64,000 nucleotides of DNA from Flagellimonas meridianipacifica. GTDB lineage: Bacteria > Bacteroidota > Bacteroidia > Flavobacteriales > Flavobacteriaceae. The stretch covers positions 1,488,001 through 1,552,000 of the forward strand of contig NZ_PVYX01000001.1 in the NCBI RefSeq assembly GCF_003001695.1. Reading direction: 5' to 3'. Positions 1 through 64,000 of this stretch are shown piece by piece. Under the pieces are notes generated by a model. It saw only the letters and a list, made by a program, of their open reading frames with translations. It did not search any database and was not told where the DNA came from. The translations under genes and the position numbers were made by a program. The stretch's first letter is position 1, and the number at the start of each line of letters is the position of its first letter.

Positions 1-747
1 GACTCTGATATTTGCTGATGGTGGATGCACCTCCAATCCTGTAAGTTTGGCGGCATATACCATCCTGTTTTCCGAAAAGGATTGGGGAATAGCTGGAAAT
101 ACTATTTTTTCAAAGTCCTTTCGGGCTAAACGATAAAAGGTAATACCCCATTCTACTTCCTTTCCTTCAATCGGTTTGTCGTAACGAATGGACTTAAAAG
201 GAATGGCAAATTCAGCGTAGTAACCTTCCTTGGTACGGGTTGTTCGTACACTCCATAAAGCATTCCAATCCGTATCGGTACTATTTCCATTGAAATTTTG
301 TAAATCCAATTGGTTTCCGTGCGGTGTCGTTTGAAAAGATGCCGCATATTGCTTGGTGTTTTGGGCATCAATTTGAATTCCAAAGACGTCGTTTTCCGTT
401 CTATTGAAATCACGTCTGAGGTCTTGCATTCGTAGACCTTTTTTGCCCATGGTGTCTGTGGCAAAAACTCCAAAATATAGGTGCTTATCATCAAAAAGTA
501 CCTTGACCGTGGTTTTGTTTTTAATCGGTCCACCTTGAACAGGTTCAACCCTAAAAAAGTCTGTGATAGCTTCTGCTTTTTGCCAATCCTCTTCATTTAA
601 CTTACCATCCAAATCTATTTTAGAGGAAGTTCTGAAAGCTTTTATTTCAACTGGATTTTCTGGTGGTGGAAAGTTGTCTGTTATTTTCTCCTGTGCTACT
701 GAAATTGTTTGAACGATTAGAAGAATAATTAATATGCGTATTCTCAT
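1..747 (-). CDS. CBM9-like / DUF5916-type outer-membrane-associated protein (3' end cut)
   Basis: The first 249 residues are visible; the gene runs off the left edge. It starts at the ATG at 747 with a signal peptide (MRIRILIILLIVQTISVAQ). A domain resembling the family 9 carbohydrate-binding fold follows, with IDLDGKLNEEDW, KVLFDDKHLYFGVFA and YAEFAIPFKSIRY, the order found in DUF5916 proteins of Bacteroidota. In that family a C-terminal beta-barrel-like region follows, which would lie outside the window. Substrate is unknown. It is the last visible gene of a minus-strand group and lies 69 bases after the polysaccharide deacetylase gene. The domain call is by recognition of sequence pattern only. 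Confidence 0.75.
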   Translation of the reverse strand, partial: MRIRILIILLIVQTISVAQEKITDNFPPPENPVEIKAFRTSSKIDLDGKLNEEDWQKAEAITDFFRVEPVQGGPIKNKTTVKVLFDDKHLYFGVFATDTMGKKGLRMQDLRRDFNRTENDVFGIQIDAQNTKQYAASFQTTPHGNQLDLQNFNGNSTDTDWNALWSVRTTRTKEGYYAEFAIPFKSIRYDKPIEGKEVEWGITFYRLARKDFEKIVFPAIPQSFSENRMVYAAKLTGLEVHPPSANIRV

Positions 748-818
748 GTAAATTTTAAACTGGCATTTGAACTAAACTGCCATCCGATATTTTTTGGTTA
801 AACATTCAATCTTTTGAG

Positions 819-1805
819 TTAAAGCCCTAGTTTCTCCATTTTTGGTTTCTCATAGCGACTATCCTCTGCGGGATACCTTAATTTTTCATTATAGTTGCCC
901 GTTTCTTTGGCCATGGCCCAAATCAAACTTTCCCCGGCCGGGATGATGTTGAGAACATATTCGTATACTTCATCCGTAAAAGCGCTTCTACTATCAACCA
1001 GTTCCCATCCCTCATCTTTGAACCTTTGAATTAAATCTGGGAGAAAAAGAGCACTGGTAAGGTTGTGGTGTAGTAACAAGGTATGGTCAATATGCCTCCT
1101 AGTTAGCTCAAAAGAGAGTCGTTCATAGTAGGTAGCGCGTTCTAAAATATGCTGCAAATAGAATTCTTTGTACTTGGCAATTTTAGGGCTGTTGATTCCT
1201 TCTTCATCAATACACTTTATCAACTCTGAATTCACGTACCAATCTGACGCATCTATGGTAACATGACCGTTTTTATATCCGTGTTTCTTGAGAATCTCTC
1301 GAAATCCCAAAACCTTTTCTTCGGTATTGCCCTCTTTCAGGTAAGGGAATCGGAATAGCTTTGAAAAAGTACTGTACTTTGAAATTACAGAGTCGGTTTT
1401 TAAAAGTTCCTCTTCGAAATCGGCAACTGTTTTCTTGTCACTATTGAAATAGGGATGCGTAAATGTATGGTTGGCTATTTGGTGCCCCTTGCTTGACCAA
1501 CTTTCCAATAAAGAGATTCCTTTTGCATCAAGTTTGTTTGAACCGGTAACAAAGAAGGTCGAATTAAGTTCAGCCTCATCTAAGGCATCCAAGATCATTT
1601 GATTCCACTCTTCAAACTTGAAAGTGGCGAGGTCGGTGGTAATGCCATCGTCAAAAGTGAAACTCACTTTTGGTCTGTTTTTTGGCTCGTTGATTTTATC
1701 CGCATTCACATCCGTAGTTTTGACGGATTCTTTGGAATCATGCTTCATAGTTTGATTGCAACTTGCCAAAAGTATTGACGAGACCATTAACAATTTTATC
1801 CTCAT
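819..1805 (-). CDS. Polysaccharide deacetylase family lipoprotein (CE4/NodB fold)
   Basis: A 328-residue lipoprotein with signal peptide and lipobox (LLAS-Cys16). The CE4 metal-binding motifs are in order: FDDG at residues 51-54, NHTFTHP at 112-118 (His113, His117), and FRFPYLKEG at 151-159. A later LLHHN segment fits the C-terminal catalytic histidine. The family removes N- or O-acetyl groups from sugars such as chitin oligomers or peptidoglycan; the substrate here is unknown. The start at 1805 gives a clean lipoprotein signal; an in-frame extension to 1877 would overlap the upstream gene and is rejected. Only four bases separate it from the upstream lipoprotein gene, so it is probably the third gene of an operon. 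Confidence 0.85.
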   Translation of the reverse strand: MRIKLLMVSSILLASCNQTMKHDSKESVKTTDVNADKINEPKNRPKVSFTFDDGITTDLATFKFEEWNQMILDALDEAELNSTFFVTGSNKLDAKGISLLESWSSKGHQIANHTFTHPYFNSDKKTVADFEEELLKTDSVISKYSTFSKLFRFPYLKEGNTEEKVLGFREILKKHGYKNGHVTIDASDWYVNSELIKCIDEEGINSPKIAKYKEFYLQHILERATYYERLSFELTRRHIDHTLLLHHNLTSALFLPDLIQRFKDEGWELVDSRSAFTDEVYEYVLNIIPAGESLIWAMAKETGNYNEKLRYPAEDSRYEKPKMEKLGL

Positions 1806-1809
1806 AGTG

Positions 1810-2289
1810 CTACTTTTTGACAAACCATTTGATAGGATACCCAAAAAGTTTAGGTTCGTAATTAATAACGGTATCATTTACTTTGTTTACCATCATACTG
1901 CTCCGCAGGCCATTGGTACTCAATATCCAATGGGTTTCATTGGCCATAGGTACAATAGACAATGTATCGCTCTTGAGGTTGGGTCGTTGTGCCCAAAAAG
2001 GTTCTAACATCGCAAATACTTCGGTTTCATTAGCTACGGTCAAAAACCTGACGTCAATCGTATGTTCAACTGAGGTTTTGCCCATACTTTCCCAACCTAT
2101 TCGAACAGGATACCCCTTTCTTACCAATTCAATGAGGTTATCTTTTGAGCCATGGGAAATCTTACCATTCTTATCGGTTTCAAAAATCAATTGCCATTCG
2201 TCATTTCGTTTTTGGGAGCAGCCTATTTGGATAATGATAAAAACTGCAAGAATTGACTTTATGTAGCTATTGCTTGTACTAAGACGCAT
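1810..2289 (-). CDS. Lipoprotein of unknown function
   Basis: A 159-residue protein with a signal peptide ending in a lipobox (IQIG-Cys24). The mature part has no motif I recognise; it contains VRKGYPVRIGW and WVLS/ILSTNGL-like stretches suggesting a small beta-rich domain. Its ATG overlaps the stop codon of the upstream membrane protein by one base (TAATG), and its stop lies four bases before the polysaccharide deacetylase start, so the three genes should be translated from one message. Confidence 0.7.
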   Translation of the reverse strand: MRLSTSNSYIKSILAVFIIIQIGCSQKRNDEWQLIFETDKNGKISHGSKDNLIELVRKGYPVRIGWESMGKTSVEHTIDVRFLTVANETEVFAMLEPFWAQRPNLKSDTLSIVPMANETHWILSTNGLRSSMMVNKVNDTVINYEPKLFGYPIKWFVKK

Positions 2290-2714
2290 TAAGTATCAGG
2301 ATTAAACCTAAACAGATTCTTTAGAAAAGTATGGTAGACGTACTTCCAAGGAATGATAAGCACATCCAGGATTATGGCCGTAATACAAACCGTCAAAAAA
2401 CCTTCAGCAGATTCTGTGACTAAGTCATTCCGTTCCATGGGAAGATAAACTCCCAATATCCATACTGCCTTGTAAAACAACTGCAACAAGAGTAATGGAA
2501 CCATTTTTAGGGGATAACGTAATCCTAATGCCATTAACGTAGCATAAGCCACCCAAAAGCTGTAGACAATTCCATCAATGGTTTCTAAAGGGGTTTCTGG
2601 TGCAATTACTTCTGCCCAAGCTTGATACCCAACACCAATAAATGTGAGGAGGTACAACCCTTTCATTAGGTACTTCCGGATTTTGGAAACATTTTCTTTT
2701 TGTGCTTTTCCCAT
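2289..2714 (-). CDS. Small integral membrane protein of unknown function
   Basis: A 141-residue protein with about four hydrophobic segments (near residues 17-34, 48-65, 70-90 and 107-125) and short charged ends. No family is recognised. It is the first gene of the three-gene operon with the lipoprotein and the polysaccharide deacetylase, joined to the next gene by a one-base stop/start overlap. A 19-base block upstream (2758-2776) closely matches one upstream of the sigma-factor gene that starts at 11387, so both may answer to the same regulator. Confidence 0.65.
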   Translation of the reverse strand: MGKAQKENVSKIRKYLMKGLYLLTFIGVGYQAWAEVIAPETPLETIDGIVYSFWVAYATLMALGLRYPLKMVPLLLLQLFYKAVWILGVYLPMERNDLVTESAEGFLTVCITAIILDVLIIPWKYVYHTFLKNLFRFNPDT

Positions 2715-2757
2715 CGAGATAGTTTAAGCTTTCAAGATGCAAAACAGCACAACAACT

Positions 2758-2784
2758 CACTTGTCAAATTGGGTCAAACAAGTG
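2758..2784. promoter_or_regulatory. Inverted repeat CACTTGT/ACAAGTG between AraC gene and membrane-protein operon
   Basis: CACTTGT at 2758-2764 and ACAAGTG at 2778-2784 form a perfect 7-base inverted repeat. It lies just after the AraC gene stop and about 45 bases before the start at 2714, so it could be a terminator for the former or a promoter/operator for the latter. There is no U-run. Its left part belongs to the 19-base block repeated at 11423-11441, which favours a regulatory role. Confidence 0.4.
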
Positions 2785-3660
2785 TTATGAACCAAAAAGT
2801 TCGATTTGAGCATTTTCATAGGTATCGCTTGGGTTGTACCCAAACTTCTTTTTGAATTCTTTACTGAAATGGGCCAAATCCTCAAACCCCAATTCCAAAT
2901 ACATTTCAGCAGCCTTTTTTTGGCGAAACTGCATTTCGCATCGGGCATAATGTAAGCGTTGGTCCTTTATCCATTGATGTGGTGAAAGCCTCATTTCTTT
3001 AACAAGGGTTCTGTAGAATCCCGATGTACTCACCCCGTATTTTTGTGCCAACTCTTCCAACGTTATATTTTTCGTAAGGTTTCTGAAAAGAAAGGATGCA
3101 AGGCGATGTTTTGAACTAGAAAAGTAATCTTTGATGAATTTTTCATGATTCATTTGTACTTTGCTAAGTACTACTTTCCTTAGGGCATCGACTTTTTGAG
3201 TATCAACCTTCTTGCCCATGGAGAATTCATTTGAAAGTTTTTCAAAGAGTTCGCTGTAGGACTTGGTCGTAATTTGAAGTGGGGCGGTTTCCTTAAAGGG
3301 TGTTGCATCTTCTTCTTTTTCAAAGCTATCTGAACCCAGGTCAGGAAGAACAAAAGCGAGTGCCTCGAAAACATCGGAGTTTCTATCGAGAATACGTTTG
3401 GCTTTGAAATCTGAATATTGCAACAATAAAATGCACTCGCCAGTATAGTAGGTTTGTGATATGCTGCCATTATCCAACTTTAACTGGCCCTGTCGAATAA
3501 AGAGCAGTATGCTCGTGTCATTCAAAGTTGAGTAAGGTTCCGTATTCACGGTTAGGAAACGTGCGGCAACGGGAACTCCCGAATGTCGTATTAGTTGAAA
3601 TAGTCTAGGCTTATTTTCTTTTACTTCTTTAGCAGGCACTTCTTGATTAGGGTTTAGCAA
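2785..3660 (-). CDS. AraC family transcriptional regulator
   Basis: A 291-residue regulator. The N-terminal half (about residues 20-120) looks like a cupin-type sensing domain; the C-terminal 100 residues are the two-helix-turn-helix AraC domain (LEELAQKYGVSTSGFYRTL, then KKAAEMYLELGFEDLAHFSK and FKKKFGYNPSD). The start is a TTG at 3660; no in-frame ATG lies nearby upstream. It lies two bases after the stop of the alcohol dehydrogenase gene on the same strand, so it is probably co-transcribed with that enzyme and may control it or the operon downstream. Confidence 0.85.
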   Translation of the reverse strand: MLNPNQEVPAKEVKENKPRLFQLIRHSGVPVAARFLTVNTEPYSTLNDTSILLFIRQGQLKLDNGSISQTYYTGECILLLQYSDFKAKRILDRNSDVFEALAFVLPDLGSDSFEKEEDATPFKETAPLQITTKSYSELFEKLSNEFSMGKKVDTQKVDALRKVVLSKVQMNHEKFIKDYFSSSKHRLASFLFRNLTKNITLEELAQKYGVSTSGFYRTLVKEMRLSPHQWIKDQRLHYARCEMQFRQKKAAEMYLELGFEDLAHFSKEFKKKFGYNPSDTYENAQIELFGS

Positions 3661-3662
3661 GG

Positions 3663-4640
3663 TTAGAAGTTATGCGTTTTAACAATTACATTTCCTGCTT
3701 TATTGCCTTTGTCCACATATTGATGTGCCTCGACAATATCATCTAACGGAAAAACTTTATCAATCACGACATTCAACTTTTCACTTTTCACCAATTCGAC
3801 CAAATACTTCAAATCTTTATTTGATTGGGGAAAGTCTTTGGCCATGATGAATTTCATCTTCTTTTTGAGTTTTGATACGAGCATTCCCAAAGTTGCTATG
3901 GGCTTTGATATGTTGATATAAGTACCTCCTTGTTTTATGGTGTTTTCTGCAATGGAAAATGAACATTTGTCCACGGCCTGAAAGAATAGATCATAGCTCT
4001 GCAGGTCCTCATGCCAGTTTTTGGTTGTATAGTCAATGGCAAAATCAGCACCCAAATCATGGGTCATTTTAAAGTTTTTTGCGCTGCAAACTGCTGTAAC
4101 TTCAAGCCCTTTAAGCTTTGCTAGTTGAATGGCATATACACCCACGCTTCCCGAGGCTCCATAAATCAAAATCTTTTGACCAAGTTCAACTTGGGCTAAA
4201 TCTAAATAATATAAGGCTGTTTTAGCACCGATTGGAATTGCGGCTGCTTCTAACCAACTGATGTTTGAAGGTTTTTTTACAATTGGGCCATTTTCATTGA
4301 CACATAAATACTCTCCATATCCGCCAAATTTTGGCAATGAGGCACCTAGCACTTCGTCGCCAGGCTTAAAACGACTTACTCTTTTTCCACAAGCGGTCAC
4401 TACACCAGCAAATTCGGCTCCTAATATTTGCCGTTTCGGTTTTGTAATACCCATCATCAAACGGGCCGGTAACCACATAAGCATAGGCACCTTAAAACTC
4501 CTAACCCTGTAATCGGCGGCGGCTACCGTACTGGTCCTTACCTCGACCAAAATTTCCTCTTCATTGGGGACAGGTGCCGCCACTTCTTGAATCTTCAAGA
4601 CTTCTGGCGGGCCATATTTTGAGCAAATTGCTGCTTTCAT
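3663..4640 (-). CDS. NAD(P)-dependent alcohol dehydrogenase / quinone oxidoreductase-like (MDR)
   Basis: A 325-residue medium-chain dehydrogenase/reductase. The N-terminal GroES-like domain begins KAAICSKYGPPEVLKIQEV. The Rossmann domain has ILIYGASGSVGVYAIQLAK, the usual NADPH site. The structural and catalytic zinc ligands of true alcohol dehydrogenases are not evident, so it is closer to quinone oxidoreductase/zeta-crystallin enzymes that reduce reactive enones. The ATG at 4640 matches the family N-terminus; an in-frame extension to 4745 would cover the upstream gene. Four bases separate it from the upstream membrane-protein gene. Confidence 0.85.
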   Translation of the reverse strand: MKAAICSKYGPPEVLKIQEVAAPVPNEEEILVEVRTSTVAAADYRVRSFKVPMLMWLPARLMMGITKPKRQILGAEFAGVVTACGKRVSRFKPGDEVLGASLPKFGGYGEYLCVNENGPIVKKPSNISWLEAAAIPIGAKTALYYLDLAQVELGQKILIYGASGSVGVYAIQLAKLKGLEVTAVCSAKNFKMTHDLGADFAIDYTTKNWHEDLQSYDLFFQAVDKCSFSIAENTIKQGGTYINISKPIATLGMLVSKLKKKMKFIMAKDFPQSNKDLKYLVELVKSEKLNVVIDKVFPLDDIVEAHQYVDKGNKAGNVIVKTHNF

Positions 4641-4644
4641 TTGA

Positions 4645-5052
4645 TTAATTGGGATAGGGGTAGGCTTTTTTCGATTCCCATTTAAAAGCTGTCCAAAGTA
4701 TAAAGATTGAGGCAGTGATTTCAAAGAAGAGAAAGAAGAAATCATCCGTATCAGCAGTTTGAATATTGAATATCAAAAATGCCAAGATGATAATGCCAGA
4801 TACCAGATTGAAAATACGGTTGAGCTTTTTCTTCAACACCAAGGAAAGGACTACCATTGCTATCGGGATTTCTGCCAGCACACCGCCAAATAGCATGAGG
4901 CCATCCGTTATTTTCACCCCATTGACATGACCGGTCAATGCTTCTTCCAAAAAATCCTTTGAAGCGAATTCGTGCAGATCGCGAAAAATCAGGTTCATTA
5001 AAATAAAAATCCAAAGTACGGACAGTTTGGTTCTAATATCAATTGAATTCAT
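4645..5052 (-). CDS. Four-helix membrane protein, DUF6326-like
   Basis: A 135-residue integral membrane protein with four hydrophobic segments. It begins MNSIDIRTKLSVLWIFILMN and has LMLFGGVLAEIPIAMVVLS in the middle, a pattern I associate with DUF6326 family proteins. Function is unknown. The ATG at 5052 is preferred to an upstream in-frame ATG at 5100, which would add a non-hydrophobic tail. It is four bases before the alcohol dehydrogenase start, which suggests a shared operon. Confidence 0.65.
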   Translation of the reverse strand: MNSIDIRTKLSVLWIFILMNLIFRDLHEFASKDFLEEALTGHVNGVKITDGLMLFGGVLAEIPIAMVVLSLVLKKKLNRIFNLVSGIIILAFLIFNIQTADTDDFFFLFFEITASIFILWTAFKWESKKAYPYPN

Positions 5053-5115
5053 GTTGTCACTTCTTTTTCCAGCAAAGATCAAGCAATTAGGGTGTGCCAA
5101 TCTATTTCAGAAGCC

Positions 5116-5970
5116 CTATTGTTTGACTGTAAGGTCCAATCTGAACTTGGAAGGTGGCACCCCATATTTGGATTTGAAGCTTCTTGAAAGGTGTTCCAAA
5201 CTACTAAATCCACAATCGTAACCTATATTGGTGATTGAATCGTCTGATGAGGAAAGTAATTGAGCTACGCGCTCCAATCTTTTATCTATAATATAAGCGC
5301 CTGGAGTTGTTCTATAAACTCTTTTAAACTCTCGTTTGAATGAGGATAGGCTTTTATTGGTCAAAACCGCAAGGCTTTGGATGGAGAGTGGGGTAAAGAG
5401 ATAGGCATCAACCGTTTCCTTAAACGTGAAAATACGGTCCGAGAACAGACTGTTGATTATCAATTGTATTTCTGGCGAACTTTCCGATTGAAGCAACAGC
5501 AATATCAACTCTTGAACTTTAAGGCATAAAATATCTTCAGTGACAGCCTCTTGGTTTTTGAAGATATTTCCGATGCCTTCAAAAAATCCTACGATTAGAT
5601 TGGTGGCCGCTTGTTGAACAGTAAATTTAGTAACAGGTTGTTCCAACTCGTTCCATAGTTTTGGTTTGGAGTTTTTGTAAATCTTTTGAAGTTGTTCTTT
5701 ATGAAAATGCGCAATGATAGCGCTCATTTTACCTGGCTCTTGTTTCGCTATCATGTGTCCAACTGTTCTACCACACACTGAAACTATCACGTTGCCAGAT
5801 GTTGCGTCCACACCCTCTTGAACAAAAAGACTTTGCCCATTACCTTCTGAGATATAGGCAACACATGCTTCGGAAGGTAGGGGCACATCTGTTTCGTTGG
5901 GCGTGGTCAAAACTACCCATGAAAAAATAGGCTTTCCGAATAATTCAATGTCTTTATGTTCTAGAATCAT
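5116..5970 (-). CDS. AraC family transcriptional regulator (ExsA-like)
   Basis: A 284-residue regulator whose last 100 residues form an AraC-type DNA-binding domain (LSIQSLAVLTNKSLSSFKREF, then DDSITNIGYDCGFSSLEHLSRSF and KSKYGVPPSKFR). The N-terminal half is a divergent sensing domain with no clear ligand motif. It follows the RibD/DHFR-like gene by only six bases on the same strand and precedes the membrane protein/alcohol dehydrogenase/AraC genes, so the four genes may form one unit with a regulator at each end. Confidence 0.83.
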   Translation of the reverse strand: MILEHKDIELFGKPIFSWVVLTTPNETDVPLPSEACVAYISEGNGQSLFVQEGVDATSGNVIVSVCGRTVGHMIAKQEPGKMSAIIAHFHKEQLQKIYKNSKPKLWNELEQPVTKFTVQQAATNLIVGFFEGIGNIFKNQEAVTEDILCLKVQELILLLLQSESSPEIQLIINSLFSDRIFTFKETVDAYLFTPLSIQSLAVLTNKSLSSFKREFKRVYRTTPGAYIIDKRLERVAQLLSSSDDSITNIGYDCGFSSLEHLSRSFKSKYGVPPSKFRLDLTVKQ

Positions 5971-5976
5971 ACTTGT

Positions 5977-6573
5977 CTAGCTTTGTACTTGGCGTTTAGA
6001 TTTATAAATATTCATTACTACACCATTCTCACATTTTTCTGATTTGATTAACTTTAAATTTAATGGCAAATGACCACCGCTAAATAGCCGTTTGCCTTTC
6101 CCTAGTACTACTGGGAACGTCCAAACCCTGAACTCGTCAATTAGATTTTGCTTTAATAGTTCTTGGATTAATTCCCAACTTCCGTGAACTTGAAGAAGAG
6201 GTCCTTCTCCTTCTTTCAGTTTTTTAAGTTCTTCGTTGATATTACCTTTTAGGTAGATTGTGTTCTTCCACAATGGCTTATCCAATGTAGAACTGACCAC
6301 GTATTTTGAGGCATTGTTGAGTTTTTGAGCAACCAGATTTTCTTCTGTGGCATTTGGAAAGTGAGAAGCAAAAATATCATAGGTCTTTCGGCCTAATAAC
6401 AAATCATAAGGCTCTGCCATTGCCTCTTTCATCACTTGTTGCATCACTTCATCCCAATAGGGATTCGCCCAACCGCCTTTTGTAAAATCATTGGATTTGT
6501 CTTCCTCGGGACTACTTGGAGCTTGCATTACCCCATCTAGGGATTGAAATGTCAAAATGGCTAATTTTCTCAT
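5977..6573 (-). CDS. Dihydrofolate reductase family protein (RibD C-terminal fold)
   Basis: A 198-residue protein beginning RKLAILTFQSLDGVMQAPSS and containing LLGRKTYDIF, VVSSTL and HGSWELIQELLKQNLIDEFRV, the signature segments of the RibD C-terminal/DHFR-like fold. These NADPH-binding stand-alone proteins are common in Bacteroidota and rarely have an assigned substrate. The ATG at 6573 is chosen because it matches the family start and follows the upstream stop at 6575; an extension to 6621 would overlap the upstream gene. Confidence 0.85.
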   Translation of the reverse strand: MRKLAILTFQSLDGVMQAPSSPEEDKSNDFTKGGWANPYWDEVMQQVMKEAMAEPYDLLLGRKTYDIFASHFPNATEENLVAQKLNNASKYVVSSTLDKPLWKNTIYLKGNINEELKKLKEGEGPLLQVHGSWELIQELLKQNLIDEFRVWTFPVVLGKGKRLFSGGHLPLNLKLIKSEKCENGVVMNIYKSKRQVQS

Positions 6574-6574
6574 A

Positions 6575-7375
6575 TCAGTAATTGTTGGTTGCAAAGGATT
6601 TATGGATGATGCGCCATTCACCCTTTATCTTTAATAGAAGAAGGTAGTCCATCACTCTTCGATTGCGTTCAGGCATCCTAACTTCTACTTTCGCGTATGC
6701 AGCTGTATCTTCAAAATCTATCCCTACAACTTTTCCAATTCGATTGTTTTTTTTGCCTTCGGTGAAGTTTTTTAGGTAGTTTTTACCAGTCAGTATTGTT
6801 ATTTTTCCATCCTTCACATAATATAGATTGAAACCCTCTTCAAATGCACTAGTGATTCTTGCTACATCACTGTTTGCGGTGCCTTCGATATAGTTCAGTA
6901 AGGTTTCATTGAGTTTGGGTAAATTGTTTGTTTCACCTTCGGGTAACTCCTCACCAATATCAATGGACTTTAAATCGATGATTTTATGGACTATTTTCCA
7001 GCCTTCATTTTCTTTTAGTAGTAAGAGATAGTCCGTTGCCACTTGCTTTCTGTCCGGAAAGTACACTTCGATTTTTCCAATTGCGGTGTCATGCTCTTGG
7101 TCTATACTGATGATTTTGGCTATTCTGTTATACGTTTTTCCGTTTTCTACACGAGCTATGTAATCACTACCCTTAATAATTCGTAACGTATCTGAGGAAA
7201 CCAGAAAAAGGTTAAAATCGTCGTGAAAAGCCTTTCTTAACAAATCTTGGTTGCCAATCGCTGTACCTTCTATGTATTGATTCAAGGTTGATTTTATAGA
7301 TTCAATTTCTAACTGACCATTTAGGGGCATGACCAAAAGACCGAATAGAATTATAAATGCTAAATCTTTTTTCAT
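6575..7375 (-). CDS. Secreted protein with two tandem NTF2-like (lumazine-binding-like) domains
   Basis: A 266-residue protein with a signal peptide (to about residue 20) and two copies of the same fold. Repeat one starts LNQYIEGTAIGNQDLLRKAF and ends YLLLLKENEGWKIVHKI; repeat two starts LLNYIEGTANSDVARITSAF and ends YLLLLKIKGEWRIIHKSF. This is the pattern of the putative lumazine-binding/NTF2 family, usually a single domain of about 130 residues. The duplication makes an internal dimer likely, since these domains normally pair. Its start overlaps the stop of the upstream membrane-protein gene by four bases (ATGA). Confidence 0.8.
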   Translation of the reverse strand: MKKDLAFIILFGLLVMPLNGQLEIESIKSTLNQYIEGTAIGNQDLLRKAFHDDFNLFLVSSDTLRIIKGSDYIARVENGKTYNRIAKIISIDQEHDTAIGKIEVYFPDRKQVATDYLLLLKENEGWKIVHKIIDLKSIDIGEELPEGETNNLPKLNETLLNYIEGTANSDVARITSAFEEGFNLYYVKDGKITILTGKNYLKNFTEGKKNNRIGKVVGIDFEDTAAYAKVEVRMPERNRRVMDYLLLLKIKGEWRIIHKSFATNNY

Positions 7376-8070
7376 AGGCTCTTTTTTATTTGGACAATTG
7401 ATAATACGTGCAGAAACACCGCAACAGGCATCAAAAATCCAGCGATCAGGACATAGGGATAGGTCAACATCTCCATTGGCAGCATAGGCTCAGACTTGCC
7501 CCATAGCTCTGGCTTGTATATCGAAGTCATGAACAAAAAGATAATACTGGCTATTATCGCCAGCCCTAGATAATTCCAAAGAAGAACGGTCTTTCTTGGG
7601 AGTATTTTCTTGGTATAGACCAAGAAAGCGATAATGGGTGCGGTAGCTGCAAAAACCATATCTACATTGTATCCTTCGATAGTGACCAAAGGATGAAGGA
7701 TGCCTTTTGCAACAGAGAGTACAAAAAATGTTTCTACCAAAACCCTGAATGTTTGAAAGTAGATTACCCAGCTTTGGGGTATGGCATTAATCCACTCTTT
7801 ATTTTTATTTCGATGGAGAAATACGCCAATGAAAATAAATGATGGTAGGATAAAGAACATTGCAAATCTAGGGGGGAAGTCATAAGACTTTAAGATGCCT
7901 GAAGAGGCTACAAGAAAAATAAAGGCTTGCCAAAAAAGTAACGCTGTTACAAGCAAGGTCATATCCTTACTCTTGTTCAGACTGGTGCGCTGAATGGCCG
8001 TCTTTCCTATCCAAATCAAAAAGATAACCGTTGTTAATGTCAGCCCAATATATCCGAGTTTTAATCCCAT
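7372..8070 (-). CDS. Multi-helix membrane protein of unknown function
   Basis: A 232-residue integral membrane protein with about seven hydrophobic segments and an N-terminal helix reading YIGLTLTTVIFLIWIGKTA. No family is recognised. It overlaps the downstream NTF2-domain gene by four bases and lies two bases after the OmpA-family gene, so it sits between two envelope proteins in what looks like one operon. Confidence 0.7.
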   Translation of the reverse strand: MGLKLGYIGLTLTTVIFLIWIGKTAIQRTSLNKSKDMTLLVTALLFWQAFIFLVASSGILKSYDFPPRFAMFFILPSFIFIGVFLHRNKNKEWINAIPQSWVIYFQTFRVLVETFFVLSVAKGILHPLVTIEGYNVDMVFAATAPIIAFLVYTKKILPRKTVLLWNYLGLAIIASIIFLFMTSIYKPELWGKSEPMLPMEMLTYPYVLIAGFLMPVAVFLHVLSIVQIKKSL

Positions 8071-8072
8071 AT

Positions 8073-9032
8073 TTATTTCATTACAATTTCTACCCGTCTA
8101 TTTAATTTTCGGCCCTCTTCATTGTCATTTGTGGCAACAGGTGAAAGCATAGCTACCCCTTTTGCTTCCAAACGACTTTTTGAAATACCATGTTTTTCAA
8201 TTAATTCTTGCATTACGGCCTTGGCCCGACCTTCAGAAAGTGCCAAGTTGTTCTGAAAATTGCCCACATTATCTGTATGGCCAACGATATATATAGAAAC
8301 TTTGGAATGCCGATTTAAGTAATCCGCAATTGTACCAATGGCTTCAGATGATTCTGGTTGTAATGTCGTCTTGTTGAAGTCAAAAAGAATATCGTAAAAG
8401 ACAACACTGCCCTTTTCTTTTAATCTGTCATCCATGTCCTTTACGGTTATCAAACCTGTGCCCATATTATTAGACTCAATGATGTCCAATCGATACGTAC
8501 TGGCGTAATTCGCAAACCCACTCATCACAACTACGGTGGTGGTTTGATTCGATGCTTCCTTTTCTGCAACTAAATAGGTGGCACCGTTTTTTCGATAGGT
8601 ATTTCCACTTTTCGCCAATTTTGGAAGTTTTTTAGCTTGATACAGTGAGTAGACAACTGAAGAGAATGAACCTGGTACGGGATTGCAATCTGCTTGATAA
8701 CAAGAGTACAGTATATTGAACCCTTTTCCTTTTAGGGCATCTTCGTAATTTTTATGGAGTTCCAACTGTGATTTTCCTTTCGGTAATTCATAGTCAATTG
8801 AGGTGATGGTACCTTCAATGGTTTTTGATTTTCCTTTTGGAAAGGTATTATCCATGGCAACGGTATAGCGGTCGTATTCTTTTTCCGCAAAGCCAATTAT
8901 CCACGAATCCGGAAAGCGGGAAATTAATTCTGAGTCCTTTGAATTTGGGATATCCTTTTGGGAGAGTATTGGATTTAAAAAGCCAATCGAAAATAGGAAG
9001 TAAATAGTTATTTTAAGATACGTTAATTGCAT
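8073..9032 (-). CDS. OmpA family protein
   Basis: A 319-residue exported protein. After a signal peptide comes a region of about 180 residues without a clear family. The C-terminal OmpA/MotB peptidoglycan-binding domain has VVFYDILFDFNKTTLQPES, IYIVGHTDNVG and NLALSEGRAKAVMQEL, with the diaminopimelate-binding residues of the family (D in HTDN, R in SEGRA). It should tether the outer membrane to the cell wall. It is the first gene of the operon with the seven-helix membrane protein and the tandem NTF2 protein. Confidence 0.88.
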   Translation of the reverse strand: MQLTYLKITIYFLFSIGFLNPILSQKDIPNSKDSELISRFPDSWIIGFAEKEYDRYTVAMDNTFPKGKSKTIEGTITSIDYELPKGKSQLELHKNYEDALKGKGFNILYSCYQADCNPVPGSFSSVVYSLYQAKKLPKLAKSGNTYRKNGATYLVAEKEASNQTTTVVVMSGFANYASTYRLDIIESNNMGTGLITVKDMDDRLKEKGSVVFYDILFDFNKTTLQPESSEAIGTIADYLNRHSKVSIYIVGHTDNVGNFQNNLALSEGRAKAVMQELIEKHGISKSRLEAKGVAMLSPVATNDNEEGRKLNRRVEIVMK

Positions 9033-9075
9033 AGTAGGATTTGTTTTCTATGTTCGTGATTAAATAATAAAGCGA

Positions 9076-9098
9076 TTGTAAATTACAACTGGTTGCAA
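9076..9098. promoter_or_regulatory. Inverted repeat TTGTAA/TTACAA with GGTTGC half-site upstream of OmpA gene
   Basis: TTGTAA (9076-9081) and TTACAA (9083-9088) form a perfect inverted repeat with a one-base centre, followed at once by CTGGTTGCAA, a string also found upstream of the DinB gene near 28281. It lies about 45-65 bases upstream of the OmpA-family start at 9032 and is a candidate operator. The rest of the 9033-9293 gap shows no gene. Confidence 0.35.
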
Positions 9099-9240
9099 TA
9101 TAATATAATTTCTGTTTGCAGTACAAATTTTGAGTTGGCTTTTCCGATTGGCTACAGGAGAATCAAATTCCTTTTTTCGTTGTATGTGATATGGATATGA
9201 ATGCATAAAGAGTTGAGCATTGGATAATCTTAATCAAGCC

Positions 9241-9281
9241 TGTCAACACAAAGCCCAAAAGTCATGGGCTTTGTGTTGACA
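9241..9281 (-). terminator. Perfect 17-bp hairpin after the YciI gene
   Basis: TGTCAACACAAAGCCCA (9241-9257) is exactly complementary to TGGGCTTTGTGTTGACA (9265-9281) with a seven-base loop. It starts 12 bases downstream of the YciI stop at 9294. No long U-run follows on the minus strand, so it may act as a terminator helped by its very stable stem or as an mRNA 3'-end stabiliser. Confidence 0.6.
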
Positions 9282-9293
9282 CGCCCGATGCAA

Positions 9294-9653
9294 CTAGTTT
9301 ATTCCTTCGACCTTCATTATCTGTCTTACTTCAATTTTCCAATTCCCATCTTCAAATCTGGGGTCAGCTTTTGCAATTCGGATGGCTTCCTGCAAATCGT
9401 CAGCCATTAAATGATAATACCCTGAGATTACTTCTTTTGTTTCATTGTACGGACCGTCCACTAGACTGCCATTTTTTAACGAAACAACAGACCCCTCGCT
9501 TTCCAAAGGTTGTGCGCTTTTCATTTTGCCACTTTTCACCAGTTCTTGAATGTAGGCACTAACTTTTTCGACATGTTTTTGTTGTTCTTTCAGGGAAAAA
9601 TTGGCAAGAGGATTGTCCTCATCACTTCTAATAAATAACATAAATTCTTTCAT
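9294..9653 (-). CDS. YciI family protein (DGPF domain)
   Basis: A 119-residue cytosolic protein with the YciI/DGPF pattern: MKEFMLFIRSDED at the start, LVDGPYNETKEVISGYYHL in the middle (DGPF motif as DGPY) and EAIRIAKADPRF near the end. It lies eight bases after a second YciI gene and about 470 bases after an ECF42-type sigma gene. Association of DGPF proteins with ECF42 sigma factors is well established; their exact role is not. Confidence 0.88.
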   Translation of the reverse strand: MKEFMLFIRSDEDNPLANFSLKEQQKHVEKVSAYIQELVKSGKMKSAQPLESEGSVVSLKNGSLVDGPYNETKEVISGYYHLMADDLQEAIRIAKADPRFEDGNWKIEVRQIMKVEGIN

Positions 9654-9661
9654 GACTCTTT

Positions 9662-10087
9662 TTAATTGATTCCACTTACTTGTTTAATTGGTCGTACTTC
9701 TAGCTGCCAACCATTTTCCTCAAACCTGGGGTCTGCTTTTGCAATGGCAATTGCTTCTTCCAAGTCTTTGGCTTTAACCACGTAATAGCCAGCTATAGTT
9801 TGATTGGCTATGGTGAGTTTTTTTTGACTGACCTGTCCATCTTTGGCACTAATAAGTTCACCTTCCATTGCCAATGGCTGGGCATCAATAAGCTTTCCTA
9901 ATTTTGCAAGGCCACCTATGTACGCTCCCACTTTTTGAATGTGTTCTTTTTGATGTTGAGCGCTCATTTCGGTCATTTGATTCTTACCCGAATGAACAAG
10001 AAACATAAACTTGGCACTTTCCGATTTTTGCGCCATGCTGGTCAATGTTCCTACTAACAGGCACATTAGTAATACTGTTTTTCTCAT
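9662..10087 (-). CDS. Exported YciI family protein
   Basis: A 141-residue paralogue of the neighbouring YciI protein, but with a signal peptide (MRKTVLLMCLLVGTLTSMAQ) at the ATG at 10087. The domain shows FMFLVHSGKNQMTEMSAQHQKEH, IAGYYVVKAKDLEEAIAIAKADPRF and a degenerate DGPF (DGQV). An exported YciI domain is unusual, as the family is mostly cytosolic. Longer in-frame starts upstream overlap the sigma gene and would bury the signal peptide. Confidence 0.82.
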   Translation of the reverse strand: MRKTVLLMCLLVGTLTSMAQKSESAKFMFLVHSGKNQMTEMSAQHQKEHIQKVGAYIGGLAKLGKLIDAQPLAMEGELISAKDGQVSQKKLTIANQTIAGYYVVKAKDLEEAIAIAKADPRFEENGWQLEVRPIKQVSGIN

Positions 10088-10124
10088 AATTGTTTTATGT
10101 AATGATTCTATATTCATACAACCA

Positions 10125-11387
10125 TTAAGAATTCGATATCGGGACAAGTGCCTCCCATTTTTTTTTGAGAAATTCTTTATCTATTTCTGTGGATGCCAAG
10201 GCTATGGCCTCTTTATAATGCTTTATTGCTTTTTTTTCATCTTTTTCATCTCCATAGAGTGCGGCTAGAGTGGCATGGTAAAGGTGATTTCTATGGGAAA
10301 GAAAATCATCCTTAAGTGACTCAAGCTCAAAAATAGCTTGCTGATTTCCATGCACGTTTGACACTGCAATTGCGCGATTCAGGCGGACAACAGGAGAATT
10401 CTCAAGTTCCAAAAGCGTATCATACAGTCTTAAGATTTCCACCCAATTGGTTTTGTTATAAGAAGGTGCCACGCAATGGTTGGCAGAAATGGTAGCCAAA
10501 ATGAGGTATTTCGATACTTTTTTGTCCTTAATTGCCCAATCAAGATATTGTAATCCCTTATAGCGCATGGATTTATCCCATAGATTACGGTCTTGTTGCG
10601 ATAGTTCGATGATGGTATTTTCGGAATTCATACGAGCTTGAAAACGGCTCGCGTTTAAAAACATAAGTGCCAGCAGGGCGTAAACTTCAGACTTATTTTC
10701 AATGGACTTGGAATTTGCCAAAAGCTCACAGAGACGCACCGCTTCTAGACACAAATCGTATCGTACTTGAATATTTTTTTGGGAAGATTTATAGCCTTCA
10801 TTGAATAATAGGTAAATAGCTTGTTGCATCGTATCAAGATGCTTTTCCAACTTATCCAGGTCGTCCAGATCCAAACTGGACTCCCTAATCTTTTTCCGAC
10901 CCCTAACGAGTCTTTTGTTAATGGTTTCGGTATTGGTGAAAAAAGCATTTGCAATCTCCTTGACACTAAAACCACAAAGGATTTTCAATATCAGGGCTAG
11001 TCTATTGTCCTCTGAAAGTTCAGCATGACAACAGGCCATCATCATTTTTAGTTGGCTATCGTTTATTTCGCCTTCGGAAAAATCAATGCCGTCTGTTGGT
11101 TTGACATCTCCCATTTCCAGCTCTAGCCTAGACTTGATGTTTTGTAGGTTATTGGAACGTGCGACGGTATTGATTGCTAGATTTTTTGCCGTTGTATACA
11201 ACCATGCCTCAGGGTTGTTGGGAATTCCATCAAAAGTCCAATGTTGTAGTGCTCGGTAAAGTGTCTCTTGCACAATATCTTCCGCAGTATGGACTTTTTC
11301 AATACCAAGATAACCGGTGATTACAGAAATCATTTTTCCGTATTCATTTCTAAAGCAATGTGCTATAAGTTGATTCGGTTTTTTCAT
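10125..11387 (-). CDS. ECF42-type RNA polymerase sigma factor with C-terminal extension (DUF6596)
   Basis: A 420-residue sigma factor. Residues about 12-80 are region 2 (AEDIVQETLYRALQHWTFDG), residues 120-170 are region 4 (LILKILCGFSVKEIANAFFTNTE). The remaining 250 residues form the long extension typical of the ECF42 group, with helical repeats (IYLLFNEGYKSS, LLALMFLNASRFQAR, LYDTLLELENSPVVRLNRAIAV) that match DUF6596/TPR-like sequence. In this group the extension replaces a classical anti-sigma factor. The two YciI/DGPF genes downstream are the usual partners and probable targets. It is divergent from the ArsR operon. Confidence 0.9.
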   Translation of the reverse strand: MKKPNQLIAHCFRNEYGKMISVITGYLGIEKVHTAEDIVQETLYRALQHWTFDGIPNNPEAWLYTTAKNLAINTVARSNNLQNIKSRLELEMGDVKPTDGIDFSEGEINDSQLKMMMACCHAELSEDNRLALILKILCGFSVKEIANAFFTNTETINKRLVRGRKKIRESSLDLDDLDKLEKHLDTMQQAIYLLFNEGYKSSQKNIQVRYDLCLEAVRLCELLANSKSIENKSEVYALLALMFLNASRFQARMNSENTIIELSQQDRNLWDKSMRYKGLQYLDWAIKDKKVSKYLILATISANHCVAPSYNKTNWVEILRLYDTLLELENSPVVRLNRAIAVSNVHGNQQAIFELESLKDDFLSHRNHLYHATLAALYGDEKDEKKAIKHYKEAIALASTEIDKEFLKKKWEALVPISNS

Positions 11388-11422
11388 ACTTCTTGTTAAA
11401 ATTAAATTCCAAGATGCTTAAT

Positions 11423-11441
11423 CACTTGTCAATTTCGGTCA
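11423..11441 (-). promoter_or_regulatory. 19-base block shared with 2758-2776, upstream of the sigma gene
   Basis: CACTTGTCAATTTCGGTCA here matches CACTTGTCAAATTGGGTCA at 2758-2776 in 17 of 19 positions. Both lie 36-44 bases upstream of a minus-strand start (11387 and 2714), and both are preceded on the plus strand by CAAGATGC, though at different spacing (5 and 17 bases). A common regulator or sigma factor is a reasonable inference, possibly the ECF42 protein acting on its own promoter. Confidence 0.4.
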
Positions 11442-11487
11442 GCAGGTTGACTGAAAAGTTCAACTTTTCAAAATACTGAAAATAATA

Positions 11488-11536
11488 TTGCGCAACCAAA
11501 CGATTTCATATACATTTGCTATCAAACGGTTGCGCA
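11488..11536 (+). promoter_or_regulatory. Promoter and operator of the ArsR-SRPBCC-DoxX operon
   Basis: TTG at 11488-11490, 20 bases, then TACATTTG at 11511-11518: a close match to the Bacteroidota promoter (TTG, 17-23 bases, TAnnTTTG). The inverted repeat TGCGCAACC (11489-11497) and GGTTGCGCA (11528-11536) overlaps the upstream element and the expected transcription start. This is the arrangement for autorepression by the ArsR protein encoded at 11539. Confidence 0.6.
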
Positions 11537-11538
11537 TT

Positions 11539-11859
11539 ATGAGAAGAGACATTTTTCAGGCAATTGCAGATCCGGTACGCAGGGAAATTATCACCTTGCT
11601 TGCCAAAGAAGAGATGACGGTCAATGCGATATCCGACAAGTTTGACATAAGCAGGCAAGCGATATCAAAGCATATAAAAATCCTTGAGGAATGCGGCATA
11701 ATTTCAATACATCAAAAAGGCAGGAAGCGCTATTGCCTTATCAAACCTAAAAGTCTTATACCCGCATTTATGTGGATTGAACAATACAAAAAATTGTGGG
11801 AGGAAAAGTTGGATTCCTTTGAGAATTACCTAAACGAATTACAATCTAAAAAACAATAA
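11539..11859 (+). CDS. ArsR family winged-helix transcriptional regulator
   Basis: A 106-residue regulator with the family core RRDIFQAIADPVRREIITLLAKEEMTVNAISDKFDISRQAISKHIKILEECGII, a winged helix-turn-helix. The cysteine metal sites of ArsR/SmtB sensors are absent; it belongs to the metal-independent branch usually paired with an SRPBCC gene, as here. The ATG at 11539 is chosen over an upstream TTG because the promoter overlaps that TTG. Two bases separate it from the SRPBCC gene. It probably represses its own operon through the inverted repeat at 11489-11536. Confidence 0.88.
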   Translation: MRRDIFQAIADPVRREIITLLAKEEMTVNAISDKFDISRQAISKHIKILEECGIISIHQKGRKRYCLIKPKSLIPAFMWIEQYKKLWEEKLDSFENYLNELQSKKQ

Positions 11860-11861
11860 CA

Positions 11862-12323
11862 ATGAACAATACAAACGATTTAACAAACCGAACATTGACC
11901 CTGGAAAGAACCTTTAACGCACCAATAGATTTGGTATGGGAAGCTTGGACTCAACCAGAGCATGTTGCCAAGTGGTGGGCTCCCCATGGTATGGACTTAG
12001 AAGTGATCAAACACGATTTTTCAGTAGGTGGAAAATGGAAATACGCCATGCCAATGCCTGATGGCAATCAATTTATATCGGAAGGAGTCTATTCCGAGAT
12101 AGTTCCGCAAAAAAAGATAGTCACTACCGCAGATTTTAGGCCTATGACGGAAGGTGTTGAATTGCATATCCAATTCGAAAAGGACGGCAATCAAACCAAG
12201 TTTACCTTTAGCGTCATTCATGAGACCGAGGAATATTGCAAGCAACAGGAAGAGATGGGCTTCTATAATGGCTGGGGCTCGGCTTTTGAAAGGCTTGACA
12301 AAATGCTCAATGACTTAACTTAA
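11862..12323 (+). CDS. SRPBCC domain protein (AHSA1-like)
   Basis: A 153-residue protein with the AHSA1 pattern: LTLERTFNAPIDLVWEAWTQPEHVAKWWAPHGM at the start and GWGSAFERLDKMLNDL at the end. The fold makes a deep hydrophobic pocket for a ligand, which is unknown here. It is encoded between the ArsR regulator and a DoxX-like membrane protein, a very common trio in Flavobacteriaceae. Confidence 0.88.
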   Translation: MNNTNDLTNRTLTLERTFNAPIDLVWEAWTQPEHVAKWWAPHGMDLEVIKHDFSVGGKWKYAMPMPDGNQFISEGVYSEIVPQKKIVTTADFRPMTEGVELHIQFEKDGNQTKFTFSVIHETEEYCKQQEEMGFYNGWGSAFERLDKMLNDLT

Positions 12324-12335
12324 AAGTTGATTATC

Positions 12336-12716
12336 ATGAAAAAAAGAATTCCCTTCTACATTGCTACAGGACTGTTGACTTTAATGGTCTTGGCCACAAT
12401 AGCCAATGCTATTTTTAATCCAGAATTTGCTAATCGGTTTTCCGATATTGGTTATCCAACCTATTTAATTATCCCCCTGATGATTACCAAGGCCATAGGT
12501 TTATTAGCGCTTTGGCTCAGTAAGAATACCCGAATTCTTGAATGGACATATTCAGGTTTTTGCTTTCTCTTTCTATTGGCTTTTTTGGCAGAGGTGAACG
12601 CTTCGAATCCAGATTATTTTTCGCCGGTGATTGCTTTGTTGCTTCTTTTTTTGTCCTATCGTTTTAAACAACAAAGGGATGGTAAACGCGAAATTGCCCT
12701 TGAAAGCAATTCTTGA
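12336..12716 (+). CDS. DoxX-like family membrane protein
   Basis: A 126-residue protein with four membrane segments and the DoxX-like layout: KRIPFYIATGLLTLMVLATIANA, then PTYLIIPLMITKAIGLLALW, then a WTYSGFCFLFLLAFLAE helix. The ATG at 12336 is preferred to a TTG at 12327. It is the third gene of the ArsR-SRPBCC operon, 12 bases after the SRPBCC stop. The family's role is not settled; some members act with redox or detoxification proteins. Confidence 0.8.
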   Translation: MKKRIPFYIATGLLTLMVLATIANAIFNPEFANRFSDIGYPTYLIIPLMITKAIGLLALWLSKNTRILEWTYSGFCFLFLLAFLAEVNASNPDYFSPVIALLLLFLSYRFKQQRDGKREIALESNS

Positions 12717-12824
12717 ACGTAGACCATAAATTATTGAACTTTTTTATCAAGCTATTAAAGACTGGTTTTATGAAATTGCCAAAAATTAAATTGCGAAGTT
12801 TCATTAATCTAAAAACAAAAAGCT

Positions 12825-13265
12825 ATGATAAAGTCGTATAAATTCACCTCAATTTTTTTACTGGGTCTTTTTTCGATTCTTCTGATATCATGTAACAATA
12901 ATGATGATGATCTTGACCCTGATGCTAGTTGTGAAGATGTCATATGCACGCTAGAATTGAGAAGAATGACCGTGACGGTTCAAGACGAAAACGAGAATCC
13001 CGTGGCTTTGGATTCTTTTGAAGTGGTCAATCTTAAAGATGGTTCAAATATAACAATAGCCGTAAGCCCGTCTGAGTTTGAAGGAGGGCAAGAGTTTGGA
13101 CAATATCCCTTGATTGAAGATGGGGTTTTTGGTAAAAATCAAGTCGAGCAAATACAATTTAGGGGTTTTATTGATGGTCAAGAAGTCGTTAGCAGTGATT
13201 ATGAGGTCAGTACCGACTGTTGTCATATTGGTTTAGTTCTTGGGAGTTTGCTCATTACCCTTTGA
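12825..13265 (+). CDS. Lipoprotein of unknown function
   Basis: A 146-residue protein with a signal peptide and lipobox (LLIS-Cys23) followed by an acidic NNNDDDLDPD linker that is typical of surface-exposed or spacer-bearing Bacteroidota lipoproteins. The mature domain has four cysteines (CEDVIC near residue 36, and TDCC near 131) that could form two disulfides, and a VTVQDENENPVALDSF segment resembling a small beta-sandwich. No family is recognised. It stands alone on the plus strand. Confidence 0.7.
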   Translation: MIKSYKFTSIFLLGLFSILLISCNNNDDDLDPDASCEDVICTLELRRMTVTVQDENENPVALDSFEVVNLKDGSNITIAVSPSEFEGGQEFGQYPLIEDGVFGKNQVEQIQFRGFIDGQEVVSSDYEVSTDCCHIGLVLGSLLITL

Positions 13266-13367
13266 TTTTCTATTCAATCATTTAAGAATTATTGCTCCAA
13301 TCCAATTTTTCCCACTTTCGGATTGCTAAAGATATCATGTAGACAGAATAGTCTCAAAAACAACCCA

Positions 13368-14276
13368 ATGAAAAACTTCAAGTTTATTCTATTATTACTT
13401 GTATTAACAATATTTGTAAATGCTTGCAATACTAAAAACCAGAAAGCAAACGATTCTGATTTTCCGGCCATGGAAAATCGCTATTTTGGACAAAAACCAC
13501 CAAGTTTAATTCCTGAACTCTTTGCTCCTGATGTTCTTTCTCAAGATGGGAATTTAGAAGAAATCACATACGCTTCAGATATGAAGTCGTGTTACTTTGT
13601 ACGGACAAACGGAAAACACAATGAACGTACTTTTTTCATTATCAAATACGAAAATAATCGTTGGGGGCAGGAATCTGAGACAGACATAAAATGGCCACAA
13701 TTTTCTGCTGATGGCAATAAGATGTTCATTGGCAAACTGTATAGAGAAAGAAAGGGTAATGAATGGTCTGAACCTAAAAGTCCTGGTGCTTTTCTAAAAC
13801 ATATGGCGCATGGTCGATCTGTCTCGGTTAAGGGCACTTACTATTTCACAGTATACAAAGAACGGGGTTCGATTGGCGCTATCTATTATGCGCGACTTGT
13901 TAATGGTAAATATGAAGAGCCGATTAAATTAAATGACGATATCAATACGGGAGAATATATTGCGGGATCTCTGATCTCTCCCGATGAGTCCTATTTAATC
14001 TGGAGTGTGCAAAGAGAAGGCGGATATGGGCAATCTGATCTTTATATCAGCTTTAAGAAAAATGACGGCACTTGGTCTAAAACAATCAATATGGGGCCAA
14101 TAATAAATACTGATATGGTGGAGAGCTCTCCAAAAATATCGCCTGATGGTAAATATTTCTTTTTTATACGAGGAGAATGGAAGTTAAATGAAGACGGTAA
14201 CCGTACTTACATTGGAAAACAATATTGGGTTGATGTTAAGGTAATAGAGAATCTAAGAGCAAAAGACAACGAATAG
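13368..14276 (+). CDS. PD40 beta-propeller lipoprotein (copy 1)
   Basis: A 302-residue lipoprotein (lipobox VNA-Cys20) with WD40-like PD40 repeats: [36 protein letters not shown], and [12 protein letters not shown]. The C-terminal [15 protein letters not shown] is shared with the two other PD40 lipoproteins in this region (14395 and 19185). The ATG at 13368 gives the lipoprotein signal. It is followed closely by copy 2. These propellers usually bind other envelope proteins or glycans; no ligand can be read from the sequence. Confidence 0.8.
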
Positions 14277-14335
14277 AAAGGGATATCAAAGAATTAAAAA
14301 GATAAGTAACAAAGAAACGTTTGGTAACAACACCT

Positions 14336-14357
14336 AAACTGCATTAAAACGCAGTTT
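14336..14357. repeat. Hairpin AAACTGC/GCAGTTT between two PD40 genes
   Basis: AAACTGC (14336-14342) and GCAGTTT (14351-14357) form a perfect 7-base stem with an 8-base loop, 60 bases after the stop of the first PD40 gene. It may be a weak terminator for that gene. A few bases on lies GGCGGTAATT, which is roughly complementary to a string beyond the far end of the next gene (15291-15305). Confidence 0.35.
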
Positions 14358-14394
14358 GGCTAAAACGTTGGCGGTAATTAAAAAACACAGAACA

Positions 14395-15261
14395 TTGAAA
14401 AAAAACGGACTTAAAATTTCTTTACTGATACTTGTAATATTTTTAAGTAATTGCAAAACGGATAAATCGAACACAAAAAAGAATGATTCATCGAACGAAG
14501 AAAACTTATATCTAGGTCTAAAACCTCCAGGTTTGACTCCCAAGCTTTTTGCACCTGGCATTGTCTCAACAGAGGCGCACCTTGAAAGTGCTGTTATGTT
14601 TTCACCCGATATGAAAGAGCTCACTTTCACAAGACAAGGTGGAGAATATAAAAAGACCGAATTGTTTGCTATGCAATACCAAAACAACCACTGGAGCAAG
14701 CCAACTATCTTACCTGTCGATGATATCAATGCCTATCGAGAGCGATTCAAGCCCAGTTTGTTAGAGATAAAAAGTCAAGAACCTTTTAAGGACATTCCCA
14801 TTATAGGCTTTACAGTCTCATCTTCAGGAACTATTTATTTCTATGTTTTGGACTTCAATGATGGTAGTGGCCATATGAGTTATTCCCGTTTTGTAAACGG
14901 GAAATACGAAACCCCTCAAAAAATGAATGAGAGTATTAATTCTTCAGGAAAATATATTGCCCATCCCTTTGTCTCTCCAGACGAATCATACATATTATGG
15001 GATGCTGAGAAAGAGGGTGAAGCCACCCCCGATATTTTTATCAGTTTTCGTCAACCTGATGGTTCTTGGGGGCCTGCAATTGATTTGGGAAATCAGATTA
15101 ACACCCCTGCCTATGAGCAGCACGTAAACGTGACACCAGATGGAAAATATTTATTCTTTTGGAGGGGAGATAGAAAGGTTAAAGAAGATGGAAGTTCATA
15201 TTTTATAGGAAGTCCATATTGGGTGGATGCTAAAATTATTGAGACACTAAGACCTCAATAG
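14395..15261 (+). CDS. PD40 beta-propeller lipoprotein (copy 2), TTG start
   Basis: A 288-residue lipoprotein. There is no ATG near the signal peptide; the TTG at 14395 (M)KKNGLKISLLILVIFLSN-Cys gives a good lipobox, with alternative TTG starts at 14356 and 14371. PD40 repeats include SPDMKELTF, SPDESYILWDAEKEG and TPDGKYLFFWRG, and the end reads YWVDAKIIETLRP as in the other two copies. It is a diverged paralogue of copy 1, also sharing LGLKPPGLTPKLFAPGIVS near the start. Confidence 0.78.
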   Translation: MKKNGLKISLLILVIFLSNCKTDKSNTKKNDSSNEENLYLGLKPPGLTPKLFAPGIVSTEAHLESAVMFSPDMKELTFTRQGGEYKKTELFAMQYQNNHWSKPTILPVDDINAYRERFKPSLLEIKSQEPFKDIPIIGFTVSSSGTIYFYVLDFNDGSGHMSYSRFVNGKYETPQKMNESINSSGKYIAHPFVSPDESYILWDAEKEGEATPDIFISFRQPDGSWGPAIDLGNQINTPAYEQHVNVTPDGKYLFFWRGDRKVKEDGSSYFIGSPYWVDAKIIETLRPQ

Positions 15262-15321
15262 CCTTTTTTAGAATATTAAAGGTAAAACACAACTACCGCC
15301 AGCACGGTGTACAAGCTATAG

Positions 15322-15345
15322 CGGTTTGAGTGCTTACCCAAACCG
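15322..15345. terminator. Hairpin CGGTTTG/CAAACCG after PD40 copy 2
   Basis: CGGTTTG (15322-15328) and CAAACCG (15339-15345) form a perfect 7-base stem with a 10-base loop, about 60 bases after the PD40 stop and between convergent genes. No U-run follows. The surrounding text has the look of the short interspersed repeats that separate accessory genes in flavobacteria. Confidence 0.35.
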
Positions 15346-15458
15346 TTACTGTATAAATTAAAGTATATTGTATTCTGAAAAGTAGTTCCTCCTTATACAC
15401 AACACCGATTAATTTGCCTGTTTTCTTCCTAACCAAAAAGGGTCAGAAGGACGTGATG

Positions 15459-15881
15459 CTAGCTTACAGGACTGTGGAGCCGAAATCTACTGTGCATAGT
15501 TCCTAATAGAATACCAAACAGACAGAATTGAATTAATCCTACGGTCCCCTCTACTGCAATCCAACTAACAATATCAGGCACTTTATATTTTCCTGCTTCG
15601 GTAAACGCTGGATAGCTTACGAAAAGTAAAGACATTAAAAAACCATAGGTTAACCCATTCTTCCAGCTTGGACTCTCTTTACAAAAGAACGGATACATAT
15701 AGGTTAAAACACCGCCCTGCAAAATCATGGTCAAAAAACCGAGGGGGAAAATAACTTCGTCATCAGGTCGCATATGGGGAACCTGGGCATAGTGCTCGGT
15801 GTTGATTACAAAATGGGATAGGGCCTGTACCGCAAAACTGATGATGATAAATACGATTGTTCCAGAAATAATTCTTTTCAT
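15459..15881 (-). CDS. Four-helix membrane protein of unknown function
   Basis: A 140-residue integral membrane protein with four hydrophobic segments and an exposed loop ALSHFVINTEHYAQVPHMRPDDEVIFPLGF after the first helix. No family is named with confidence. It lies three bases after the SnoaL-like gene and completes an operon with that gene and the sigma factor upstream. Confidence 0.65.
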   Translation of the reverse strand: MKRIISGTIVFIIISFAVQALSHFVINTEHYAQVPHMRPDDEVIFPLGFLTMILQGGVLTYMYPFFCKESPSWKNGLTYGFLMSLLFVSYPAFTEAGKYKVPDIVSWIAVEGTVGLIQFCLFGILLGTMHSRFRLHSPVS

Positions 15882-15884
15882 AGC

Positions 15885-16262
15885 CTAGTGATTTGCAGAC
15901 ATTTCTTTTCTGAACTCCTCTGCATCATAAAACACTTTTACGGATTGTATTTTTCCATCAGCAATACGATACCACTCGCTCATATCTAATGTTATCACTT
16001 TTCCAGAGGGCGTAGATACGTTAAACTCAACTTGGGTAATGACCCAATCTTCATTGGAAACAATTTCTTTCAATGTGCTGCCTTTTATCATAGGCGCAAA
16101 AGACATGTTTAGCTCAATAAAGTCTTTTTTGCCTTTTACTTGAGCTGCTGGGCCAATAAATTGAACATCGTCAGATATTACCTCTTGCCAGGAATCTGTA
16201 CCTGATTTTAATCCTTCATCAAATTTTTTGAATACTCCTAATGTTGTAGCTGAATTTACCAT
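15885..16262 (-). CDS. SnoaL-like / NTF2 family protein
   Basis: A 125-residue cytosolic NTF2-fold protein: GVFKKFDEGLKSGTDSWQEVISDDVQFIGPAAQVKGKKDFIELN, then LDMSEWYRIADGKIQSVKVFYDAEEF. The fold binds small hydrophobic ligands or acts as an isomerase/hydratase; residues do not allow a reaction to be named. It starts 38 bases after the sigma-factor stop on the same strand. In the ECF41 group a SnoaL domain is fused to the sigma factor, so a free-standing version beside this sigma factor may play a related sensing part. Confidence 0.8.
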   Translation of the reverse strand: MVNSATTLGVFKKFDEGLKSGTDSWQEVISDDVQFIGPAAQVKGKKDFIELNMSFAPMIKGSTLKEIVSNEDWVITQVEFNVSTPSGKVITLDMSEWYRIADGKIQSVKVFYDAEEFRKEMSANH

Positions 16263-16300
16263 TTTTACTTGTTTTCATTAGTAACTACTCTTTAGACAAA

Positions 16301-17125
16301 TTAGAAGACCTTTTCGGACGGGTTTTTTAAAATATTTTTCTTTTTGCCTTCGGCTGTCCAAGTTTCCAAGGATTCCAACATAAACGTATTCATTAGGGTA
16401 TTTGGTGAATTCAGGGGGTCTATGCTCTGGGTCAGTTTCATTCGAACATTGAGAAGATGTTCTTGATTATTGGCCTCCTCATACTTTAAATACTTATTTC
16501 TGGCTTTTTCAATATGTTCTTTTTGCTTATGGTTCAATATACTTGTGAGCGTAGTGCATTGGGTGCAATGTCCTTTTTTATTGACCAAGGCGCATCTTTC
16601 ATCGAATATCCTATTCATATGTTTTCTGGCATTGGCGATGGCATGTTTTGCCTTGCCTTCGGTAAGTTGGGTGATTTCCAGAATCTCAGAAATTTTAAAT
16701 TGATATACCTCTTTTAGCCATAGGCAAACTTGTTGCTCCAGAACAAGCGTTTTTACAATACAATTAAAACAATAGGCAATGTGTTCCTTGGTCTCATACT
16801 GTTTGTCTGGAGTGGTCTGGAATACCTGTTCGAATTTATCCCAATAGTCACTTGGTGGACGGTTGATTTCCGCACCGTAGTCTTGTGCACGTTCATCCCA
16901 TCTTTTTTGCCTCGCTAAATGATTTTTCGCGGTATTGTAGGCGATGCTAAATACCCAAGTTTTAAAGGACGAATCTTTTTTAAATGAATCTATGTTGTCA
17001 TGTACCTTTACATAAGTGGTTTGCATGATATCTTCCACGTCTTCAAGATTGGTGAGCAAGCGAAACAAAAATGACTTTAATTGGTCACGTAACTTAAAAA
17101 AATCACTATTAAAATTATCGGTCAT
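16301..17125 (-). CDS. ECF-type RNA polymerase sigma factor with cysteine-containing C-terminal part
   Basis: A 274-residue sigma factor. Region 2 shows LEDVEDIMQTTYVKVHDNIDSF and WVFSIAYNTAKNHL; region 4 follows AYCFNCIVKTLVLEQQVCLWLKEVYQFKISEILEITQLTEGKAKH. The tail carries RCALVNKKGHCTQC, so with CFNC there are two CxxC pairs that could bind zinc or sense redox state. Related sigma factors with the same CxxC and LVNK.G.C.QC pattern are known to me from other phyla. The ATG at 17125 opens an operon with the SnoaL-like and membrane proteins. Confidence 0.85.
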   Translation of the reverse strand: MTDNFNSDFFKLRDQLKSFLFRLLTNLEDVEDIMQTTYVKVHDNIDSFKKDSSFKTWVFSIAYNTAKNHLARQKRWDERAQDYGAEINRPPSDYWDKFEQVFQTTPDKQYETKEHIAYCFNCIVKTLVLEQQVCLWLKEVYQFKISEILEITQLTEGKAKHAIANARKHMNRIFDERCALVNKKGHCTQCTTLTSILNHKQKEHIEKARNKYLKYEEANNQEHLLNVRMKLTQSIDPLNSPNTLMNTFMLESLETWTAEGKKKNILKNPSEKVF

Positions 17126-17517
17126 TGGTGCATGCGATTTTAAGTTTTGATTTATTTGGATTATACTTCATGTAAAAACGCTTCCTGTGTGCAAATTAAG
17201 TACTTAAATTAGGAATGTTGTTGAGGAATATGACCAGTTTCCTTATAGGGAAGTATCAACGTTCCCATCCCAAAGAGTTTAACTGTATTTTTTGAGCTGC
17301 CCGAAAAATGACTATTTCAATAGGCTATCGATACAAACAAAAGGCAAGCAAAATAAAAGTCGAAGTCATTGGAAACTTTAATTCATATCACCTCTTAACA
17401 AAAATTGAACTTATGTATCAAGTTAATGATGGATGCCTTCCCTACTTTTCGGGTATCATTAATGCTCGTAAACTGTTTCAGCATAAATAACAAAATGGTT
17501 GCTCTAAGATTAAACTG
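17126..17517. other. Gene-free stretch between sigma gene and GNAT gene
   Basis: No convincing gene. A 60-codon open frame at 17308-17490 lacks any recognisable feature. The stretch holds the promoter region of the minus-strand sigma gene and, at 17405-17427, the first copy of a 23-base repeat whose second copy lies beyond the GNAT gene at 18179-18201. Confidence 0.5.
17405..17427 (+). repeat. 23-base repeat, copy upstream of GNAT gene
   Basis: TTGAACTTATGTATCAAGTT plus AAT. It matches the copy at 18179-18201 in 21 of 23 bases. The two copies are in the same direction, 774 bases apart, and flank the GNAT gene. Confidence 0.5.
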
Positions 17518-18051
17518 ATGAGGGAGGAACACACTAAATATAAAATTCGAAAAGCGAGAAGTGAGGAGTTTAAAGTAATTGGTGCACTTCTAATCGACGT
17601 ATATTCTAATTTAAGTGGTTTTCCCAAACTTGAAGAACAGCCGGAGTATTACAAGATGCTCAAAAATGTTGGAGCGTTAACCAAAAACCCGAACATTAAG
17701 ATATTTGTTGCAGTTTCCGAACAAAATAAAATTGGCGGAGCAGTTGTCTATTTCCATGATATGAAAGACTACGGTTCTGGAGGAACCGCAACTAAAGAAA
17801 AAAATGCTTGCGGTTTCAGACTGTTGGGTGTTGACGTAAGTGTAAGGGGCTTGGGTTTAGGTAAAAAACTAACTGAATTTTGTATCAACAAAGGGAAAGT
17901 AGACAATTGCGAAACAATGGTTATCCATTCAACCCAATCTATGGAATTGGCATGGGGAATGTATGAAAGATTAGGTTTTCAAAGTGCTCCTGATTTAGAT
18001 TTTATGCAGGAAGACCTACCAGTTTATGGTTTTAGATTAAAACTTAAGTAA
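17518..18051 (+). CDS. GNAT family N-acetyltransferase
   Basis: A 177-residue acetyltransferase. The acetyl-CoA-binding motif A is GFRLLGVDVSVRGLGLGKKLTEFCI (residues about 100-124), with the R/Q-x-x-G-x-G/A signature as VRGLGLGKKL; the C-terminal part has MYERLGFQSAPD, usual for GNAT enzymes that modify amines. Substrate unknown. It stands alone on the plus strand and is flanked by the two copies of a 23-base direct repeat, which hints that it was acquired or duplicated as a single-gene unit. Confidence 0.85.
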   Translation: MREEHTKYKIRKARSEEFKVIGALLIDVYSNLSGFPKLEEQPEYYKMLKNVGALTKNPNIKIFVAVSEQNKIGGAVVYFHDMKDYGSGGTATKEKNACGFRLLGVDVSVRGLGLGKKLTEFCINKGKVDNCETMVIHSTQSMELAWGMYERLGFQSAPDLDFMQEDLPVYGFRLKLK

Positions 18052-18178
18052 AACAGACTACAAAATTGCTATGTACATATTCGTTCAGATATGTGCGAGC
18101 CATTTCATTGTATGAACTTTCGTGGTCAACGCGGGAAACACCCTATAATTTCAATTCTTCAAAAAAGCATAAAGCAAC

Positions 18179-18201
18179 TTGAACTTATCTATCAAGTCAA
18201 T
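18179..18201 (+). repeat. 23-base repeat, copy downstream of GNAT gene
   Basis: Second copy of the direct repeat at 17405-17427, 21 of 23 bases identical. It lies in the 272-base gap 18052-18323, which otherwise shows no gene. A weak hairpin (ACATAT/ATATGT near 18073-18095) just after the GNAT stop may end its transcript. Confidence 0.45.
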
Positions 18202-18323
18202 TGCTTGTGGTATTCATACATTTCAAAAAAAATAAGGGTATTGTGAATATGATTTATGGCGTGTTCTGCAACATTTGACTATTCAATAAGTCATTGAAAT
18301 ACTTAAAATTTATCAATCTAAAA

Positions 18324-19127
18324 ATGAAAACAAAATCTATCTTATTATTCAGGTTTCTTGTGATTTTATGCTCGGCAATCGCTTTCACAAGTAATGTAAC
18401 AGCACAAATAGATACTCCTGCTGTATATCAATGTGCACCATGCGGTTGTGATTCAGATGGCAAACACTTTTCTGAGCCTGGTAATTGTAAAAGTTGTGGT
18501 ATGAAGTTAGAAAAAGTGATAGAACCAAGAGCAGAGCTGAAAAGTTTGGATGTACCTCTTAACGTTGCGATATTAATTTATCATCATGCTCAGGTATTGG
18601 ATTACGCTGCGCCCTACGATATATTTTTTGCAGGTGGCGAAAATTTTAATGTCTACACAGTCGCTGAAACCTCAGAAAAGGTCATTACAATGCCAAATTT
18701 TAGTGTTAATCCAGAGTATACTGTTGGCAATGCTCCAAAACCTGACATCTTAATCATTCCAGGGGGAATGTGGAACGTATTAGGAAATAAAACTAAAGAA
18801 TGGATTAAACAAAGTGCTGAAGATGCAGATTATGTTTTGTCTGTCTGTACAGGCGCTTTTATTCTTGCCGATTTAGGAATGCTTGATAATTTGGAGGCAA
18901 CAACGCATAGTGCGGGAGTAGATTTATTGGAAAAAAATTACCCCAACATAAAAAAAGTGCAACGTGATGTGCGATTTGTTGATAATGGTAAAATCATTAC
19001 ATCTGCAGGGGTAACCGCAGGAATGGATGCCTCTTTCCATCTTATATCAAAAGTACTTGGGAATGATTGGGTGGAAGCAATTGAGAGAAATTTAGAGTAT
19101 GATTTTCCAAATACTGAACGAGAATAA
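18324..19127 (+). CDS. Exported heavy-metal-binding domain fused to DJ-1/PfpI domain
   Basis: A 267-residue protein with a signal peptide (to about residue 28). Next is a short heavy-metal-binding (HMBD-like) segment, YQCAPCGCDSDGKHFSEPG then NCKSCGMKLEKV, with Cys37, 40, 42, 55, 58 and Met60; normally this reads CPMHP...CPKCGM. From residue 78 comes a DJ-1/PfpI domain (VAILIYHHAQVLDYAAPYDIF; nucleophile elbow SVCTGAF with Cys175), closest in style to isonitrile-hydratase/ThiJ regulators without their AraC domain. The ATG at 18324 is preferred to a TTG at 18294. Exported metal capture joined to a redox-active cysteine domain is a plausible but untested role. Confidence 0.82.
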   Translation: MKTKSILLFRFLVILCSAIAFTSNVTAQIDTPAVYQCAPCGCDSDGKHFSEPGNCKSCGMKLEKVIEPRAELKSLDVPLNVAILIYHHAQVLDYAAPYDIFFAGGENFNVYTVAETSEKVITMPNFSVNPEYTVGNAPKPDILIIPGGMWNVLGNKTKEWIKQSAEDADYVLSVCTGAFILADLGMLDNLEATTHSAGVDLLEKNYPNIKKVQRDVRFVDNGKIITSAGVTAGMDASFHLISKVLGNDWVEAIERNLEYDFPNTERE

Positions 19128-19184
19128 GTTTGTTGCCAATCGTCATCTTTCAAAGCATAAAACGATGTAGTCAATTTTGATAAT

Positions 19185-20096
19185 ATGAAGTTTATAATCA
19201 CACTATCTATTTTAACTTTTCTATTGATCTCTTGCCAAATCAACAAAACATCTAATCTTACACTATTGAGTGAACCCGTCCCTACGGATGAACCCTTGGT
19301 TTTTGGGGAGGGAGTTATTTCAACTATCAGTAAAGAGTTCTCGATTACCTTCAACCCAGAGATGGATGAAATGTTCTTTACGCGCCGAAGACAAGGAGCA
19401 AAAAATGAAATTTATACCATGAAGTTGGTTGAAGGGAAATGGTCGGAACCGGAATTGGCATTTTTCGCTACCAATATGGGATGGGATTTTGAACCCCATA
19501 TCAATCCTAAAGGCGATAAGCTGTATTTTGGAAGTACAAGGTCGTTGAATGATACCATTGAATCTTCAGGAATGCATCAGTGGGTTAGTGAGAAAAACGG
19601 AAACGGCTGGGGTCAACCTAAACCGTTGGGAGCGCCATTCGTAAATAGGTTTGTTATGTATCCTTCGGCCTCGGATGATGAAACACTATACTTTACCTCC
19701 AGGGAAGAAGGCGTTAATCGTGAAGATTCCAGTATTTTCTTTTCGGAAAAAGAGGGAAATCAGTACACTGTCGTCAAAAACATGGCAGAGATGATTACCC
19801 TTCCTGGGAAGTGGATTGCGCACCCATACATCGCACCCGATCAAAGCTATTTGATCTTTGATAGCCAAAAAGATTCAGAGTCTGGGGATTGTGACTTATA
19901 TATTGCCTTTAATGAGAATGGTAAATGGACAGAACCTTATAATTTGGGTCCTAAAATTAATACGGATCAATGTGAGATGTGCGCCTGTGTGTCACCGGAT
20001 GGAAAGTATTTGTTCTTTCATAGAGGGGGCAAGGGAACCGGGGATATGTATTGGGTTGACGCAAAGGTCATCGAAGAATTAAGACCCAAAGATTAA
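19185..20096 (+). CDS. PD40 beta-propeller lipoprotein (copy 3)
   Basis: A 303-residue lipoprotein (lipobox LLIS-Cys17) with PD40 repeats: NPEMDEMFFTRRRQGAKNEIYTM, NPKGDKLYFGSTRS, SDDETLYFTSREEG, APDQSYLIFDSQKD and SPDGKYLFFHRGG. The C-terminus YWVDAKVIEELRPKD matches copies 1 and 2. Two cysteines (CEMCAC) near residue 266 are unique to this copy. It lies 57 bases after the DJ-1 fusion gene and 17 bases before a Crp regulator. Confidence 0.8.
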   Translation: MKFIITLSILTFLLISCQINKTSNLTLLSEPVPTDEPLVFGEGVISTISKEFSITFNPEMDEMFFTRRRQGAKNEIYTMKLVEGKWSEPELAFFATNMGWDFEPHINPKGDKLYFGSTRSLNDTIESSGMHQWVSEKNGNGWGQPKPLGAPFVNRFVMYPSASDDETLYFTSREEGVNREDSSIFFSEKEGNQYTVVKNMAEMITLPGKWIAHPYIAPDQSYLIFDSQKDSESGDCDLYIAFNENGKWTEPYNLGPKINTDQCEMCACVSPDGKYLFFHRGGKGTGDMYWVDAKVIEELRPKD

Positions 20097-20113
20097 TGCA
20101 ATACTAATTTTAA

Positions 20114-20683
20114 ATGATTAATCTAAAAACGTTTCTAAATCAAATACATCAAGTAGATGATGACATTCTTAATAAATATTTAGAGTATTGGCAAGAATAC
20201 CACTTGCCCAAAAAGACGACAATGACGGCCCCTGGAGAAATGGAGAAACATTGGTATTTTGTCACCAAAGGAGTTCAAAAATCGTTTTACTTAACAGGTG
20301 ACAAAACCCATGTTATCGCTTTTACCTATAATCCATCATTTAGTGGTATTCCAGAGTCTTTCTTTCAGCAAAAGCCTTCAAAGTACTATTTGGAAACGAT
20401 AACCGAGAGCAGTTTTTTACGTATTCCATTTCAAAAGCATCAAGAACTAATGCAGGAATACAGACCGATTGAAACCCTTTTTCGAGTCGCCATTGAAAAG
20501 ATTCTTTTCGGCTTGCTTGATAGGTATTATGAGCTGATGGCGCTCGATATCGAGACACGATTTAAGAACTTTACCGCAAGAAGCCCACATCTGCTGCAAA
20601 TGGTATCTCAAAAAGACCTGGCTTCATACTTGCGCATTGACCCGACCAACTTCAGTAAATTGATGAATTCTGTGCGTATTTGA
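20114..20683 (+). CDS. Crp/Fnr family transcriptional regulator
   Basis: A 189-residue regulator with an N-terminal cyclic-nucleotide-binding-like domain (WYFVTKGVQKSFYLTGDKTHVIAFTYNPSFSGIPESFF) and a C-terminal helix-turn-helix (QKDLASYLRIDPTNFSKLM). The cAMP-contact residues of Crp are not preserved, as in most small flavobacterial members. It begins 17 bases after PD40 copy 3. The 22-base palindrome that starts at the last base of its stop codon may be its operator for the following hydrolase. Confidence 0.85.
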   Translation: MINLKTFLNQIHQVDDDILNKYLEYWQEYHLPKKTTMTAPGEMEKHWYFVTKGVQKSFYLTGDKTHVIAFTYNPSFSGIPESFFQQKPSKYYLETITESSFLRIPFQKHQELMQEYRPIETLFRVAIEKILFGLLDRYYELMALDIETRFKNFTARSPHLLQMVSQKDLASYLRIDPTNFSKLMNSVRI

Positions 20684-20720
20684 TTCTTGGTAAGTACCAA
20701 GAATTACGTGAATAGGTTTG
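20683..20720 (+). promoter_or_regulatory. 22-base palindrome and promoter of the alpha/beta hydrolase gene
   Basis: ATTCTTGGTA (20683-20692), two bases, TACCAAGAAT (20695-20704): a perfect 10-base inverted repeat. It overlaps a TTG at 20687-20689 that stands 23 bases before TAGGTTTG (20713-20720), a fit to the Bacteroidota promoter. A repressor or activator bound to the palindrome would sit on the upstream promoter element of the hydrolase gene at 20755. Confidence 0.55.
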
Positions 20721-20754
20721 TTGAATTTTGTTTCATCAGTAATAAAATTCTAAG

Positions 20755-21660
20755 ATGAAATATTTAATTCTAAATCTATTTATCATGAGTACATTGAGCA
20801 TATCTGCACAGCACTGGGTAGACACCGTACTTTATCCATTTCAAAGTAAACACGTTCAACTTCCCTCGGGAAAGATGCACTACGTAGATGAAGGGAAAGG
20901 AGATGTATTGCTATTTGTACACGGAACCCCGACCTGGTCTTTTTTATACAGGGATTTTGTAAAGGAGTTATCAGAATCGTATCGCTGTATTGCCATTGAC
21001 CATTTGGGATTTGGTCTATCAGAGAAACCTGCGGGATTTGAAGGAACACCTCAAAACCACTCTGAAAACTTAGCCGCATTTATCACTGCCCTTAATCTTA
21101 AGGACATCACTTTAGTTGTCCACGATTTTGGGGGTTCGATAGGTTTAGGGGCTGCATTGCAACAGCCTGACCGTATAAAGAACGTGGTTCTTTTTAATAG
21201 CTGGTTATGGTCCACAAAAGAAGACCCAATGGCCCAGGAAATAGACGGTCTTTTAAATAGTGAAGCTGGACAGCAGTATTACCTTGAACAAAACTACTCG
21301 GTACAGGTCTTGCTTAAACAAGCATTCATTGACCCATCAAAATTGACTGATGAGGTACACCAACAGTATTTAAGTCCTTTCCCGGATAGTGAATCAAGAA
21401 AGGCTTTGCTAACCATTGGAAAAGGATTTGTGGGAGCTTCTGATTGGTATCAAAGCCTTTGGGAAAAGTTGGACATTCTTGAAGACAAGAAATGGCTTAT
21501 CCTTTGGGGAACAAAGGACCCATTTTTAAATACAAGTTATCTTGATAAATGGAAATCTAAACTACCGACTGCAAAAATCAAGGAGTTCGACAGCGGCCAT
21601 TTTGTACAAGAGGAAAAAACGGCAGAAGCCATTGTGGCAATGAAGCGTTTTCTTGACTAG
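20755..21660 (+). CDS. Exported alpha/beta hydrolase, haloalkane-dehalogenase-like
   Basis: A 301-residue protein with a signal peptide (to about residue 19). It has the haloalkane dehalogenase layout: HGTPTWSFLYRDF (His56-Gly57), nucleophile elbow VVHDFGGSIG with Asp124 rather than Ser, the acid in LWGTKDPFL and the base in DSGHFVQEE. The two halide-holding residues of true dehalogenases are changed: Asn after HG is Thr58 and Trp after the nucleophile is Phe125. An ester, epoxide or other Asp-nucleophile reaction is therefore as likely as dehalogenation. It is followed by a strong bidirectional terminator. Confidence 0.82.
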   Translation: MKYLILNLFIMSTLSISAQHWVDTVLYPFQSKHVQLPSGKMHYVDEGKGDVLLFVHGTPTWSFLYRDFVKELSESYRCIAIDHLGFGLSEKPAGFEGTPQNHSENLAAFITALNLKDITLVVHDFGGSIGLGAALQQPDRIKNVVLFNSWLWSTKEDPMAQEIDGLLNSEAGQQYYLEQNYSVQVLLKQAFIDPSKLTDEVHQQYLSPFPDSESRKALLTIGKGFVGASDWYQSLWEKLDILEDKKWLILWGTKDPFLNTSYLDKWKSKLPTAKIKEFDSGHFVQEEKTAEAIVAMKRFLD

Positions 21661-21681
21661 TTGATTTCTGATGTAAAAAAG

Positions 21682-21698
21682 AGCCCCACTTCGGGGCT
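21682..21698. terminator. Bidirectional terminator between hydrolase and SRPBCC genes
   Basis: AGCCCC (21682-21687) and GGGGCT (21693-21698) form a GC-rich stem with a five-base loop, flanked by A-run on the left and TTTT on the right. It lies between convergent stops at 21660 and 21712 and can serve both. Confidence 0.85.
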
Positions 21699-21711
21699 TT
21701 TCTCTTCACTT

Positions 21712-22167
21712 TTATTGCTTCACTAGATTCGGCGCTCCTTTTCCAGTTTCCAAATATTGTTTCAAACTGTTGGCAAAGAAATGAGTCCACCCGGCATCAC
21801 ACATCTGGTAGCAATTGAGCTCTGGTGTCAATCCTTTATGTTTAAAGAATAGCTCGACTTCATCATTTCCTAAATCCTTGAACTCAAATATGACTTCACT
21901 GTTTAACCACTCATCGGTTATTCCATTCAAGTCCCCACTGGTATGGTTTGCATAGATGCATTTCCAATGTACCTCGTTGAACTTATTTAACTTGGTTATG
22001 GTGAATCGCCATTCTGTATTATTTTCAAAATAGATTGAAAATTCATTGCCAATCTCGTTAGCTTGATCGGTATCTACATTTCCCCACCATTTGTTGATTT
22101 CTTGGGTGACGGCCGTAAAGGCTTTTTCCTTTGTTGTTTTTACCTTGATTGTTTTTTGAAAGTCCAT
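21712..22167 (-). CDS. SRPBCC domain protein
   Basis: A 151-residue START/SRPBCC-fold protein: FQKTIKVKTTKEKAFTAVTQEINKWWGNVD at the start, WKCIYANHTSGDLNGITDEWLNSEV in the middle and FFANSLKQYLETGKGAPNLV at the end. It is a paralogue of the protein at 29370-29834, with which it shares the WW pair, the cysteine pair near the end (CYQMC/CYGVC) and the ETGxGxP ending. It is 36 bases downstream of a DUF1330 gene and is probably co-transcribed with it. Confidence 0.83.
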   Translation of the reverse strand: MDFQKTIKVKTTKEKAFTAVTQEINKWWGNVDTDQANEIGNEFSIYFENNTEWRFTITKLNKFNEVHWKCIYANHTSGDLNGITDEWLNSEVIFEFKDLGNDEVELFFKHKGLTPELNCYQMCDAGWTHFFANSLKQYLETGKGAPNLVKQ

Positions 22168-22203
22168 TAGTAATAATTTTTGATTTTAATTGATTTATCT
22201 TTT

Positions 22204-22500
22204 CTAGCGGGTAACTTTGTATTCCGGAGCACTGAGAACCCAACCTTGAGTGGTTTTTTCATAAAGCTCCCTATAGTTGGCGTAGTCTTTTGAATTATAG
22301 AAATCCAGTGCATTTTGATTGGAATTGAACTCTATGATGACTATAACTTCTAAAGGTTTTCCATGTAATGTTTGTGCTTTTGGTGTGGCCACTAAAAATT
22401 TACCATTATGTTTCTCTAAGATTTCATTAATTACTTTCACAGGGGGTACATAGTTCTCCTTATCCGCGACTTCGTAATTTTCTATGAGGTATCCTTTCAT
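22204..22500 (-). CDS. DUF1330 domain-containing protein
   Basis: A 98-residue cytosolic protein with the DUF1330 pattern: a beta strand reading KGYLIENYEVADKENY, then KFLVATPKAQTLHGKPLEVIVIIEFNSNQNALDFYNSKDYANYRELYE. The family is a dimeric alpha/beta (ferredoxin-like) fold of unknown function. It precedes the SRPBCC gene on the same strand and starts 18 bases after the beta-barrel gene's stop at 22519. Confidence 0.85.
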   Translation of the reverse strand: MKGYLIENYEVADKENYVPPVKVINEILEKHNGKFLVATPKAQTLHGKPLEVIVIIEFNSNQNALDFYNSKDYANYRELYEKTTQGWVLSAPEYKVTR

Positions 22501-22518
22501 ACTTATTTCTTTTTTTGA

Positions 22519-23709
22519 TTACAGATATTTTAATACAGATAGTCGAAAAAAGCTATCTTCCTGGAAGTTTGATAAAATCAGTTCTCTATTATCTATATGG
22601 CTAAAAAGCCGTGCCTCGATTTCAAGCTTCCAACTGGCACCGAGCCTTCGCGAAGCCTCAAGGCTAAAAATTTTGCTACTATTTTTTAGGTCTGCAATAC
22701 CACCAATAAGAATTTCGGTGCTTTGAACATCATTAAATGCAATTCTGCTTCCAAAGAATATATCATTTTGGAGACCGGTCAGGGCAAGTTGGTCTCTTTC
22801 ATCATAGAGATACTCCAACAAAACCCCGATATCAATACCACTACTTTTGATGTTCCCAAATGTATATTCAGCACCTGCTACCAACGCAAAGAATTCTTGA
22901 GCGTCCGCATGGCGGTAGATGGATTCCAGTTTCCATAAAAAGGCATTATGTGTCACTTGCAGGTCTAATCCAGTCTGGTGGATGATGGGATAAAAGGCAT
23001 TGATACTTCCTAACGTATCAAAAACGAATAGTGGTTCCCTACCCGTGCCGTAAAAATGTGATAACCCTATATCAACACTGCCAAAATAATGTTTCCATCT
23101 AAAGGCAAAGTCTTGGTGCCATTCTTGAGCATCACTTTCATACTCCAAATCGTCCTTGTCGATTACAAGAGGAAAACGCAATCTTGCTTTTACGCCAGGA
23201 AAAGTTCGCCTACGGTGATACGGTAAATAGAAGATATCGAATGTTCCCACGTTGTTGGTGTAAATGGAAAATTGCGCCATTGGCTGACCCGACTTTTGTT
23301 CCCCATCAAAACTTTCAACGGCATCGGTTTGATTGATGACGTCCACTAAATGATTGCTTTCGGCAACTCCCCAATAAACCTTCTTCAATCCTATACTGAT
23401 TTCCCAATTGTTTTTTGTTTTTTGATAGTATAGCTCCCTGATATCCCAATGGGTTCTCTCATCATCTACATCCAATCTGAAAAAACCTTTGAAATTCAGT
23501 GCATCGTCACCCTGGTTCCAGCTTATGGAATATTCTGGCCTTATGGCCAGAGAAGGGAAATGATCTTTTTGTCCCTCAAATGCTGCATCCTTAGGAAAGT
23601 ATCTATATTCCGCTTCCAATGTAAGTTCAAAGTCATAGGTCACTTTTTCTTCTTGTGAATGCCCTATAGATATAAAAAGAAAGAATAATAGGTTTAATCT
23701 AATTCGCAT
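22519..23709 (-). CDS. Outer-membrane beta-barrel protein of an RND/LolA-like export module
   Basis: A 396-residue protein with a signal peptide and alternating, aromatic-rich strands throughout (YDFELTLEAEYRYFP, WEISIGLKKVYWGVAESNHLVDVINQTD), ending in an aromatic-containing terminal strand (DSFFRLSVLKYL). It resembles porin-like DUF1302-type barrels. It follows a LolA-like protein and an RND permease on the same strand; barrel, soluble carrier and MMPL permease together form a known type of lipid or hydrophobic-compound export set (compare DUF1302/DUF1329/MMPL in Proteobacteria). Confidence 0.72.
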   Translation of the reverse strand: MRIRLNLLFFLFISIGHSQEEKVTYDFELTLEAEYRYFPKDAAFEGQKDHFPSLAIRPEYSISWNQGDDALNFKGFFRLDVDDERTHWDIRELYYQKTKNNWEISIGLKKVYWGVAESNHLVDVINQTDAVESFDGEQKSGQPMAQFSIYTNNVGTFDIFYLPYHRRRTFPGVKARLRFPLVIDKDDLEYESDAQEWHQDFAFRWKHYFGSVDIGLSHFYGTGREPLFVFDTLGSINAFYPIIHQTGLDLQVTHNAFLWKLESIYRHADAQEFFALVAGAEYTFGNIKSSGIDIGVLLEYLYDERDQLALTGLQNDIFFGSRIAFNDVQSTEILIGGIADLKNSSKIFSLEASRRLGASWKLEIEARLFSHIDNRELILSNFQEDSFFRLSVLKYL

Positions 23710-23780
23710 AAAGCCAAATTGTTTATAAGGAATCGCTTACATTTTTTAATTGCTTGCGATTCCTTACCATCAACCATTAA

Positions 23781-24554
23781 TCAACTACCAATTCTTTTCA
23801 AGGCATTTTCTGTGAAATCTTCTTCCGCTAAATCAAGACCAAAGTCATAATCCGAAAAAATCAATGTGGTCTCTTTTCCATTCTGATGATTGGTCATCAC
23901 CATTTTTCCTGACCGCCAGTGCTTATTCTTGTATTGCTTATAATCGCCATAATTTAGAGTTTTGAGCAATGTATTTTTACGGTCATAAAACTCAATCTTT
24001 TCTACGCGATAGTCTTTGTTTTGATTATAGGAAACCAACCTTCGGGAATAGCCTGACTTAGGGTCTACGGGGTCTTGTTCTACAATGAGGAATCCATCTT
24101 TTTCCTCAATGAATTTGTGGGTGTACTTTTCCACTTCATCTGAAGAAAGATCTTCAAAGGCAAATTCACTTCCCATAAAGGGCCCCGATTTATTGCTAGA
24201 AGAAATACGCTTCACCCTTTTTATGGAAGGTAAATACAACCATTGGTCATCACTACCTATTTTATGGGTATAGGTCAATGTGGCTGTGCCTTTGACATCT
24301 TTTGGAGAGTTGAACGCTACCAACGACTTATCCCCATCTTCAATCTGTTCAAGGGTTTTAGTGGTTATTTCACGTTCACTGGTCTGCCCATTCTTGTTTT
24401 TAAGAACCATTCTTAAGTTCACACTAGAGCTGCCAAAACCTTCATCGGCTTTGTTGGCAGCTTGAGCAATCTCCAAACCTTTTTGTTCTGGATTTTGGGC
24501 GTTCATTCCACTTATGAAGCCAAGCCATAGTACCGTTAGGATTATTTTTTTCAT
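23781..24554 (-). CDS. Outer membrane lipoprotein-sorting protein (LolA-like, periplasmic)
   Basis: A 257-residue exported protein with a signal peptide (to about residue 19). The middle reads SSVNLRMVLKNKNGQTSEREITTKTLEQIEDGDKSLVAFNSPKDVKGTATLTYTHK and DDQWLYLPSIKRVKRISSSNKSGPFMGSEFAFEDL, the signature of the outer membrane lipoprotein-sorting family with a LolA-like fold. It would shuttle a hydrophobic molecule across the periplasm between the RND permease, encoded just upstream, and the barrel protein encoded next. Confidence 0.87.
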   Translation of the reverse strand: MKKIILTVLWLGFISGMNAQNPEQKGLEIAQAANKADEGFGSSSVNLRMVLKNKNGQTSEREITTKTLEQIEDGDKSLVAFNSPKDVKGTATLTYTHKIGSDDQWLYLPSIKRVKRISSSNKSGPFMGSEFAFEDLSSDEVEKYTHKFIEEKDGFLIVEQDPVDPKSGYSRRLVSYNQNKDYRVEKIEFYDRKNTLLKTLNYGDYKQYKNKHWRSGKMVMTNHQNGKETTLIFSDYDFGLDLAEEDFTENALKRIGS

Positions 24555-24574
24555 TTATTTATTGGTTTTTTAAA

Positions 24575-26929
24575 TTAATTTTTTGCCTTTATTAATTTTT
24601 TTTCATTGCTGATTAAAATCAGCAATGATGGCAGTAAAATGAAATCAACTAGAAGTGCTGCGGGTATGATGATGCATGTTATTCTGGCCATATAGCTAGT
24701 CATCGCGAAGGATGATTGTGCCAAAACCAAAAAGCCCGAGAGCAATACGATTGTAGTGATGACAAGTGCTTTTCCTACTGTTTCAAATGCGTATTTGACT
24801 GCATCTGTAGCTGTATAGCCCAATTCCCTTCTAGCCCTTAGAAATTTTGATACGAAGTGCACTGTGTCGTCCACGATAACACCCAGGGTCATGCCGAAAA
24901 CAACTACCATACCTGTATTTACTTCACCTAGGTAAAGGGCCCATATTCCAAACCCAATTGCTATGGGAGCTACATTGGGAATAATACTTAATAATCCAAT
25001 CTTGAAGTTTCTGAGGGCCAACATAAGTATCAAGCAAATCAAAATAAGAGTGATGATGTTTCCGCTCATCATGCTATCAGCTTGTCTCACCCCAAGTTTG
25101 GAGAACATCAGCGTGCTGCTCGTACCCAATGCGCTCATTTCTTCGGAGGCATTTTCTTTTAACCATTTTTCTCCACCTTCTGATAGTGCGATTAATTCGG
25201 AACTTCTAAGGTTTCTGGTGGTCACTGTAAATCGAGTCTCCGACTTGTCTACGTTAACTTGATTGTTAAGGTCAAGACCAAATGGTAACGACATTTCATA
25301 TAAGAGCAGGTATTGGGCGGCTTCTTGCCTCGATTCAGGGATTTTGTAAAAGTGCTGCTCATCACCGTGCATCGATTTGTTGATTCTTCGTGCTACTTCG
25401 GTGAAGGAGTTTACGTGTACCACGTTGGGCTGTTTTTCGAACCACCTTTCGAACCGCTCCAGTTTCTTGAGATATTTGGGATTATTTATGCCACCACTTT
25501 CACCAGCTCCGATGGAGTATTCTATGTTATATATCCCTGTGATGTTATCACTGATATAGTCGCTATGAATTCTGAAATCCACTGTCTCGTCAAAGTATTT
25601 GATAAATTCATCGTCGAAGAAATTTCTAAAAGAGAGTACTGATAGCACCCCTATAACCAATAGCGAGATAACGGCCAGTTTTTTGGGATTTTCCGAGACA
25701 TATTCGCCAAAGCGATACAGCCAATCTTTCTTTGGGAATCTGCCCGTATTGCTGCTTGGTTCTCTTTGCTTAATCGGCATAATGGCTAGAAAAGCTGGAA
25801 GGAATGTTACGGAGAATACTAAGGCGGCCAGAATTCCAACGGAAACGATATTGCCTAAATCTGCAAATGGAGGTACATCACCAAAATTCATTGAAAGAAA
25901 CCCTATGATGGTGGTAATACTTGTTATAAACACCGGCATAAAATTCAATCGTAGGCTTTCGACAATTGCTGCATTTTTGGACATCCCTTCTTTGCGGATG
26001 CCATACAGAAAAGTGACCAAGATGTGAATGCTATCCGCTACGGCAAGTGTCAAAACTATAGTTTGGAAGGATCCAGATGAAGGTGTCAATTTAATTCCGG
26101 CAATACCCAAGAAGCCTATGGACACGGCAATAGAAAATATAATTGTTAGCAACGTAACTATGGTACCATAAAAACTACGTGTAAGAATGATTAACATTAC
26201 AATGACAATAACAAACATTATCACCGTATACATCATGTCTTTTTGCGCAGTGGTGAACATGGCATCTTGTAACATGACAATACCCGAAAGATGTACGTCA
26301 AACTGAGGATGTTTCTCTTGGAATCCCTCAATTAAATCGCGGACGAAAGCAACGCTTTTAGGATTTTCATCATCACTTAAGCCAGGGAAAGTTACATTGA
26401 TATTGACAGCCGTAATGGAGCCATCTTTATTAATCAATCTATTCAAGAGAAGTGGTTCGCTTAGTGCAATTTGCCTAATACGTTTGATATCCTTCTCAGA
26501 TTTTGAAAAGGTTTCATACGATAAATCTTCAACATACAAATCATCGCCATCGGCTCTTGTGTATTGAAAATTGGTAATGGCATCCACCCTATTTGAAAAA
26601 GGCGTGTTCCATGCTTGGGCAGTAAGTTCTTCAATGGCCATTAGGTTTTTCTTGGTAAAGACATCCCCATTTTTAGCTGTCAATACAATAAAGGCGTTAT
26701 CGTCTTTGGTGTACTTTTCCTGGAGACCATCAAATGCTAAAAGCTCAGGGTTATCATCGCTGAAATAGGTATGATAATCCCCGTCAAACTCCATCTTGCC
26801 CTGAGAGGCTATTCCTAAGGCCAAGAGAATACTTGCCAATAAGACTCCCCATTTGTACTTGATGACGAACTCGGCCCATTTAGTGGAAAACGAGTTCAGC
26901 TTACTGTCAGTTTTTTTTAGTGGATTCAT
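24575..26929 (-). CDS. RND superfamily permease (MMPL type)
   Basis: A 784-residue inner-membrane transporter with two repeats, each of one N-terminal helix, a periplasmic domain (about residues 50-220 and 440-590) and a six-helix bundle. MMPL hallmarks include ILTLAVADSIHILVTFLYGIRKEG in the first bundle and VVFGMTLGVIVDDTVHFVSKFLRARRE in the second, with the acidic residues that carry protons. The length is short of tripartite HAE1 pumps (about 1050) and matches lipid/hopanoid-type exporters. It is the first gene before the LolA-like and barrel genes, 20 bases from the former. Confidence 0.88.
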   Translation of the reverse strand: MNPLKKTDSKLNSFSTKWAEFVIKYKWGVLLASILLALGIASQGKMEFDGDYHTYFSDDNPELLAFDGLQEKYTKDDNAFIVLTAKNGDVFTKKNLMAIEELTAQAWNTPFSNRVDAITNFQYTRADGDDLYVEDLSYETFSKSEKDIKRIRQIALSEPLLLNRLINKDGSITAVNINVTFPGLSDDENPKSVAFVRDLIEGFQEKHPQFDVHLSGIVMLQDAMFTTAQKDMMYTVIMFVIVIVMLIILTRSFYGTIVTLLTIIFSIAVSIGFLGIAGIKLTPSSGSFQTIVLTLAVADSIHILVTFLYGIRKEGMSKNAAIVESLRLNFMPVFITSITTIIGFLSMNFGDVPPFADLGNIVSVGILAALVFSVTFLPAFLAIMPIKQREPSSNTGRFPKKDWLYRFGEYVSENPKKLAVISLLVIGVLSVLSFRNFFDDEFIKYFDETVDFRIHSDYISDNITGIYNIEYSIGAGESGGINNPKYLKKLERFERWFEKQPNVVHVNSFTEVARRINKSMHGDEQHFYKIPESRQEAAQYLLLYEMSLPFGLDLNNQVNVDKSETRFTVTTRNLRSSELIALSEGGEKWLKENASEEMSALGTSSTLMFSKLGVRQADSMMSGNIITLILICLILMLALRNFKIGLLSIIPNVAPIAIGFGIWALYLGEVNTGMVVVFGMTLGVIVDDTVHFVSKFLRARRELGYTATDAVKYAFETVGKALVITTIVLLSGFLVLAQSSFAMTSYMARITCIIIPAALLVDFILLPSLLILISNEKKLIKAKN

Positions 26930-26954
26930 TTAAAAATCGTTGGTTAAGTATGGC

Positions 26955-27737
26955 TTATTCTAAAATGTGTCCTCCTGAGTGATTAAGCATTGTGCCAGTC
27001 ATATATCCCGCCAAATCTGAGGCGGCGAGTACAACAACTTCTGCCGTTTCTTTCGTGGACGGAAGACGCTTTAAAGCAGTCTTTTGTTGTTCTATGAATC
27101 CTTGCATTTCATCCCGACCCATGCCCATGTTGGCGCCCATAGTGGTAAAGGTGTAATCAATGGTCGGCGAATCAGGCATAGCTTCGGAACGCACCCCTAT
27201 GACGCGAACGCCTTCTGCCCCCCATTCAGTAGCCAGACTTTTCACCAAACCTTCGGTCGCGGCGTGTGAAGCTGTAAGCGCAGTACTCCAAGGGGAACCA
27301 ACTTTTGCTAAGGTGGAGGTGATAAAAATGATGACACCTCTTTTCTGTTTTGACATCAATGGATATGCTGCTTTTGCTGTTACAAATTGATTGGCTGTAG
27401 TCGTTTTTAGAGGAATCAAAAATTGTTCTAGGGAAACGTCCATTGCAGGTTTGCCATGGTTGTATTCCGCAGGGTTGGAAGCGCTTAGATTGATAACAAT
27501 GTCAACCGAAACATTTTCATGTTCGAACCATGAAAAATAAGCTTTGACTTCCTCTTCGTTTAATGTATCCACCCTTCTGATTTCACCCAGGTCGGATGAT
27601 TCAATGCCTTCAACATTGATATCTGAGAGATAAGTGTTTGCCCCGCTTTCTTTGAAAGCTTTTGCCACCTGTTTCCCTAGTGCACCCTTTGCTCCAAATA
27701 TGAGTGCATTTTTACTTTGTAATAATTGATTTTTCAT
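26955..27737 (-). CDS. Short-chain dehydrogenase/reductase-like protein lacking the catalytic Tyr and Lys
   Basis: A 260-residue SDR fold protein. The cofactor loop is FGAKGALGK (residues 14-22), the catalytic Ser position is Ser141 (FITSTLAKVGS). The YxxxK motif is missing: the segment reads ALTASHAATEG, so Leu154 replaces Tyr and His158 replaces Lys. Later MTGTMLNHSGGHIL matches the usual SDR C-terminus. Redox activity by the normal mechanism is doubtful; it may bind NAD(P) as a sensor or use other residues. It lies 25 bases upstream of the RND permease start and 15 bases after the DinB stop, so it may belong to that operon. Confidence 0.82.
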   Translation of the reverse strand: MKNQLLQSKNALIFGAKGALGKQVAKAFKESGANTYLSDINVEGIESSDLGEIRRVDTLNEEEVKAYFSWFEHENVSVDIVINLSASNPAEYNHGKPAMDVSLEQFLIPLKTTTANQFVTAKAAYPLMSKQKRGVIIFITSTLAKVGSPWSTALTASHAATEGLVKSLATEWGAEGVRVIGVRSEAMPDSPTIDYTFTTMGANMGMGRDEMQGFIEQQKTALKRLPSTKETAEVVVLAASDLAGYMTGTMLNHSGGHILE

Positions 27738-27752
27738 TTTTAGTCCTTTGTT

Positions 27753-28241
27753 TTAATTATACTGCATGGCCTCATAGCCAAAGATTTTTCTTAGTAGTCC
27801 CATTTGACCTATTGAATACGATTCCCTATGGATTATAAAAGTGATGGTATTTAGCAGATTTGATTTACCAAGTAAGGGTGTATCAAAGGGCTGGTCGCTC
27901 AGAAGGTCTTCTTTGGTTAAAGACAGCAACTTTTCCCTTAAAATTGGGGTTATGCGAAGCCATTCCTCTCTTATTGGCACCAAATCAGGGTAGGTAATGT
28001 GATTTTGAATAGGTCTTTGGTTTTTAAAGATCTCATCAAATTTGCTCTGTTCTCTAAGCCCAATGCTCTTCCCCAGCTGGTATCTAACAGAAACGAGATT
28101 TCCTGCCAACCAGGCAATGTGGTTTGTATCCAAGGTTACTCTTCTTTGCGCATCACTCGGTCTTATGTCTTCTAAACAATTTTGATAAAGTTTAGTGTGA
28201 AAATCATATTGCTCAAGTAAGCGCACAATTGACAAGTCCAT
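27753..28241 (-). CDS. DinB family protein
   Basis: A 162-residue four-helix-bundle protein: DLSIVRLLEQYDFHTKLYQNCLEDI, then LDTNHIAWLAGNLVSVRYQLGKSIG with the helix-2 histidine, and FIIHRESYSIGQMGLLRKIFGYEAM with the second metal-type His and Gln. DinB family members are metal-dependent thiol S-transferases or of unknown role. The ATG at 28241 fits the promoter mapped at 28303-28332; a longer frame to 28319 would include the promoter. Divergent from the HxlR gene at 28356. Confidence 0.8.
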   Translation of the reverse strand: MDLSIVRLLEQYDFHTKLYQNCLEDIRPSDAQRRVTLDTNHIAWLAGNLVSVRYQLGKSIGLREQSKFDEIFKNQRPIQNHITYPDLVPIREEWLRITPILREKLLSLTKEDLLSDQPFDTPLLGKSNLLNTITFIIHRESYSIGQMGLLRKIFGYEAMQYN

Positions 28242-28283
28242 TCTCAAATTTTTAATCCTCGGATAAATTTGTATTTTTGACTG

Positions 28284-28334
28284 GTTGCAAAAAGCAACTG
28301 GACAAATATATAAAACCAATTTTGTTTTGCAACT
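28284..28334 (-). promoter_or_regulatory. DinB promoter with GTTGC/GCAAC operator
   Basis: On the minus strand TTG (28332-28330), 19 bases, TATATTTG (28310-28303) is an exact Bacteroidota promoter. The inverted repeat GTTGCaaaaaGCAAC (28284-28298) covers the expected transcription start, and a further GCAACT half-site (28329-28334) overlaps the upstream element. Binding by the divergent HxlR protein is the simplest reading. Confidence 0.6.
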
Positions 28335-28355
28335 ACTTTTGAAAAAATATTAGAT

Positions 28356-28802
28356 ATGCGGGAATGTAAATCCTTTTGTCCCATTACCCAGGCACTTGAG
28401 GTCTTTGGTGATAGATGGACGCTTATTGTTGTGCGGGATATAATGTTTGTGGGAAAGCGTTATTTCAGGGAATTGTTGGATTCAAATGAGAAAATAGCCA
28501 GTAACATTCTAGCGGATAGATTAAGTAAATTAGAGGAATTCGGAATCTTAATTAAAACAAATGACGAGAGTCATAAGCAAAAGCTCCTGTATACCTTGAC
28601 ACCAAAAGGCATAGATTTGATGCCCACCATGCTAACAATTACCGAATGGAGTTTCAAATACCGCAAGGTGACCGAGGATGAAAGTGACTATGTTCGATAT
28701 TTGATTGAGGGTGGTAAGGAATTACAGATAAAAATGCAAAAGGAACTTTTGAACGAGTACAATAGAGTTAGAAAATTTGACAACGAATTAACTGAATTAT
28801 GA
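28356..28802 (+). CDS. HxlR family winged-helix transcriptional regulator
   Basis: A 148-residue regulator with the HxlR pattern: CPITQALEVFGDRWTLIVVRDIMFVGKRYFRELLDSNEKIASNILADRLSKLEEFGIL, including an N-terminal cysteine (CKSFCP) that in some family members is the redox or quinone sensor. It is divergent from the DinB/SDR/RND group and likely controls it. The convergent gene at 28862 is a close paralogue, so the two may have arisen by an inverted duplication. Confidence 0.88.
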   Translation: MRECKSFCPITQALEVFGDRWTLIVVRDIMFVGKRYFRELLDSNEKIASNILADRLSKLEEFGILIKTNDESHKQKLLYTLTPKGIDLMPTMLTITEWSFKYRKVTEDESDYVRYLIEGGKELQIKMQKELLNEYNRVRKFDNELTEL

Positions 28803-28861
28803 GTTCACTATTGGTGTTTTGAGTTATAAGTATTGAAGTGACTATTACATAGTTTTTTACG

Positions 28862-29284
28862 CTAATCTAAGTGCTCATGTCGAAGTTGTTCCATTATCTG
28901 TTCAATTGCCTTTTGCCCTCCATCTAGAATTGCTTGTGCCTTGGCCCTGTCAATATCCTCAACAGGTTTATACTTCAAGCTCCATCGCGCGTTTTCCATA
29001 AGAATGGGGAATAGGTCAATCCCTCTTTCCGTAAGTAAATAAATGATTTTCTGTTTGTGATTGGGATCCTGCTTTCTACGGATGATACCCTCTTCCTCAA
29101 GCATCTGAAGTCTATTGGTGAGAATATTGGATGCTATCTTTTCTTTGGACTGTAGAAATTCGCGGAAGTACTTCTTACCATTAATCATCATGTCCCGAAT
29201 AATGAGGAGGGTCCATTTATCGCCGAATACTTCCAAAGCCAGATATTGAGGACAGTTTGACTTGTATTTCTTCTCTTTTGCCAA
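28862..29284 (-). CDS. HxlR family winged-helix transcriptional regulator (paralogue), TTG start
   Basis: A 140-residue paralogue of the regulator at 28356: NCPQYLALEVFGDKWTLLIIRDMMINGKKYFREFLQSKEKIASNILTNRLQMLEEEGII. The best start is a TTG at 29284, as the reading frame has no ATG before the conserved NCP. It is divergent from the SRPBCC gene at 29370, and the CAACTAGTTG palindrome between them is a probable operator. Confidence 0.85.
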   Translation of the reverse strand: MAKEKKYKSNCPQYLALEVFGDKWTLLIIRDMMINGKKYFREFLQSKEKIASNILTNRLQMLEEEGIIRRKQDPNHKQKIIYLLTERGIDLFPILMENARWSLKYKPVEDIDRAKAQAILDGGQKAIEQIMEQLRHEHLD

Positions 29285-29335
29285 TTGAAAAAGCTAGTTA
29301 AAAATTTGCTTAACAAAAATAAATAAATAACATTG

Positions 29336-29345
29336 CAACTAGTTG
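29336..29345. promoter_or_regulatory. Palindrome CAACTAGTTG between HxlR and SRPBCC genes
   Basis: A perfect 10-base palindrome, 52 bases upstream of the HxlR start (29284) and 25 bases upstream of the SRPBCC start (29370). Its half-site GCAACT is the same as that found at the DinB promoter (28294-28299 and 28329-28334), consistent with paralogous HxlR proteins binding related operators. Confidence 0.45.
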
Positions 29346-29369
29346 TGTTTAGCAATTACTTTATTAATT

Positions 29370-29834
29370 ATGAATATAGGAAATAAAACGTTACAAGATT
29401 ACAGAAAGAGTGTTTTGGTTAATGCTTCACAGGAACGTGTATTCGCATCTGTCACTCAACAAGTAGATGCTTGGTGGTCCGAAGTTGATGAACAACCAAA
29501 TGAGCTTGGTAAAATTTTTAAAATCACGTTTGGCGGAAAATCGTATTGGAGATTTAAGGTGATAGAGTTAAGCGCCAATGAGCATGTTACTTGGGAATGC
29601 ATTGAGTCTCATCAAGACCATAACATTAAAGGTATGGATGAGGAATGGCTTGGTTCAAGGCTACATTGGGAATTAACATCGGATGCGGAAGGTACTATAG
29701 TCGATTTTTTACATCAAGGTCTTGTTCCTCATGCAGTATGCTATGGGGTATGCTCGTCTGCATGGGATTTCTATATAACTGAAAGTTTGAAAAGCTATGT
29801 GGAAACTGGTAGAGGAATGCCTACCGAAATGTAG
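29370..29834 (+). CDS. SRPBCC domain protein (paralogue of the one at 21712)
   Basis: A 154-residue START/SRPBCC protein: DYRKSVLVNASQERVFASVTQQVDAWWSEVD, then WECIESHQDHNIKGMDEEWLGSRL and FYITESLKSYVETGRGMP. It shares order and key residues with the SRPBCC protein at 21712-22167. The ATG at 29370 is used; a TTG at 29343 would place the start inside the palindrome. Divergently paired with an HxlR regulator, which probably controls it. Confidence 0.83.
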   Translation: MNIGNKTLQDYRKSVLVNASQERVFASVTQQVDAWWSEVDEQPNELGKIFKITFGGKSYWRFKVIELSANEHVTWECIESHQDHNIKGMDEEWLGSRLHWELTSDAEGTIVDFLHQGLVPHAVCYGVCSSAWDFYITESLKSYVETGRGMPTEM

Positions 29835-30158
29835 GTATATAACCGAGCAAAATCCCAGGATGGTTGAACGGTAAACTAAAAACTGACCCATGCGGGCAAT
29901 CTTGGTATAGATTCAAGAGGTTCGGATACAAATCCAATGAAAGAATTACCTAGGAACGTATCCACATCTATCCGTTTGTTGATGGATTTTATGGCATCGA
30001 AAAGGAAGGAGAATCGCACTACAATTTATTGAGGGCCTAACTAAAGAAGCTATAAATTGAGTAAAGAAATGTCTCAATTTAGATGCTATTTTAAATAACA
30101 GCACCTTTGTAGACCATAATTTAAATAATATTGTTTTTAAAAAAGTTCAATAACCTTC
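29835..30158 (+). pseudogene. Gene-free stretch with a possible degraded reading frame
   Basis: No intact gene. Between about 29851 and 29953 the plus strand reads as protein-like (PGWLNGKLKTDPCGQSWYRF then KRFGYKSNERIT, stop), and after a frame change 29954-30040 reads ERIHIYPFVDGFYGIEKEGE then SHYNLLRA, stop. Both look like coding text rather than random sequence, so a small frameshifted gene is possible. No family is recognised and the call is weak. Confidence 0.25.
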
Positions 30159-30740
30159 ATGACCATACCTCCATCAAAAAACAACACTAAGAAGTACCAA
30201 AGTGCTTCAGAAATACTTAAAGCGAAGGTTGAGGAACACATATTGACTTCTGGGCTTACCCCTATTGAGCTAAAGCGGAATGACTTTCTGATTAAAAAGG
30301 GACAAATAGCTTGGGATATGCACATAGTCAAGTCTGGAGCTTTAAAGATTTTTGTAAGCACTAGAAAAGATGATATCATACTGCGTCTGGGATATAATGG
30401 TTCATGGATGACATCTTTTCCATCCTTCTTAACAGGCGAGCCATCCAAGTTTAATATTCAGGCCATTAAAAGAACATCGCTACTACCGATAAGCAGGATG
30501 GATTTTTTTGATTTTATTAATTCCTCTGAGGAAACCAAAAATCTGTGGTTGAATATGTTGGAGGAATTTGCCGTTCAACAATTGGATCGGGAGATAGACG
30601 TACTCACACGCTCTCCATATGAGCGATATAAAAGGCTTCTTGAAAGGAGTCCACATATATTTCAGGAAATCCCCAACAAGTACCTTGCATCTTACCTGCG
30701 AATGTCTCCTGAAACTCTAAGTAGATTGAAAAAACGTTGA
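30159..30740 (+). CDS. Crp/Fnr family transcriptional regulator
   Basis: A 193-residue regulator: cNMP-binding-like N-terminal domain (LKRNDFLIKKGQIAWDMHIVKSGALKIFVSTRKDDIILRLGYNGSWMTSFPSFLTGEPSKFNIQA) and C-terminal helix-turn-helix (PNKYLASYLRMSPETLSRLKKR). Same subfamily as the proteins at 20114 and 32973. It precedes the enoyl-CoA hydratase gene by 64 bases on the same strand and may regulate or be co-transcribed with it. Confidence 0.85.
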   Translation: MTIPPSKNNTKKYQSASEILKAKVEEHILTSGLTPIELKRNDFLIKKGQIAWDMHIVKSGALKIFVSTRKDDIILRLGYNGSWMTSFPSFLTGEPSKFNIQAIKRTSLLPISRMDFFDFINSSEETKNLWLNMLEEFAVQQLDREIDVLTRSPYERYKRLLERSPHIFQEIPNKYLASYLRMSPETLSRLKKR

Positions 30741-30804
30741 CTTCAATCAATCTTTTTGACATTGAAAGTTGGGAGTTTTGTAAACTCATAAAAACATAAC
30801 TTCA

Positions 30805-31683
30805 ATGCAAAACACAAAAAATAATAATCAAGATTCTTCAGCACTATTAAACACTGAATTCAACAGTTTAAAGGTCGAAACAAACAAAGGCGTTGCCTTT
30901 GTAACTTTTCATCATGGCGAAATCAATGTTTTGGATATGGTTTCGGTAATGGAACTTGTTCAACTAGCACAATTTCTTGAAGAAGATTCTAATATTAAGG
31001 TAATCGTATTTCAAAGTAGTAACCCCGATTATTTTCTTTCTCATGCAGATTTTAAACTTTTACAGGAATTCAGGGACCAAGGTGCTTATGATAGTGATGA
31101 AATGCCTTTATATTCCGGATTACTGGAAAAGTTTAGAACTATGCCAAAGGCTACCATAGCTAAAATTCAGGGTCGTGCTAGGGGAGGGGGAGCAGAATTT
31201 GCCATGGCCATGGATATGAGTTTTGGGGAAATCGGGAAGGCATTTTTATCCCAAATGGAAGTGATTATAGGCATTCTACCAGGAGGTGGTTCGGCACAAT
31301 ATTTAGCTAGAAAGATAGGACGCTCCCGAGCTATGGAAATTTGCTTGGGTGGTGGAGATTTTTCGGCTGTGGAAGCTGAAAAGTATGGATATATCAATAG
31401 AGCATTGTCTTCAACTGAAATTGACTCTTTCGTGGATGAATTAGCTTACAGAATAGCTTCATATCCGGCGCAAGCTATAGCCTTGAACAAGGCAGCGGTA
31501 AATCTTTTTGAAGAAGGACGGTCCAATGAATTTATTACTTCCAACGCGTGGTTTGCAGAATTGGTAAAAGCCCCGGATTTTGACAAGAGAGTTGAGCACT
31601 TTTTTGCACAGGGCGGACAAACTAGAAATGGTGAAATGGAAAACTGGAGTGAATGGGCGCCTAAGTTGACGGACAAAAATTAG
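30805..31683 (+). CDS. Enoyl-CoA hydratase/isomerase family protein
   Basis: A 292-residue crotonase-fold protein. VAFVTFHHGEINVLDMVSVMELVQLAQFLEEDSNIKVIVFQSSNPDYFLSHADFKLL carries the first oxyanion-hole segment, and KIQGRARGGGAEFAMAMDMSFGE the second. The acidic catalytic residues of enoyl-CoA hydratase (two Glu) are not clearly both present: the second segment has IIGILPGGGSAQYLARKIG, with the usual E before GG missing. Substrate is uncertain. It ends 52 bases before the convergent MFS gene. Confidence 0.82.
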   Translation: MQNTKNNNQDSSALLNTEFNSLKVETNKGVAFVTFHHGEINVLDMVSVMELVQLAQFLEEDSNIKVIVFQSSNPDYFLSHADFKLLQEFRDQGAYDSDEMPLYSGLLEKFRTMPKATIAKIQGRARGGGAEFAMAMDMSFGEIGKAFLSQMEVIIGILPGGGSAQYLARKIGRSRAMEICLGGGDFSAVEAEKYGYINRALSSTEIDSFVDELAYRIASYPAQAIALNKAAVNLFEEGRSNEFITSNAWFAELVKAPDFDKRVEHFFAQGGQTRNGEMENWSEWAPKLTDKN

Positions 31684-31735
31684 CTAAATAAAATCTTCTA
31701 GTATCAAATTTTGATAGGAACAAAGCCTGCCTTTA

Positions 31736-32899
31736 CTAGATAGATTTTAGGGTATTTCTTAACCATGCGCAGTAGGCTATTGTGAAGAGGGCCAGTATGG
31801 CACTCCAGATGAAAATCATTGGGATGTTTTTAATTTCATCATGAAAATACCAACCTGAAACTAGTGCACCAAGACCTATACCGACCTCTAATGCTATAAA
31901 CATGGTTGAAATTGCTCTGCCCTTAGCATCGGGAGAGCTTAAATCTATGGTCCATGCACTTAAGGATGGTGTAAGAGTTCCCATGGCGGCACCGTATATG
32001 AGTGCTCCAATAAATAAACCATAAGCTGTGTGGAAAAAACCTATGATGGACATAGCGATAGCTAAAAGTATCAGACCCCAATTCAGAACTTTTAATCGTC
32101 CATGAATATCGGATAGTTTTCCGGAGAATAAACGAATTATTATTGATGATAAGGTAAAGAAAATAAAAAAAGCTCCCTTGTTGCCAATAGATAAATAATC
32201 GCTCCAGTCGGGCACGATGGTAAGAACGACACCAAATTGCATGTAAACTAAAAAAGTAACCATTGCGGGCTTAAATACCCTTATGTCAAAGATATCTTTC
32301 GGTTTTAGGTAAAGGCTCTTAAATTTAAAAGAATTTGAAATACTCTTTGTTTCTCGAATTCCTAGAATATGAATTATTGAAAGTAGTGCCATTGTTACAG
32401 ATGAATAGAACAACAGATTATAACTACTATTCAGCTTTATAAAACTTCCAAGGGCCGGTCCGAGGGCAAGGCCGGTGACAAAAAATATACTTTGAATTCC
32501 CATGGCTTCACCCATTCTTTCCTTAGGACTTATATCAGAAACGTAAGCAGCATATCCTGTTGGGCTAAATCCAGTTGAAAAGCCATGGAAAAAACGTAAA
32601 ACAAAGAAGCTCAATACTGTTTCCATAATTGGGTATATCAGCCCACAAATGATACAGACCATTGCACCAATGAAAATTACAGGCTTTCGGCCAATGGTGT
32701 CGGTCAGCCTGCCGCTAAAAGGTCTTGAGACACCAGCAGTAAGAGTAAACAATGAGATTATAAGACCCTTATATTCAGCACCCCCAAGTTCACTTAAATA
32801 GGAAGGAAGTTCTGAAATTAACATATTATAGCTTGCTGAAAAAAAAAGCGAGCTGAAACAAATAAGAATGAACTCAGTTTTGAAAATGGTTGATGACAT
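31736..32899 (-). CDS. Major facilitator superfamily transporter
   Basis: A 387-residue, 12-helix transporter. The loop 2-3 signature is GRLTDTIGRKPVIFIGA and its pseudo-repeat in the second half is GKLSDIHGRLKVLNWG. GFSTGFSPTGYAAYVSDISPKERMGEA is typical of the drug:H+ antiporter-1 type. The ATG at 32899 gives a normal N-terminus; the frame stays open to 33028 but that part overlaps the divergent Crp gene. The substrate is likely a small drug-like compound. Noticeably AT-rich compared with genes left of 31 kb. Confidence 0.88.
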   Translation of the reverse strand: MSSTIFKTEFILICFSSLFFSASYNMLISELPSYLSELGGAEYKGLIISLFTLTAGVSRPFSGRLTDTIGRKPVIFIGAMVCIICGLIYPIMETVLSFFVLRFFHGFSTGFSPTGYAAYVSDISPKERMGEAMGIQSIFFVTGLALGPALGSFIKLNSSYNLLFYSSVTMALLSIIHILGIRETKSISNSFKFKSLYLKPKDIFDIRVFKPAMVTFLVYMQFGVVLTIVPDWSDYLSIGNKGAFFIFFTLSSIIIRLFSGKLSDIHGRLKVLNWGLILLAIAMSIIGFFHTAYGLFIGALIYGAAMGTLTPSLSAWTIDLSSPDAKGRAISTMFIALEVGIGLGALVSGWYFHDEIKNIPMIFIWSAILALFTIAYCAWLRNTLKSI

Positions 32900-32972
32900 C
32901 ACTCTAAATATTAACTTTATGCAAAGAAATGATGGCATTAATTTCAAAGCTAGGACATATGTCCCGTATCCA

Positions 32973-33533
32973 ATGATCAGAACAAATATTGAACTTAAAG
33001 AGTATATAATTGATATAACAAAGTACAAGAATTCAGACTTTGTAAGAATTGGTTATAAAGCCTCGGATAAAATCATTGAACAAGGTTCTAGAGTGAAAAA
33101 CATTTATATCATGATTGAAGGATTGATAAAGTGTTTTTTAATAGAAGAGAGTGGAAAGGAATTTGTGCAAGAGTTTTTCGGTACTGGTGAGCTCTTCGGT
33201 GAGCTAGAAATCGTTAATGGTAGCACTAGTCTTTGTGCGGTGGAAGCCATCACAGATATTGAGGTTTTTAAAATTAAACACGAAAAGTTTTTAAAATTGA
33301 TAGAGAAGGATAAGAAGCTAAACAGGCTTTATATAAATGCATTGATTTCCAAGATTTATTATAAAGGGACTCGGCATTCTTACAATCAACTGCATACACT
33401 CGAGGAGAAATTAAGTAGTTTGTCTCAATTTGATGAAAATACAAGGTCCAAAATACATAAGCAAGATCTCGCTAGCTACTTCGGAGTTTCCATAAGAAGC
33501 TTAAATCGGGCACTTAGGAAATTAAATGGGTAA
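32973..33533 (+). CDS. Crp/Fnr family transcriptional regulator
   Basis: A 186-residue regulator: IGYKASDKIIEQGSRVKNIYIMIEGLIKCFLIEESGKEFVQEFFGTGELFGELEIVNGSTSLCAVEAITDIEVFKI is a cNMP-binding fold, followed by KQDLASYFGVSIRSLNRALRKL as the helix-turn-helix. The ATG at 32973 (MIRTNIELKEYI) is chosen because longer starts run into the divergent MFS gene. Position and divergence make it the probable regulator of that transporter. AT-rich like its neighbour. Confidence 0.83.
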   Translation: MIRTNIELKEYIIDITKYKNSDFVRIGYKASDKIIEQGSRVKNIYIMIEGLIKCFLIEESGKEFVQEFFGTGELFGELEIVNGSTSLCAVEAITDIEVFKIKHEKFLKLIEKDKKLNRLYINALISKIYYKGTRHSYNQLHTLEEKLSSLSQFDENTRSKIHKQDLASYFGVSIRSLNRALRKLNG

Positions 33534-33585
33534 GTAGATAGCACGTGTAGCCAATAAATACTTTTTTCATAGTGATTGCTTCATG

Positions 33586-34212
33586 TTATTGTTTGAAGGA
33601 TTCATTTAGTATCTCAAATTCATCATATGAGGCTTTAGCAGTGTTGAGAAATTCCATTACTTTTTTTGATGCAAACGCTCTTAATTTCCTTGTGTTTCTT
33701 TTTTTAGTGTAAAGTTTGATTTTTATAGCTTTTCTATCTTGGTATTTGAAGGAAGAAGGCTCGGGTAGATAAATATCAGGCCTGTAATAATCCCATGTCG
33801 CATAAACCTTGGAAATTACACTTAATGGAACTCTTTGGCCAGATTTGCTGGCTACCCAAGCTTGACTTATTTCTTCAATTGATTTTTCGCGAATCGAATC
33901 AATTTTTTTATCAAGTACTTCCATCGCTATTCCATACCGAGTGATGGCCATAGTATCTATTTGAAAAGCAAAAAGTGATTTTTTTATAGGCAAACCGACA
34001 AAATGAAGACTATCAACCAAGTCTGATTTTAGGAATTCAGCCGTTATCGAATCATAGTTCTTTTGAGAATAAAAGAAGTTGTTGTAAACAATAACGTTAA
34101 CCTCATTTGCGGTTTTTTGTGTGCCACATGCATTAAGAATTGTTACCGCAAGTATCAGCCAAACAATTCGAGTTAAGATGGTTGAGGATAATCTAAAGAA
34201 AAAACGGTTCAC
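33586..34212 (-). CDS. Lipoprotein of unknown function, GTG start
   Basis: A protein of about 208 residues. The N-terminus FRLSSTILTRIVWLILAVTILNA-Cys is a lipoprotein signal; the GTG at 34212 is the best start, as no ATG is available and the upstream extension to a TTG at 34293 lacks signal character. The mature part contains SAQ-like repeats of charged helices (DKKIDSIREKSIEEISQAWVASK) and a basic C-terminal half (KLYTKKRNTRKLRAFASKKV). No family recognised. It lies 110 bases after the integrase start-distal end and may be cargo of the integrated element. Confidence 0.55.
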   Translation of the reverse strand: MNRFFFRLSSTILTRIVWLILAVTILNACGTQKTANEVNVIVYNNFFYSQKNYDSITAEFLKSDLVDSLHFVGLPIKKSLFAFQIDTMAITRYGIAMEVLDKKIDSIREKSIEEISQAWVASKSGQRVPLSVISKVYATWDYYRPDIYLPEPSSFKYQDRKAIKIKLYTKKRNTRKLRAFASKKVMEFLNTAKASYDEFEILNESFKQ

Positions 34213-34321
34213 AACGATTGAATTAGTAAGTGTCGTTCTATAGACGGAGCCAATCGAAGTAACAACACATTTTGAACCTCCAAAATTGTTCAAAAGAATA
34301 CCATTGACTTGTTAAATAAGG

Positions 34322-35536
34322 TCAAAAGTTGATTACACTATCTAATGCTTCATCTGTCTCTTTATGAATAAAGTTGGCTTGATAATTTATGGTTGTTGTT
34401 ATTGACGAATGCCTATAAAGCTTTTGAAGCATTTTAATGGGAATTTTATCTTCAGAAATGTTTCCGAAACTATGGCGAGCAATATGCATAGTTACCTTTT
34501 TTGTAATCTCAGCTTTTTCAGCTACTTGCTCTAAGTATTTGTTGAATTTTTTAGTGGCTGTTTTTATTTTGTTATAAACGTCTTTGGGGTTTTTGAAATC
34601 AGCTTTTTTCATTTCGGGAAAGACAAAATCATTATCATGATGCTTGCTTTTTAAGTATTGGTCCAAAATGCTATATGCCTTATTTGGAATTTTTAAAGAA
34701 AGAAGTTTTGAGTTTTTATCCATTCTGTAATGAAGTCTACCATCATAAATATCGCTCCATCTAATCTTTAATACATCAGCCACCCTTATGCCGGCAAAGT
34801 AGAAGCTGAAAAGCCAGACATTTCTGGAGTGAACCTGATTTTCGTTAAGTTCCTCAACTGTTTCTAAGGCAATTACCTCTTCTTTTTCCAGACCGACCTT
34901 TTCAGCTTCCGGAAATTTAATTCGAATTTTATCAGAACCAAAGGGATATAACTTCTTGTCTACAATACCCAATTTTATAGCTCTGTTGTAAAGAGTTCTG
35001 ACTACCACAAAGTTATTGATAACAGACCTTTCGGATACGTTTCTTTTATTTCTGAGATAACTCCTAAATCTTCTAAGAAACTGTTCATCAATTTCTTGAA
35101 AAGTAAGCTGTTTATTTTTTGAAAAACTCAAGACATGGTTAACACGAGCTTTATCCGCAGATAGACGAGCTATTTTATTGTTGGCTTCCAATTCCTTTAA
35201 AAATTCCTCGGCCACTTCAAAAAAAGAAGTTGATTGCGAAGATTTATAGAGCTTCTGTTTAATTTGGTTAGCGGACAAGTCTTTCTTATCGGATTGTAAA
35301 TCTATAAGTGCTTTATTGGCTTCAGAAAGCTCCGTTACCAGCAAACTATTAAGCCTTTTATGATTTGGATGAGATTTTCTTACCCTAATATTTTTTTCAT
35401 CCCAATCTTTCAATTCGATATAGTGACCTATATAATGATAATTGGAACGACGATTTTTTGTTATCCTTATCGCAAGTGGATAGAGCCCCTCTTTGTTTGA
35501 TTTTTTTCTGAGAACTATTTTTGCGTTTGAGGCCAT
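34322..35536 (-). CDS. Tyrosine-type site-specific recombinase / integrase
   Basis: A 404-residue integrase of the Bacteroidota type with an N-terminal Arm DNA-binding domain (LYPLAIRITKNRRSNYHYIG), a SAM-like core-binding domain (about 100-195) and the catalytic domain. The catalytic set is complete: Arg251 (AGIRVADV), His351 and Arg354 (HIARH), His376 (YRHSS) and Tyr385 (INYQ). The gene starts 158 bases from a tRNA-Leu 3' fragment, and reads away from it. NBU1-type elements of Bacteroides also use tRNA-Leu, so this is the integrase of an element attached at that tRNA. Confidence 0.93.
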   Translation of the reverse strand: MASNAKIVLRKKSNKEGLYPLAIRITKNRRSNYHYIGHYIELKDWDEKNIRVRKSHPNHKRLNSLLVTELSEANKALIDLQSDKKDLSANQIKQKLYKSSQSTSFFEVAEEFLKELEANNKIARLSADKARVNHVLSFSKNKQLTFQEIDEQFLRRFRSYLRNKRNVSERSVINNFVVVRTLYNRAIKLGIVDKKLYPFGSDKIRIKFPEAEKVGLEKEEVIALETVEELNENQVHSRNVWLFSFYFAGIRVADVLKIRWSDIYDGRLHYRMDKNSKLLSLKIPNKAYSILDQYLKSKHHDNDFVFPEMKKADFKNPKDVYNKIKTATKKFNKYLEQVAEKAEITKKVTMHIARHSFGNISEDKIPIKMLQKLYRHSSITTTINYQANFIHKETDEALDSVINF

Positions 35537-35571
35537 ATACAGAAATTTTTACTATATAAAATTAATCAATT

Positions 35572-35593
35572 TAGGTACAACATAGGTACAACA
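35572..35593. repeat. Tandem 11-base repeats TAGGTACAACA, candidate integrase arm sites
   Basis: TAGGTACAACA occurs twice in direct abutment (35572-35582 and 35583-35593), 36 bases upstream of the integrase start. The core AGGTACAA recurs at the 3' end of the tRNA fragment (35744-35751). Direct repeats between an integrase gene and the attachment core are typical arm-type binding sites. Confidence 0.55.
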
Positions 35594-35693
35594 AATTTTA
35601 ATTTTAAAGCATATCAAATAATATCTTGAATCATTAAATAATTCATAAGCAATTGATTATGAATAAAGTTAGTGGTTTTTGATTATAAATTCA

Positions 35694-35748
35694 CTGGATT
35701 CAAAATCCAGTTCTTTCGGGAGTGTGGGTTCGATTCCCACCCAAGGTA
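35694..35748 (+). other. 3' fragment of tRNA-Leu(CAA): element attachment site
   Basis: The sequence matches the 3' part of a tRNA-Leu: anticodon stem-loop CTGGA-TTCAAAA-TCCAG (35694-35710; anticodon CAA), variable arm TTCTTTCGGGAGT, T arm GTGGG-TTCGATT-CCCAC, acceptor strand CCAAGGT and discriminator A35748. The D arm and the 5' acceptor strand (expected ACCTTGG) are absent; AT-rich unrelated sequence precedes it. A terminator follows at once. This is the duplicated 3' end left when an element integrates into a tRNA gene; the intact tRNA should lie at the element's other end, to the left and outside this window or lost. Confidence 0.8.
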
Positions 35749-35751
35749 CAA

Positions 35752-35777
35752 AAAGCCTGAACATCAGTTCAGGCTTT
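35752..35777 (+). terminator. Rho-independent terminator of the former tRNA-Leu gene
   Basis: AAAGCCTGAAC (35752-35762), loop ATCA, GTTCAGGCTTT (35767-35777), followed by more T residues. It begins three bases after the tRNA fragment, so it is the native tRNA terminator and marks the right side as original chromosome. Confidence 0.9.
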
Positions 35778-35780
35778 TTT

Positions 35781-36081
35781 TGTTCACCATTGGTTTGAGT
35801 ATATCTATTGACTCAAACAGCACATTCGTCAACCCAATTAGCCCATCCATAAATTGAACTACTCCGTTTCTTAAATACCCGGTTAAGTTTGATAAATGCG
35901 TATTGTCTTACATCTTAAATAGGAGAAAACTTTTATCAGTCGCTCTGGACTTTGTTTTTAAGAGCAATTAAGTTAACACTCGGACTTTTATTCTTGCCCC
36001 AAAATATAGAAGTCCCAAAAGGTTGCCCTCCCTATTTCATTTTGGTACAGTACCCAATAACCAATCTTAAAGAACTGGAAA
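35781..36081 (+). other. Gene-free stretch between attachment site and the lipoprotein cluster
   Basis: No gene is seen. GTTTGAGT (35793-35800) and ACTCAAAC (35811-35818) form an 8-base inverted repeat with a 10-base centre that could bind the recombinase or a regulator. TAAGTTTG near 35885 resembles the promoter element TAnnTTTG and could serve the gene at 36082, but a matching upstream TTG at proper spacing is not clear. Confidence 0.4.
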
Positions 36082-37923
36082 ATGAAAAAACTTAACCTAC
36101 TTACTCTAAGTATTGTTTTTATGCTTATGCATTCATGCCAAAAGGAAGAACCCTCAATTAATGTAGTTGCGGACAATCCTAAAACTTATGTTGAAGACAC
36201 AGGCAAAAAAATGGTACTTGGCAAAAAATTGGAAAACCCATATTCAGTCACTAATATGCGCAGGGCACTGATCAAATTGCAAGAGGTGTCACCAGGACTG
36301 GATAAGAAATATAAGGGGCTTACTTTTAAGGATTCTACGGATATACAAACAACCGATGTTTACGTAAAGTTCTGGATAGAAGATGATGAGCAACAAAAGC
36401 TATTACTTGCCGACTCCCTTAATCTGTCCAACACCCCCATGGATATGGAAATCTTGGAAGAAGGCGACTATCTTCCTGCGGAAGACACGGTGAATGTAGA
36501 ATCCAAATGGGCATATACATCGGTTCCTGTGGATTATAAATTCCATCCTGAAGTGAAGTATGAAAAAATTGAAGACTTATTTCTACCTGAACCTGCACAC
36601 ATAGAGGAGGAAGAGGAAGACGAAGAAGAAACCACTACAGTTGGAGGTAAGACCAAGGTTTCCAAGCAATTTCTTTTTGATTTGGAAGATGAAGCCCTGC
36701 GTCTAACAGGCAATTATGAAACCCCGGAAGATGACCAGTATAACAACTCCCCAACAGAAAGACGCAAAAGAAGACCACAAGGCTATGTAAAGGTCAAGAA
36801 TACGGTCACGGGGCGCATGGATCCCGTGGTGGGGGTAAAGATAAAGACCCGTAGATGGTTCAAGTGGGCCAAAGGGTGGACAAACTCCCAAGGATATTAC
36901 AGTGTCAACAGAAGATATAGAAGGCCCGTTCGTTATACGGTGGTGTTCAAGAATACGCGGGGCTTTAAGGTATGGAGATCAGTGGTTACAATATCCTCTG
37001 CCAGATATCGTGCAGGGCGGCGTAGCAATAAAGGGCACAATATGAATTTTTATACCAATAATAGAGCTTGGAGCTGGGCGACCGTGAACAATGCCACGGT
37101 AAAGTATTTGAACTATTGTACAAAGTTTGGCGTGGGCAAACCACATTCCAATCTCAGGATTGTGGCATTGGGCGGCACTGGGCCATCTGCCGCACCCATG
37201 TTGAGAAGGGTTTGGGGCATCTATGGTTTTACCTCAAGATCAAAAGTGAAGAACTTTTTGGCCAAGGCTAACGGCATTAGTATATCGCTAAATACATTGG
37301 CCCATATGCTGAAGTTTATACAACCCGATCTTATTATTAGAGCGGGGGCAAGTAAGGGAACAGGTAGGGTTTTCGAAACTACATTTCATGAGTTGGCCCA
37401 TGCTTCCCATTTTAAAAAGGTGGGCAGCAGTTATTGGATAAAATATATCAACTACATTATCACCTATGGTACATTTAACTCGGGAAGACGTCCTTATGGA
37501 GATGGACATGGCCACAACCATGGTGTTTGTGCATTAGGTGAAGCTTGGGCATATCATTTAGGATATGACTTTACAATTAAAGAGTTCGGTATAAACCAAG
37601 CACCTTTTCCTTTAAACTCTTTTGAGAACTTTGACCCGTTAAAAAAACCAAACAATTTAAATATAGATAGATACAGAAATAATAGTGGTTGGACAGGATG
37701 GATTCCTGGCGGAATAATTCAAGACATTACCGACAACAAAAGGGACTTAGTACGATTGGGATATTACGATGATGTGTCAGGATACTCCATTAAAAATGTT
37801 TATGATGCCTTAGATAGTGGTATTGAATCCCCTCAAAAGTTTAGAGATAGGTTGCTTATTGAAAATGGAAATAGGGATGCAAATGACTTAAAAAAACTAT
37901 TTGAAGCATATTACTGGAAGTAA
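36082..37923 (+). CDS. Large lipoprotein with HExxH metallopeptidase-like motif
   Basis: A 613-residue lipoprotein (lipobox MHS-Cys19). The N-terminal 190 residues are unrecognised and end in an acidic run (EEEEEDEEE, about 174-182). Residues about 230-330 resemble a carboxypeptidase-regulatory/transthyretin-like beta-sandwich rich in Arg and aromatic residues (GYVKVKNTVTGRMDPVVGVK, TNSQGYYSV). The C-terminal part has HELAHASH (His436, Glu437, His440) and, 47 residues on, GEAWA with Glu487, which fits the HExxH...GExxA arrangement of gluzincin peptidases; a His-rich GDGHGHNHG lies between. Peptidase activity is inferred. It heads the cluster of five small lipoproteins, seven bases apart from the first. 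Confidence 0.72.
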   Translation: MKKLNLLTLSIVFMLMHSCQKEEPSINVVADNPKTYVEDTGKKMVLGKKLENPYSVTNMRRALIKLQEVSPGLDKKYKGLTFKDSTDIQTTDVYVKFWIEDDEQQKLLLADSLNLSNTPMDMEILEEGDYLPAEDTVNVESKWAYTSVPVDYKFHPEVKYEKIEDLFLPEPAHIEEEEEDEEETTTVGGKTKVSKQFLFDLEDEALRLTGNYETPEDDQYNNSPTERRKRRPQGYVKVKNTVTGRMDPVVGVKIKTRRWFKWAKGWTNSQGYYSVNRRYRRPVRYTVVFKNTRGFKVWRSVVTISSARYRAGRRSNKGHNMNFYTNNRAWSWATVNNATVKYLNYCTKFGVGKPHSNLRIVALGGTGPSAAPMLRRVWGIYGFTSRSKVKNFLAKANGISISLNTLAHMLKFIQPDLIIRAGASKGTGRVFETTFHELAHASHFKKVGSSYWIKYINYIITYGTFNSGRRPYGDGHGHNHGVCALGEAWAYHLGYDFTIKEFGINQAPFPLNSFENFDPLKKPNNLNIDRYRNNSGWTGWIPGGIIQDITDNKRDLVRLGYYDDVSGYSIKNVYDALDSGIESPQKFRDRLLIENGNRDANDLKKLFEAYYWK

Positions 37924-37930
37924 AAAAATT

Positions 37931-38323
37931 ATGAAAAAGTTTTTTTTAAGCCTAACAATGATTCTGACTTATGCTGCCTGCGATCCAGAATCATGTGTGG
38001 ATGAGGTTTTGGTGAATAGTACAGAAATAGATTTGTTAATCAATTACGTTGGTTCAATGGATGATTCGGACCAAATACTCCTTAAAAGCGATGGAACAGT
38101 ATCAAGAGGTGTTCTATGTGCAATGGGAGGAGTGGTGGTAAACAATTCAATTTATGACTCTATATATATTACAACATCAACGAATGATTTGTTAAAAGTA
38201 TTTAAACCAGATACCCCAGGCAAGAACATTTACAACATAGACCAATATTGGACAATACGAGAGACGAGCAAAAACCATTTTGAGTATACCTACACGATTA
38301 CCAATGAAGATATTGGGAATTGA
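37931..38323 (+). CDS. Small lipoprotein, array member 1
   Basis: A 130-residue lipoprotein (lipobox YAA-Cys17, CDPES). The mature part starts with the array motif VNSTEIDLLINYV, and ends with KPDTPGKNIYNIDQYWTIRE, then FEYTYTITNEDIGN. It is most similar to member 5, with a 39-base identical DNA block (38215-38253 against 40076-40114). The start ATG at 37931 is seven bases after the metallopeptidase-like gene stop. Its last 20 bases are also the first 20 of member 2. The family is not known to me; an envelope role is implied by the lipobox. Confidence 0.75.
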   Translation: MKKFFLSLTMILTYAACDPESCVDEVLVNSTEIDLLINYVGSMDDSDQILLKSDGTVSRGVLCAMGGVVVNNSIYDSIYITTSTNDLLKVFKPDTPGKNIYNIDQYWTIRETSKNHFEYTYTITNEDIGN

Positions 38324-38771
38324 CAAGGTTATCCTGATTGGCCATAGTCTTGTTTTGTTTACTGGCTGCGGCATAACCGAAATAGACCCTCCAAAGGAGT
38401 TGTATTTTGACATTTACCAAAATTCGACAAACAAAGATTTATTTATACTTCTTAAGAATTCAAATATGGAAGATATTAATTCCTTGTTACTTACTGCAGG
38501 CGAGGAAGGTGCACTAAAGAACTCTGAAGTCGCTTTTGTAGGCGGCGATGATCCAGTTCAAGAATATATAGGTGATTTAATTAGTTCAGATTTCATCATT
38601 GAATTATATATTGACAATGGCTTAGTAAAAACATGGACTCCAGCAGACACGGCTATAAAAAGTCCATTCAATAGAAACTCATGGCAAGTGCAAAAACCAA
38701 CTTTATTGCAAAGTGGTTTAGAGCGTGGTAGAATTTTTTTCACCTTAGAAAATGAGGATATTGAGAATTAA
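38304..38771 (+). CDS. Small lipoprotein, array member 2
   Basis: A 155-residue lipoprotein: MKILGIDKVILIGHSLVLFTG-Cys, then GITEIDPP (shared with member 3), the motif YQNSTNKDLFILL, and KTWTPAD...SPFNRNSWQV near the end, finishing FFTLENEDIEN. It starts inside member 1, in the minus-one frame, with a 20-base overlap (ATGAAGATATTGGGAATTGA), and overlaps member 3 in the same way. The ATG at 38304 is the only start that gives a lipoprotein signal. Function unknown. Confidence 0.75.
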   Translation: MKILGIDKVILIGHSLVLFTGCGITEIDPPKELYFDIYQNSTNKDLFILLKNSNMEDINSLLLTAGEEGALKNSEVAFVGGDDPVQEYIGDLISSDFIIELYIDNGLVKTWTPADTAIKSPFNRNSWQVQKPTLLQSGLERGRIFFTLENEDIEN

Positions 38772-39231
38772 CAAGTCTTTGCTGGTTGGCTATAGTCTGT
38801 TAATATTAGTTAGCTGTGGTATTACAGAAATTGATCCCCCAGAGATACAAAGTGTTGTAAAGTTTTTAAATAACTCTGATTCTGATATTAACGTTGTTTT
38901 GACAAATTGGCCCCTATCTGGCAACGGTAATACTGTTTCTTTAAATATTTCAGCAAAACAGGAAATGGGCAATAACGCTTTTGTATTTGAGAATGATCAG
39001 GTGGACGAGTATTTCTCAATCATCGAGGATTCTGAAAATATGAAAATTGAGCTTATTGTGTCAAACCAATTGGTTCGTGAATGGGCGCCTCCAGTTGGAA
39101 GTTTTGGAAAAGAAATAAATAACCCCTTCAATAAGGATTCTTGGAGATTTGAATCACTATCTCCTCCATTTAACAATGATATAGTGGGTAAAATAGTATT
39201 TACAATAACCGATGAAGATATTGGGGATTGA
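38752..39231 (+). CDS. Small lipoprotein, array member 3
   Basis: A 159-residue lipoprotein: MRILRINKSLLVGYSLLILVS-Cys-GITEIDPPEIQ, the motif LNNSDSDINVVL, then LVREWAPPVG...NNPFNKDSWRFES and FTITDEDIGD at the end. Close paralogue of member 2 in the first 30 residues and of member 4 in the last 60. It overlaps member 2 by 20 bases (ATGAGGATATTGAGAATTAA) and member 4 by 20 bases, so reinitiation or coupling should keep expression balanced. Confidence 0.75.
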   Translation: MRILRINKSLLVGYSLLILVSCGITEIDPPEIQSVVKFLNNSDSDINVVLTNWPLSGNGNTVSLNISAKQEMGNNAFVFENDQVDEYFSIIEDSENMKIELIVSNQLVREWAPPVGSFGKEINNPFNKDSWRFESLSPPFNNDIVGKIVFTITDEDIGD

Positions 39232-39772
39232 TAAAGTTTTGACTTTTCCTTTTTTGCGTTGTTTTGTCTGGATGATCGGGGTTAGTTCAATTTTAAGCTG
39301 TGATCCCGAAGAATCATTCGAGGACAACATTTATCAAAGGGTTTTTAGGAACGCTACAGATGAAGAAATAAAGTTAGTGTATCGTAGTTTTGGTACTAAT
39401 GGGCCCGATAATGGAAATACTATAATTGCAGACACCCTCGTTTTACCTCCAAATACTAAAAAAAAAGACTTTTTTGAGCAACGCTACTCTTCCGATGGTG
39501 TCAAAGAGGATGATTTCCAGACTGTTATCGAAACGAATATAAGCATATACAATACAGTTGCTGAAGTTCCTAGGTTTGAGCTTTATATAGGCAATGATTT
39601 CATTAGAGAATGGAGTGGGGTAGCAGATTACTTGGGAAGTGAAGTTAACAGCCCATACAATTTCGACTCATGGGAGATTTTTAAGTTCAAAGAGATTGTT
39701 AATCCTAGTTTTGGGCTATTTGTTTATGGAGAAATAGTATTTACAATAACGGATGAGGATATTGGAAATTAA
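39212..39772 (+). CDS. Small lipoprotein, array member 4
   Basis: A 186-residue lipoprotein, the longest of the set: MKILGIDKVLTFPFLRCFVW, lipobox ILS-Cys, DPEESFEDNIYQ, the motif FRNATDEEIKLVY, then FIREWSGVAD...NSPYNFDSWEIFK and IVFTITDEDIGN. The overlap with member 3 is ATGAAGATATTGGGGATTGA, with member 5 ATGAGGATATTGGAAATTAA. The last 40 bases are almost the same as those of member 3, which points to duplication by exchange near the junctions. Confidence 0.75.
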   Translation: MKILGIDKVLTFPFLRCFVWMIGVSSILSCDPEESFEDNIYQRVFRNATDEEIKLVYRSFGTNGPDNGNTIIADTLVLPPNTKKKDFFEQRYSSDGVKEDDFQTVIETNISIYNTVAEVPRFELYIGNDFIREWSGVADYLGSEVNSPYNFDSWEIFKFKEIVNPSFGLFVYGEIVFTITDEDIGN

Positions 39773-40184
39773 AAAATACCACCTTTTAATCTTTCTGATG
39801 ATTTTAAGTGGTTGCGACCCAAGTGAAAGTCTTGATGCATTGTTGGAAAATGCTACCGATAGTGATTTAAGAATCCATTTTATAAGTGCTATTTTGCTAT
39901 CTGAGTTTATCGATAATGCTGAAATCATTAATGTAGAATCAATGGATAGCCAAGACTATCCACGAATTGGGGTAGCGGAAGGAATAGGTCAGGCAGGCTT
40001 GTCACTCTCAGTCTTTGATTCTATCTACATTTCAAATAATGCTAACGAAATATTGAAGATTTACAAACCGAATAGCCCAGGCAAGAACATTTACAACATA
40101 GACCAATATTGGACGGTACGGGAGACGGGTAAGAACCATTTTGAGTATACCTATATGATTACCGATGAGGATATTAGCAATTGA
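39753..40184 (+). CDS. Small lipoprotein, array member 5
   Basis: A 143-residue lipoprotein: MRILEIKKYHLLIFLMILSG-Cys-DPSES, the motif LENATDSDLRIHF, and KPNSPGKNIYNIDQYWTVRE then FEYTYMITDEDISN at the end. It pairs with member 1 rather than with its neighbour. Its final 20 bases (ATGAGGATATTAGCAATTGA) still contain the in-frame ATG and would start MRILAIDK, but no cistron follows; the convergent gene ends 12 bases on. The array may therefore have lost a sixth member. Confidence 0.75.
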   Translation: MRILEIKKYHLLIFLMILSGCDPSESLDALLENATDSDLRIHFISAILLSEFIDNAEIINVESMDSQDYPRIGVAEGIGQAGLSLSVFDSIYISNNANEILKIYKPNSPGKNIYNIDQYWTVRETGKNHFEYTYMITDEDISN

Positions 40185-40196
40185 TAAAATGTTAGT

Positions 40197-41060
40197 TTAC
40201 TTTTTTACACTGATGAGAACTGCTTCACAACTTCTTAGGTAGGAATTCAAGGTAATGGTTTCTGATTTTTTGTCGCTGGTGATTTCAACTGAAACCGTGT
40301 TTGGAGATACTTCCCCTAAATTATGGGCATATAATAAAAAGTCATTTGCTTTTTCCGAGTCTAGTTCAATGTCAAATTCTTGGTGGTCATTTGTCAACAA
40401 ATGTTTGGAGAGCACCAGATCTCCATTGAGATATATGGAAACGATATCGCCATCCTCTTCTTGATGGTCCCACACTTTGACCTTTAAACGCTCACTATCA
40501 AAGGTCAAGTTTTTGACATAGGATATTCTGCGACCCTCAAACTCCTTTGGAAGTGGAGGACTGGGGGTTGGTTGATTTCTTGTTTTTTTCTTTGTAACCT
40601 TTGAGGGAGTTGCATTGCTTTTGGCTAATTCATACTCCTTTTTTCGTAAGTCAGCTTCCCTGTTCCTGATTGAGAAAAAACCAGTGGCGTATTTAGCAAT
40701 TTGTTCTTTATTGTTTGGAAACAACTCAATGCCCATTACTTGATAATTGTCCCCTGAACCCACATTTTTGGCAAGTCTGATTCCCATGGCACCTCCACTA
40801 TTTTTGAACCTGCCCAACTCTTGTACCACGGTTTTATTCCGTAGCAAAAAGAAACGAATGGACTTCGAAGTATCAATATTTTGGGTTTTCCATTGTAATT
40901 CAGCCGGTTCATTGGTTTCCCAAACAGTTGAACTAATAGGATAGGTTATGGTAATGGTAGATTTGTTCTGCGCCGAACTTTTTTGGGGATGAATTGCCAC
41001 ACAAACAAAGAGGGAAACAAACCATACTACTCTAGAGATTGATTTTCCAAATTTTTTCAT
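40197..41060 (-). CDS. Exported protein with Kre9/KNH-like beta-sandwich domain
   Basis: A 287-residue protein with a signal peptide (to about residue 31). Residues 33-135 resemble the Kre9/KNH-like domain (ITITYPISSTVWETNEPAELQWKT, then LAKNVGSGDNYQV). A basic, proline-rich linker (TKKKTRNQPTPSPPLPKEF) leads to a second beta-sandwich (WDHQEEDGDIVSIYLNGDLVLSK) that recurs in flavobacterial surface proteins. It is convergent with the lipoprotein array, with 12 bases between stops. No partner is clear. Confidence 0.7.
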   Translation of the reverse strand: MKKFGKSISRVVWFVSLFVCVAIHPQKSSAQNKSTITITYPISSTVWETNEPAELQWKTQNIDTSKSIRFFLLRNKTVVQELGRFKNSGGAMGIRLAKNVGSGDNYQVMGIELFPNNKEQIAKYATGFFSIRNREADLRKKEYELAKSNATPSKVTKKKTRNQPTPSPPLPKEFEGRRISYVKNLTFDSERLKVKVWDHQEEDGDIVSIYLNGDLVLSKHLLTNDHQEFDIELDSEKANDFLLYAHNLGEVSPNTVSVEITSDKKSETITLNSYLRSCEAVLISVKK

Positions 41061-41357
41061 GTGCAGTTATTAATGGTGCTAAGCAGTTTTTATTAGAGGC
41101 CAATAAAACCTCATATTATGAATTTTTTTGGAATAAGCGTATATGACTGGTAATATAAGGAAGAAATACGTATGCACTTGACTTATAATCAAGTGGATAA
41201 GAAGGCTTTTATAAGTACGGTCTGGGCGTAGTTTGAAAAGGTCAGAAGCCTTAACCAATGACAATTCTAACTTAGACTATCATGAAACGTGATTTACTTA
41301 TCCAGTTCGTCTTTTAATCCATTCTGAATCAAAATAATAAAAACATCCAATACCATA
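41061..41357. other. Gene-free stretch with an inverted repeat
   Basis: No gene. CACTTGA (41175-41181) and TCAAGTG (41189-41195) form a 7-base inverted repeat with a 7-base centre, and AAGGCTT/AAGCCTT near 41202-41252 could close a larger loop. Either may be a regulatory element of the gene starting at 41060. Confidence 0.35.
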
Positions 41358-41801
41358 TTATTGAAAATTAACTGAACTAAAGTCGATATCGAATTCAAAG
41401 CACCAAATACTAAAACTATTTATTTCATCCAAGGTCCTGCCTTCGGGTAAGAAGACAGTTAATGTCTCATCTTCGAATCTTCGACCATTTAGACGCTCAC
41501 TTAGGCTTATTCCCTCATCGAAGTTGCCATTATTGGCACCATAAACACTAACAGCAGGGCCGAAACCATTGTAAAAGAAATTCGTAAATCGAATTTCGCA
41601 GTCTGAAACAATGGTGACAGTTCCTCGCACACCATAAGTTGTACTGACCGGAAGTTCTCGGGATTCACCTACCAAAGGATGTGTTGAATCACACTCTTGA
41701 GATTGTGGTACTTCGTTAGAAAGGGAAACGGAGTCATCACCAACATCACACCCTACAAGTATGAATGCCGAAATGATTAATAAAAAAGAATATTTTTTCA
41801 T
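41358..41801 (-). CDS. DM13 domain lipoprotein
   Basis: A 147-residue lipoprotein (lipobox LVG-Cys18). The mature part fits the DM13 domain: GVRGTVTIVSDCEIRFTNFFYNGFGPAVSVYGANNG, then SERLNGRRFEDETLTVFLPEGRTLDEINSFSIWCFEFDIDFSSVNF, including the conserved WC near the end and a second Cys in the middle. DM13 domains have been proposed to bind a redox cofactor or take part in electron transfer. It stands alone, divergent from the large T9SS locus. Confidence 0.8.
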   Translation of the reverse strand: MKKYSFLLIISAFILVGCDVGDDSVSLSNEVPQSQECDSTHPLVGESRELPVSTTYGVRGTVTIVSDCEIRFTNFFYNGFGPAVSVYGANNGNFDEGISLSERLNGRRFEDETLTVFLPEGRTLDEINSFSIWCFEFDIDFSSVNFQ

Positions 41802-41950
41802 AAATCTATTTATACAAAACAGTTGAGGGTATTTCGTCGTAGCATTTGTTTTTATTTACAGTTTTAACTGAAATAAATGTGGACGGAGTGCTAAGAATGA
41901 TCTTCTGTGCACTACTTGTGAAGACAGGGGATTAAAATTGAGCAATATCA

Positions 41951-41991
41951 TTCATCGATTAATAGACCATTCACCACAAATGATCGATGAA
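41951..41991. promoter_or_regulatory. Inverted repeat TTCATCGAT/ATCGATGAA upstream of the T9SS locus
   Basis: TTCATCGAT (41951-41959) and ATCGATGAA (41983-41991) are perfectly complementary with a 23-base centre. They lie about 80-120 bases upstream of the 1379-residue surface protein gene and 50 bases before the 16-base palindrome, so the region has two separate candidate binding sites. Confidence 0.45.
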
Positions 41992-42039
41992 ATACAACAT
42001 ATTTTCTTTTTAACACTGATTTTAAGATATGTTTAGAGC

Positions 42040-42055
42040 TTCTTACGCGTAAGAA
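42040..42055. promoter_or_regulatory. Perfect 16-base palindrome TTCTTACGCGTAAGAA
   Basis: The 16 bases read the same on both strands. It ends 16 bases before the ATG at 42072, where a bound protein would block transcription or ribosome entry for the T9SS surface-protein operon. CG-containing text is rare in this AT-rich intergenic DNA, which strengthens the case for selection. Confidence 0.6.
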
Positions 42056-42071
42056 CAACCTCAATTCTACT

Positions 42072-45000
42072 ATGATTCAAATTTTAGACCATACCAAAAA
42101 CAGAAACATTGCTTTGTTTTTACTGGTCGTTCTGGGCACTTTTTATTTGGGTTTCGGACAATGTACCTCAGAGGCTGGTCCAAACCAGACATTGAATCAG
42201 GGGACCCCTGTTTTCTTAAATGCCACTACTCCAACGGTTGGAACAGGCACATGGACTCAAATTTCTGGGCCTACAGGTATTTCTTTTGATAATGCCAACA
42301 ATGAAAACACGGAAGTTTTTGGAATTACTGCGGGAGATTATGTTTTTCAATGGACCGTTTCAGATGGAGTTTGTGTTCCTGCTTCAGATACCGTGGAAAT
42401 ATCCGTTTTAGGGGTTGATTTGGAACTTGACCTTAGTGCTTCCGATTTGAATCCTGGTATTGGGGATGTGGTTACTTTCACGGTTAACATAAGAAATAAT
42501 GGAGATTTAAATGCTACTGGAGTCTCCGTAGAAAATCTTGTCCCTTCGGGATATGGTGGCATTTCAGCAATTAGCAATGGAGGCACCTTTAGTTTTGTAT
42601 CCAACACAGTTTCATGGACGGGTCTAAGCATAGCTTCTAGTGGAAATGTCGATCTTACGTTTAATGCCACCGTTCAGACCCCAACAGGAACAGCTGGAGA
42701 ATTCACGCATATAGCTGAAGTAACGAACAGCGATCAATTTGATACCGATAGTATCCCAAATAATGATGATGGTGATCAAAGTGAGGATGATGAAGACGCT
42801 ATCACTGCTACACCTCAACAGGCAGATTTGTCTTTGACCAAAATTGTGGTGGACAACGATGTTGCCCCTAATGTGGGTGAAGAAATAAGTTTTGAAATTA
42901 CAGTTACGAACAGCGGTCCAGATGACGCTACCAACGTTCAGGTGGTTGACCAACTGCTTTCAGGATTTGATTTTGTACTCTATAGTGCAACTAGCGGAGT
43001 CTATGATGAAACAACTGGATTTTGGCAGGTGGGAACCATCGCCAATGGGGCTTCAGAAACTTTGATTATTGATGTTTTGGTTAATGCTTCTGGCTTATAT
43101 ACCAATACCTCACAAGTTATCGCTTCAGATGGTTTTGATATCGACTCAACACCTAGCAATGGAGTATCCTCAGAGGATGATCAAGACGATGTGGCCGTCA
43201 ATCCGGTTCCGGTGGTCGACCTTTCATTATCGAAAACTGTTGATGATAGTAATCCTAATGTGAATACTAATGTGGTTTTCACACTCACCGTTACCAATGA
43301 TGGCCCAAATGATGCGACCAATGTCGCAGTAACCGATCAATTGCCATCTGGGTTTACTTATGTTTCTGATGATGGCGCTGGGGCATACGTCAACACATCC
43401 GGGGTTTGGACGGTTGGTAACCTTACGAACGGAGCTTCTACTACTTTGAATATTACAGCTACCGTAAACACGACAGGTATTTACACCAATGTCGCTGAAG
43501 TTACGGCTCAAGACCAAGTGGATTCGGATTCCACACCGAACAATGGAATCTCGGCTGAAGATGATCAGGATGATACTTCTGTCAATCCTGTTCAAATAGT
43601 GGATGTATCAGTAACTAAGACAGCAGATGATTTAACTCCAAATGTGGGGGACCCTATTGTTTTTACAGTATCGGTAACCAATGATGGTCCAAGCGATGCG
43701 ACCAATGTGGTAGTAACCGATTTCTTAGCCTCTGGGTACGATTTTGTAAGCGCGACGCCAACGACCGGGGTCTATGAGCCTTTAAATGGCTCTTGGACCG
43801 TAGGGAATCTCGCTAATGGTGCAACCGAGACGATTAGTATTACGGCAAATGTGCTTGCCAGCGGAGACTATACCAACACCGCTGAGTTAACGGATTTAAA
43901 CGAAACGGATATTGATTCGCAACCTGCCAACAACGATGATACGGAAGATGACCAACAGACCATAAATCCAGTTCCTGTTTCGGTATCTGATTTGGTCTTG
44001 AGAAAGTCCGTGGATAATCTGACACCTTTTGTTGGGGATGAAGTGATATTTAGCATCAGCATCAGTAATGATGGTCCAAGTGATGTCACCGGAGTTGAAG
44101 TGCTTGATCTTCTTCCTTCAGGATATACTTATGTATCCAATTCAAGAACTGCTGGAGTGTACAATCCAGTAAGTGGCATCTGGGAATTAAATGGCGGTAT
44201 TCCAAATGGAACTACTGAGACCTTGAATATTAGGGCCTTGGTGAATCCAACGGGGGATTACTTTAATGTGTCCGAAGTTTTTGCTTCCGATAATTTTGAC
44301 CCTAACTCAACACCCAACAATAATGTACTGGCTGAAAATGACCAAGATATAGCGGGAACAACACCTTTGCCTTCATCGGATTTGAGCTTGCAAAAAACGG
44401 TGGATAACGAATTCCCTGATGTTTTGGACAATGTGGTCTTCACCCTTACCCTGGTCAATGATGGTCCAAGCGATGCCACTGGAGTGGTAGTATTGGACCT
44501 ATTGCCATCAGGATATACCTATGTTTCTGATGATTCAGGAGGTAACTACAATTCAACTACTGGTGAATGGAATATAGTAACCCTCGCAGGAGGCGGTACA
44601 ACAATTTTGAATATTACCGCGGTGGTGAATCCCACTGGAAACTATTTGAATGTTGCTGAGGTTATTTCGGTTATTCAGCAGGATCCCGATTCCTCACCAG
44701 GAAATAATGTGCTCTCTGAAGATGATCAAGATGAACAATCTACCACCCCAAGGATATTGACCGATATTTCTGTATCAAAGACTGTAAATGATTTAACACC
44801 ATCTGTAGGGAATCAAGTCACTTTTACCGTTACAGTCAATAATGCAGGCCCCAATGATGCGACCAATCTTGTAATTGAAGATGTTTTAGCTTCTGGCTAT
44901 GCGTTTGTAGCCGCAGTTCCGTCTTTGGGTACTTACGATAATTTTACTGGTGCTTGGGCTCTGGCAACTTTGGCAAATGGAGCAACGGAGACCCTTCAGA

Positions 45001-46211
45001 TTACAGCTACGGTACTTCAAAGTGGTAATTATGCCAATACGGCCGAGCTGATTGCTTTGGACACCTTTGACCCAGATTCTACACCAAATAACAATCTAAT
45101 TTCCGAAGATGATCAAGATACGGTTGTTCCTGTACCCAATGGACAAGCGGACCTGTCCTTGACCAAAGCGGTAGACAACCAAACACCAAATGTGGGTGAT
45201 GTAGTTGAGTTCGCATTGAACTTGACCAATGATGGCGCAAGTGATGTATCAGGCGTTATGGTTACCGATGTACTTCCCGGAGGATTTACATTTCAATCGG
45301 CGGTGGCGACAGCGGGGATTTATCAACCTTCAACGGGGCTATGGTCAATAAATGGGTCAATTCCCAATGGAACTACCGAAACATTGATCATTTTGGCAAC
45401 GGTAAACCCACCCACAGGGAATACTGAAGAATATTTGAATGTTGCTGAAATAACGGCAAGTGATTTTGCAGATCCGGATAGTAACCCAAACAGTAGTTTG
45501 GACCAGGATGATTTGAACGATGGTCTCCCAGATGACGATGAAGCTACGGTCCAAGTTACTCCCCAAACCGTGGACATTGGTCTACTAAAAGCAGTGGACA
45601 ATCCTACTCCGACAATTGGGGGAGAGGTGACCTTTACAATTACAGTTTCCAATCAGGGAAGTTCTACCGCTACGAATGTCGGTATCGAAGAGACTCTCCC
45701 TTCTGGATATCGATTTATTTCCTCGCAAGTGGACAATGGAGTTTATGATGAATCTTCTGGTTTTTGGGAGGTAGACCGATTGGACCCTCTGGAAACGGCC
45801 AGCCTGACTTTGACCGTTGAAGTACTGGATGAGGATGATTACCTAAACATTGTAAGCCTGTCATTCGTAGACCAATTTGATACCAATGACACCAATGATC
45901 GTGCGGAAGCTTTTATTGAACCTTCATGCTTGACCGTGTACAATGAGTTTTCTCCGAATGGAGATGGTGTGAACGAGACGTTCACAATAGATTGTATTTC
46001 CAGATATCCCAACAATGTTCTCCAGGTATTTAACCGATGGGGAAACATAGTATTTGAACAACGCTCATACAACAACGATTGGGATGGAACTTCCAATGGG
46101 CGAGCCACGGTGCAGAAAGGTCAGCAATTGCCAGTAGGCACATATTACTATGTGCTGGATTTAGGAGACGGCTCATCGCCAAGAACGGATTGGTTATACA
46201 TAAACAGATAA
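42072..46211 (+). CDS. Giant DUF11-repeat surface protein with T9SS type B sorting domain
   Basis: A 1379-residue exported protein. Order: signal peptide (to about 35), a PKD-like domain (TSEAGPNQTLNQGTPVFLNA...), nine DUF11 repeats of about 125-130 residues (each starting like DLSLTKTVDDxTPNVGD and containing TNDGPSDATNV), and a gliding-motility/T9SS type B C-terminal domain (VYNEFSPNGDGVNETFTI, LQVFNRWGNIVFE, WDGTSNG, LPVGTYYYVLDL). Most repeats end in an Asp-rich stretch such as DSTPNNGISAEDDQDD, a likely calcium site. Secretion is through the type IX system and attachment to the surface; the PorP/SprF and OmpA proteins downstream are the usual partners. The palindrome at 42040 may control it. 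Confidence 0.92.
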   Translation: MIQILDHTKNRNIALFLLVVLGTFYLGFGQCTSEAGPNQTLNQGTPVFLNATTPTVGTGTWTQISGPTGISFDNANNENTEVFGITAGDYVFQWTVSDGVCVPASDTVEISVLGVDLELDLSASDLNPGIGDVVTFTVNIRNNGDLNATGVSVENLVPSGYGGISAISNGGTFSFVSNTVSWTGLSIASSGNVDLTFNATVQTPTGTAGEFTHIAEVTNSDQFDTDSIPNNDDGDQSEDDEDAITATPQQADLSLTKIVVDNDVAPNVGEEISFEITVTNSGPDDATNVQVVDQLLSGFDFVLYSATSGVYDETTGFWQVGTIANGASETLIIDVLVNASGLYTNTSQVIASDGFDIDSTPSNGVSSEDDQDDVAVNPVPVVDLSLSKTVDDSNPNVNTNVVFTLTVTNDGPNDATNVAVTDQLPSGFTYVSDDGAGAYVNTSGVWTVGNLTNGASTTLNITATVNTTGIYTNVAEVTAQDQVDSDSTPNNGISAEDDQDDTSVNPVQIVDVSVTKTADDLTPNVGDPIVFTVSVTNDGPSDATNVVVTDFLASGYDFVSATPTTGVYEPLNGSWTVGNLANGATETISITANVLASGDYTNTAELTDLNETDIDSQPANNDDTEDDQQTINPVPVSVSDLVLRKSVDNLTPFVGDEVIFSISISNDGPSDVTGVEVLDLLPSGYTYVSNSRTAGVYNPVSGIWELNGGIPNGTTETLNIRALVNPTGDYFNVSEVFASDNFDPNSTPNNNVLAENDQDIAGTTPLPSSDLSLQKTVDNEFPDVLDNVVFTLTLVNDGPSDATGVVVLDLLPSGYTYVSDDSGGNYNSTTGEWNIVTLAGGGTTILNITAVVNPTGNYLNVAEVISVIQQDPDSSPGNNVLSEDDQDEQSTTPRILTDISVSKTVNDLTPSVGNQVTFTVTVNNAGPNDATNLVIEDVLASGYAFVAAVPSLGTYDNFTGAWALATLANGATETLQITATVLQSGNYANTAELIALDTFDPDSTPNNNLISEDDQDTVVPVPNGQADLSLTKAVDNQTPNVGDVVEFALNLTNDGASDVSGVMVTDVLPGGFTFQSAVATAGIYQPSTGLWSINGSIPNGTTETLIILATVNPPTGNTEEYLNVAEITASDFADPDSNPNSSLDQDDLNDGLPDDDEATVQVTPQTVDIGLLKAVDNPTPTIGGEVTFTITVSNQGSSTATNVGIEETLPSGYRFISSQVDNGVYDESSGFWEVDRLDPLETASLTLTVEVLDEDDYLNIVSLSFVDQFDTNDTNDRAEAFIEPSCLTVYNEFSPNGDGVNETFTIDCISRYPNNVLQVFNRWGNIVFEQRSYNNDWDGTSNGRATVQKGQQLPVGTYYYVLDLGDGSSPRTDWLYINR

Positions 46212-46248
46212 GGGGATGGGGAACGAAAAAACGAAATATACTAAGCGA

Positions 46249-47169
46249 ATGAGCAAGAAATGTAAAGGTATCCTTTTCCCTTTTTTCTGTCTCATTACAT
46301 TGGCAGCCTCCGCTCAGCAGGACCCTCAGTTTACGCAGTACATGTACAATACCTTGAGCGTAAACCCAGCTTATGCAGGTTCTCGGGGTCACTTAACCGC
46401 TCTTTTAATACATCGTTCGCAATGGATTGGAATCAATGGGGCACCTACTACCCAGGTATTGGCTGTTGATGGACCTATGGGAAACAATGTGGGTCTTGGA
46501 TTAGTCCTTTCCCATGATGCTCTCGGTCCTTCTTCAGAGGTTTTTGTGGATGGTAATTTTTCGTATACGCTTCAGTTGGATGATGACAATCGAAAACTAT
46601 CCTTTGGACTTAAAGCAGGGGGAAGGCTGTTTAATGTGGATTTTAATGAAGGAACCATTCAAAACCCGGACGTAGCTTTTCAAAACAATATTGAGAATAA
46701 ATTCTTCCCGACGGTTGGAGCGGGAGTATACTACCATACAAAGTCCAGTTATCTTGGTCTAGCCGTTCCAAACTTCTTCTCTGAGGAGCACTATGACGGT
46801 GCGGAGCAAGAAATCGCAACTGAAAGACTGCACTATTTTTTAATTGGAGGTAAAATCATTGACCTTACGCCTGATTTAAAATTCAAACCGGCCTTTTTTG
46901 TAAAATGGGTACCTGGAGCACCGGTCATTGCCGATATCTCGGCCAATGCCCTGCTACGGGAAACTTTTAATTTTGGTGTTGCTTATCGTTGGGATGATTC
47001 TTTTTCTGCTTTGCTGGGCGTTCAAATATCACCAGACCTTAGTGTTGGCTACGCATATGACCTGACCACTTCGGATTTAGGAGACTTCACCAGTGGAACC
47101 CATGAAATCTTTCTACGGTACGAATTCAAAACGGTTGAGAAAAGACTTAAATCACCTAGATTTTATTAA
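46249..47169 (+). CDS. PorP/SprF family type IX secretion system membrane protein
   Basis: An outer-membrane protein of 306 residues from the ATG at 46249 (an ATG at 46216 would give 317). It has a signal peptide then the family signature QQDPQFTQYMYNTLSVNPAYAGSRGHLTALLIHRSQWIGINGAPTTQVLAVDGPM, beta-barrel strands, and EIFLRYEF at the end. PorP/SprF proteins act in or beside the T9SS and often accompany a particular type B surface protein, as here. It begins just after the DUF11 gene and is followed by the OmpA-type gene with a one-base gap. Confidence 0.92.
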   Translation: MSKKCKGILFPFFCLITLAASAQQDPQFTQYMYNTLSVNPAYAGSRGHLTALLIHRSQWIGINGAPTTQVLAVDGPMGNNVGLGLVLSHDALGPSSEVFVDGNFSYTLQLDDDNRKLSFGLKAGGRLFNVDFNEGTIQNPDVAFQNNIENKFFPTVGAGVYYHTKSSYLGLAVPNFFSEEHYDGAEQEIATERLHYFLIGGKIIDLTPDLKFKPAFFVKWVPGAPVIADISANALLRETFNFGVAYRWDDSFSALLGVQISPDLSVGYAYDLTTSDLGDFTSGTHEIFLRYEFKTVEKRLKSPRFY

Positions 47170-47170
47170 G

Positions 47171-49120
47171 ATGAAAGGGATAAAAATATATTCAACTGCT
47201 TTTTTTCTATTGGCCATGGGTTTTATCCATGCTCAATTAAAGTACAACGATGCAGATACCAATTTTGATAACCTTCTCTATGCTAGGGCGGCAAAGCAAT
47301 ATGAAAGTTTGGCGAACAAAGGAGATGATTCACAGCATGTTCTACAGCGGCTTGGGGATTCGTATTTCTTCAACACCGATATGGAAAATGCCGTAAAATG
47401 GTACGGATTGTTGTTTTCAAAATATGAGAAGGTCTTGGAACCTGAATATGCATTTCGATATGTACACGCGCTAAAGGGAGTGGGAAATTACAGATTGGCC
47501 AAAGCCATTATGAAAATTTACACCAAGAAGTTGGATACTTCTGAGTTTTCTGTAGAGCAGCTAGCAGATAATGACGAAAAATTAGACGAATTGCTCAACA
47601 AGCAACCAGAGTTCTATATTTCAAATTTGGCGATAAATACCCCGGTCGCAGATTTTGGCCCAGCCTACTATAAGGACAAAATTGTGTTTTCGTCCAGTAG
47701 GGATTCATTAAAGTTTGAAACTCGGGTCTACGAATGGAACCAACAACCTTATTTGGATTTCTTTATAGCGGATACGATTGATTTGGGTTCGGATTTGGCT
47801 GAGGTGATTCCTTTTTCACCGATTTTAAACACACGATATCACGAAGCTGTCGCCAGTTTTATTCCAGAGGGAAATATTATGTATTTCACCAGAAACAATT
47901 ACACCGCTAGTGAACTGGGTCGGGATGATGAAGGAACCAATCACCTAAAGATGTATAGATCAGAACTCAAAGGGGGAGAATGGACGGAAGCAGAAGAAGT
48001 CCCTTTTAATAGCGAAACATATTCTGTAGGACAACCTGCCTTAAGCCCAGATGGTCGTTCCTTGTATTTTGTTTCGGATATGCCGGGAAGTATTGGGGGC
48101 ACTGATATCTTCGTCGTGGAAATTGATAGAGATGGTAATTATTCACAACCCAAAAATCTTGGTCCAACAATCAATACAAGTGGTCGCGAAATGTTTCCTT
48201 TTGTGACCGAGGAGAAAATCTATTTTGCATCCGATGGTCATTTAGGATTGGGCGGACTCGATGTTTTTGAAAGTGAAGTAAAAAATCAAACCTTTCAAGA
48301 CCCCATAAACCTGGGACAGCCCATAAACAGCAATCGAGATGATTTTGCTTTCATAGTCAGGGAAAAAACCAATAGAGGATACTTTTCTTCGAATCGTAAA
48401 GGTGGAAAAGGAGATGATGATATTTATTCGTTCCAACGGTTAGAGGAAATATGCTCTCAAACTGTCAAAGGAAGTGTGGTCCGCAAATCGAATGCCCAGC
48501 CTGTGGTAAATACGCAAGTCGAGCTTTTTACATCTGATGGAACGTTGTTGGGTAATACAACCACCGACCCTTATGGAGCTTTTAGTTTTGAAGTATTTCT
48601 GGATTGTGAAATCGGTTACACTTTAAAAATTGGAAAGGAGGGATTCATCCCGAACGAGGAAAACTTCAGTACTACAAACGAAAAGGATTTTGTCAATACG
48701 GTTCCCATGCAAATTGAAAAGGAACTCAACAAATTGATTGTCAATGAAAATGGAGTTTTAAAAATTAAAATTGACAATATTTATTTCGATTTGAACAAAG
48801 CTGATATTCGACCCGATGCGGCCCAGGAGTTGAACAAGATTGTTGAGGTGATGAAGGAATATCCTAAAATGGTCATCAAGATAGAGGCTCATACAGATTC
48901 AAGAGGTAGTGATAGTTACAATGAAAAACTATCTGACCAAAGAGCTAAATCCACCGGTAATTACATTGTCTCCCAGGGAATTGAGGCAAACCGTATTGAA
49001 AGTGCCATTGGTTATGGAGAAAAACTACTCTTAAATGGTTGTAGCAATGGCGTAAAATGTACAAATGAAGAACATGATTTGAACAGAAGGTCGGAATTTA
49101 TCATTGTAAATCTGGAGTAA
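47171..49120 (+). CDS. OmpA family protein with TPR-like and PD40 domains (T9SS locus)
   Basis: A 649-residue exported protein. Signal peptide (KGIKIYSTAFFLLAMGFIHA), a TPR-like segment (residues about 25-140), PD40 propeller repeats (LSPDGRSLYFVSDMPGSIGGTDIFVVEI and others), a carboxypeptidase-regulatory-like domain (VKGSVVRKSNAQPVVNTQVEL), and a C-terminal OmpA domain (DNIYFDLNKADIRPDAAQEL, IEAHTDSRGS, LSDQRAKSTGNYIV). This architecture is that of PorE-like T9SS accessory proteins that tie the machinery to peptidoglycan. It closes the three-gene locus. The ATG at 47171 gives the signal peptide; a longer frame overlaps the PorP/SprF gene. Confidence 0.9.
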   Translation: MKGIKIYSTAFFLLAMGFIHAQLKYNDADTNFDNLLYARAAKQYESLANKGDDSQHVLQRLGDSYFFNTDMENAVKWYGLLFSKYEKVLEPEYAFRYVHALKGVGNYRLAKAIMKIYTKKLDTSEFSVEQLADNDEKLDELLNKQPEFYISNLAINTPVADFGPAYYKDKIVFSSSRDSLKFETRVYEWNQQPYLDFFIADTIDLGSDLAEVIPFSPILNTRYHEAVASFIPEGNIMYFTRNNYTASELGRDDEGTNHLKMYRSELKGGEWTEAEEVPFNSETYSVGQPALSPDGRSLYFVSDMPGSIGGTDIFVVEIDRDGNYSQPKNLGPTINTSGREMFPFVTEEKIYFASDGHLGLGGLDVFESEVKNQTFQDPINLGQPINSNRDDFAFIVREKTNRGYFSSNRKGGKGDDDIYSFQRLEEICSQTVKGSVVRKSNAQPVVNTQVELFTSDGTLLGNTTTDPYGAFSFEVFLDCEIGYTLKIGKEGFIPNEENFSTTNEKDFVNTVPMQIEKELNKLIVNENGVLKIKIDNIYFDLNKADIRPDAAQELNKIVEVMKEYPKMVIKIEAHTDSRGSDSYNEKLSDQRAKSTGNYIVSQGIEANRIESAIGYGEKLLLNGCSNGVKCTNEEHDLNRRSEFIIVNLE

Positions 49121-49151
49121 TTTCAAAAGTTCCATTGTTTTGCATCAATAG

Positions 49152-49182
49152 AAATGCCGGGTCCCAAAGGAACCCGACATTT
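49152..49182. terminator. Hairpin between convergent OmpA and DUF4249 genes
   Basis: AAATG (49152-49156) pairs with CATTT (49178-49182), and inside it CGGGTCC pairs with GGAACCCG around a short CAAA loop with one mismatch and one bulge. It lies between stops at 49120 and 49206 and can serve both. Confidence 0.7.
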
Positions 49183-49205
49183 CCCAAGCAAAAAACCAAC
49201 CTAAA

Positions 49206-50054
49206 CTAGTCTTCAATAAATGTATAACTGGCCTTGTCTACCTCCGTTAGACGGAAATACCCAAATGCATAGTTTTCCGGATTTGTCACGTTGATGCAAT
49301 TTCCTCTAACAGCAACAGGAGTTGCCTCAAAAAGGCCAACACCACCTAATTGTGAAATAAGAATTTTGATGTAGTCGTAATAATCACGGGAAATGCCATA
49401 CATTTCAATGTCAACGACATCACCGGGCATAAATGGCAGAATGTTTTGGTCCTCGTCCTCTTCAATCTCATACCACCAGTCAATTTCATTACCATTGATG
49501 AACTCGTCTTCGGCCACTTCCAAATCGGGTAATAAATCTCCACGGCGTTTGAATCTGAAAAGATAATTATTCCCCTCTTCAATGGGGTCGGTGAATACAA
49601 CATGTACTTCCAATTCCTCATCATCAAACCCATCAATACGATCTTGGAAAACATTGGTGATTTCCGTTACCGGGGTCATGGTCTCCGTGGCACGATATAT
49701 ATCTCCATTATATTCAATTTGAAGAGTATAGGATTGCCCCATAATAGGTTCAAAACCAGTGGTCAAATATTCTCCATTGTTTTGGTCTTCAAAAACAAAT
49801 TCCTCATTGCTGGAATCATTTGTTACCACTACGGTAGCACCAACTACATCGGTTGTGGTATTCGTTTCAAAGAAGGGAGTGGAGGTTCTAAGGCGAATAC
49901 TTTGATTATTTCCTGGAGTACCTTTCTCCCAATCCAGAGATGCTTCCACTACCAAACGAATGGGACCATCTTGAACTTCCACATCTACGACATCTGTGCA
50001 GGCAGAGGATAATATGATAATAACTATTAAAGTGAATTTTAATATGGTTTTCAT
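49206..50054 (-). CDS. DUF4249 domain-containing lipoprotein
   Basis: A 282-residue lipoprotein (lipobox SSA-Cys19, TDVVDVEVQDG). Features of DUF4249 include LVVEASLDWEKG, VVGATVVVTNDSSNEEFVFEDQNNGEYLTTGF and YTLQIEYNGDIYRATETMTPVTEI. DUF4249 proteins are cell-surface partners of TonB receptors, as SusD-like proteins are. It follows the receptor gene by three bases and is very likely its surface lid or co-receptor. The promoter at 52507-52532 should drive both. Confidence 0.87.
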   Translation of the reverse strand: MKTILKFTLIVIIILSSACTDVVDVEVQDGPIRLVVEASLDWEKGTPGNNQSIRLRTSTPFFETNTTTDVVGATVVVTNDSSNEEFVFEDQNNGEYLTTGFEPIMGQSYTLQIEYNGDIYRATETMTPVTEITNVFQDRIDGFDDEELEVHVVFTDPIEEGNNYLFRFKRRGDLLPDLEVAEDEFINGNEIDWWYEIEEDEDQNILPFMPGDVVDIEMYGISRDYYDYIKILISQLGGVGLFEATPVAVRGNCINVTNPENYAFGYFRLTEVDKASYTFIED

Positions 50055-50057
50055 GTG

Positions 50058-52463
50058 CTAGAATTTAAAGTTGTAGGTGAGGGATGGTACTATGCCAAAA
50101 ATTGCGGTTCGGGTTGCCTCATTGGCACCGGTTTCCAGATTTTGGCCAAAGGAAATGGCGGCTGCGTTTCGTCTATTATATAAGTTATAGACACTTAGAA
50201 CCCATTCCCCTTTGAAGCGTTTGTTTCGATACTTTTTCGGGACATAACTGACAGATACATCCATTCGGTGATAAGCTGGTAAACGGTCCGAATTTCTCGC
50301 AGCGTAACTGGCAATTGACAAGTCTTCGTACTGGTACTGTCCATTGGGATAGGTTACGGGTCTACCTGTTTGGAAAACCAAATTTGTTCCAAAACTCCAT
50401 GAGTCATTAAGGCGATACGCTCCTGATATGGAAATATCATGGGTCCTGTCAAAAAACGTGTTGTACCAATCTCCATTATTGATTCCAGGCCCACCAGCAA
50501 TTCCTCCTAGAGTGCGCTGCTCCGATTTTGAGAGCGTATAGGCTATCCACCCTGTAAAATCGCCCTCATTTTTTCGTAACAGTACCTCTAGACCATAAGC
50601 TCGCATTTCCCCGTTCAAGATTTCGGTTTCTATGGTATTCTGACCAATAAGCTCAGACCCGTCAATATAGTCAATGCGATTATCCACCGTTTTGTAATAT
50701 GTCTCTACTTCCAAAGAATAGCGTTTATCCATAAAATTTCTGAAATAACCCAAAGCGTATTGATTGGATAATTGGGGTTCTATAAATGGGCCACTCGGCG
50801 TCCAAACATCTAATGGGGTAACGGATGATGTGTTGCTTAATAAGTGAATGTATTGCGCTGCTCTTGAGAACCCTGCTTTTAGCGAAGAGTCTTCATCAAG
50901 TAAATAGGCCAATGATACTCTGGGTTCAAAATTGCCAAAGGTCTCTATGGCTTCGCTTCTTGAAAAATCAGTTTCTCCTATGGCTACGCCACGCTGATAA
51001 ATACCCAAAGTAGGATTATAAACAACAGGCTGTCCGTTGGCATATTCGGTAATGGGCTGTCCACCCAACCTAGAAAAAGCACTGTACCGAAGGCCATATT
51101 GTGCGGTTAATCTATCGGTAAACTTATGTTCCGCGCTTATGTAGGCCCCACTCTCAAAGGCTCTTTTTTGATCTAAAGTAAGTGGATTTACGGGTGAAGT
51201 TGGCGCAGTAGGCTGTACCTGCCCCGGGTCAAAATCATAGTAAATTCCGTTGATGCCGAAATCCAATGAAAAACGGTCACTTAAATAGTACTTGAGGTCA
51301 TATTTTATGTTATAATTTGTAATGGAAGAAACCCATTCAAACTCTTCCTGGTCAAAGTTTAGGTCATAATCATACCTACTGGCAATGATGGATAAATTTG
51401 AAAATAACTTCTCATTAAAAATATGGTTCCATCTTAAATTACCGGATGCATTGCCGTAGCTATTTTCAAAGTTGTTGCTGAAATTAAAGGCATCGCGCCC
51501 AAAGTATCCTGAAAGAAACAATTTGTTGTTTCGATTGATGCTGTAATTTGTTTTTAAGTTCAGGTCATAGAAGGTAACACTGTTGTCCTCTCCAGCAGCC
51601 TTCAAAATTAAATCAACATAGGATCGTCTTCCTGCTACCAAAAAGGAACCTCTATCACCAAAGATTGGTCCTTCGGCGGTCAATCTGCTGGAGATTAATC
51701 CAATTCCTCCAGTTAGTGCAAAGTTTTTGCTGTTTCCATCTTTTTGACGGATATCCAATACCGAGGAGACCCGACCGCCAAAACGCGCAGGGATTCCACC
51801 TTTGTACAATTTCATGTCTTTAATTGCATCGGCATTGAAGACCGAGAAGAACCCAAACATATGGGAAGTATTGTAGATAATGGCTTCATCCAGCAACACC
51901 AAGTTCTGGTCTTGTGCTCCACCTCGCACGTGAAAGCCACCGGTTCCTTCACCATTGTTGGTTACCCCAGGAAGCATTTGCAGAGATTTAAGGATATCCA
52001 CTTCACCCAATACTACGGGCATCTTTTTTACGGTACCCACATTCATTTTTACCACACTCATTTCGGGCTTACGAAGGATTGCCCTTTCCGGTTCCTCGGC
52101 GGTCACCACTACCTCATCCAGTTCTGTGGAAAACTCCGTTATCTCTACATCCTGATTGATGTCCTGGTTCAAGTTGATGCTAATGTTGACATCTGAGTAC
52201 CCTATATAAGAGATGTTCAGAACATACTCACCTTCAGGAGCGGTAATGGAGTAGAATCCGTACTCATTTGTGATTCCTCCAATCGTTGTGCCCACAAGAA
52301 ATACAGAGGCACCAAACAAGGTTTCTCCATTACTTCCGTCGGTAATTGTGCCACTGATTGTATGGCTGGTTTGAGCGGTTGCCAGTGCACAACCCATAAA
52401 GTAGATCCATAAAAGCCAAACTAGGGTTTTGCTGATAGGGTCTAAAGATTTTTTGCTGTTCAT
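50058..52463 (-). CDS. TonB-dependent receptor
   Basis: An 801-residue outer-membrane receptor. After the signal peptide comes a carboxypeptidase-regulatory-like domain (HTISGTITDGSNGETLFGASVFLVGT), the plug (VVLGEVDILKSLQMLPGVTNNGEGTGGFHVRGGAQDQNLVLLDEAIIYN) and a 22-strand-type barrel ending in PSLTYNFKF. The ligand cannot be read from the sequence; the locus has no sugar enzymes, so a siderophore, metal or peptide is as likely as a glycan. The ATG at 52463 gives the signal peptide. It is divergent from the ECF sigma gene and carries an ECF-type promoter. Confidence 0.9.
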   Translation of the reverse strand: MNSKKSLDPISKTLVWLLWIYFMGCALATAQTSHTISGTITDGSNGETLFGASVFLVGTTIGGITNEYGFYSITAPEGEYVLNISYIGYSDVNISINLNQDINQDVEITEFSTELDEVVVTAEEPERAILRKPEMSVVKMNVGTVKKMPVVLGEVDILKSLQMLPGVTNNGEGTGGFHVRGGAQDQNLVLLDEAIIYNTSHMFGFFSVFNADAIKDMKLYKGGIPARFGGRVSSVLDIRQKDGNSKNFALTGGIGLISSRLTAEGPIFGDRGSFLVAGRRSYVDLILKAAGEDNSVTFYDLNLKTNYSINRNNKLFLSGYFGRDAFNFSNNFENSYGNASGNLRWNHIFNEKLFSNLSIIASRYDYDLNFDQEEFEWVSSITNYNIKYDLKYYLSDRFSLDFGINGIYYDFDPGQVQPTAPTSPVNPLTLDQKRAFESGAYISAEHKFTDRLTAQYGLRYSAFSRLGGQPITEYANGQPVVYNPTLGIYQRGVAIGETDFSRSEAIETFGNFEPRVSLAYLLDEDSSLKAGFSRAAQYIHLLSNTSSVTPLDVWTPSGPFIEPQLSNQYALGYFRNFMDKRYSLEVETYYKTVDNRIDYIDGSELIGQNTIETEILNGEMRAYGLEVLLRKNEGDFTGWIAYTLSKSEQRTLGGIAGGPGINNGDWYNTFFDRTHDISISGAYRLNDSWSFGTNLVFQTGRPVTYPNGQYQYEDLSIASYAARNSDRLPAYHRMDVSVSYVPKKYRNKRFKGEWVLSVYNLYNRRNAAAISFGQNLETGANEATRTAIFGIVPSLTYNFKF

Positions 52464-52506
52464 TTTTTTTGATGGTTTATGGTTGCAAATAATTTTCACA
52501 GCTAGA

Positions 52507-52532
52507 GACAGAACAGAAAAGCGAGGGTTGCA
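52507..52532 (-). promoter_or_regulatory. ECF-type promoter of the TonB receptor/DUF4249 operon
   Basis: On the minus strand TGCAACC (52532-52526), 16 bases, GTCT (52509-52506). The same two boxes with the same spacing stand before the sigma gene and the barrel gene at 54864. The spacing and the AACC/GTC boxes are those of ECF sigma promoters. A leader of about 35 bases would precede the receptor ATG at 52463. Confidence 0.65.
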
Positions 52533-52588
52533 TGATTTTGAATTCTTTTTGGAAAAATCATTTTTTTTGAAAGTTTTATCCCTTAGAG

Positions 52589-52618
52589 TGCAACCCTTTA
52601 CTTTTGATATTGTCTTTA
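52589..52618 (+). promoter_or_regulatory. ECF-type promoter of the sigma-factor operon (autoregulation)
   Basis: TGCAACC (52589-52595), 16 bases, GTCTTTA (52612-52618). It matches the promoter at 54806 in both boxes and spacing and lies 25 bases before the TTG start of the sigma gene. The sigma factor should therefore drive its own operon. Confidence 0.65.
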
Positions 52619-52642
52619 ACACAGCAAGCATCAACCTAAACT

Positions 52643-53182
52643 TTGGAAACCGACGTCCGTTTTACACATAAAAACTTGGTAGAAGAATGCAAGAAGGGCA
52701 TTCAAGGTTCGCAGTATGAGCTCTATTCGCTATACGTGGATGCCATGTTCAATGTGGGATATCGTTTTTTGGGAAGTAAGGAAGATGCAGAGGATATTAT
52801 TCAGGACAGTTTTGTTGATGCCTTTAGGAACCTTGAAAAGTTCAAATATGAAAGCAGTTTTGGAGCATGGCTCAAAAGAATTGTAATCAATAAAAGTATC
52901 AACCATTTAAAAGCAAAAAGAATTGCTGTAGTACCCATGGAAGCACATGAGTTTCATTTGACTGAAGATGAATCTGTAGAAGTTGATAAGGTGGATATCC
53001 AAAAGGTAAAAAAAGGCATTGCCGTACTACCTGATGGTTATCGACAAATTATTAACCTCTACTTAATAGAAGGGTATGATCATGTGGAGATTGGAGAGAT
53101 TTTGGGGATATCGACAAGTACTTCAAAGTCGCAATATCACAGGGCGAAGAAAAAATTATTGGAAATCATAAGCGAATTGTAA
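52643..53182 (+). CDS. ECF sigma factor, TTG start
   Basis: A 179-residue sigma-70 of the small ECF type. Region 2 has ELYSLYVDAMFNVGYRFLGSKEDAEDIIQDSFVDAFRNLEKF, and region 4 has LPDGYRQIINLYLIEGYDHVEIGEILGISTSTSKSQYHRAKKKL. The reading frame has no ATG before the conserved helix, so the TTG at 52643 (ETDVRFTHKNLVEECKKG) is the start. The stop overlaps the ATG of the membrane partner by one base (TAATG), the usual sigma/anti-sigma coupling. Likely targets are the three TGCAACC-N16-GTCT promoters in this locus. Confidence 0.9.
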   Translation: METDVRFTHKNLVEECKKGIQGSQYELYSLYVDAMFNVGYRFLGSKEDAEDIIQDSFVDAFRNLEKFKYESSFGAWLKRIVINKSINHLKAKRIAVVPMEAHEFHLTEDESVEVDKVDIQKVKKGIAVLPDGYRQIINLYLIEGYDHVEIGEILGISTSTSKSQYHRAKKKLLEIISEL

Positions 53183-53721
53183 TGGACAATTTTGAAAAAC
53201 ATATTCGAGACAATGCAGGCCAGTTTGATGAGCACAAAGCAGACCGTGCGAAACTGTGGGCCAATATCTCGGCAGAGCTCCAGAAAGAAGAACCTAAGGT
53301 AATTCCACTTTGGAAAAGACCGGCTTTCCGCGTTGCTGCAAGCGTAGTTCTTTTGTTTGGTCTTGCTGGAATAATCTTTTTGTCTTCATTGGGAGTGAAC
53401 TCCAATGAAACCCAATACGTTTCCAAAGAGTTGATGGATATTGATATGCACTATCAAAATTTGGTGTCCTATCAAGTGGAATTGGTCCGAAAGAACCCTA
53501 ACCTTACCGAAGAGGATAAAGTTGAGTTTTTGTCTTTCATGGATGAGTTGGATTTGGAATACGAAGCACTTCGCGAAGAAATGGGAAGCAACTTGGACAA
53601 TGAACAGGTATTGGAGGCCATAGTTGCCAACTATAAAAAGCGGATTGAGCTTATTGAAAATTTATTGAGACAGATTAACGATTCTAAAAAAGTGGATAAA
53701 GAGTATGGATACACGTTATAA
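53182..53721 (+). CDS. Single-pass membrane protein, probable anti-sigma factor
   Basis: A 179-residue protein with a cytosolic N-terminal part (about 1-48, MDNFEKHIRDNAGQFDEHKADRAKLWANISAEL), one membrane helix (about 50-70, FRVAASVVLLFGLAGIIFLSS) and a long helical periplasmic part likely to form a coiled coil. There is no zinc-binding HxxxCxxC motif. Gene order and a one-base overlap with the sigma gene are the main evidence for an anti-sigma role. Its 3' end overlaps the next gene by 17 bases. Confidence 0.72.
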   Translation: MDNFEKHIRDNAGQFDEHKADRAKLWANISAELQKEEPKVIPLWKRPAFRVAASVVLLFGLAGIIFLSSLGVNSNETQYVSKELMDIDMHYQNLVSYQVELVRKNPNLTEEDKVEFLSFMDELDLEYEALREEMGSNLDNEQVLEAIVANYKKRIELIENLLRQINDSKKVDKEYGYTL

Positions 53722-54790
53722 AATAGCATTTTGGATGGCTTTCATGCTGTTTTCAGCATACTTGGGAACCGCACAGGAAAGGGTGTCCAAAACAGTCGAA
53801 AGGAGTTTTGAACTCTCCGATGCAGGGGAATTTCAGATAGAGAACAAATATGGTAACATAGACATTACGGGGTGGGAACAGGATAAGGTGGCCATAAAGG
53901 TTTCCATACATGTTAACCATAGAAAAAAGGATAATGCCCAAAGTCTACTAAGTCGAATCAACCCCGAGTTCAAATCGGGCACCAATTATGTGGGGGTGGT
54001 TTCTAAGATCAGGAAAAAAAACACAGGCTGGTTCGCTGATTTTTTTAATAAGACAAACCCGGTAGATTTTGACCGGAGCCATGTGCAGATAGATTACGAA
54101 GTGTTCATGCCTTCCAAAGCAGAACTTCGCGTAACCAATAGATTTGGTGATGTGATAATAGAAGGTTGGAGCGGACCTCTGAATGCCTTAGTGGAACACG
54201 GGGATTTATGGGTAACAGAAGACCTCAATAAGGCCGATGTTATCTTAAAATTTGGAAAGGTTCGTACACAAGATTTGGAATATGCCAGTTTGTACCTTAA
54301 AAATGGAGAGTTGGAAATGGAAAACTCCAATAGTCTTCGCCTTAATAGTAGTGGAACCGATATGGACATTACTTCAGTGAAGACCCTGGAAATCTATTCA
54401 AACAAGGATGACATTGCCATAGCCGAGATAGGTTCAGTGTATGGTACCTTGAAGTTCAGCACGCTAAACATTCAACGTTTGATGAAGGAAGTTAATTTGG
54501 ATACCAAGATTGCTGATTTTCGGATAACCCAGTTCATTGAGCCCCAATCAGAGATATCGTTTGAGCAAGAATCTTCCGAAATAACCTTAAATGTATCAGG
54601 TTTTTCCCATCGGTTTAGGGCTACTTTGGAGCAGGGTGTGGTCCGTTTACCCAAAAGTTTTGAGAATGTAAACTCCACAGTTTTGGACAAGGGTCGAAGA
54701 CTTCGTGAAATTGAGGCGACCTATGGCGATGATAATGCAGGACTCATCTCTATAAATGGGATCAAAGGAATTGTAACAATAAATGATTAA
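53705..54790 (+). CDS. Exported DUF4097-like beta-helix protein
   Basis: A 361-residue protein with a signal peptide (to about 23) followed by repeated short beta segments: FQIENKYGNIDITGWEQDKVAIKVSIHVNHR, ELRVTNRFGDVIIEGWSGPLNALVEHGDLWVTEDL, and SISINGIKG-type endings. This is the pattern of the DUF4097/putative adhesin family, usually a right-handed beta-helix. In Bacteroidota these proteins are often encoded after an ECF sigma/anti-sigma pair, as here. It overlaps the upstream gene by 17 bases and so is translationally coupled. Confidence 0.82.
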   Translation: MDTRYKIAFWMAFMLFSAYLGTAQERVSKTVERSFELSDAGEFQIENKYGNIDITGWEQDKVAIKVSIHVNHRKKDNAQSLLSRINPEFKSGTNYVGVVSKIRKKNTGWFADFFNKTNPVDFDRSHVQIDYEVFMPSKAELRVTNRFGDVIIEGWSGPLNALVEHGDLWVTEDLNKADVILKFGKVRTQDLEYASLYLKNGELEMENSNSLRLNSSGTDMDITSVKTLEIYSNKDDIAIAEIGSVYGTLKFSTLNIQRLMKEVNLDTKIADFRITQFIEPQSEISFEQESSEITLNVSGFSHRFRATLEQGVVRLPKSFENVNSTVLDKGRRLREIEATYGDDNAGLISINGIKGIVTIND

Positions 54791-54805
54791 AAAAGTCAAA
54801 GGAAA

Positions 54806-54834
54806 TGCAACCTTTTAAAAGTTGCTTTGTCTTT
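54806..54834 (+). promoter_or_regulatory. ECF-type promoter of the barrel-protein gene
   Basis: TGCAACC (54806-54812), 16 bases, GTCTTTA (54829-54835 region). It is 30 bases upstream of the ATG at 54864 and matches the promoter of the sigma operon in both boxes. TTTTAAAA with GCAAC/GTTGC ends within the spacer may also fold as a small hairpin. Confidence 0.65.
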
Positions 54835-54863
54835 AGAAAAAATCAATCAATACACTAAGCAAA

Positions 54864-55535
54864 ATGAACAATCAAAAAACAACAATTCCACTTTTAATCT
54901 TTCTGCTTTTTGGGCTTTTTACAAAGGCTCAAGACAATGATGAGAAATATATCACTTTTAATGACCGAAGGAATGTGGTGCATGGTGTTTATCTAGGTAT
55001 TGCCATGGGGTATGGTGAAATTGAAGGAGAGGACACCTACGTGGGTACGTTTAAGGTAGCCTATGTGGCGAACCGGCAATTTGAGGTAGGTTTTTTGGCA
55101 AAGGGATTGTACTCCCGTCAAGACATCTTTAATCCAAGGTCGGGAGAAAATGATGATTTGATTGCTGGCTATGCTGGTTTTCATTTAGAACCCATACTTT
55201 TTGGAAGATCCCGTGTGAGCCTATCATTTCCATTATTCATTGGTGGTGGAGCAGTTGGCTACGTAAGTCGTGATGATATTGACAATGATGTGGACATCGA
55301 TATTGATGACGATGATGTTGATGCCGTATTTGTGTTGGAACCCGGGGTAAGTGCACTTTTTAATATATCAAGATTTGTCCAAATTGAGGCGGGTGTAAAA
55401 TACCGTTTCTCGAGTAAAATCGAATTGACAGATAGTCCTATAGACCGGATTAACGGATTTACCAGCCAAGTGGGTATCAAGTTGGGAATCTTCAATATGG
55501 GAAGAAATCGATACAAGAAAACCTTGGACCAATGA
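54864..55535 (+). CDS. Outer-membrane beta-barrel protein with acidic loop
   Basis: A 223-residue protein with a signal peptide (to about 20) and an eight-strand-type barrel: VVHGVYLGIAMGYGEIEGEDTYVGTFKVAYVANRQFEVGFLAKG through VGIKLGIFNMGRNRYKK. Between two strands a loop at about residues 133-150 is almost only Asp, Val and Ile (DIDNDVDIDIDDDDVDAV), suitable for binding calcium or another cation. It has its own ECF-type promoter and should be a member of the sigma regulon. Confidence 0.8.
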   Translation: MNNQKTTIPLLIFLLFGLFTKAQDNDEKYITFNDRRNVVHGVYLGIAMGYGEIEGEDTYVGTFKVAYVANRQFEVGFLAKGLYSRQDIFNPRSGENDDLIAGYAGFHLEPILFGRSRVSLSFPLFIGGGAVGYVSRDDIDNDVDIDIDDDDVDAVFVLEPGVSALFNISRFVQIEAGVKYRFSSKIELTDSPIDRINGFTSQVGIKLGIFNMGRNRYKKTLDQ

Positions 55536-55692
55536 AAGAGGAAAGAAGTTTAGGAAGTATCCCAATTGTTGCCATACGGGTATTTACTGAAAACAATCAA
55601 GTATTCAAACAAGAAGGCACCGGAGACTGGCATGTTGTTCCATTTAAATGGACTTCGGTAATCTTCAGATAAACAATCCTAAAATAAACAAG

Positions 55693-56523
55693 ATGAGATT
55701 AATTAAAACCAATTTGATTTGGATGGTAGCCCTATTGGCTGTATCCTGCTCAACAGAAACAGTAAGAGTGTCGGATGAGGTATCCGCCCGAAACTATGAT
55801 TTTAACGAAATTACCGCTTTGGAAGTAGCCACAGACTTTAAGGCTTACATTAACTTTTCGGATGCAGAACAAAGCATTCGTATAGAAGCAAATAGCAATC
55901 TATTCGATAAGATAGATGTCTTTGAACGGAATGGAAAGTTAACGGTTAAAGTAAAGAACAATGTGAATATCAAAGGAAAAGAAACCTTGAATCTATTTAT
56001 CAATGCAAAGAGTATAACTGAGTTTAAAGCTTCTTCTGACGCTTCCATTTTTCTAGATGCCCCTTTAAACGCACCTTCAACATCAGTTCAACTCAGTTCT
56101 GACGCTTATTTTGACGGGGATGTGACCACAGATGATTTTGAATTGACTGCTTCATCTGATAGTAAAGCAACATTATATCTTGATGCCAAAAATGCTCGTA
56201 TGGATTTTTCCTCTGGCGCTCAAATGGATGGTGAGGTTACAATTGATGAAGTCAATGTCAAGTTATCTTCAGACAGCGAAATAGACGTAATGGGGACTAT
56301 CTCAGAATTAACAGCAACACTTTCTTCAGATAGCAGAATAAAAGATTATGCTTTGGGAGTGGAGAACTTAAAAGTAACGTTAACCTCAGACAGTGAAGCA
56401 TACCTTACGGTTTCAAATACCATAGATGTAACGGCAAATTCTGACAGTAAACTGTTCTATAAGGGAGAGGCTGAAATAATCAGTCAAAATTTGTCGAGTG
56501 ACGGGAAGGTTATAAAAAAATAG
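55693..56523 (+). CDS. Head GIN domain lipoprotein (DUF2807)
   Basis: A 276-residue lipoprotein (lipobox AVS-Cys19). The mature part has the head GIN pattern: YDFNEITALEVATDFKAYINFSDAEQSIRIEANSNLFDKIDVFERNGKLTVKVKNN, followed by short Ser/Asp-rich beta-helix turns repeated many times (ASSDAS, LSSDAY, ASSDSK, LSSDSE, LTSDSE). Each turn carries an SSD/SDS step, giving an acidic ladder down one face. It lies 158 bases after the barrel gene and probably ends the ECF-associated group. Confidence 0.83.
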   Translation: MRLIKTNLIWMVALLAVSCSTETVRVSDEVSARNYDFNEITALEVATDFKAYINFSDAEQSIRIEANSNLFDKIDVFERNGKLTVKVKNNVNIKGKETLNLFINAKSITEFKASSDASIFLDAPLNAPSTSVQLSSDAYFDGDVTTDDFELTASSDSKATLYLDAKNARMDFSSGAQMDGEVTIDEVNVKLSSDSEIDVMGTISELTATLSSDSRIKDYALGVENLKVTLTSDSEAYLTVSNTIDVTANSDSKLFYKGEAEIISQNLSSDGKVIKK

Positions 56524-56567
56524 CATTTCTTTCTATCTTGGTATGGCCGAAGAAAAGTAAAGATGAT

Positions 56568-57161
56568 ATGGAAGAACGAAATGAGTTATATCCGGTTTTT
56601 TTAAAGGTTTCCAACCTGAACATACTCATTGTAGGTGGAGGCAATGTGGGCTTGGAAAAACTCTCTTTTTTGTTGAAATCTAGTCCAGAGGCAAAAGTGC
56701 AAATGGTTGCACCAGAATATTTGGAAGCTACCTTGGATTTGGCTAAAAACCATCAGGTGGAAATAACTCATGATATATATAACAAGAGTTATTTGGACGG
56801 CAAGCATATGGTAATAGCCTGTACGGATAAAGAAGAGGTAAACGAAGAAGTATATCATGATTGCAGGGAGCGAAGTTTGCTGGTCAATGTGGCTGACAAC
56901 CCACCTTTTTGTGATTTTTATATGGGAGGTATAGTGACCAAGGGCAATGTAAAGATTGCTATATCCACCAACGGCAAATCACCGACCACGGCCAAACGGT
57001 TGCGTCAATTTTTTGAAGATGTGCTACCGGAACGAATAGACGATTTGGTTAAAAATCTTAATGAGTATCGTAAAACCCTTAAGGGAGATTTTGAAGAAAA
57101 AGTTGAGGCGCTCAATGAGTTTACCAAAGGACTTGTTGAGAAGAAAGACAGTTCAAAATAG
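56568..57161 (+). CDS. Siroheme synthase, precorrin-2 dehydrogenase/ferrochelatase (CysG N-terminal type)
   Basis: A 197-residue enzyme with the NAD-binding start YPVFLKVSNLNILIVGGGNVGLEKLSFLLKSSPEAKVQMVAPEY, then VIACTDKEEVNEEVYHDCRERSLLVNVADNPPFCDFYMGGIVTKGNVKIAISTNGKSPTTAKRLRQFFEDVLP, the Met8p/CysG N-terminal family. It oxidises precorrin-2 and inserts iron to give siroheme for sulfite or nitrite reductase. The ATG at 56568 matches the family; an upstream TTG at 56538 is unlikely. It is short of the methyltransferase domain, which must be encoded elsewhere. Confidence 0.9.
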   Translation: MEERNELYPVFLKVSNLNILIVGGGNVGLEKLSFLLKSSPEAKVQMVAPEYLEATLDLAKNHQVEITHDIYNKSYLDGKHMVIACTDKEEVNEEVYHDCRERSLLVNVADNPPFCDFYMGGIVTKGNVKIAISTNGKSPTTAKRLRQFFEDVLPERIDDLVKNLNEYRKTLKGDFEEKVEALNEFTKGLVEKKDSSK

Positions 57162-57297
57162 AACGGCCCACGTTGCGTTAAAAAAGCTATAAAGTAGTTC
57201 GCCGAACTGATTTCAATTTCAAAAAATCATATTTTTGGATTCACCATAAGTTTCCCCTTTGTATTTGTTGTTTAGTTTCAATTCAAAACAATTTGAG

Positions 57298-57762
57298 ATG
57301 AAAACTGTTGTTATAAAAGTGTTTTTGGGGATGTTTATTTTTCCGTCTTTTTTGCTGGCTCAATCAGGGGACAACCTAACGAGGTTGAAGGAATATATTG
57401 ATAATGGTCAGTTGGTAATTTATACAGAGTCGTCCATAGTACTTGATTCAAGTTCCAGTGCCATCACTTACGTGGATTTTTGTGATGATGGCACGTATTA
57501 TTATGACTACGAAGGGTCTTTCAATGTAAAGGGAACCCAAAATACAAGCAATAGAAATAGTCGGGCCAGTGGCGCTGGAGTAGCTAAAAACTCCGGAAAC
57601 TGGCAAGTCTTGGAGTATCAGAATGCTTTTTATCTTGAGGTCACAGATGCTTTTGGCCAGAAAACTTATTATCCAATAAACATTCAAAATTTAGCTGCAG
57701 GCAAATGGAAACAAGGAAACACAACCTATGTTTTTGCTCCAAAGAAGGGGAGGTGTTTGTAG
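57298..57762 (+). CDS. Small secreted protein of unknown function
   Basis: A 154-residue protein with a signal peptide (MKTVVIKVFLGMFIFPSFLLAQ). The mature part suggests a small barrel: SGNWQVLEYQNAFYLEVTDAFGQKTYYPINIQNLAAGKWKQGNTTYVF, with a central Ser/Asn/Arg linker. This layout recalls lipocalin-like stress proteins, but no family is claimed. The ATG at 57298 gives the signal peptide. It stands alone and ends 21 bases before the convergent response regulator. Confidence 0.65.
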   Translation: MKTVVIKVFLGMFIFPSFLLAQSGDNLTRLKEYIDNGQLVIYTESSIVLDSSSSAITYVDFCDDGTYYYDYEGSFNVKGTQNTSNRNSRASGAGVAKNSGNWQVLEYQNAFYLEVTDAFGQKTYYPINIQNLAAGKWKQGNTTYVFAPKKGRCL

Positions 57763-57783
57763 AGCTAAAAGATTGCAATTAGG

Positions 57784-58536
57784 CTAAAGTCTTTTCATTG
57801 AATCCAATAGGTCCTCTTTCTTTCTGGGAGAGATACTTACATGCATGTCATTGCTCATTATTATGTACCCCCCGTCGGATTTAATATATTTCTTTACCTC
57901 TTTTAAATTTATCAAGTAACTGTTGTGCACCCGCATAAATTGATGATCGGACAAGAGATTTTCATACTCTTTGAGGTGTTTGCTCACGAGAAGGCTGCTG
58001 CCATCCTTTAAGGTAAATGATGTATAGGAACCATCTGCCTTACATAAAATGATATCTCGAATAAGAATAAATTCCATTCCGGCAGTGGTGGCCAAACATA
58101 TTTTTTCCTGTTTTTGGGCTCCCTGACCTAGATTCTGCATTAAAGTTTCGATCTGCTGCCTGTAAACACTGGTATCCATTCTGCTTCGTGCTTTGTCAAC
58201 AGCTTCTTTAAGTTCTTCCAAGTCAATGGGTTTCAATAAATAATCTAAAGAACTAAACTTAATTGCTTTTAAGGCATATTTTTCAAAGGCCGTGGTAAAG
58301 ATTACCTCAAAATCTGGATGTTCTATTTGATTGAGTATATCGAAACCCTCCCCAGACTGCAGTTCAATATCAAGAAAAACTACATCAGGGCTAAATATGG
58401 AAAGTACTTTGACCGCTTCGGGTACAGAACCTGCAGTCGCCAGTACTTTTACATCATCGCAGAACTCCTCTAATAGAGTTTTTAGAGTTTCTCGGCTGTG
58501 TTTTTCGTCTTCTACTATTACTACTTTTAATGTCAT
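57784..58536 (-). CDS. LytTR family response regulator
   Basis: A 250-residue two-domain regulator. The receiver (residues 1-120) has the acidic pocket VIVEDEKHS, the phospho-acceptor in DVVFLDIEL, Thr/Ala in IFTTAFEKYA and LLKPIDL with the conserved Lys. The LytTR DNA-binding domain (about 150-250) has ILCKADGSYTSFTLKDGSSLLVSKHLKEYENLL and MRVHNSYLINLKEVKKY. No sensor kinase gene adjoins it, so its 2TM/7TM-type histidine kinase must be elsewhere or the regulator is an orphan. Confidence 0.9.
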   Translation of the reverse strand: MTLKVVIVEDEKHSRETLKTLLEEFCDDVKVLATAGSVPEAVKVLSIFSPDVVFLDIELQSGEGFDILNQIEHPDFEVIFTTAFEKYALKAIKFSSLDYLLKPIDLEELKEAVDKARSRMDTSVYRQQIETLMQNLGQGAQKQEKICLATTAGMEFILIRDIILCKADGSYTSFTLKDGSSLLVSKHLKEYENLLSDHQFMRVHNSYLINLKEVKKYIKSDGGYIIMSNDMHVSISPRKKEDLLDSMKRL

Positions 58537-59747
58537 GGTGTGATGTTATGCTGCCATTATTTTGTGATTGCCCTATTTTTAGGATCTTGGTACTTGAATT
58601 CTATGAACATTTAACTGATAAATATCTAAGACTTACCTTGTTTCTGTTATACCTTGAGAAATTCGATTAGAAATCAAAAAATTTTGATGCTAATGATTAA
58701 AAAGGTACGACTTTTAGGGCGACTTGTGTTTTACGATCAAATCGTTTTTTTTAACAAAATGAACGGTAAAAAGAATATAATTAGTTTTAATCGGAAATTG
58801 TCAAATCTTACAAGTGGGTTATTTATACGGTTTTTATGGATTGTCCTCAAAACAATAGAAAGCCAAATACCTATATCCAATTTCGAAATGAATGGTGTTG
58901 TGCAAACTTAATTTAGGAAACCTACCGCGTTTTTTCTTTTGTATGTGGCCTACGCAGCATAACCCCATACTCGTCTTAGGCTCGGTCCAAAAGTATTCGC
59001 GGCAGGTATTTTGTAATACAAAGGTTTTGGTAAATAAGCCCTATTTTATAAAAGTTAAGGGCCAAACCACATTTTATATCATTAGCTTTAAATTTTTAAT
59101 AAAAACTCCTAGAGTATCAGTTATTGACGGTTTATCGTTTCTCGGTATTTCATTGTGTTTTCTTTTCTTATATCCTTTGGCGTAAAAATCGGGGTTAGTT
59201 TTTGCTGCTCTTTAGTGCTTTACAAATAAATTGGCATGTTCCATTTAAAAAAGACTTCCGGGGTTGTTTCCCAAAAAAGCACCTGCTATTCTTATCTTAA
59301 GACTATTTGTTGGGTTGTCATTTTTATTTGATAAATGCATCTTTGGAATTTATATATTGGATGTTTGTTCAATAGTACTTTGATTAACTGATAAGAATGA
59401 ACCTTCAAAAAGGCCGCTGCGGTCTCCAATGACACCACACCAAGAAACGGGACTGGAGAAAAATACAGCGGCCCAACCTATGCTTTTTAAGTTCTTAATT
59501 TGAACTACTTTCATCTTACTATTTCATGAGGTTATAGGTTGCTTGCCAACCGGTTCTATTTTTATTGCTTATGATAAAAGCAAGGCTAATTTCCTTTTTT
59601 TTTCAAACTAAATTGTTCAAAATTGATGGTTGTATAGTTTCAATTGATGAATGGCTTTTATAAATCAAAATCCAAAATAAAATCTAATTGCGTCCTAATT
59701 TTTTAGTAATTACTTATCAAGCTTTGGGAAAATCGGAATACCTAACT
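58537..59747. other. 1.2-kb gene-free stretch
   Basis: No convincing gene on either strand; open frames at 58654-58911 and 58892-59185 have no recognisable features and an unlikely composition. The stretch is very AT-rich apart from a patch at 59412-59473 that can fold into a long imperfect stem (listed separately). It also holds the promoter region of the response regulator on the left. Confidence 0.5.
59412..59473. ncRNA. Candidate structured RNA or long hairpin
   Basis: GGCCGCTG (59412-59419) pairs with CAGCGGCC (59466-59473), and inside it TCTCCA (59423-59428) pairs with TGGAGA (59454-59459), leaving a 25-base loop with ACACCACACC and AAACGGGAC. The patch is GC-rich in an AT-rich desert, which is a known sign of structured RNA in AT-rich genomes. 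The strand is not certain. It could also be the scar of a small mobile repeat. Confidence 0.35.
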
Positions 59748-60416
59748 TTATATCATTAGAGCGGAATACTTGGGCTTTCGTTTAGAAGCGTCTGAAACAA
59801 ATTGGTTTTTAAGTGACATTGAAACACGGTTTTTATGATAACCACTAAAGTCTATTTTACAAAAGTTGCTCAAACACCCCAAAGTCTCTTCGTAATCATG
59901 GATGTTAACCCCATTGGCTTTTAAAAAGTTATGGATGCTATATTTTTTTTTGCGACCATATACTGAGCTTCGCTCTGGGTAGAAACTTTCAGGCTTAATA
60001 ATTAGCATTTTTAATGATTTAAGATGGCACATAGGTGCAGTATAGTTGGATACACCATCTTTAATGCATTTAAATGTGAGGTATACCTTGCCAATGTTTT
60101 TGAAAACATTGGCTGTATAACCCAAAGTCTCATTGTTTACAGGAAGTTTAAGGCATGTATCTTCGGTCTCAAGATAGAAAAGAATTGTATTTTCCTGCAA
60201 AACATCTTTGGTCAATTCAGGAATTTCAATGATACTTGACCAACCTAGAGGTCTATCCCTTAAATCAAACAGGAGAAGTTTAACAGAGTCCAATAACATA
60301 TGGTTATTATCTTTTTTATTTATGCGTATGTTATTGGATTTACTATATAGGAAAATAGGATAAATGATTATAACGGTAGCACAAATAAGAGTCCAAATAA
60401 TGATCATCAGCTGCAT
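59748..60416 (-). CDS. Membrane-anchored protein of unknown function
   Basis: A 222-residue protein with one N-terminal membrane helix (LMIIIWTLICATVIIIYPIFLY) and a soluble domain facing either side. The domain has several cysteines (DTCLKL, FKCIKD, MCHLK, LGCLSNFCKI) and a basic C-terminus. No family is recognised. It stands alone on the minus strand; codon use is AT-rich like the surrounding DNA. Confidence 0.6.
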   Translation of the reverse strand: MQLMIIIWTLICATVIIIYPIFLYSKSNNIRINKKDNNHMLLDSVKLLLFDLRDRPLGWSSIIEIPELTKDVLQENTILFYLETEDTCLKLPVNNETLGYTANVFKNIGKVYLTFKCIKDGVSNYTAPMCHLKSLKMLIIKPESFYPERSSVYGRKKKYSIHNFLKANGVNIHDYEETLGCLSNFCKIDFSGYHKNRVSMSLKNQFVSDASKRKPKYSALMI

Positions 60417-60652
60417 TTTTCTTCGTCTTTAGAGTAATGAAACGTCTTAAATTCTAAATAAAGAAACCTATAATTCTGGATTCCATAGTGTGGAAATGTG
60501 TGGAACAGCCTTCTGAATTGATGAATAAATCATTTAAGGTGAAATGCAAATTTTACCGATGAATTGTATGCTCTTTATGTACATCTTTAGCTGCCCGACA
60601 AGACCCCCGTATAATTTATGGTTAAGGTTTCATGTCTGGTAGCTTTTTCTTA

Positions 60653-61045
60653 CTAATTGTGAATGTCCATTTTTCTTATTTTCTCTAAATGGTCCAGTTG
60701 ACCTATTACATTTTTTACGTCGTAGTCCACAATTTTTCGAGTACTGTAACTTCTCTTTATATGGTCTATATAGGTGTGAATCTCCAAAGTATAGTATTTT
60801 TCCATTTTGAAAATAGGATTATTCAAAACTTCAGTTTGGTTCGTTTGATTCTTTTTCCCAAATGCCCTTGCTCTATAAACCGTCTTGCATTCAACGTTTT
60901 CTTTATTAATCCATTCTACTGTTACTTCAACAAAATCGTCTTTCTGTTCTTTGAATTTATAAGTGGCATTTTTAGAAATGTTGCCTACTTCATATTCTGA
61001 TTTTACAAGATCTAAAATCCATTTTTCTAAAAAATTATCCTTCAT
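60653..61045 (-). CDS. Small cytosolic protein of unknown function
   Basis: A 130-residue, highly charged protein without signal peptide or membrane helix (MKDNFLEKWILDLVKSEYEVGNISKNATYKFKEQKDDFVEVTVEWINKENVECKT...). It probably forms a small alpha/beta fold, with a curved sheet in the middle. No family is recognised. It is preceded by the hairpin at 61072-61091. Confidence 0.55.
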   Translation of the reverse strand: MKDNFLEKWILDLVKSEYEVGNISKNATYKFKEQKDDFVEVTVEWINKENVECKTVYRARAFGKKNQTNQTEVLNNPIFKMEKYYTLEIHTYIDHIKRSYSTRKIVDYDVKNVIGQLDHLEKIRKMDIHN

Positions 61046-61071
61046 ATTGGTTCCGTATTAAATATTTAGTT

Positions 61072-61091
61072 GAGACCATTTCTCTGGTCTC
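61072..61091. terminator. Perfect 7-bp hairpin GAGACCA/TGGTCTC
   Basis: GAGACCA (61072-61078), loop TTTCTC, TGGTCTC (61085-61091). It lies in the gap between the hydrolase stop at 61243 and the start at 61045. It may end the hydrolase message on the minus strand or be an operator for the small gene. Confidence 0.4.
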
Positions 61092-61242
61092 GGTTTTGAT
61101 TCAAATTCCTTTAGGTTGAAATGTTCCTTCCTAGATTTTGAAGGTTGATGAATCTGGAACGTTACCCTTTAAGAGGATGAAATAAAAGACAGCTTTGCAA
61201 AGGGCGTTTACCTGTCCTTTCTGAATTTTGTTAAGCGGTTGG

Positions 61243-62241
61243 TCAGTTTTTTGACCATAGTTTTTTAAACCATTCAATTGCTCTTTTTCTGGCCAAATCA
61301 CTTTCAGGAAGACCATCAAAGTCAAATCCATGAGCTACACCTTCATAATAATTCATTTCTACCGGTGCTTCTTTTGATTTTAGAACCTCAAAAAGACACA
61401 AGGTATTTTCGGTTAATACGTCATTGGATGGTATTTGGAATAGTATGGGGGCGTAGGGAAGGAATACATTCCCTTCAGTGGCCTGTGAGCCACACGGGTG
61501 TTTGCCAAAATAATTATAGCCAACGGAACCACCGTAGTAAAATACAGCACCTGAAAAGCCGATTTCGGGTTTACTTTGAGGGGGCAATACCCCATCTGAA
61601 AACCCATATTCTTTGCCGTTTTGACTTTGGGTCCATTCAAAATCCTTTGAAACTCGATTAGTGTCGAGCATGGTGGCTACAACAGCACTTGCACCATCCG
61701 AAAAACCTAAAAGTGCAATGTTTTCTTCCTCCACAATGGGGCTTCCGTCTTCATACTCCAAATTTTGAAGTAAGGATAATGCAGCATTTGCATCTTTTGG
61801 CCTTTCAAATTGAGCACTTATCTTAAAATTATCTGGAAGCTCTCTCCATTTTCCAGTTCTTGTGGTGACACCTCTCCCAGAATAACTATCCACAAAGGCA
61901 CCTACTATGCAATTTTCAGCGAGCAAATTTTGCCATTGTATAAACTGTCCGGACATGGTTTCAGAACTAGGATCTTTATTGGTCCACATACCATCTGAAC
62001 CATGCATAACCACAACTGCAGGCAAAGGTCCATCTGGGCATCCTTCAGGGATAGAAAGAAAAACGGGAATTTCATAATCACCAACTGGTATTTGAACTAG
62101 AGTCTTAGAAGTGCCGGAGGGAATGATCTGAGCGTTTTGTAGAGAACCTAAATTATTTTCAGAATCATTACTACAGCCAAAGCATACCAAAACTAGAGCA
62201 AAAATCAATTTCAAAGCTATTTTTTTACGAGTTGTATTCAT
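61243..62241 (-). CDS. Dienelactone hydrolase-like lipoprotein
   Basis: A 332-residue lipoprotein (lipobox CFG-Cys23, from the ATG at 62241). The alpha/beta hydrolase core shows LPAVVVMHGSDGMWTN, the nucleophile elbow ALLGFSDGAS (G-F-S-D-G), an acid near FQIPSNDVLTENT and the base in YEGVAHGFDFDG. This is the dienelactone hydrolase family order, with Ser in place of the Cys of classical members, so an esterase is likely. It follows the PorP/SprF gene by 20 bases on the same strand but is probably not functionally tied to it. Confidence 0.82.
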   Translation of the reverse strand: MNTTRKKIALKLIFALVLVCFGCSNDSENNLGSLQNAQIIPSGTSKTLVQIPVGDYEIPVFLSIPEGCPDGPLPAVVVMHGSDGMWTNKDPSSETMSGQFIQWQNLLAENCIVGAFVDSYSGRGVTTRTGKWRELPDNFKISAQFERPKDANAALSLLQNLEYEDGSPIVEEENIALLGFSDGASAVVATMLDTNRVSKDFEWTQSQNGKEYGFSDGVLPPQSKPEIGFSGAVFYYGGSVGYNYFGKHPCGSQATEGNVFLPYAPILFQIPSNDVLTENTLCLFEVLKSKEAPVEMNYYEGVAHGFDFDGLPESDLARKRAIEWFKKLWSKN

Positions 62242-62261
62242 TTTTAATTTGTGTTTACGTT

Positions 62262-63206
62262 TTAATAAGTACATGTACAATTGGAAATACCCTGAAATAA
62301 GTCTACGCCCAAGGTAACCACATGGGTGCCACTGGAGTACCCCAATAATTCAGTAAGGATTACTTGATAAGAATAACCAAAGTAAAAACCACTTTTGTTT
62401 AGCCCTAGAATTGGTGCTACATAAAGAGGTTGGGCTACTTGATCATTTAAAAACCGATATGTTATACCAGCATAATAACTATCTATGAAGTCGTATAACC
62501 GAAACTTGACATTTAAGTCTGTTACTGAACGGCCATCGCTTTCGAAATATTGAAAAAATACGGAGGGTTCTATTTCAAAATCCGCTCTTCCATTTTTTCT
62601 GAACTTATATCCAGAGTATAAGAAGTAGTTTCGTAAAATGTTTGGCTCATATAAAAAATTGAACTTTTCAAAATCTTTGTTCAAGATGTTGGACACGTTC
62701 AAACTCAGAAAATAGTTTCCTTTTCTGTATAGTGCGCTCAAATCAAAATTTGGATTGCTTGATGCTCTATCATCGGTGATTGCCAAATCGTTGTTTTCTT
62801 GAAAATTTTCGATATCAATTCTGAATTGATTTAGGTTAAAAGAAAGGGCCAAGGAAAAATAATGGTCGTCATATTGGTCAATCGTTAAATGATGAGCAAA
62901 AGAAACTCTACTTCCTCTTTGCTTTGTTTCACCGTTGGAATCATTATAAAGTACCATGCCAATTCCAGACCGATTCCCCAGTCGTACATCAGCAGAAAGC
63001 GATTGAGTATCTGGAGCATCTGGGATGCCTACCCATTGACTCAATCCGTTCATACGTACCTTTACATAATTGCCTATTCCAGCGTGGGCAGGTGACATTA
63101 AAAAAGGATTATCGGATAAGTATTGAGATAATTGAGGAATAGTCAATTCTTGACCTCTAAAGGTCATTGCCCAAAAAATGAATAGAAGGAATGTTATTTT
63201 TCTCAT
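62262..63206 (-). CDS. PorP/SprF family type IX secretion system membrane protein
   Basis: A 314-residue outer-membrane protein with a signal peptide and the family signature LTIPQLSQYLSDNPFLMSPAHAGIGNYVKVRMNGLSQWVGIPDAPDTQSLSADV, barrel strands with NDSNGETKQRGSRVSFAHHLTID, and a terminal strand HVVTLGVDLF. It lies ten bases after the type B surface-protein gene, the standard partnership. It is clearly diverged from the PorP/SprF protein at 46249. Confidence 0.9.
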   Translation of the reverse strand: MRKITFLLFIFWAMTFRGQELTIPQLSQYLSDNPFLMSPAHAGIGNYVKVRMNGLSQWVGIPDAPDTQSLSADVRLGNRSGIGMVLYNDSNGETKQRGSRVSFAHHLTIDQYDDHYFSLALSFNLNQFRIDIENFQENNDLAITDDRASSNPNFDLSALYRKGNYFLSLNVSNILNKDFEKFNFLYEPNILRNYFLYSGYKFRKNGRADFEIEPSVFFQYFESDGRSVTDLNVKFRLYDFIDSYYAGITYRFLNDQVAQPLYVAPILGLNKSGFYFGYSYQVILTELLGYSSGTHVVTLGVDLFQGISNCTCTY

Positions 63207-63216
63207 TTTTATTGGT

Positions 63217-64000
63217 TTATCTGTAAAGGGTAAAATGCCCTACAAATTCACGCCCGCTACCATCATTCAACTGGATTACATACCAATAGTCTCCAGAGGG
63301 CAGGGGTTTTGACTCATACAAGCCATCCCAACCTTGGTTCAATGGCCCCATTATATTTATTTTCCTGCCGTATCTATCAAAAATGAAGGTTTGGATATTA
63401 GGATAGGGTGAGATGTTTCTAGGTCTCCAAAAATCATTTTGACCATCACTATTTGGTGTGAAGAAGTTGGGAATATCAATACCATCAAAATTTAAGGTAA
63501 TCGTTTCTATAGCCTCACAACCGTTTCCATCCAATACTCGAACTACATATGTTCTGCTCTCATCAATAGGAAAAACATTGTTCGAAGTTCCAGGTTGGTC
63601 ATCAAAGAAATAGGTATAAGGAGGAGTGCCACCAGAAGCATTGGCAGTTATTTCATTAATGTTGGAATTAGTTAAATCAAGTTCTACTGGAGTTGTTTCT
63701 TCAATCGTAAAGGGAATAGTTGTTAAACAACCATTGGTATGTAAAATTGATAAGAAATGATTTCCAATGGGAATGTTTCCAAACTCTGGAGTAAGAACAA
63801 AATCATTCAATTCTGTTGAATCTAAGGCGTATAAAACTTCTGAATCTATCGATGTATTAGCAAGACTGACCATAATAGAACTATTAGGTGCTCCTGATTC
63901 ACAAGAGTAAATAGGCTCTATTACGGCATCAAGATTGGGTCCCCCAGGGAGAATGTCAAATTCGGTTATAGTTTGACATCCATTACTATCCATTATGCTT
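63217..64000 (-). CDS. T9SS type B surface protein (5' end cut)
   Basis: The last 260 or so residues of a protein entering from the right edge. Visible are repeats of the Bacteroidota SprB-like type (VMDSNGCQTITEF, LHTNGCLTTIPFTIEE, VRVLDGNGCEAIETITLNFDG) and then the gliding-motility/T9SS type B C-terminal domain (PNFFTPNSDGQNDFWRPRNI, IFDRYGRKINIMG, WDGLYESKPLPSGDYWYVIQLNDGSGREF). SprB-like repeats suggest a motility adhesin. Followed by its PorP/SprF partner. Confidence 0.9.
   Translation of the reverse strand, partial: SIMDSNGCQTITEFDILPGGPNLDAVIEPIYSCESGAPNSSIMVSLANTSIDSEVLYALDSTELNDFVLTPEFGNIPIGNHFLSILHTNGCLTTIPFTIEETTPVELDLTNSNINEITANASGGTPPYTYFFDDQPGTSNNVFPIDESRTYVVRVLDGNGCEAIETITLNFDGIDIPNFFTPNSDGQNDFWRPRNISPYPNIQTFIFDRYGRKINIMGPLNQGWDGLYESKPLPSGDYWYVIQLNDGSGREFVGHFTLYR

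Follow-up and report, generated by a model that had tools for sequence, protein, structure and literature searches.

Behind a gene for a peptidase-like lipoprotein, the window (the 64,000-nucleotide stretch of the Flagellimonas genome G000 analyzed here) carries five small lipoprotein genes joined by dual-coding overlaps, and across related loci the first lipoprotein behind the peptidase varies in step with the C-terminal part of that enzyme. Judging from the comparison of loci, we lean toward the reading that the locus encodes a polymorphic effector together with a homogeneous polyimmunity array, that is, a set of cognate and spare lipoprotein inhibitors. Two undescribed protein families would thereby be placed in an effector-immunity frame.

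Five small lipoprotein genes with 20-nucleotide junctions

The five small ORFs occupy window positions 37931 to 40184 on the + strand, and a lipobox cysteine is present in all of them (5/5). Named by similarity, they are A1 (37931 to 38323; class A, array position 1, the inferred cognate partner of the peptidase), B1 (38304 to 38771) and B2 (38752 to 39231), both of class B, C (39212 to 39772), related to the lipoprotein that leads the G033 allele (92% nucleotide identity in the mature middle), and A2 (39753 to 40184; class A), the mature middle of which is 97% identical at the nucleotide level to the last gene of the G033 array. The structure model of A2 is a beta-strand one, with a mean pLDDT of 74. 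Exact ORF coordinates bear out an initial annotation in which consecutive genes overlapped by 20 bases at all four junctions (38304 to 38323, 38752 to 38771, 39212 to 39231, and 39753 to 39772, all +). The shared junction word reported there had the right length of 20 nucleotides but the wrong spelling; the correct form is ATGARGATATTG followed by three bases and ATTRA, and the word as first written, with four dots and hence 21 bases, has no match in the genome. The junction words in the window are ATGAAGATATTGGGAATTGA, ATGAGGATATTGAGAATTAA, ATGAAGATATTGGGGATTGA, and ATGAGGATATTGGAAATTAA. Likewise, the protein motifs described as common to the five genes are present but looser than described, B1 having NSW rather than DSW, and the array tails read NEDIGN, NEDIEN, DEDIGD, DEDIGN, and DEDISN instead of one uniform EDIGN.

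In B1, B2, C, and A2, the ATG inside the overlap is the sole ATG that gives a full signal peptide, and gene C has a further internal ATG nine residues ahead of the cysteine. An unused cryptic start behind A2 opens a vestige of 25 codons (MRILAIDK...; 40165 to 40242, +), and the array of the related genome G004 likewise ends in a vestige, of 24 codons. Among the 57 window ORFs of at least 150 aa, an ATG lies at -20 in five (three of them array genes by coordinates) and at -17 in one. When 71 genomes were searched with a joint pattern of 21 bases, one mismatch being allowed, the reversed control gave no match; the pattern itself matched four times in G000 (at the end of the last gene and at all joints but the second, which is too divergent for the pattern), six times in G004 (6/6 in the array), three times in G033 (two in the array), and once each in G008 and G054.

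On its upstream side, the peptidase array lies just outside an apparent integrated island of ~66.9 kb (window 1 to 35754; G000:C1 1456793 to 1523754), the ends of which are an intact tRNA-Leu(CAA) (1456793 to 1456875) and a copy of the 3' part of that tRNA (window 35696 to 35754). The copy adjoins a recombinase gene (34322 to 35536, -), which is near the array, belongs to the neighboring island, and is presumably a tyrosine recombinase gene. Downstream, window positions 41358 to 41801 (-) encode a lipoprotein in which Pfam recognizes a DM13 electron-transfer domain (E value, 9.1e-15), and positions 42072 to 46211 encode a very large repetitive secreted protein of 1379 aa near the array, with what we take to be a gliding/T9SS-type C-terminus; its counterpart in G033 is a 3517-aa frame (locus L017, 5444 to 15997 in reversed coordinates).

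The peptidase-like lipoprotein and its distribution

The gene ahead of the array (36082 to 37923, +) encodes a lipoprotein of 613 aa with zinc-metallopeptidase motifs and the mature N-terminus CQKEEP. An HELAH zinc-binding motif occupies residues 436 to 440 (37387 to 37401, +; invariant columns H436, E437, and H440), and E487 (37540 to 37542, +), also an invariant column, is the candidate for the third ligand; the HExxH motif, the downstream E, and the lipobox Cys are invariant in 16/16 aligned relatives. The structure model has a mean pLDDT of 31, too low to judge a zincin fold. No Pfam match above the cut-off was found for the peptidase, and its best PDB profile match, a WLM-domain metalloprotease, was not significant (E value, 0.51). 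None of the small-lipoprotein and peptidase members scanned had a significant match in Pfam, NCBIfam, or PDB, in agreement with the initial annotation, which knew of no described family. Among known toxin and immunity families in Pfam, none rose above the cut-off, Imm25 being weak (14 vs 25 bits).

Relatives of the peptidase occur in 29 of 71 genomes of the host genus (E value of ≤1e-15), in at least 8 of 299 genomes of the family (≤1e-20), and in at least 4 of 395 genomes of the phylum (≤1e-10); the latter two counts include the window's own genome and are lower bounds because the first three to four candidates were scored in most genomes. Apart from the own genome, the phylum relatives comprise one from the same family, one from a different family within the class, and one from elsewhere in the phylum. 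The loci analyzed comprise 47 with a peptidase gene, whole or broken, and two with a C-terminal fragment only. A small lipoprotein frame stands directly behind the peptidase in 42 of the 47, where "directly behind" denotes a lipoprotein start, picked by lipobox and by eye, within the interval from 50 nt upstream to 63 nt downstream of the peptidase stop; the following lipoprotein is of another kind in L062 and L063 and runs off the contig in L060. No lipoprotein was found at the peptidase in the other five loci (L032, L033, L035, L048, and L052), so a partner is not always needed. A similar FDYW tail is found in four of these five peptidases, and genes which we take to resemble the suf (Fe-S) cluster adjoin L032, L033, and L035. 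Seen from the side of the lipoproteins, the link to the peptidase that the initial annotation had suggested holds up: class A to D lipoproteins occur in 15 of the 71 host-genus genomes, and 13 of these 15 carry the peptidase too. The remaining two are G361, with a shortened D gene and without the peptidase, and G006, whose genome is in 310 contigs and whose intact A gene lies 0.5 kb short of a contig end, so that absence of the peptidase is not proven.

Covariation of the peptidase C-terminal part and the first lipoprotein

Peptidases were cut at HExxH, and the N-terminal part, the C-terminal part, and the first mature lipoprotein were compared across 38 of the 42 loci (L042, L060, L062, and L063, being shifted, truncated, or of another kind, were excluded); for broken peptidase genes, only the piece bearing the C-terminal part was compared. 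With the N-terminal part controlled for, lipoprotein similarity tracked that of the C-terminal part (partial r = 0.64, n = 38; converse, 0.26), and none of 2000 permutations reached this value, the maximum being 0.14. Within the host genus alone (30 of the 38 loci), the partial r was 0.67 versus a converse of 0.30, again with 0/2000 permutations. As the permutation ignores relatedness, the direct comparison of the window with G033 is the cleaner case. Here, the N-terminal parts are 89% identical, the C-terminal parts 44%, and the first lipoproteins 32%, and identity per 40-residue segment falls from 78 to 100% before about residue 460 to 17 to 47% after it. Beyond this point, the G033 peptidase is 57 to 67% identical to that of G007, and the first lipoprotein is of class A in the window but of class C in both G033 and G007. 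By these identities, the swapped part of the window peptidase runs from about residue 460 to its end (37459 to 37923, +).

The same holds at the level of classes. The N-terminal part does not split them (mean similarity of 0.64 within YYW, 0.76 within DWP, and 0.66 between), whereas both the C-terminal part (0.66, 0.81, and 0.46, respectively) and the first lipoprotein (0.46, 0.57, and 0.29) do. With classes assigned by eye and B and C counted as one, the class of the first lipoprotein matched the C-terminal class in 14/14 loci over three classes, YYW going with A (4 loci), DWP with C or B (5 loci), and NNWKD with D (5 loci). The extra lipoproteins belong to classes that lead other alleles, namely, B and C in the window, C and B in L022, D in L019, and A in G033. 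There are two exceptions: in G005, B precedes C despite a C-terminal part 83% identical to those of C-first loci, and between L028 and L031, C-terminal parts that are 89% identical accompany first lipoproteins that are 60% identical.

The pairing could in part be due to linkage, as one recombination tract can carry a gene end together with its neighbor. In the extreme form of this argument, adjacent genes simply travel together in such tracts and the class match records shared history without any physical pairing, which would suit the position of the peptidase end next to the first lipoprotein gene and the obvious recombination tracts at the locus. However, one breakpoint lies inside the peptidase gene, three alternative pairings (nine loci at one site) agree in class throughout the 14 loci, and the later array genes are shuffled, and we therefore consider linkage alone an improbable explanation.

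Detached C-terminal fragments and broken peptidase genes

Detached C-terminal fragments of the peptidase were found beside lipoproteins in L027, L036, L050, and L051. In L027, the full gene is accompanied by an additional C-terminal fragment, behind which a lipoprotein of its own is encoded; in L036, a fragment lies beside the full gene and the lipoprotein follows 1.2 kb on, with a reverse-strand and presumably transposase-like ORF between them (4221 to 4997 in reversed coordinates, - strand); and in L050 and L051, C-terminal fragments and lipoproteins occur with no N-terminal part within the 13 kb read. At least nine loci (L017, L020, L021, L026, L042, L044, L047, L049, and L061) have a broken or shortened peptidase frame, and all nine retain at least one open lipoprotein frame, although sequencing errors are possible among these.

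This last observation bears on the view that the lipoprotein is a partner and not an immunity protein, i.e., a chaperone, anchor, specificity subunit, or preferred substrate of an enzyme that serves its own cell in nutrition or surface remodeling. The same strict neighborhood and pairing would be seen in that case, peptidases without a lipoprotein exist, and at one site the module lies behind a TonB-receptor-like gene. At this site, nine loci seen to both ends carry three alternative alleles between the ends of what we take to be a TonB-receptor-like and a katG-like gene. The module's neighbors differ at several other sites, though, so the TonB-receptor-like gene is not part of the module; moreover, open lipoprotein frames persist at loci with a broken peptidase frame, and a subunit role would not readily account for the extra, non-matching paralogues. 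We thus regard a partner role as rather unlikely and retain inhibition of the peptidase as the preferred reading.

Export signals and location

The sequence C-X-K-(D/E)2-X is described as the optimal surface-export signal of lipoproteins in Capnocytophaga, and SDDFE as the export consensus of F. johnsoniae, in PMC5080379; in Bacteroides, signals of this kind also direct lipoproteins into vesicles (PMC6222051). The N-terminus CQKEEP of the window peptidase fits this signal, and among the 16 peptidases the exact optimum occurs in 7, K at +3 in 10, and E at +4 in all 16. In the first lipoproteins, K at +3 was found in 0/38, with the cysteine chosen automatically and sometimes wrongly, and some small lipoproteins start with CWPKD, in which K is shifted by one position from the optimum, or with several acidic residues. 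These signals suggest that the peptidase is on the surface and, more weakly, that the partner lipoproteins may be periplasmic.

The initial annotation had seen in the five genes a co-expressed panel of variant surface proteins. Such a panel, of antigens or of decoys for phages or predators, would account for lipoproteins that are tandem, variable, and recombining and have conserved ends, but it leaves the tight link to the peptidase and the covariation unexplained, and K at +3 is absent from the first lipoproteins and present in most of the peptidases (other export signals are possible). Because the C-terminal part of the peptidase varies with the lipoproteins, specific partners or inhibitors fit better, and a surface panel appears very improbable.

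Exchange of units and origin of the overlaps

Lipoprotein arrays at the same site were found in G004 (seven genes) and G033 (locus L017; three genes), where every neighboring pair is joined by a 20-nt overlap, making 12/12 junctions with the four of the window. The same tRNA-Leu(CAA) precedes all three loci, with its 3' part retained in the window. Such joints at one site in two relatives rule out an assembly artifact, a concern raised in the initial annotation; single genes with unrelated ends had been its other concern, and single genes are indeed common, but their ends are related. The gene order is A B1 B2 C A in the window, A B1 B2 A B3 C A in G004, and C B3 A in G033, the counts of 5, 7, and 3 coming from genomes of different species and not from strains of one species. 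From this order, whole lipoprotein units are evidently gained, lost, and traded in register at the joints, as expected of the exchangeable cassette first proposed. Exchange also cuts within units, combining signal peptides with different mature parts. In its signal peptide, window C matches G033 A at 95% and G004 A2 at 92% identity, the joint and signal-peptide segments standing ahead of unrelated mature middles (44%), whereas window C and G033 C share 92% identity in the mature middle and 40% in the signal peptide. Similarly, positions 39163 to 39306 around junction 3 are 96.5% identical to G033 (L017, reversed) 4570 to 4713, where a class A gene, in place of C, follows the counterpart of the junction, and in 15 pairs of class A genes, tails are 80 to 96% alike and middles 53 to 97%. 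Behind one peptidase in L053 (G295, a different genus) come six frames for lipoproteins (A, A, B, C, another, and an A that is cut off), with spacers of 11 to 263 nt and no overlaps, in a stretch that includes N bases.

The overlaps can be traced to the protein tail. The tail [DN]-E-D-I... hides a +1-frame ATG whenever its first codon is GAT or AAT, and in another class (SCWP...CDGPCN), the tail [DN]-G-P-C does likewise. Across 18 loci, 49 lipoprotein genes were surveyed, among them the five of the window but none of the classes ending in ELP, and an out-of-frame ATG lay at -20 or -17 in 43; 16 of these are used as overlaps, 12 of 20 nt and 4 of 17 nt (L028, L043, L047, and L050), and 27 are unused. 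Since the hidden ATG is used through two different tails, the overlap was made at least twice from a pre-existing by-product of a conserved tail. In G005 and G007, the frame that begins at the hidden ATG crosses the spacer without a stop and ends with the next gene (198 and 177 codons), which is plausibly the state before deletion. Spacer deletions would then have joined the hidden out-of-frame ATG of the tail to the signal peptide of the next gene, giving the 20-nt joints, which may now couple translation and would supply near-identical segments for in-register exchange. The locus illustrates, base by base, how a conserved protein tail can give rise to overlaps repeatedly and how these can go on to act as exchange joints. 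The joint is nonetheless not the essence of the system, as it arises from the conserved tail and is absent from most relatives, in which the genes are spaced.

At L028 5636, the frame of the 17-nt overlap is open into the next gene, versus closed after 7 codons at the near-identical L031 4920. The spacers behind the C and B genes of L019 and L020 are open into the next gene in the frame of the cryptic ATG, and both contain a hairpin-like repeat (CAGCCCCTTTAGGGGCT in L019).

Proposed function and comparison with known systems

Under the favored effector-immunity reading, the peptidase, on the cell surface and perhaps on vesicles, would act on envelope proteins of neighboring cells, and each small lipoprotein would bind the C-terminal part of the matching peptidase and block it. 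The first lipoprotein would guard against the cell's own allele, the others being spares against alleles of kin. If true, this would be a polymorphic system with specificity in half of one enzyme and with immunity carried by lipoproteins. More tentatively, a surface and vesicle-borne peptidase with an allele-specific, substrate-side half may constitute a new kind of antagonism or kin recognition in marine Bacteroidota, with dual-coding joints through which guard lipoproteins could be gained, lost, or traded in register and still be translationally coupled. To our knowledge, the known weapons of Bacteroidota are mostly T6SS effectors and pore formers. Tandem paralogous lipoprotein genes also make up Lpl of Staphylococcus aureus, a Gram-positive bacterium, and we know of neither a peptidase partner nor dual-coding joints there.

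Closer parallels are found among polymorphic toxin systems as characterized by Zhang et al. (2012, PMC3482391). Shared features are (i) a conserved N-terminal and a diversified C-terminal part, (ii) detached C-terminal cassettes, and (iii) a small neighboring gene that changes with the C-terminal part; in the classic case, however, a separate toxin domain is swapped, whereas here it is the second half of an enzyme whose core is constant. The Tox-MPTase1-5 zincin toxins listed in the same text are likewise HExxH metallopeptidases in polymorphic loci, some of them in Bacteroidetes, but typically stand behind RHS repeats, and the peptidase described here has no Pfam match above the cut-off. SitA/SitI of myxobacteria, as presented in PMC5562445, also combine a lipoprotein effector of variable C-terminus with a small downstream gene; the C-terminal domains of SitA are nucleases delivered via outer membrane exchange (TraA), in contrast to a peptidase here, and the partners here are lipoproteins in arrays. 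The rAID orphan immunity arrays of Bacteroidales (PMC12247911) resemble the present one in holding divergent spare immunity genes with a recombinase, but they answer T6SS effectors, while this array lies behind its own putative effector.

The nearest likeness is to homogeneous polyimmunity loci, which PMC3482391 describes as tandem same-strand immunity paralogues with small spacing and a number that varies between strains, several of them adjoining XerC/D-type recombinases, and for which a role as back-up against non-kin toxins is proposed. Tandem same-strand paralogues, minimal spacing, differing number, and a recombinase nearby all recur in our locus, and it is this fit, together with the recombinase, that points to a polymorphic effector. 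The locus differs in its lipoprotein partners, Imm65 being the sole lipoprotein immunity protein that Zhang et al. give for their collection, and in its dual-coding joints, and its toxin is a putative one.
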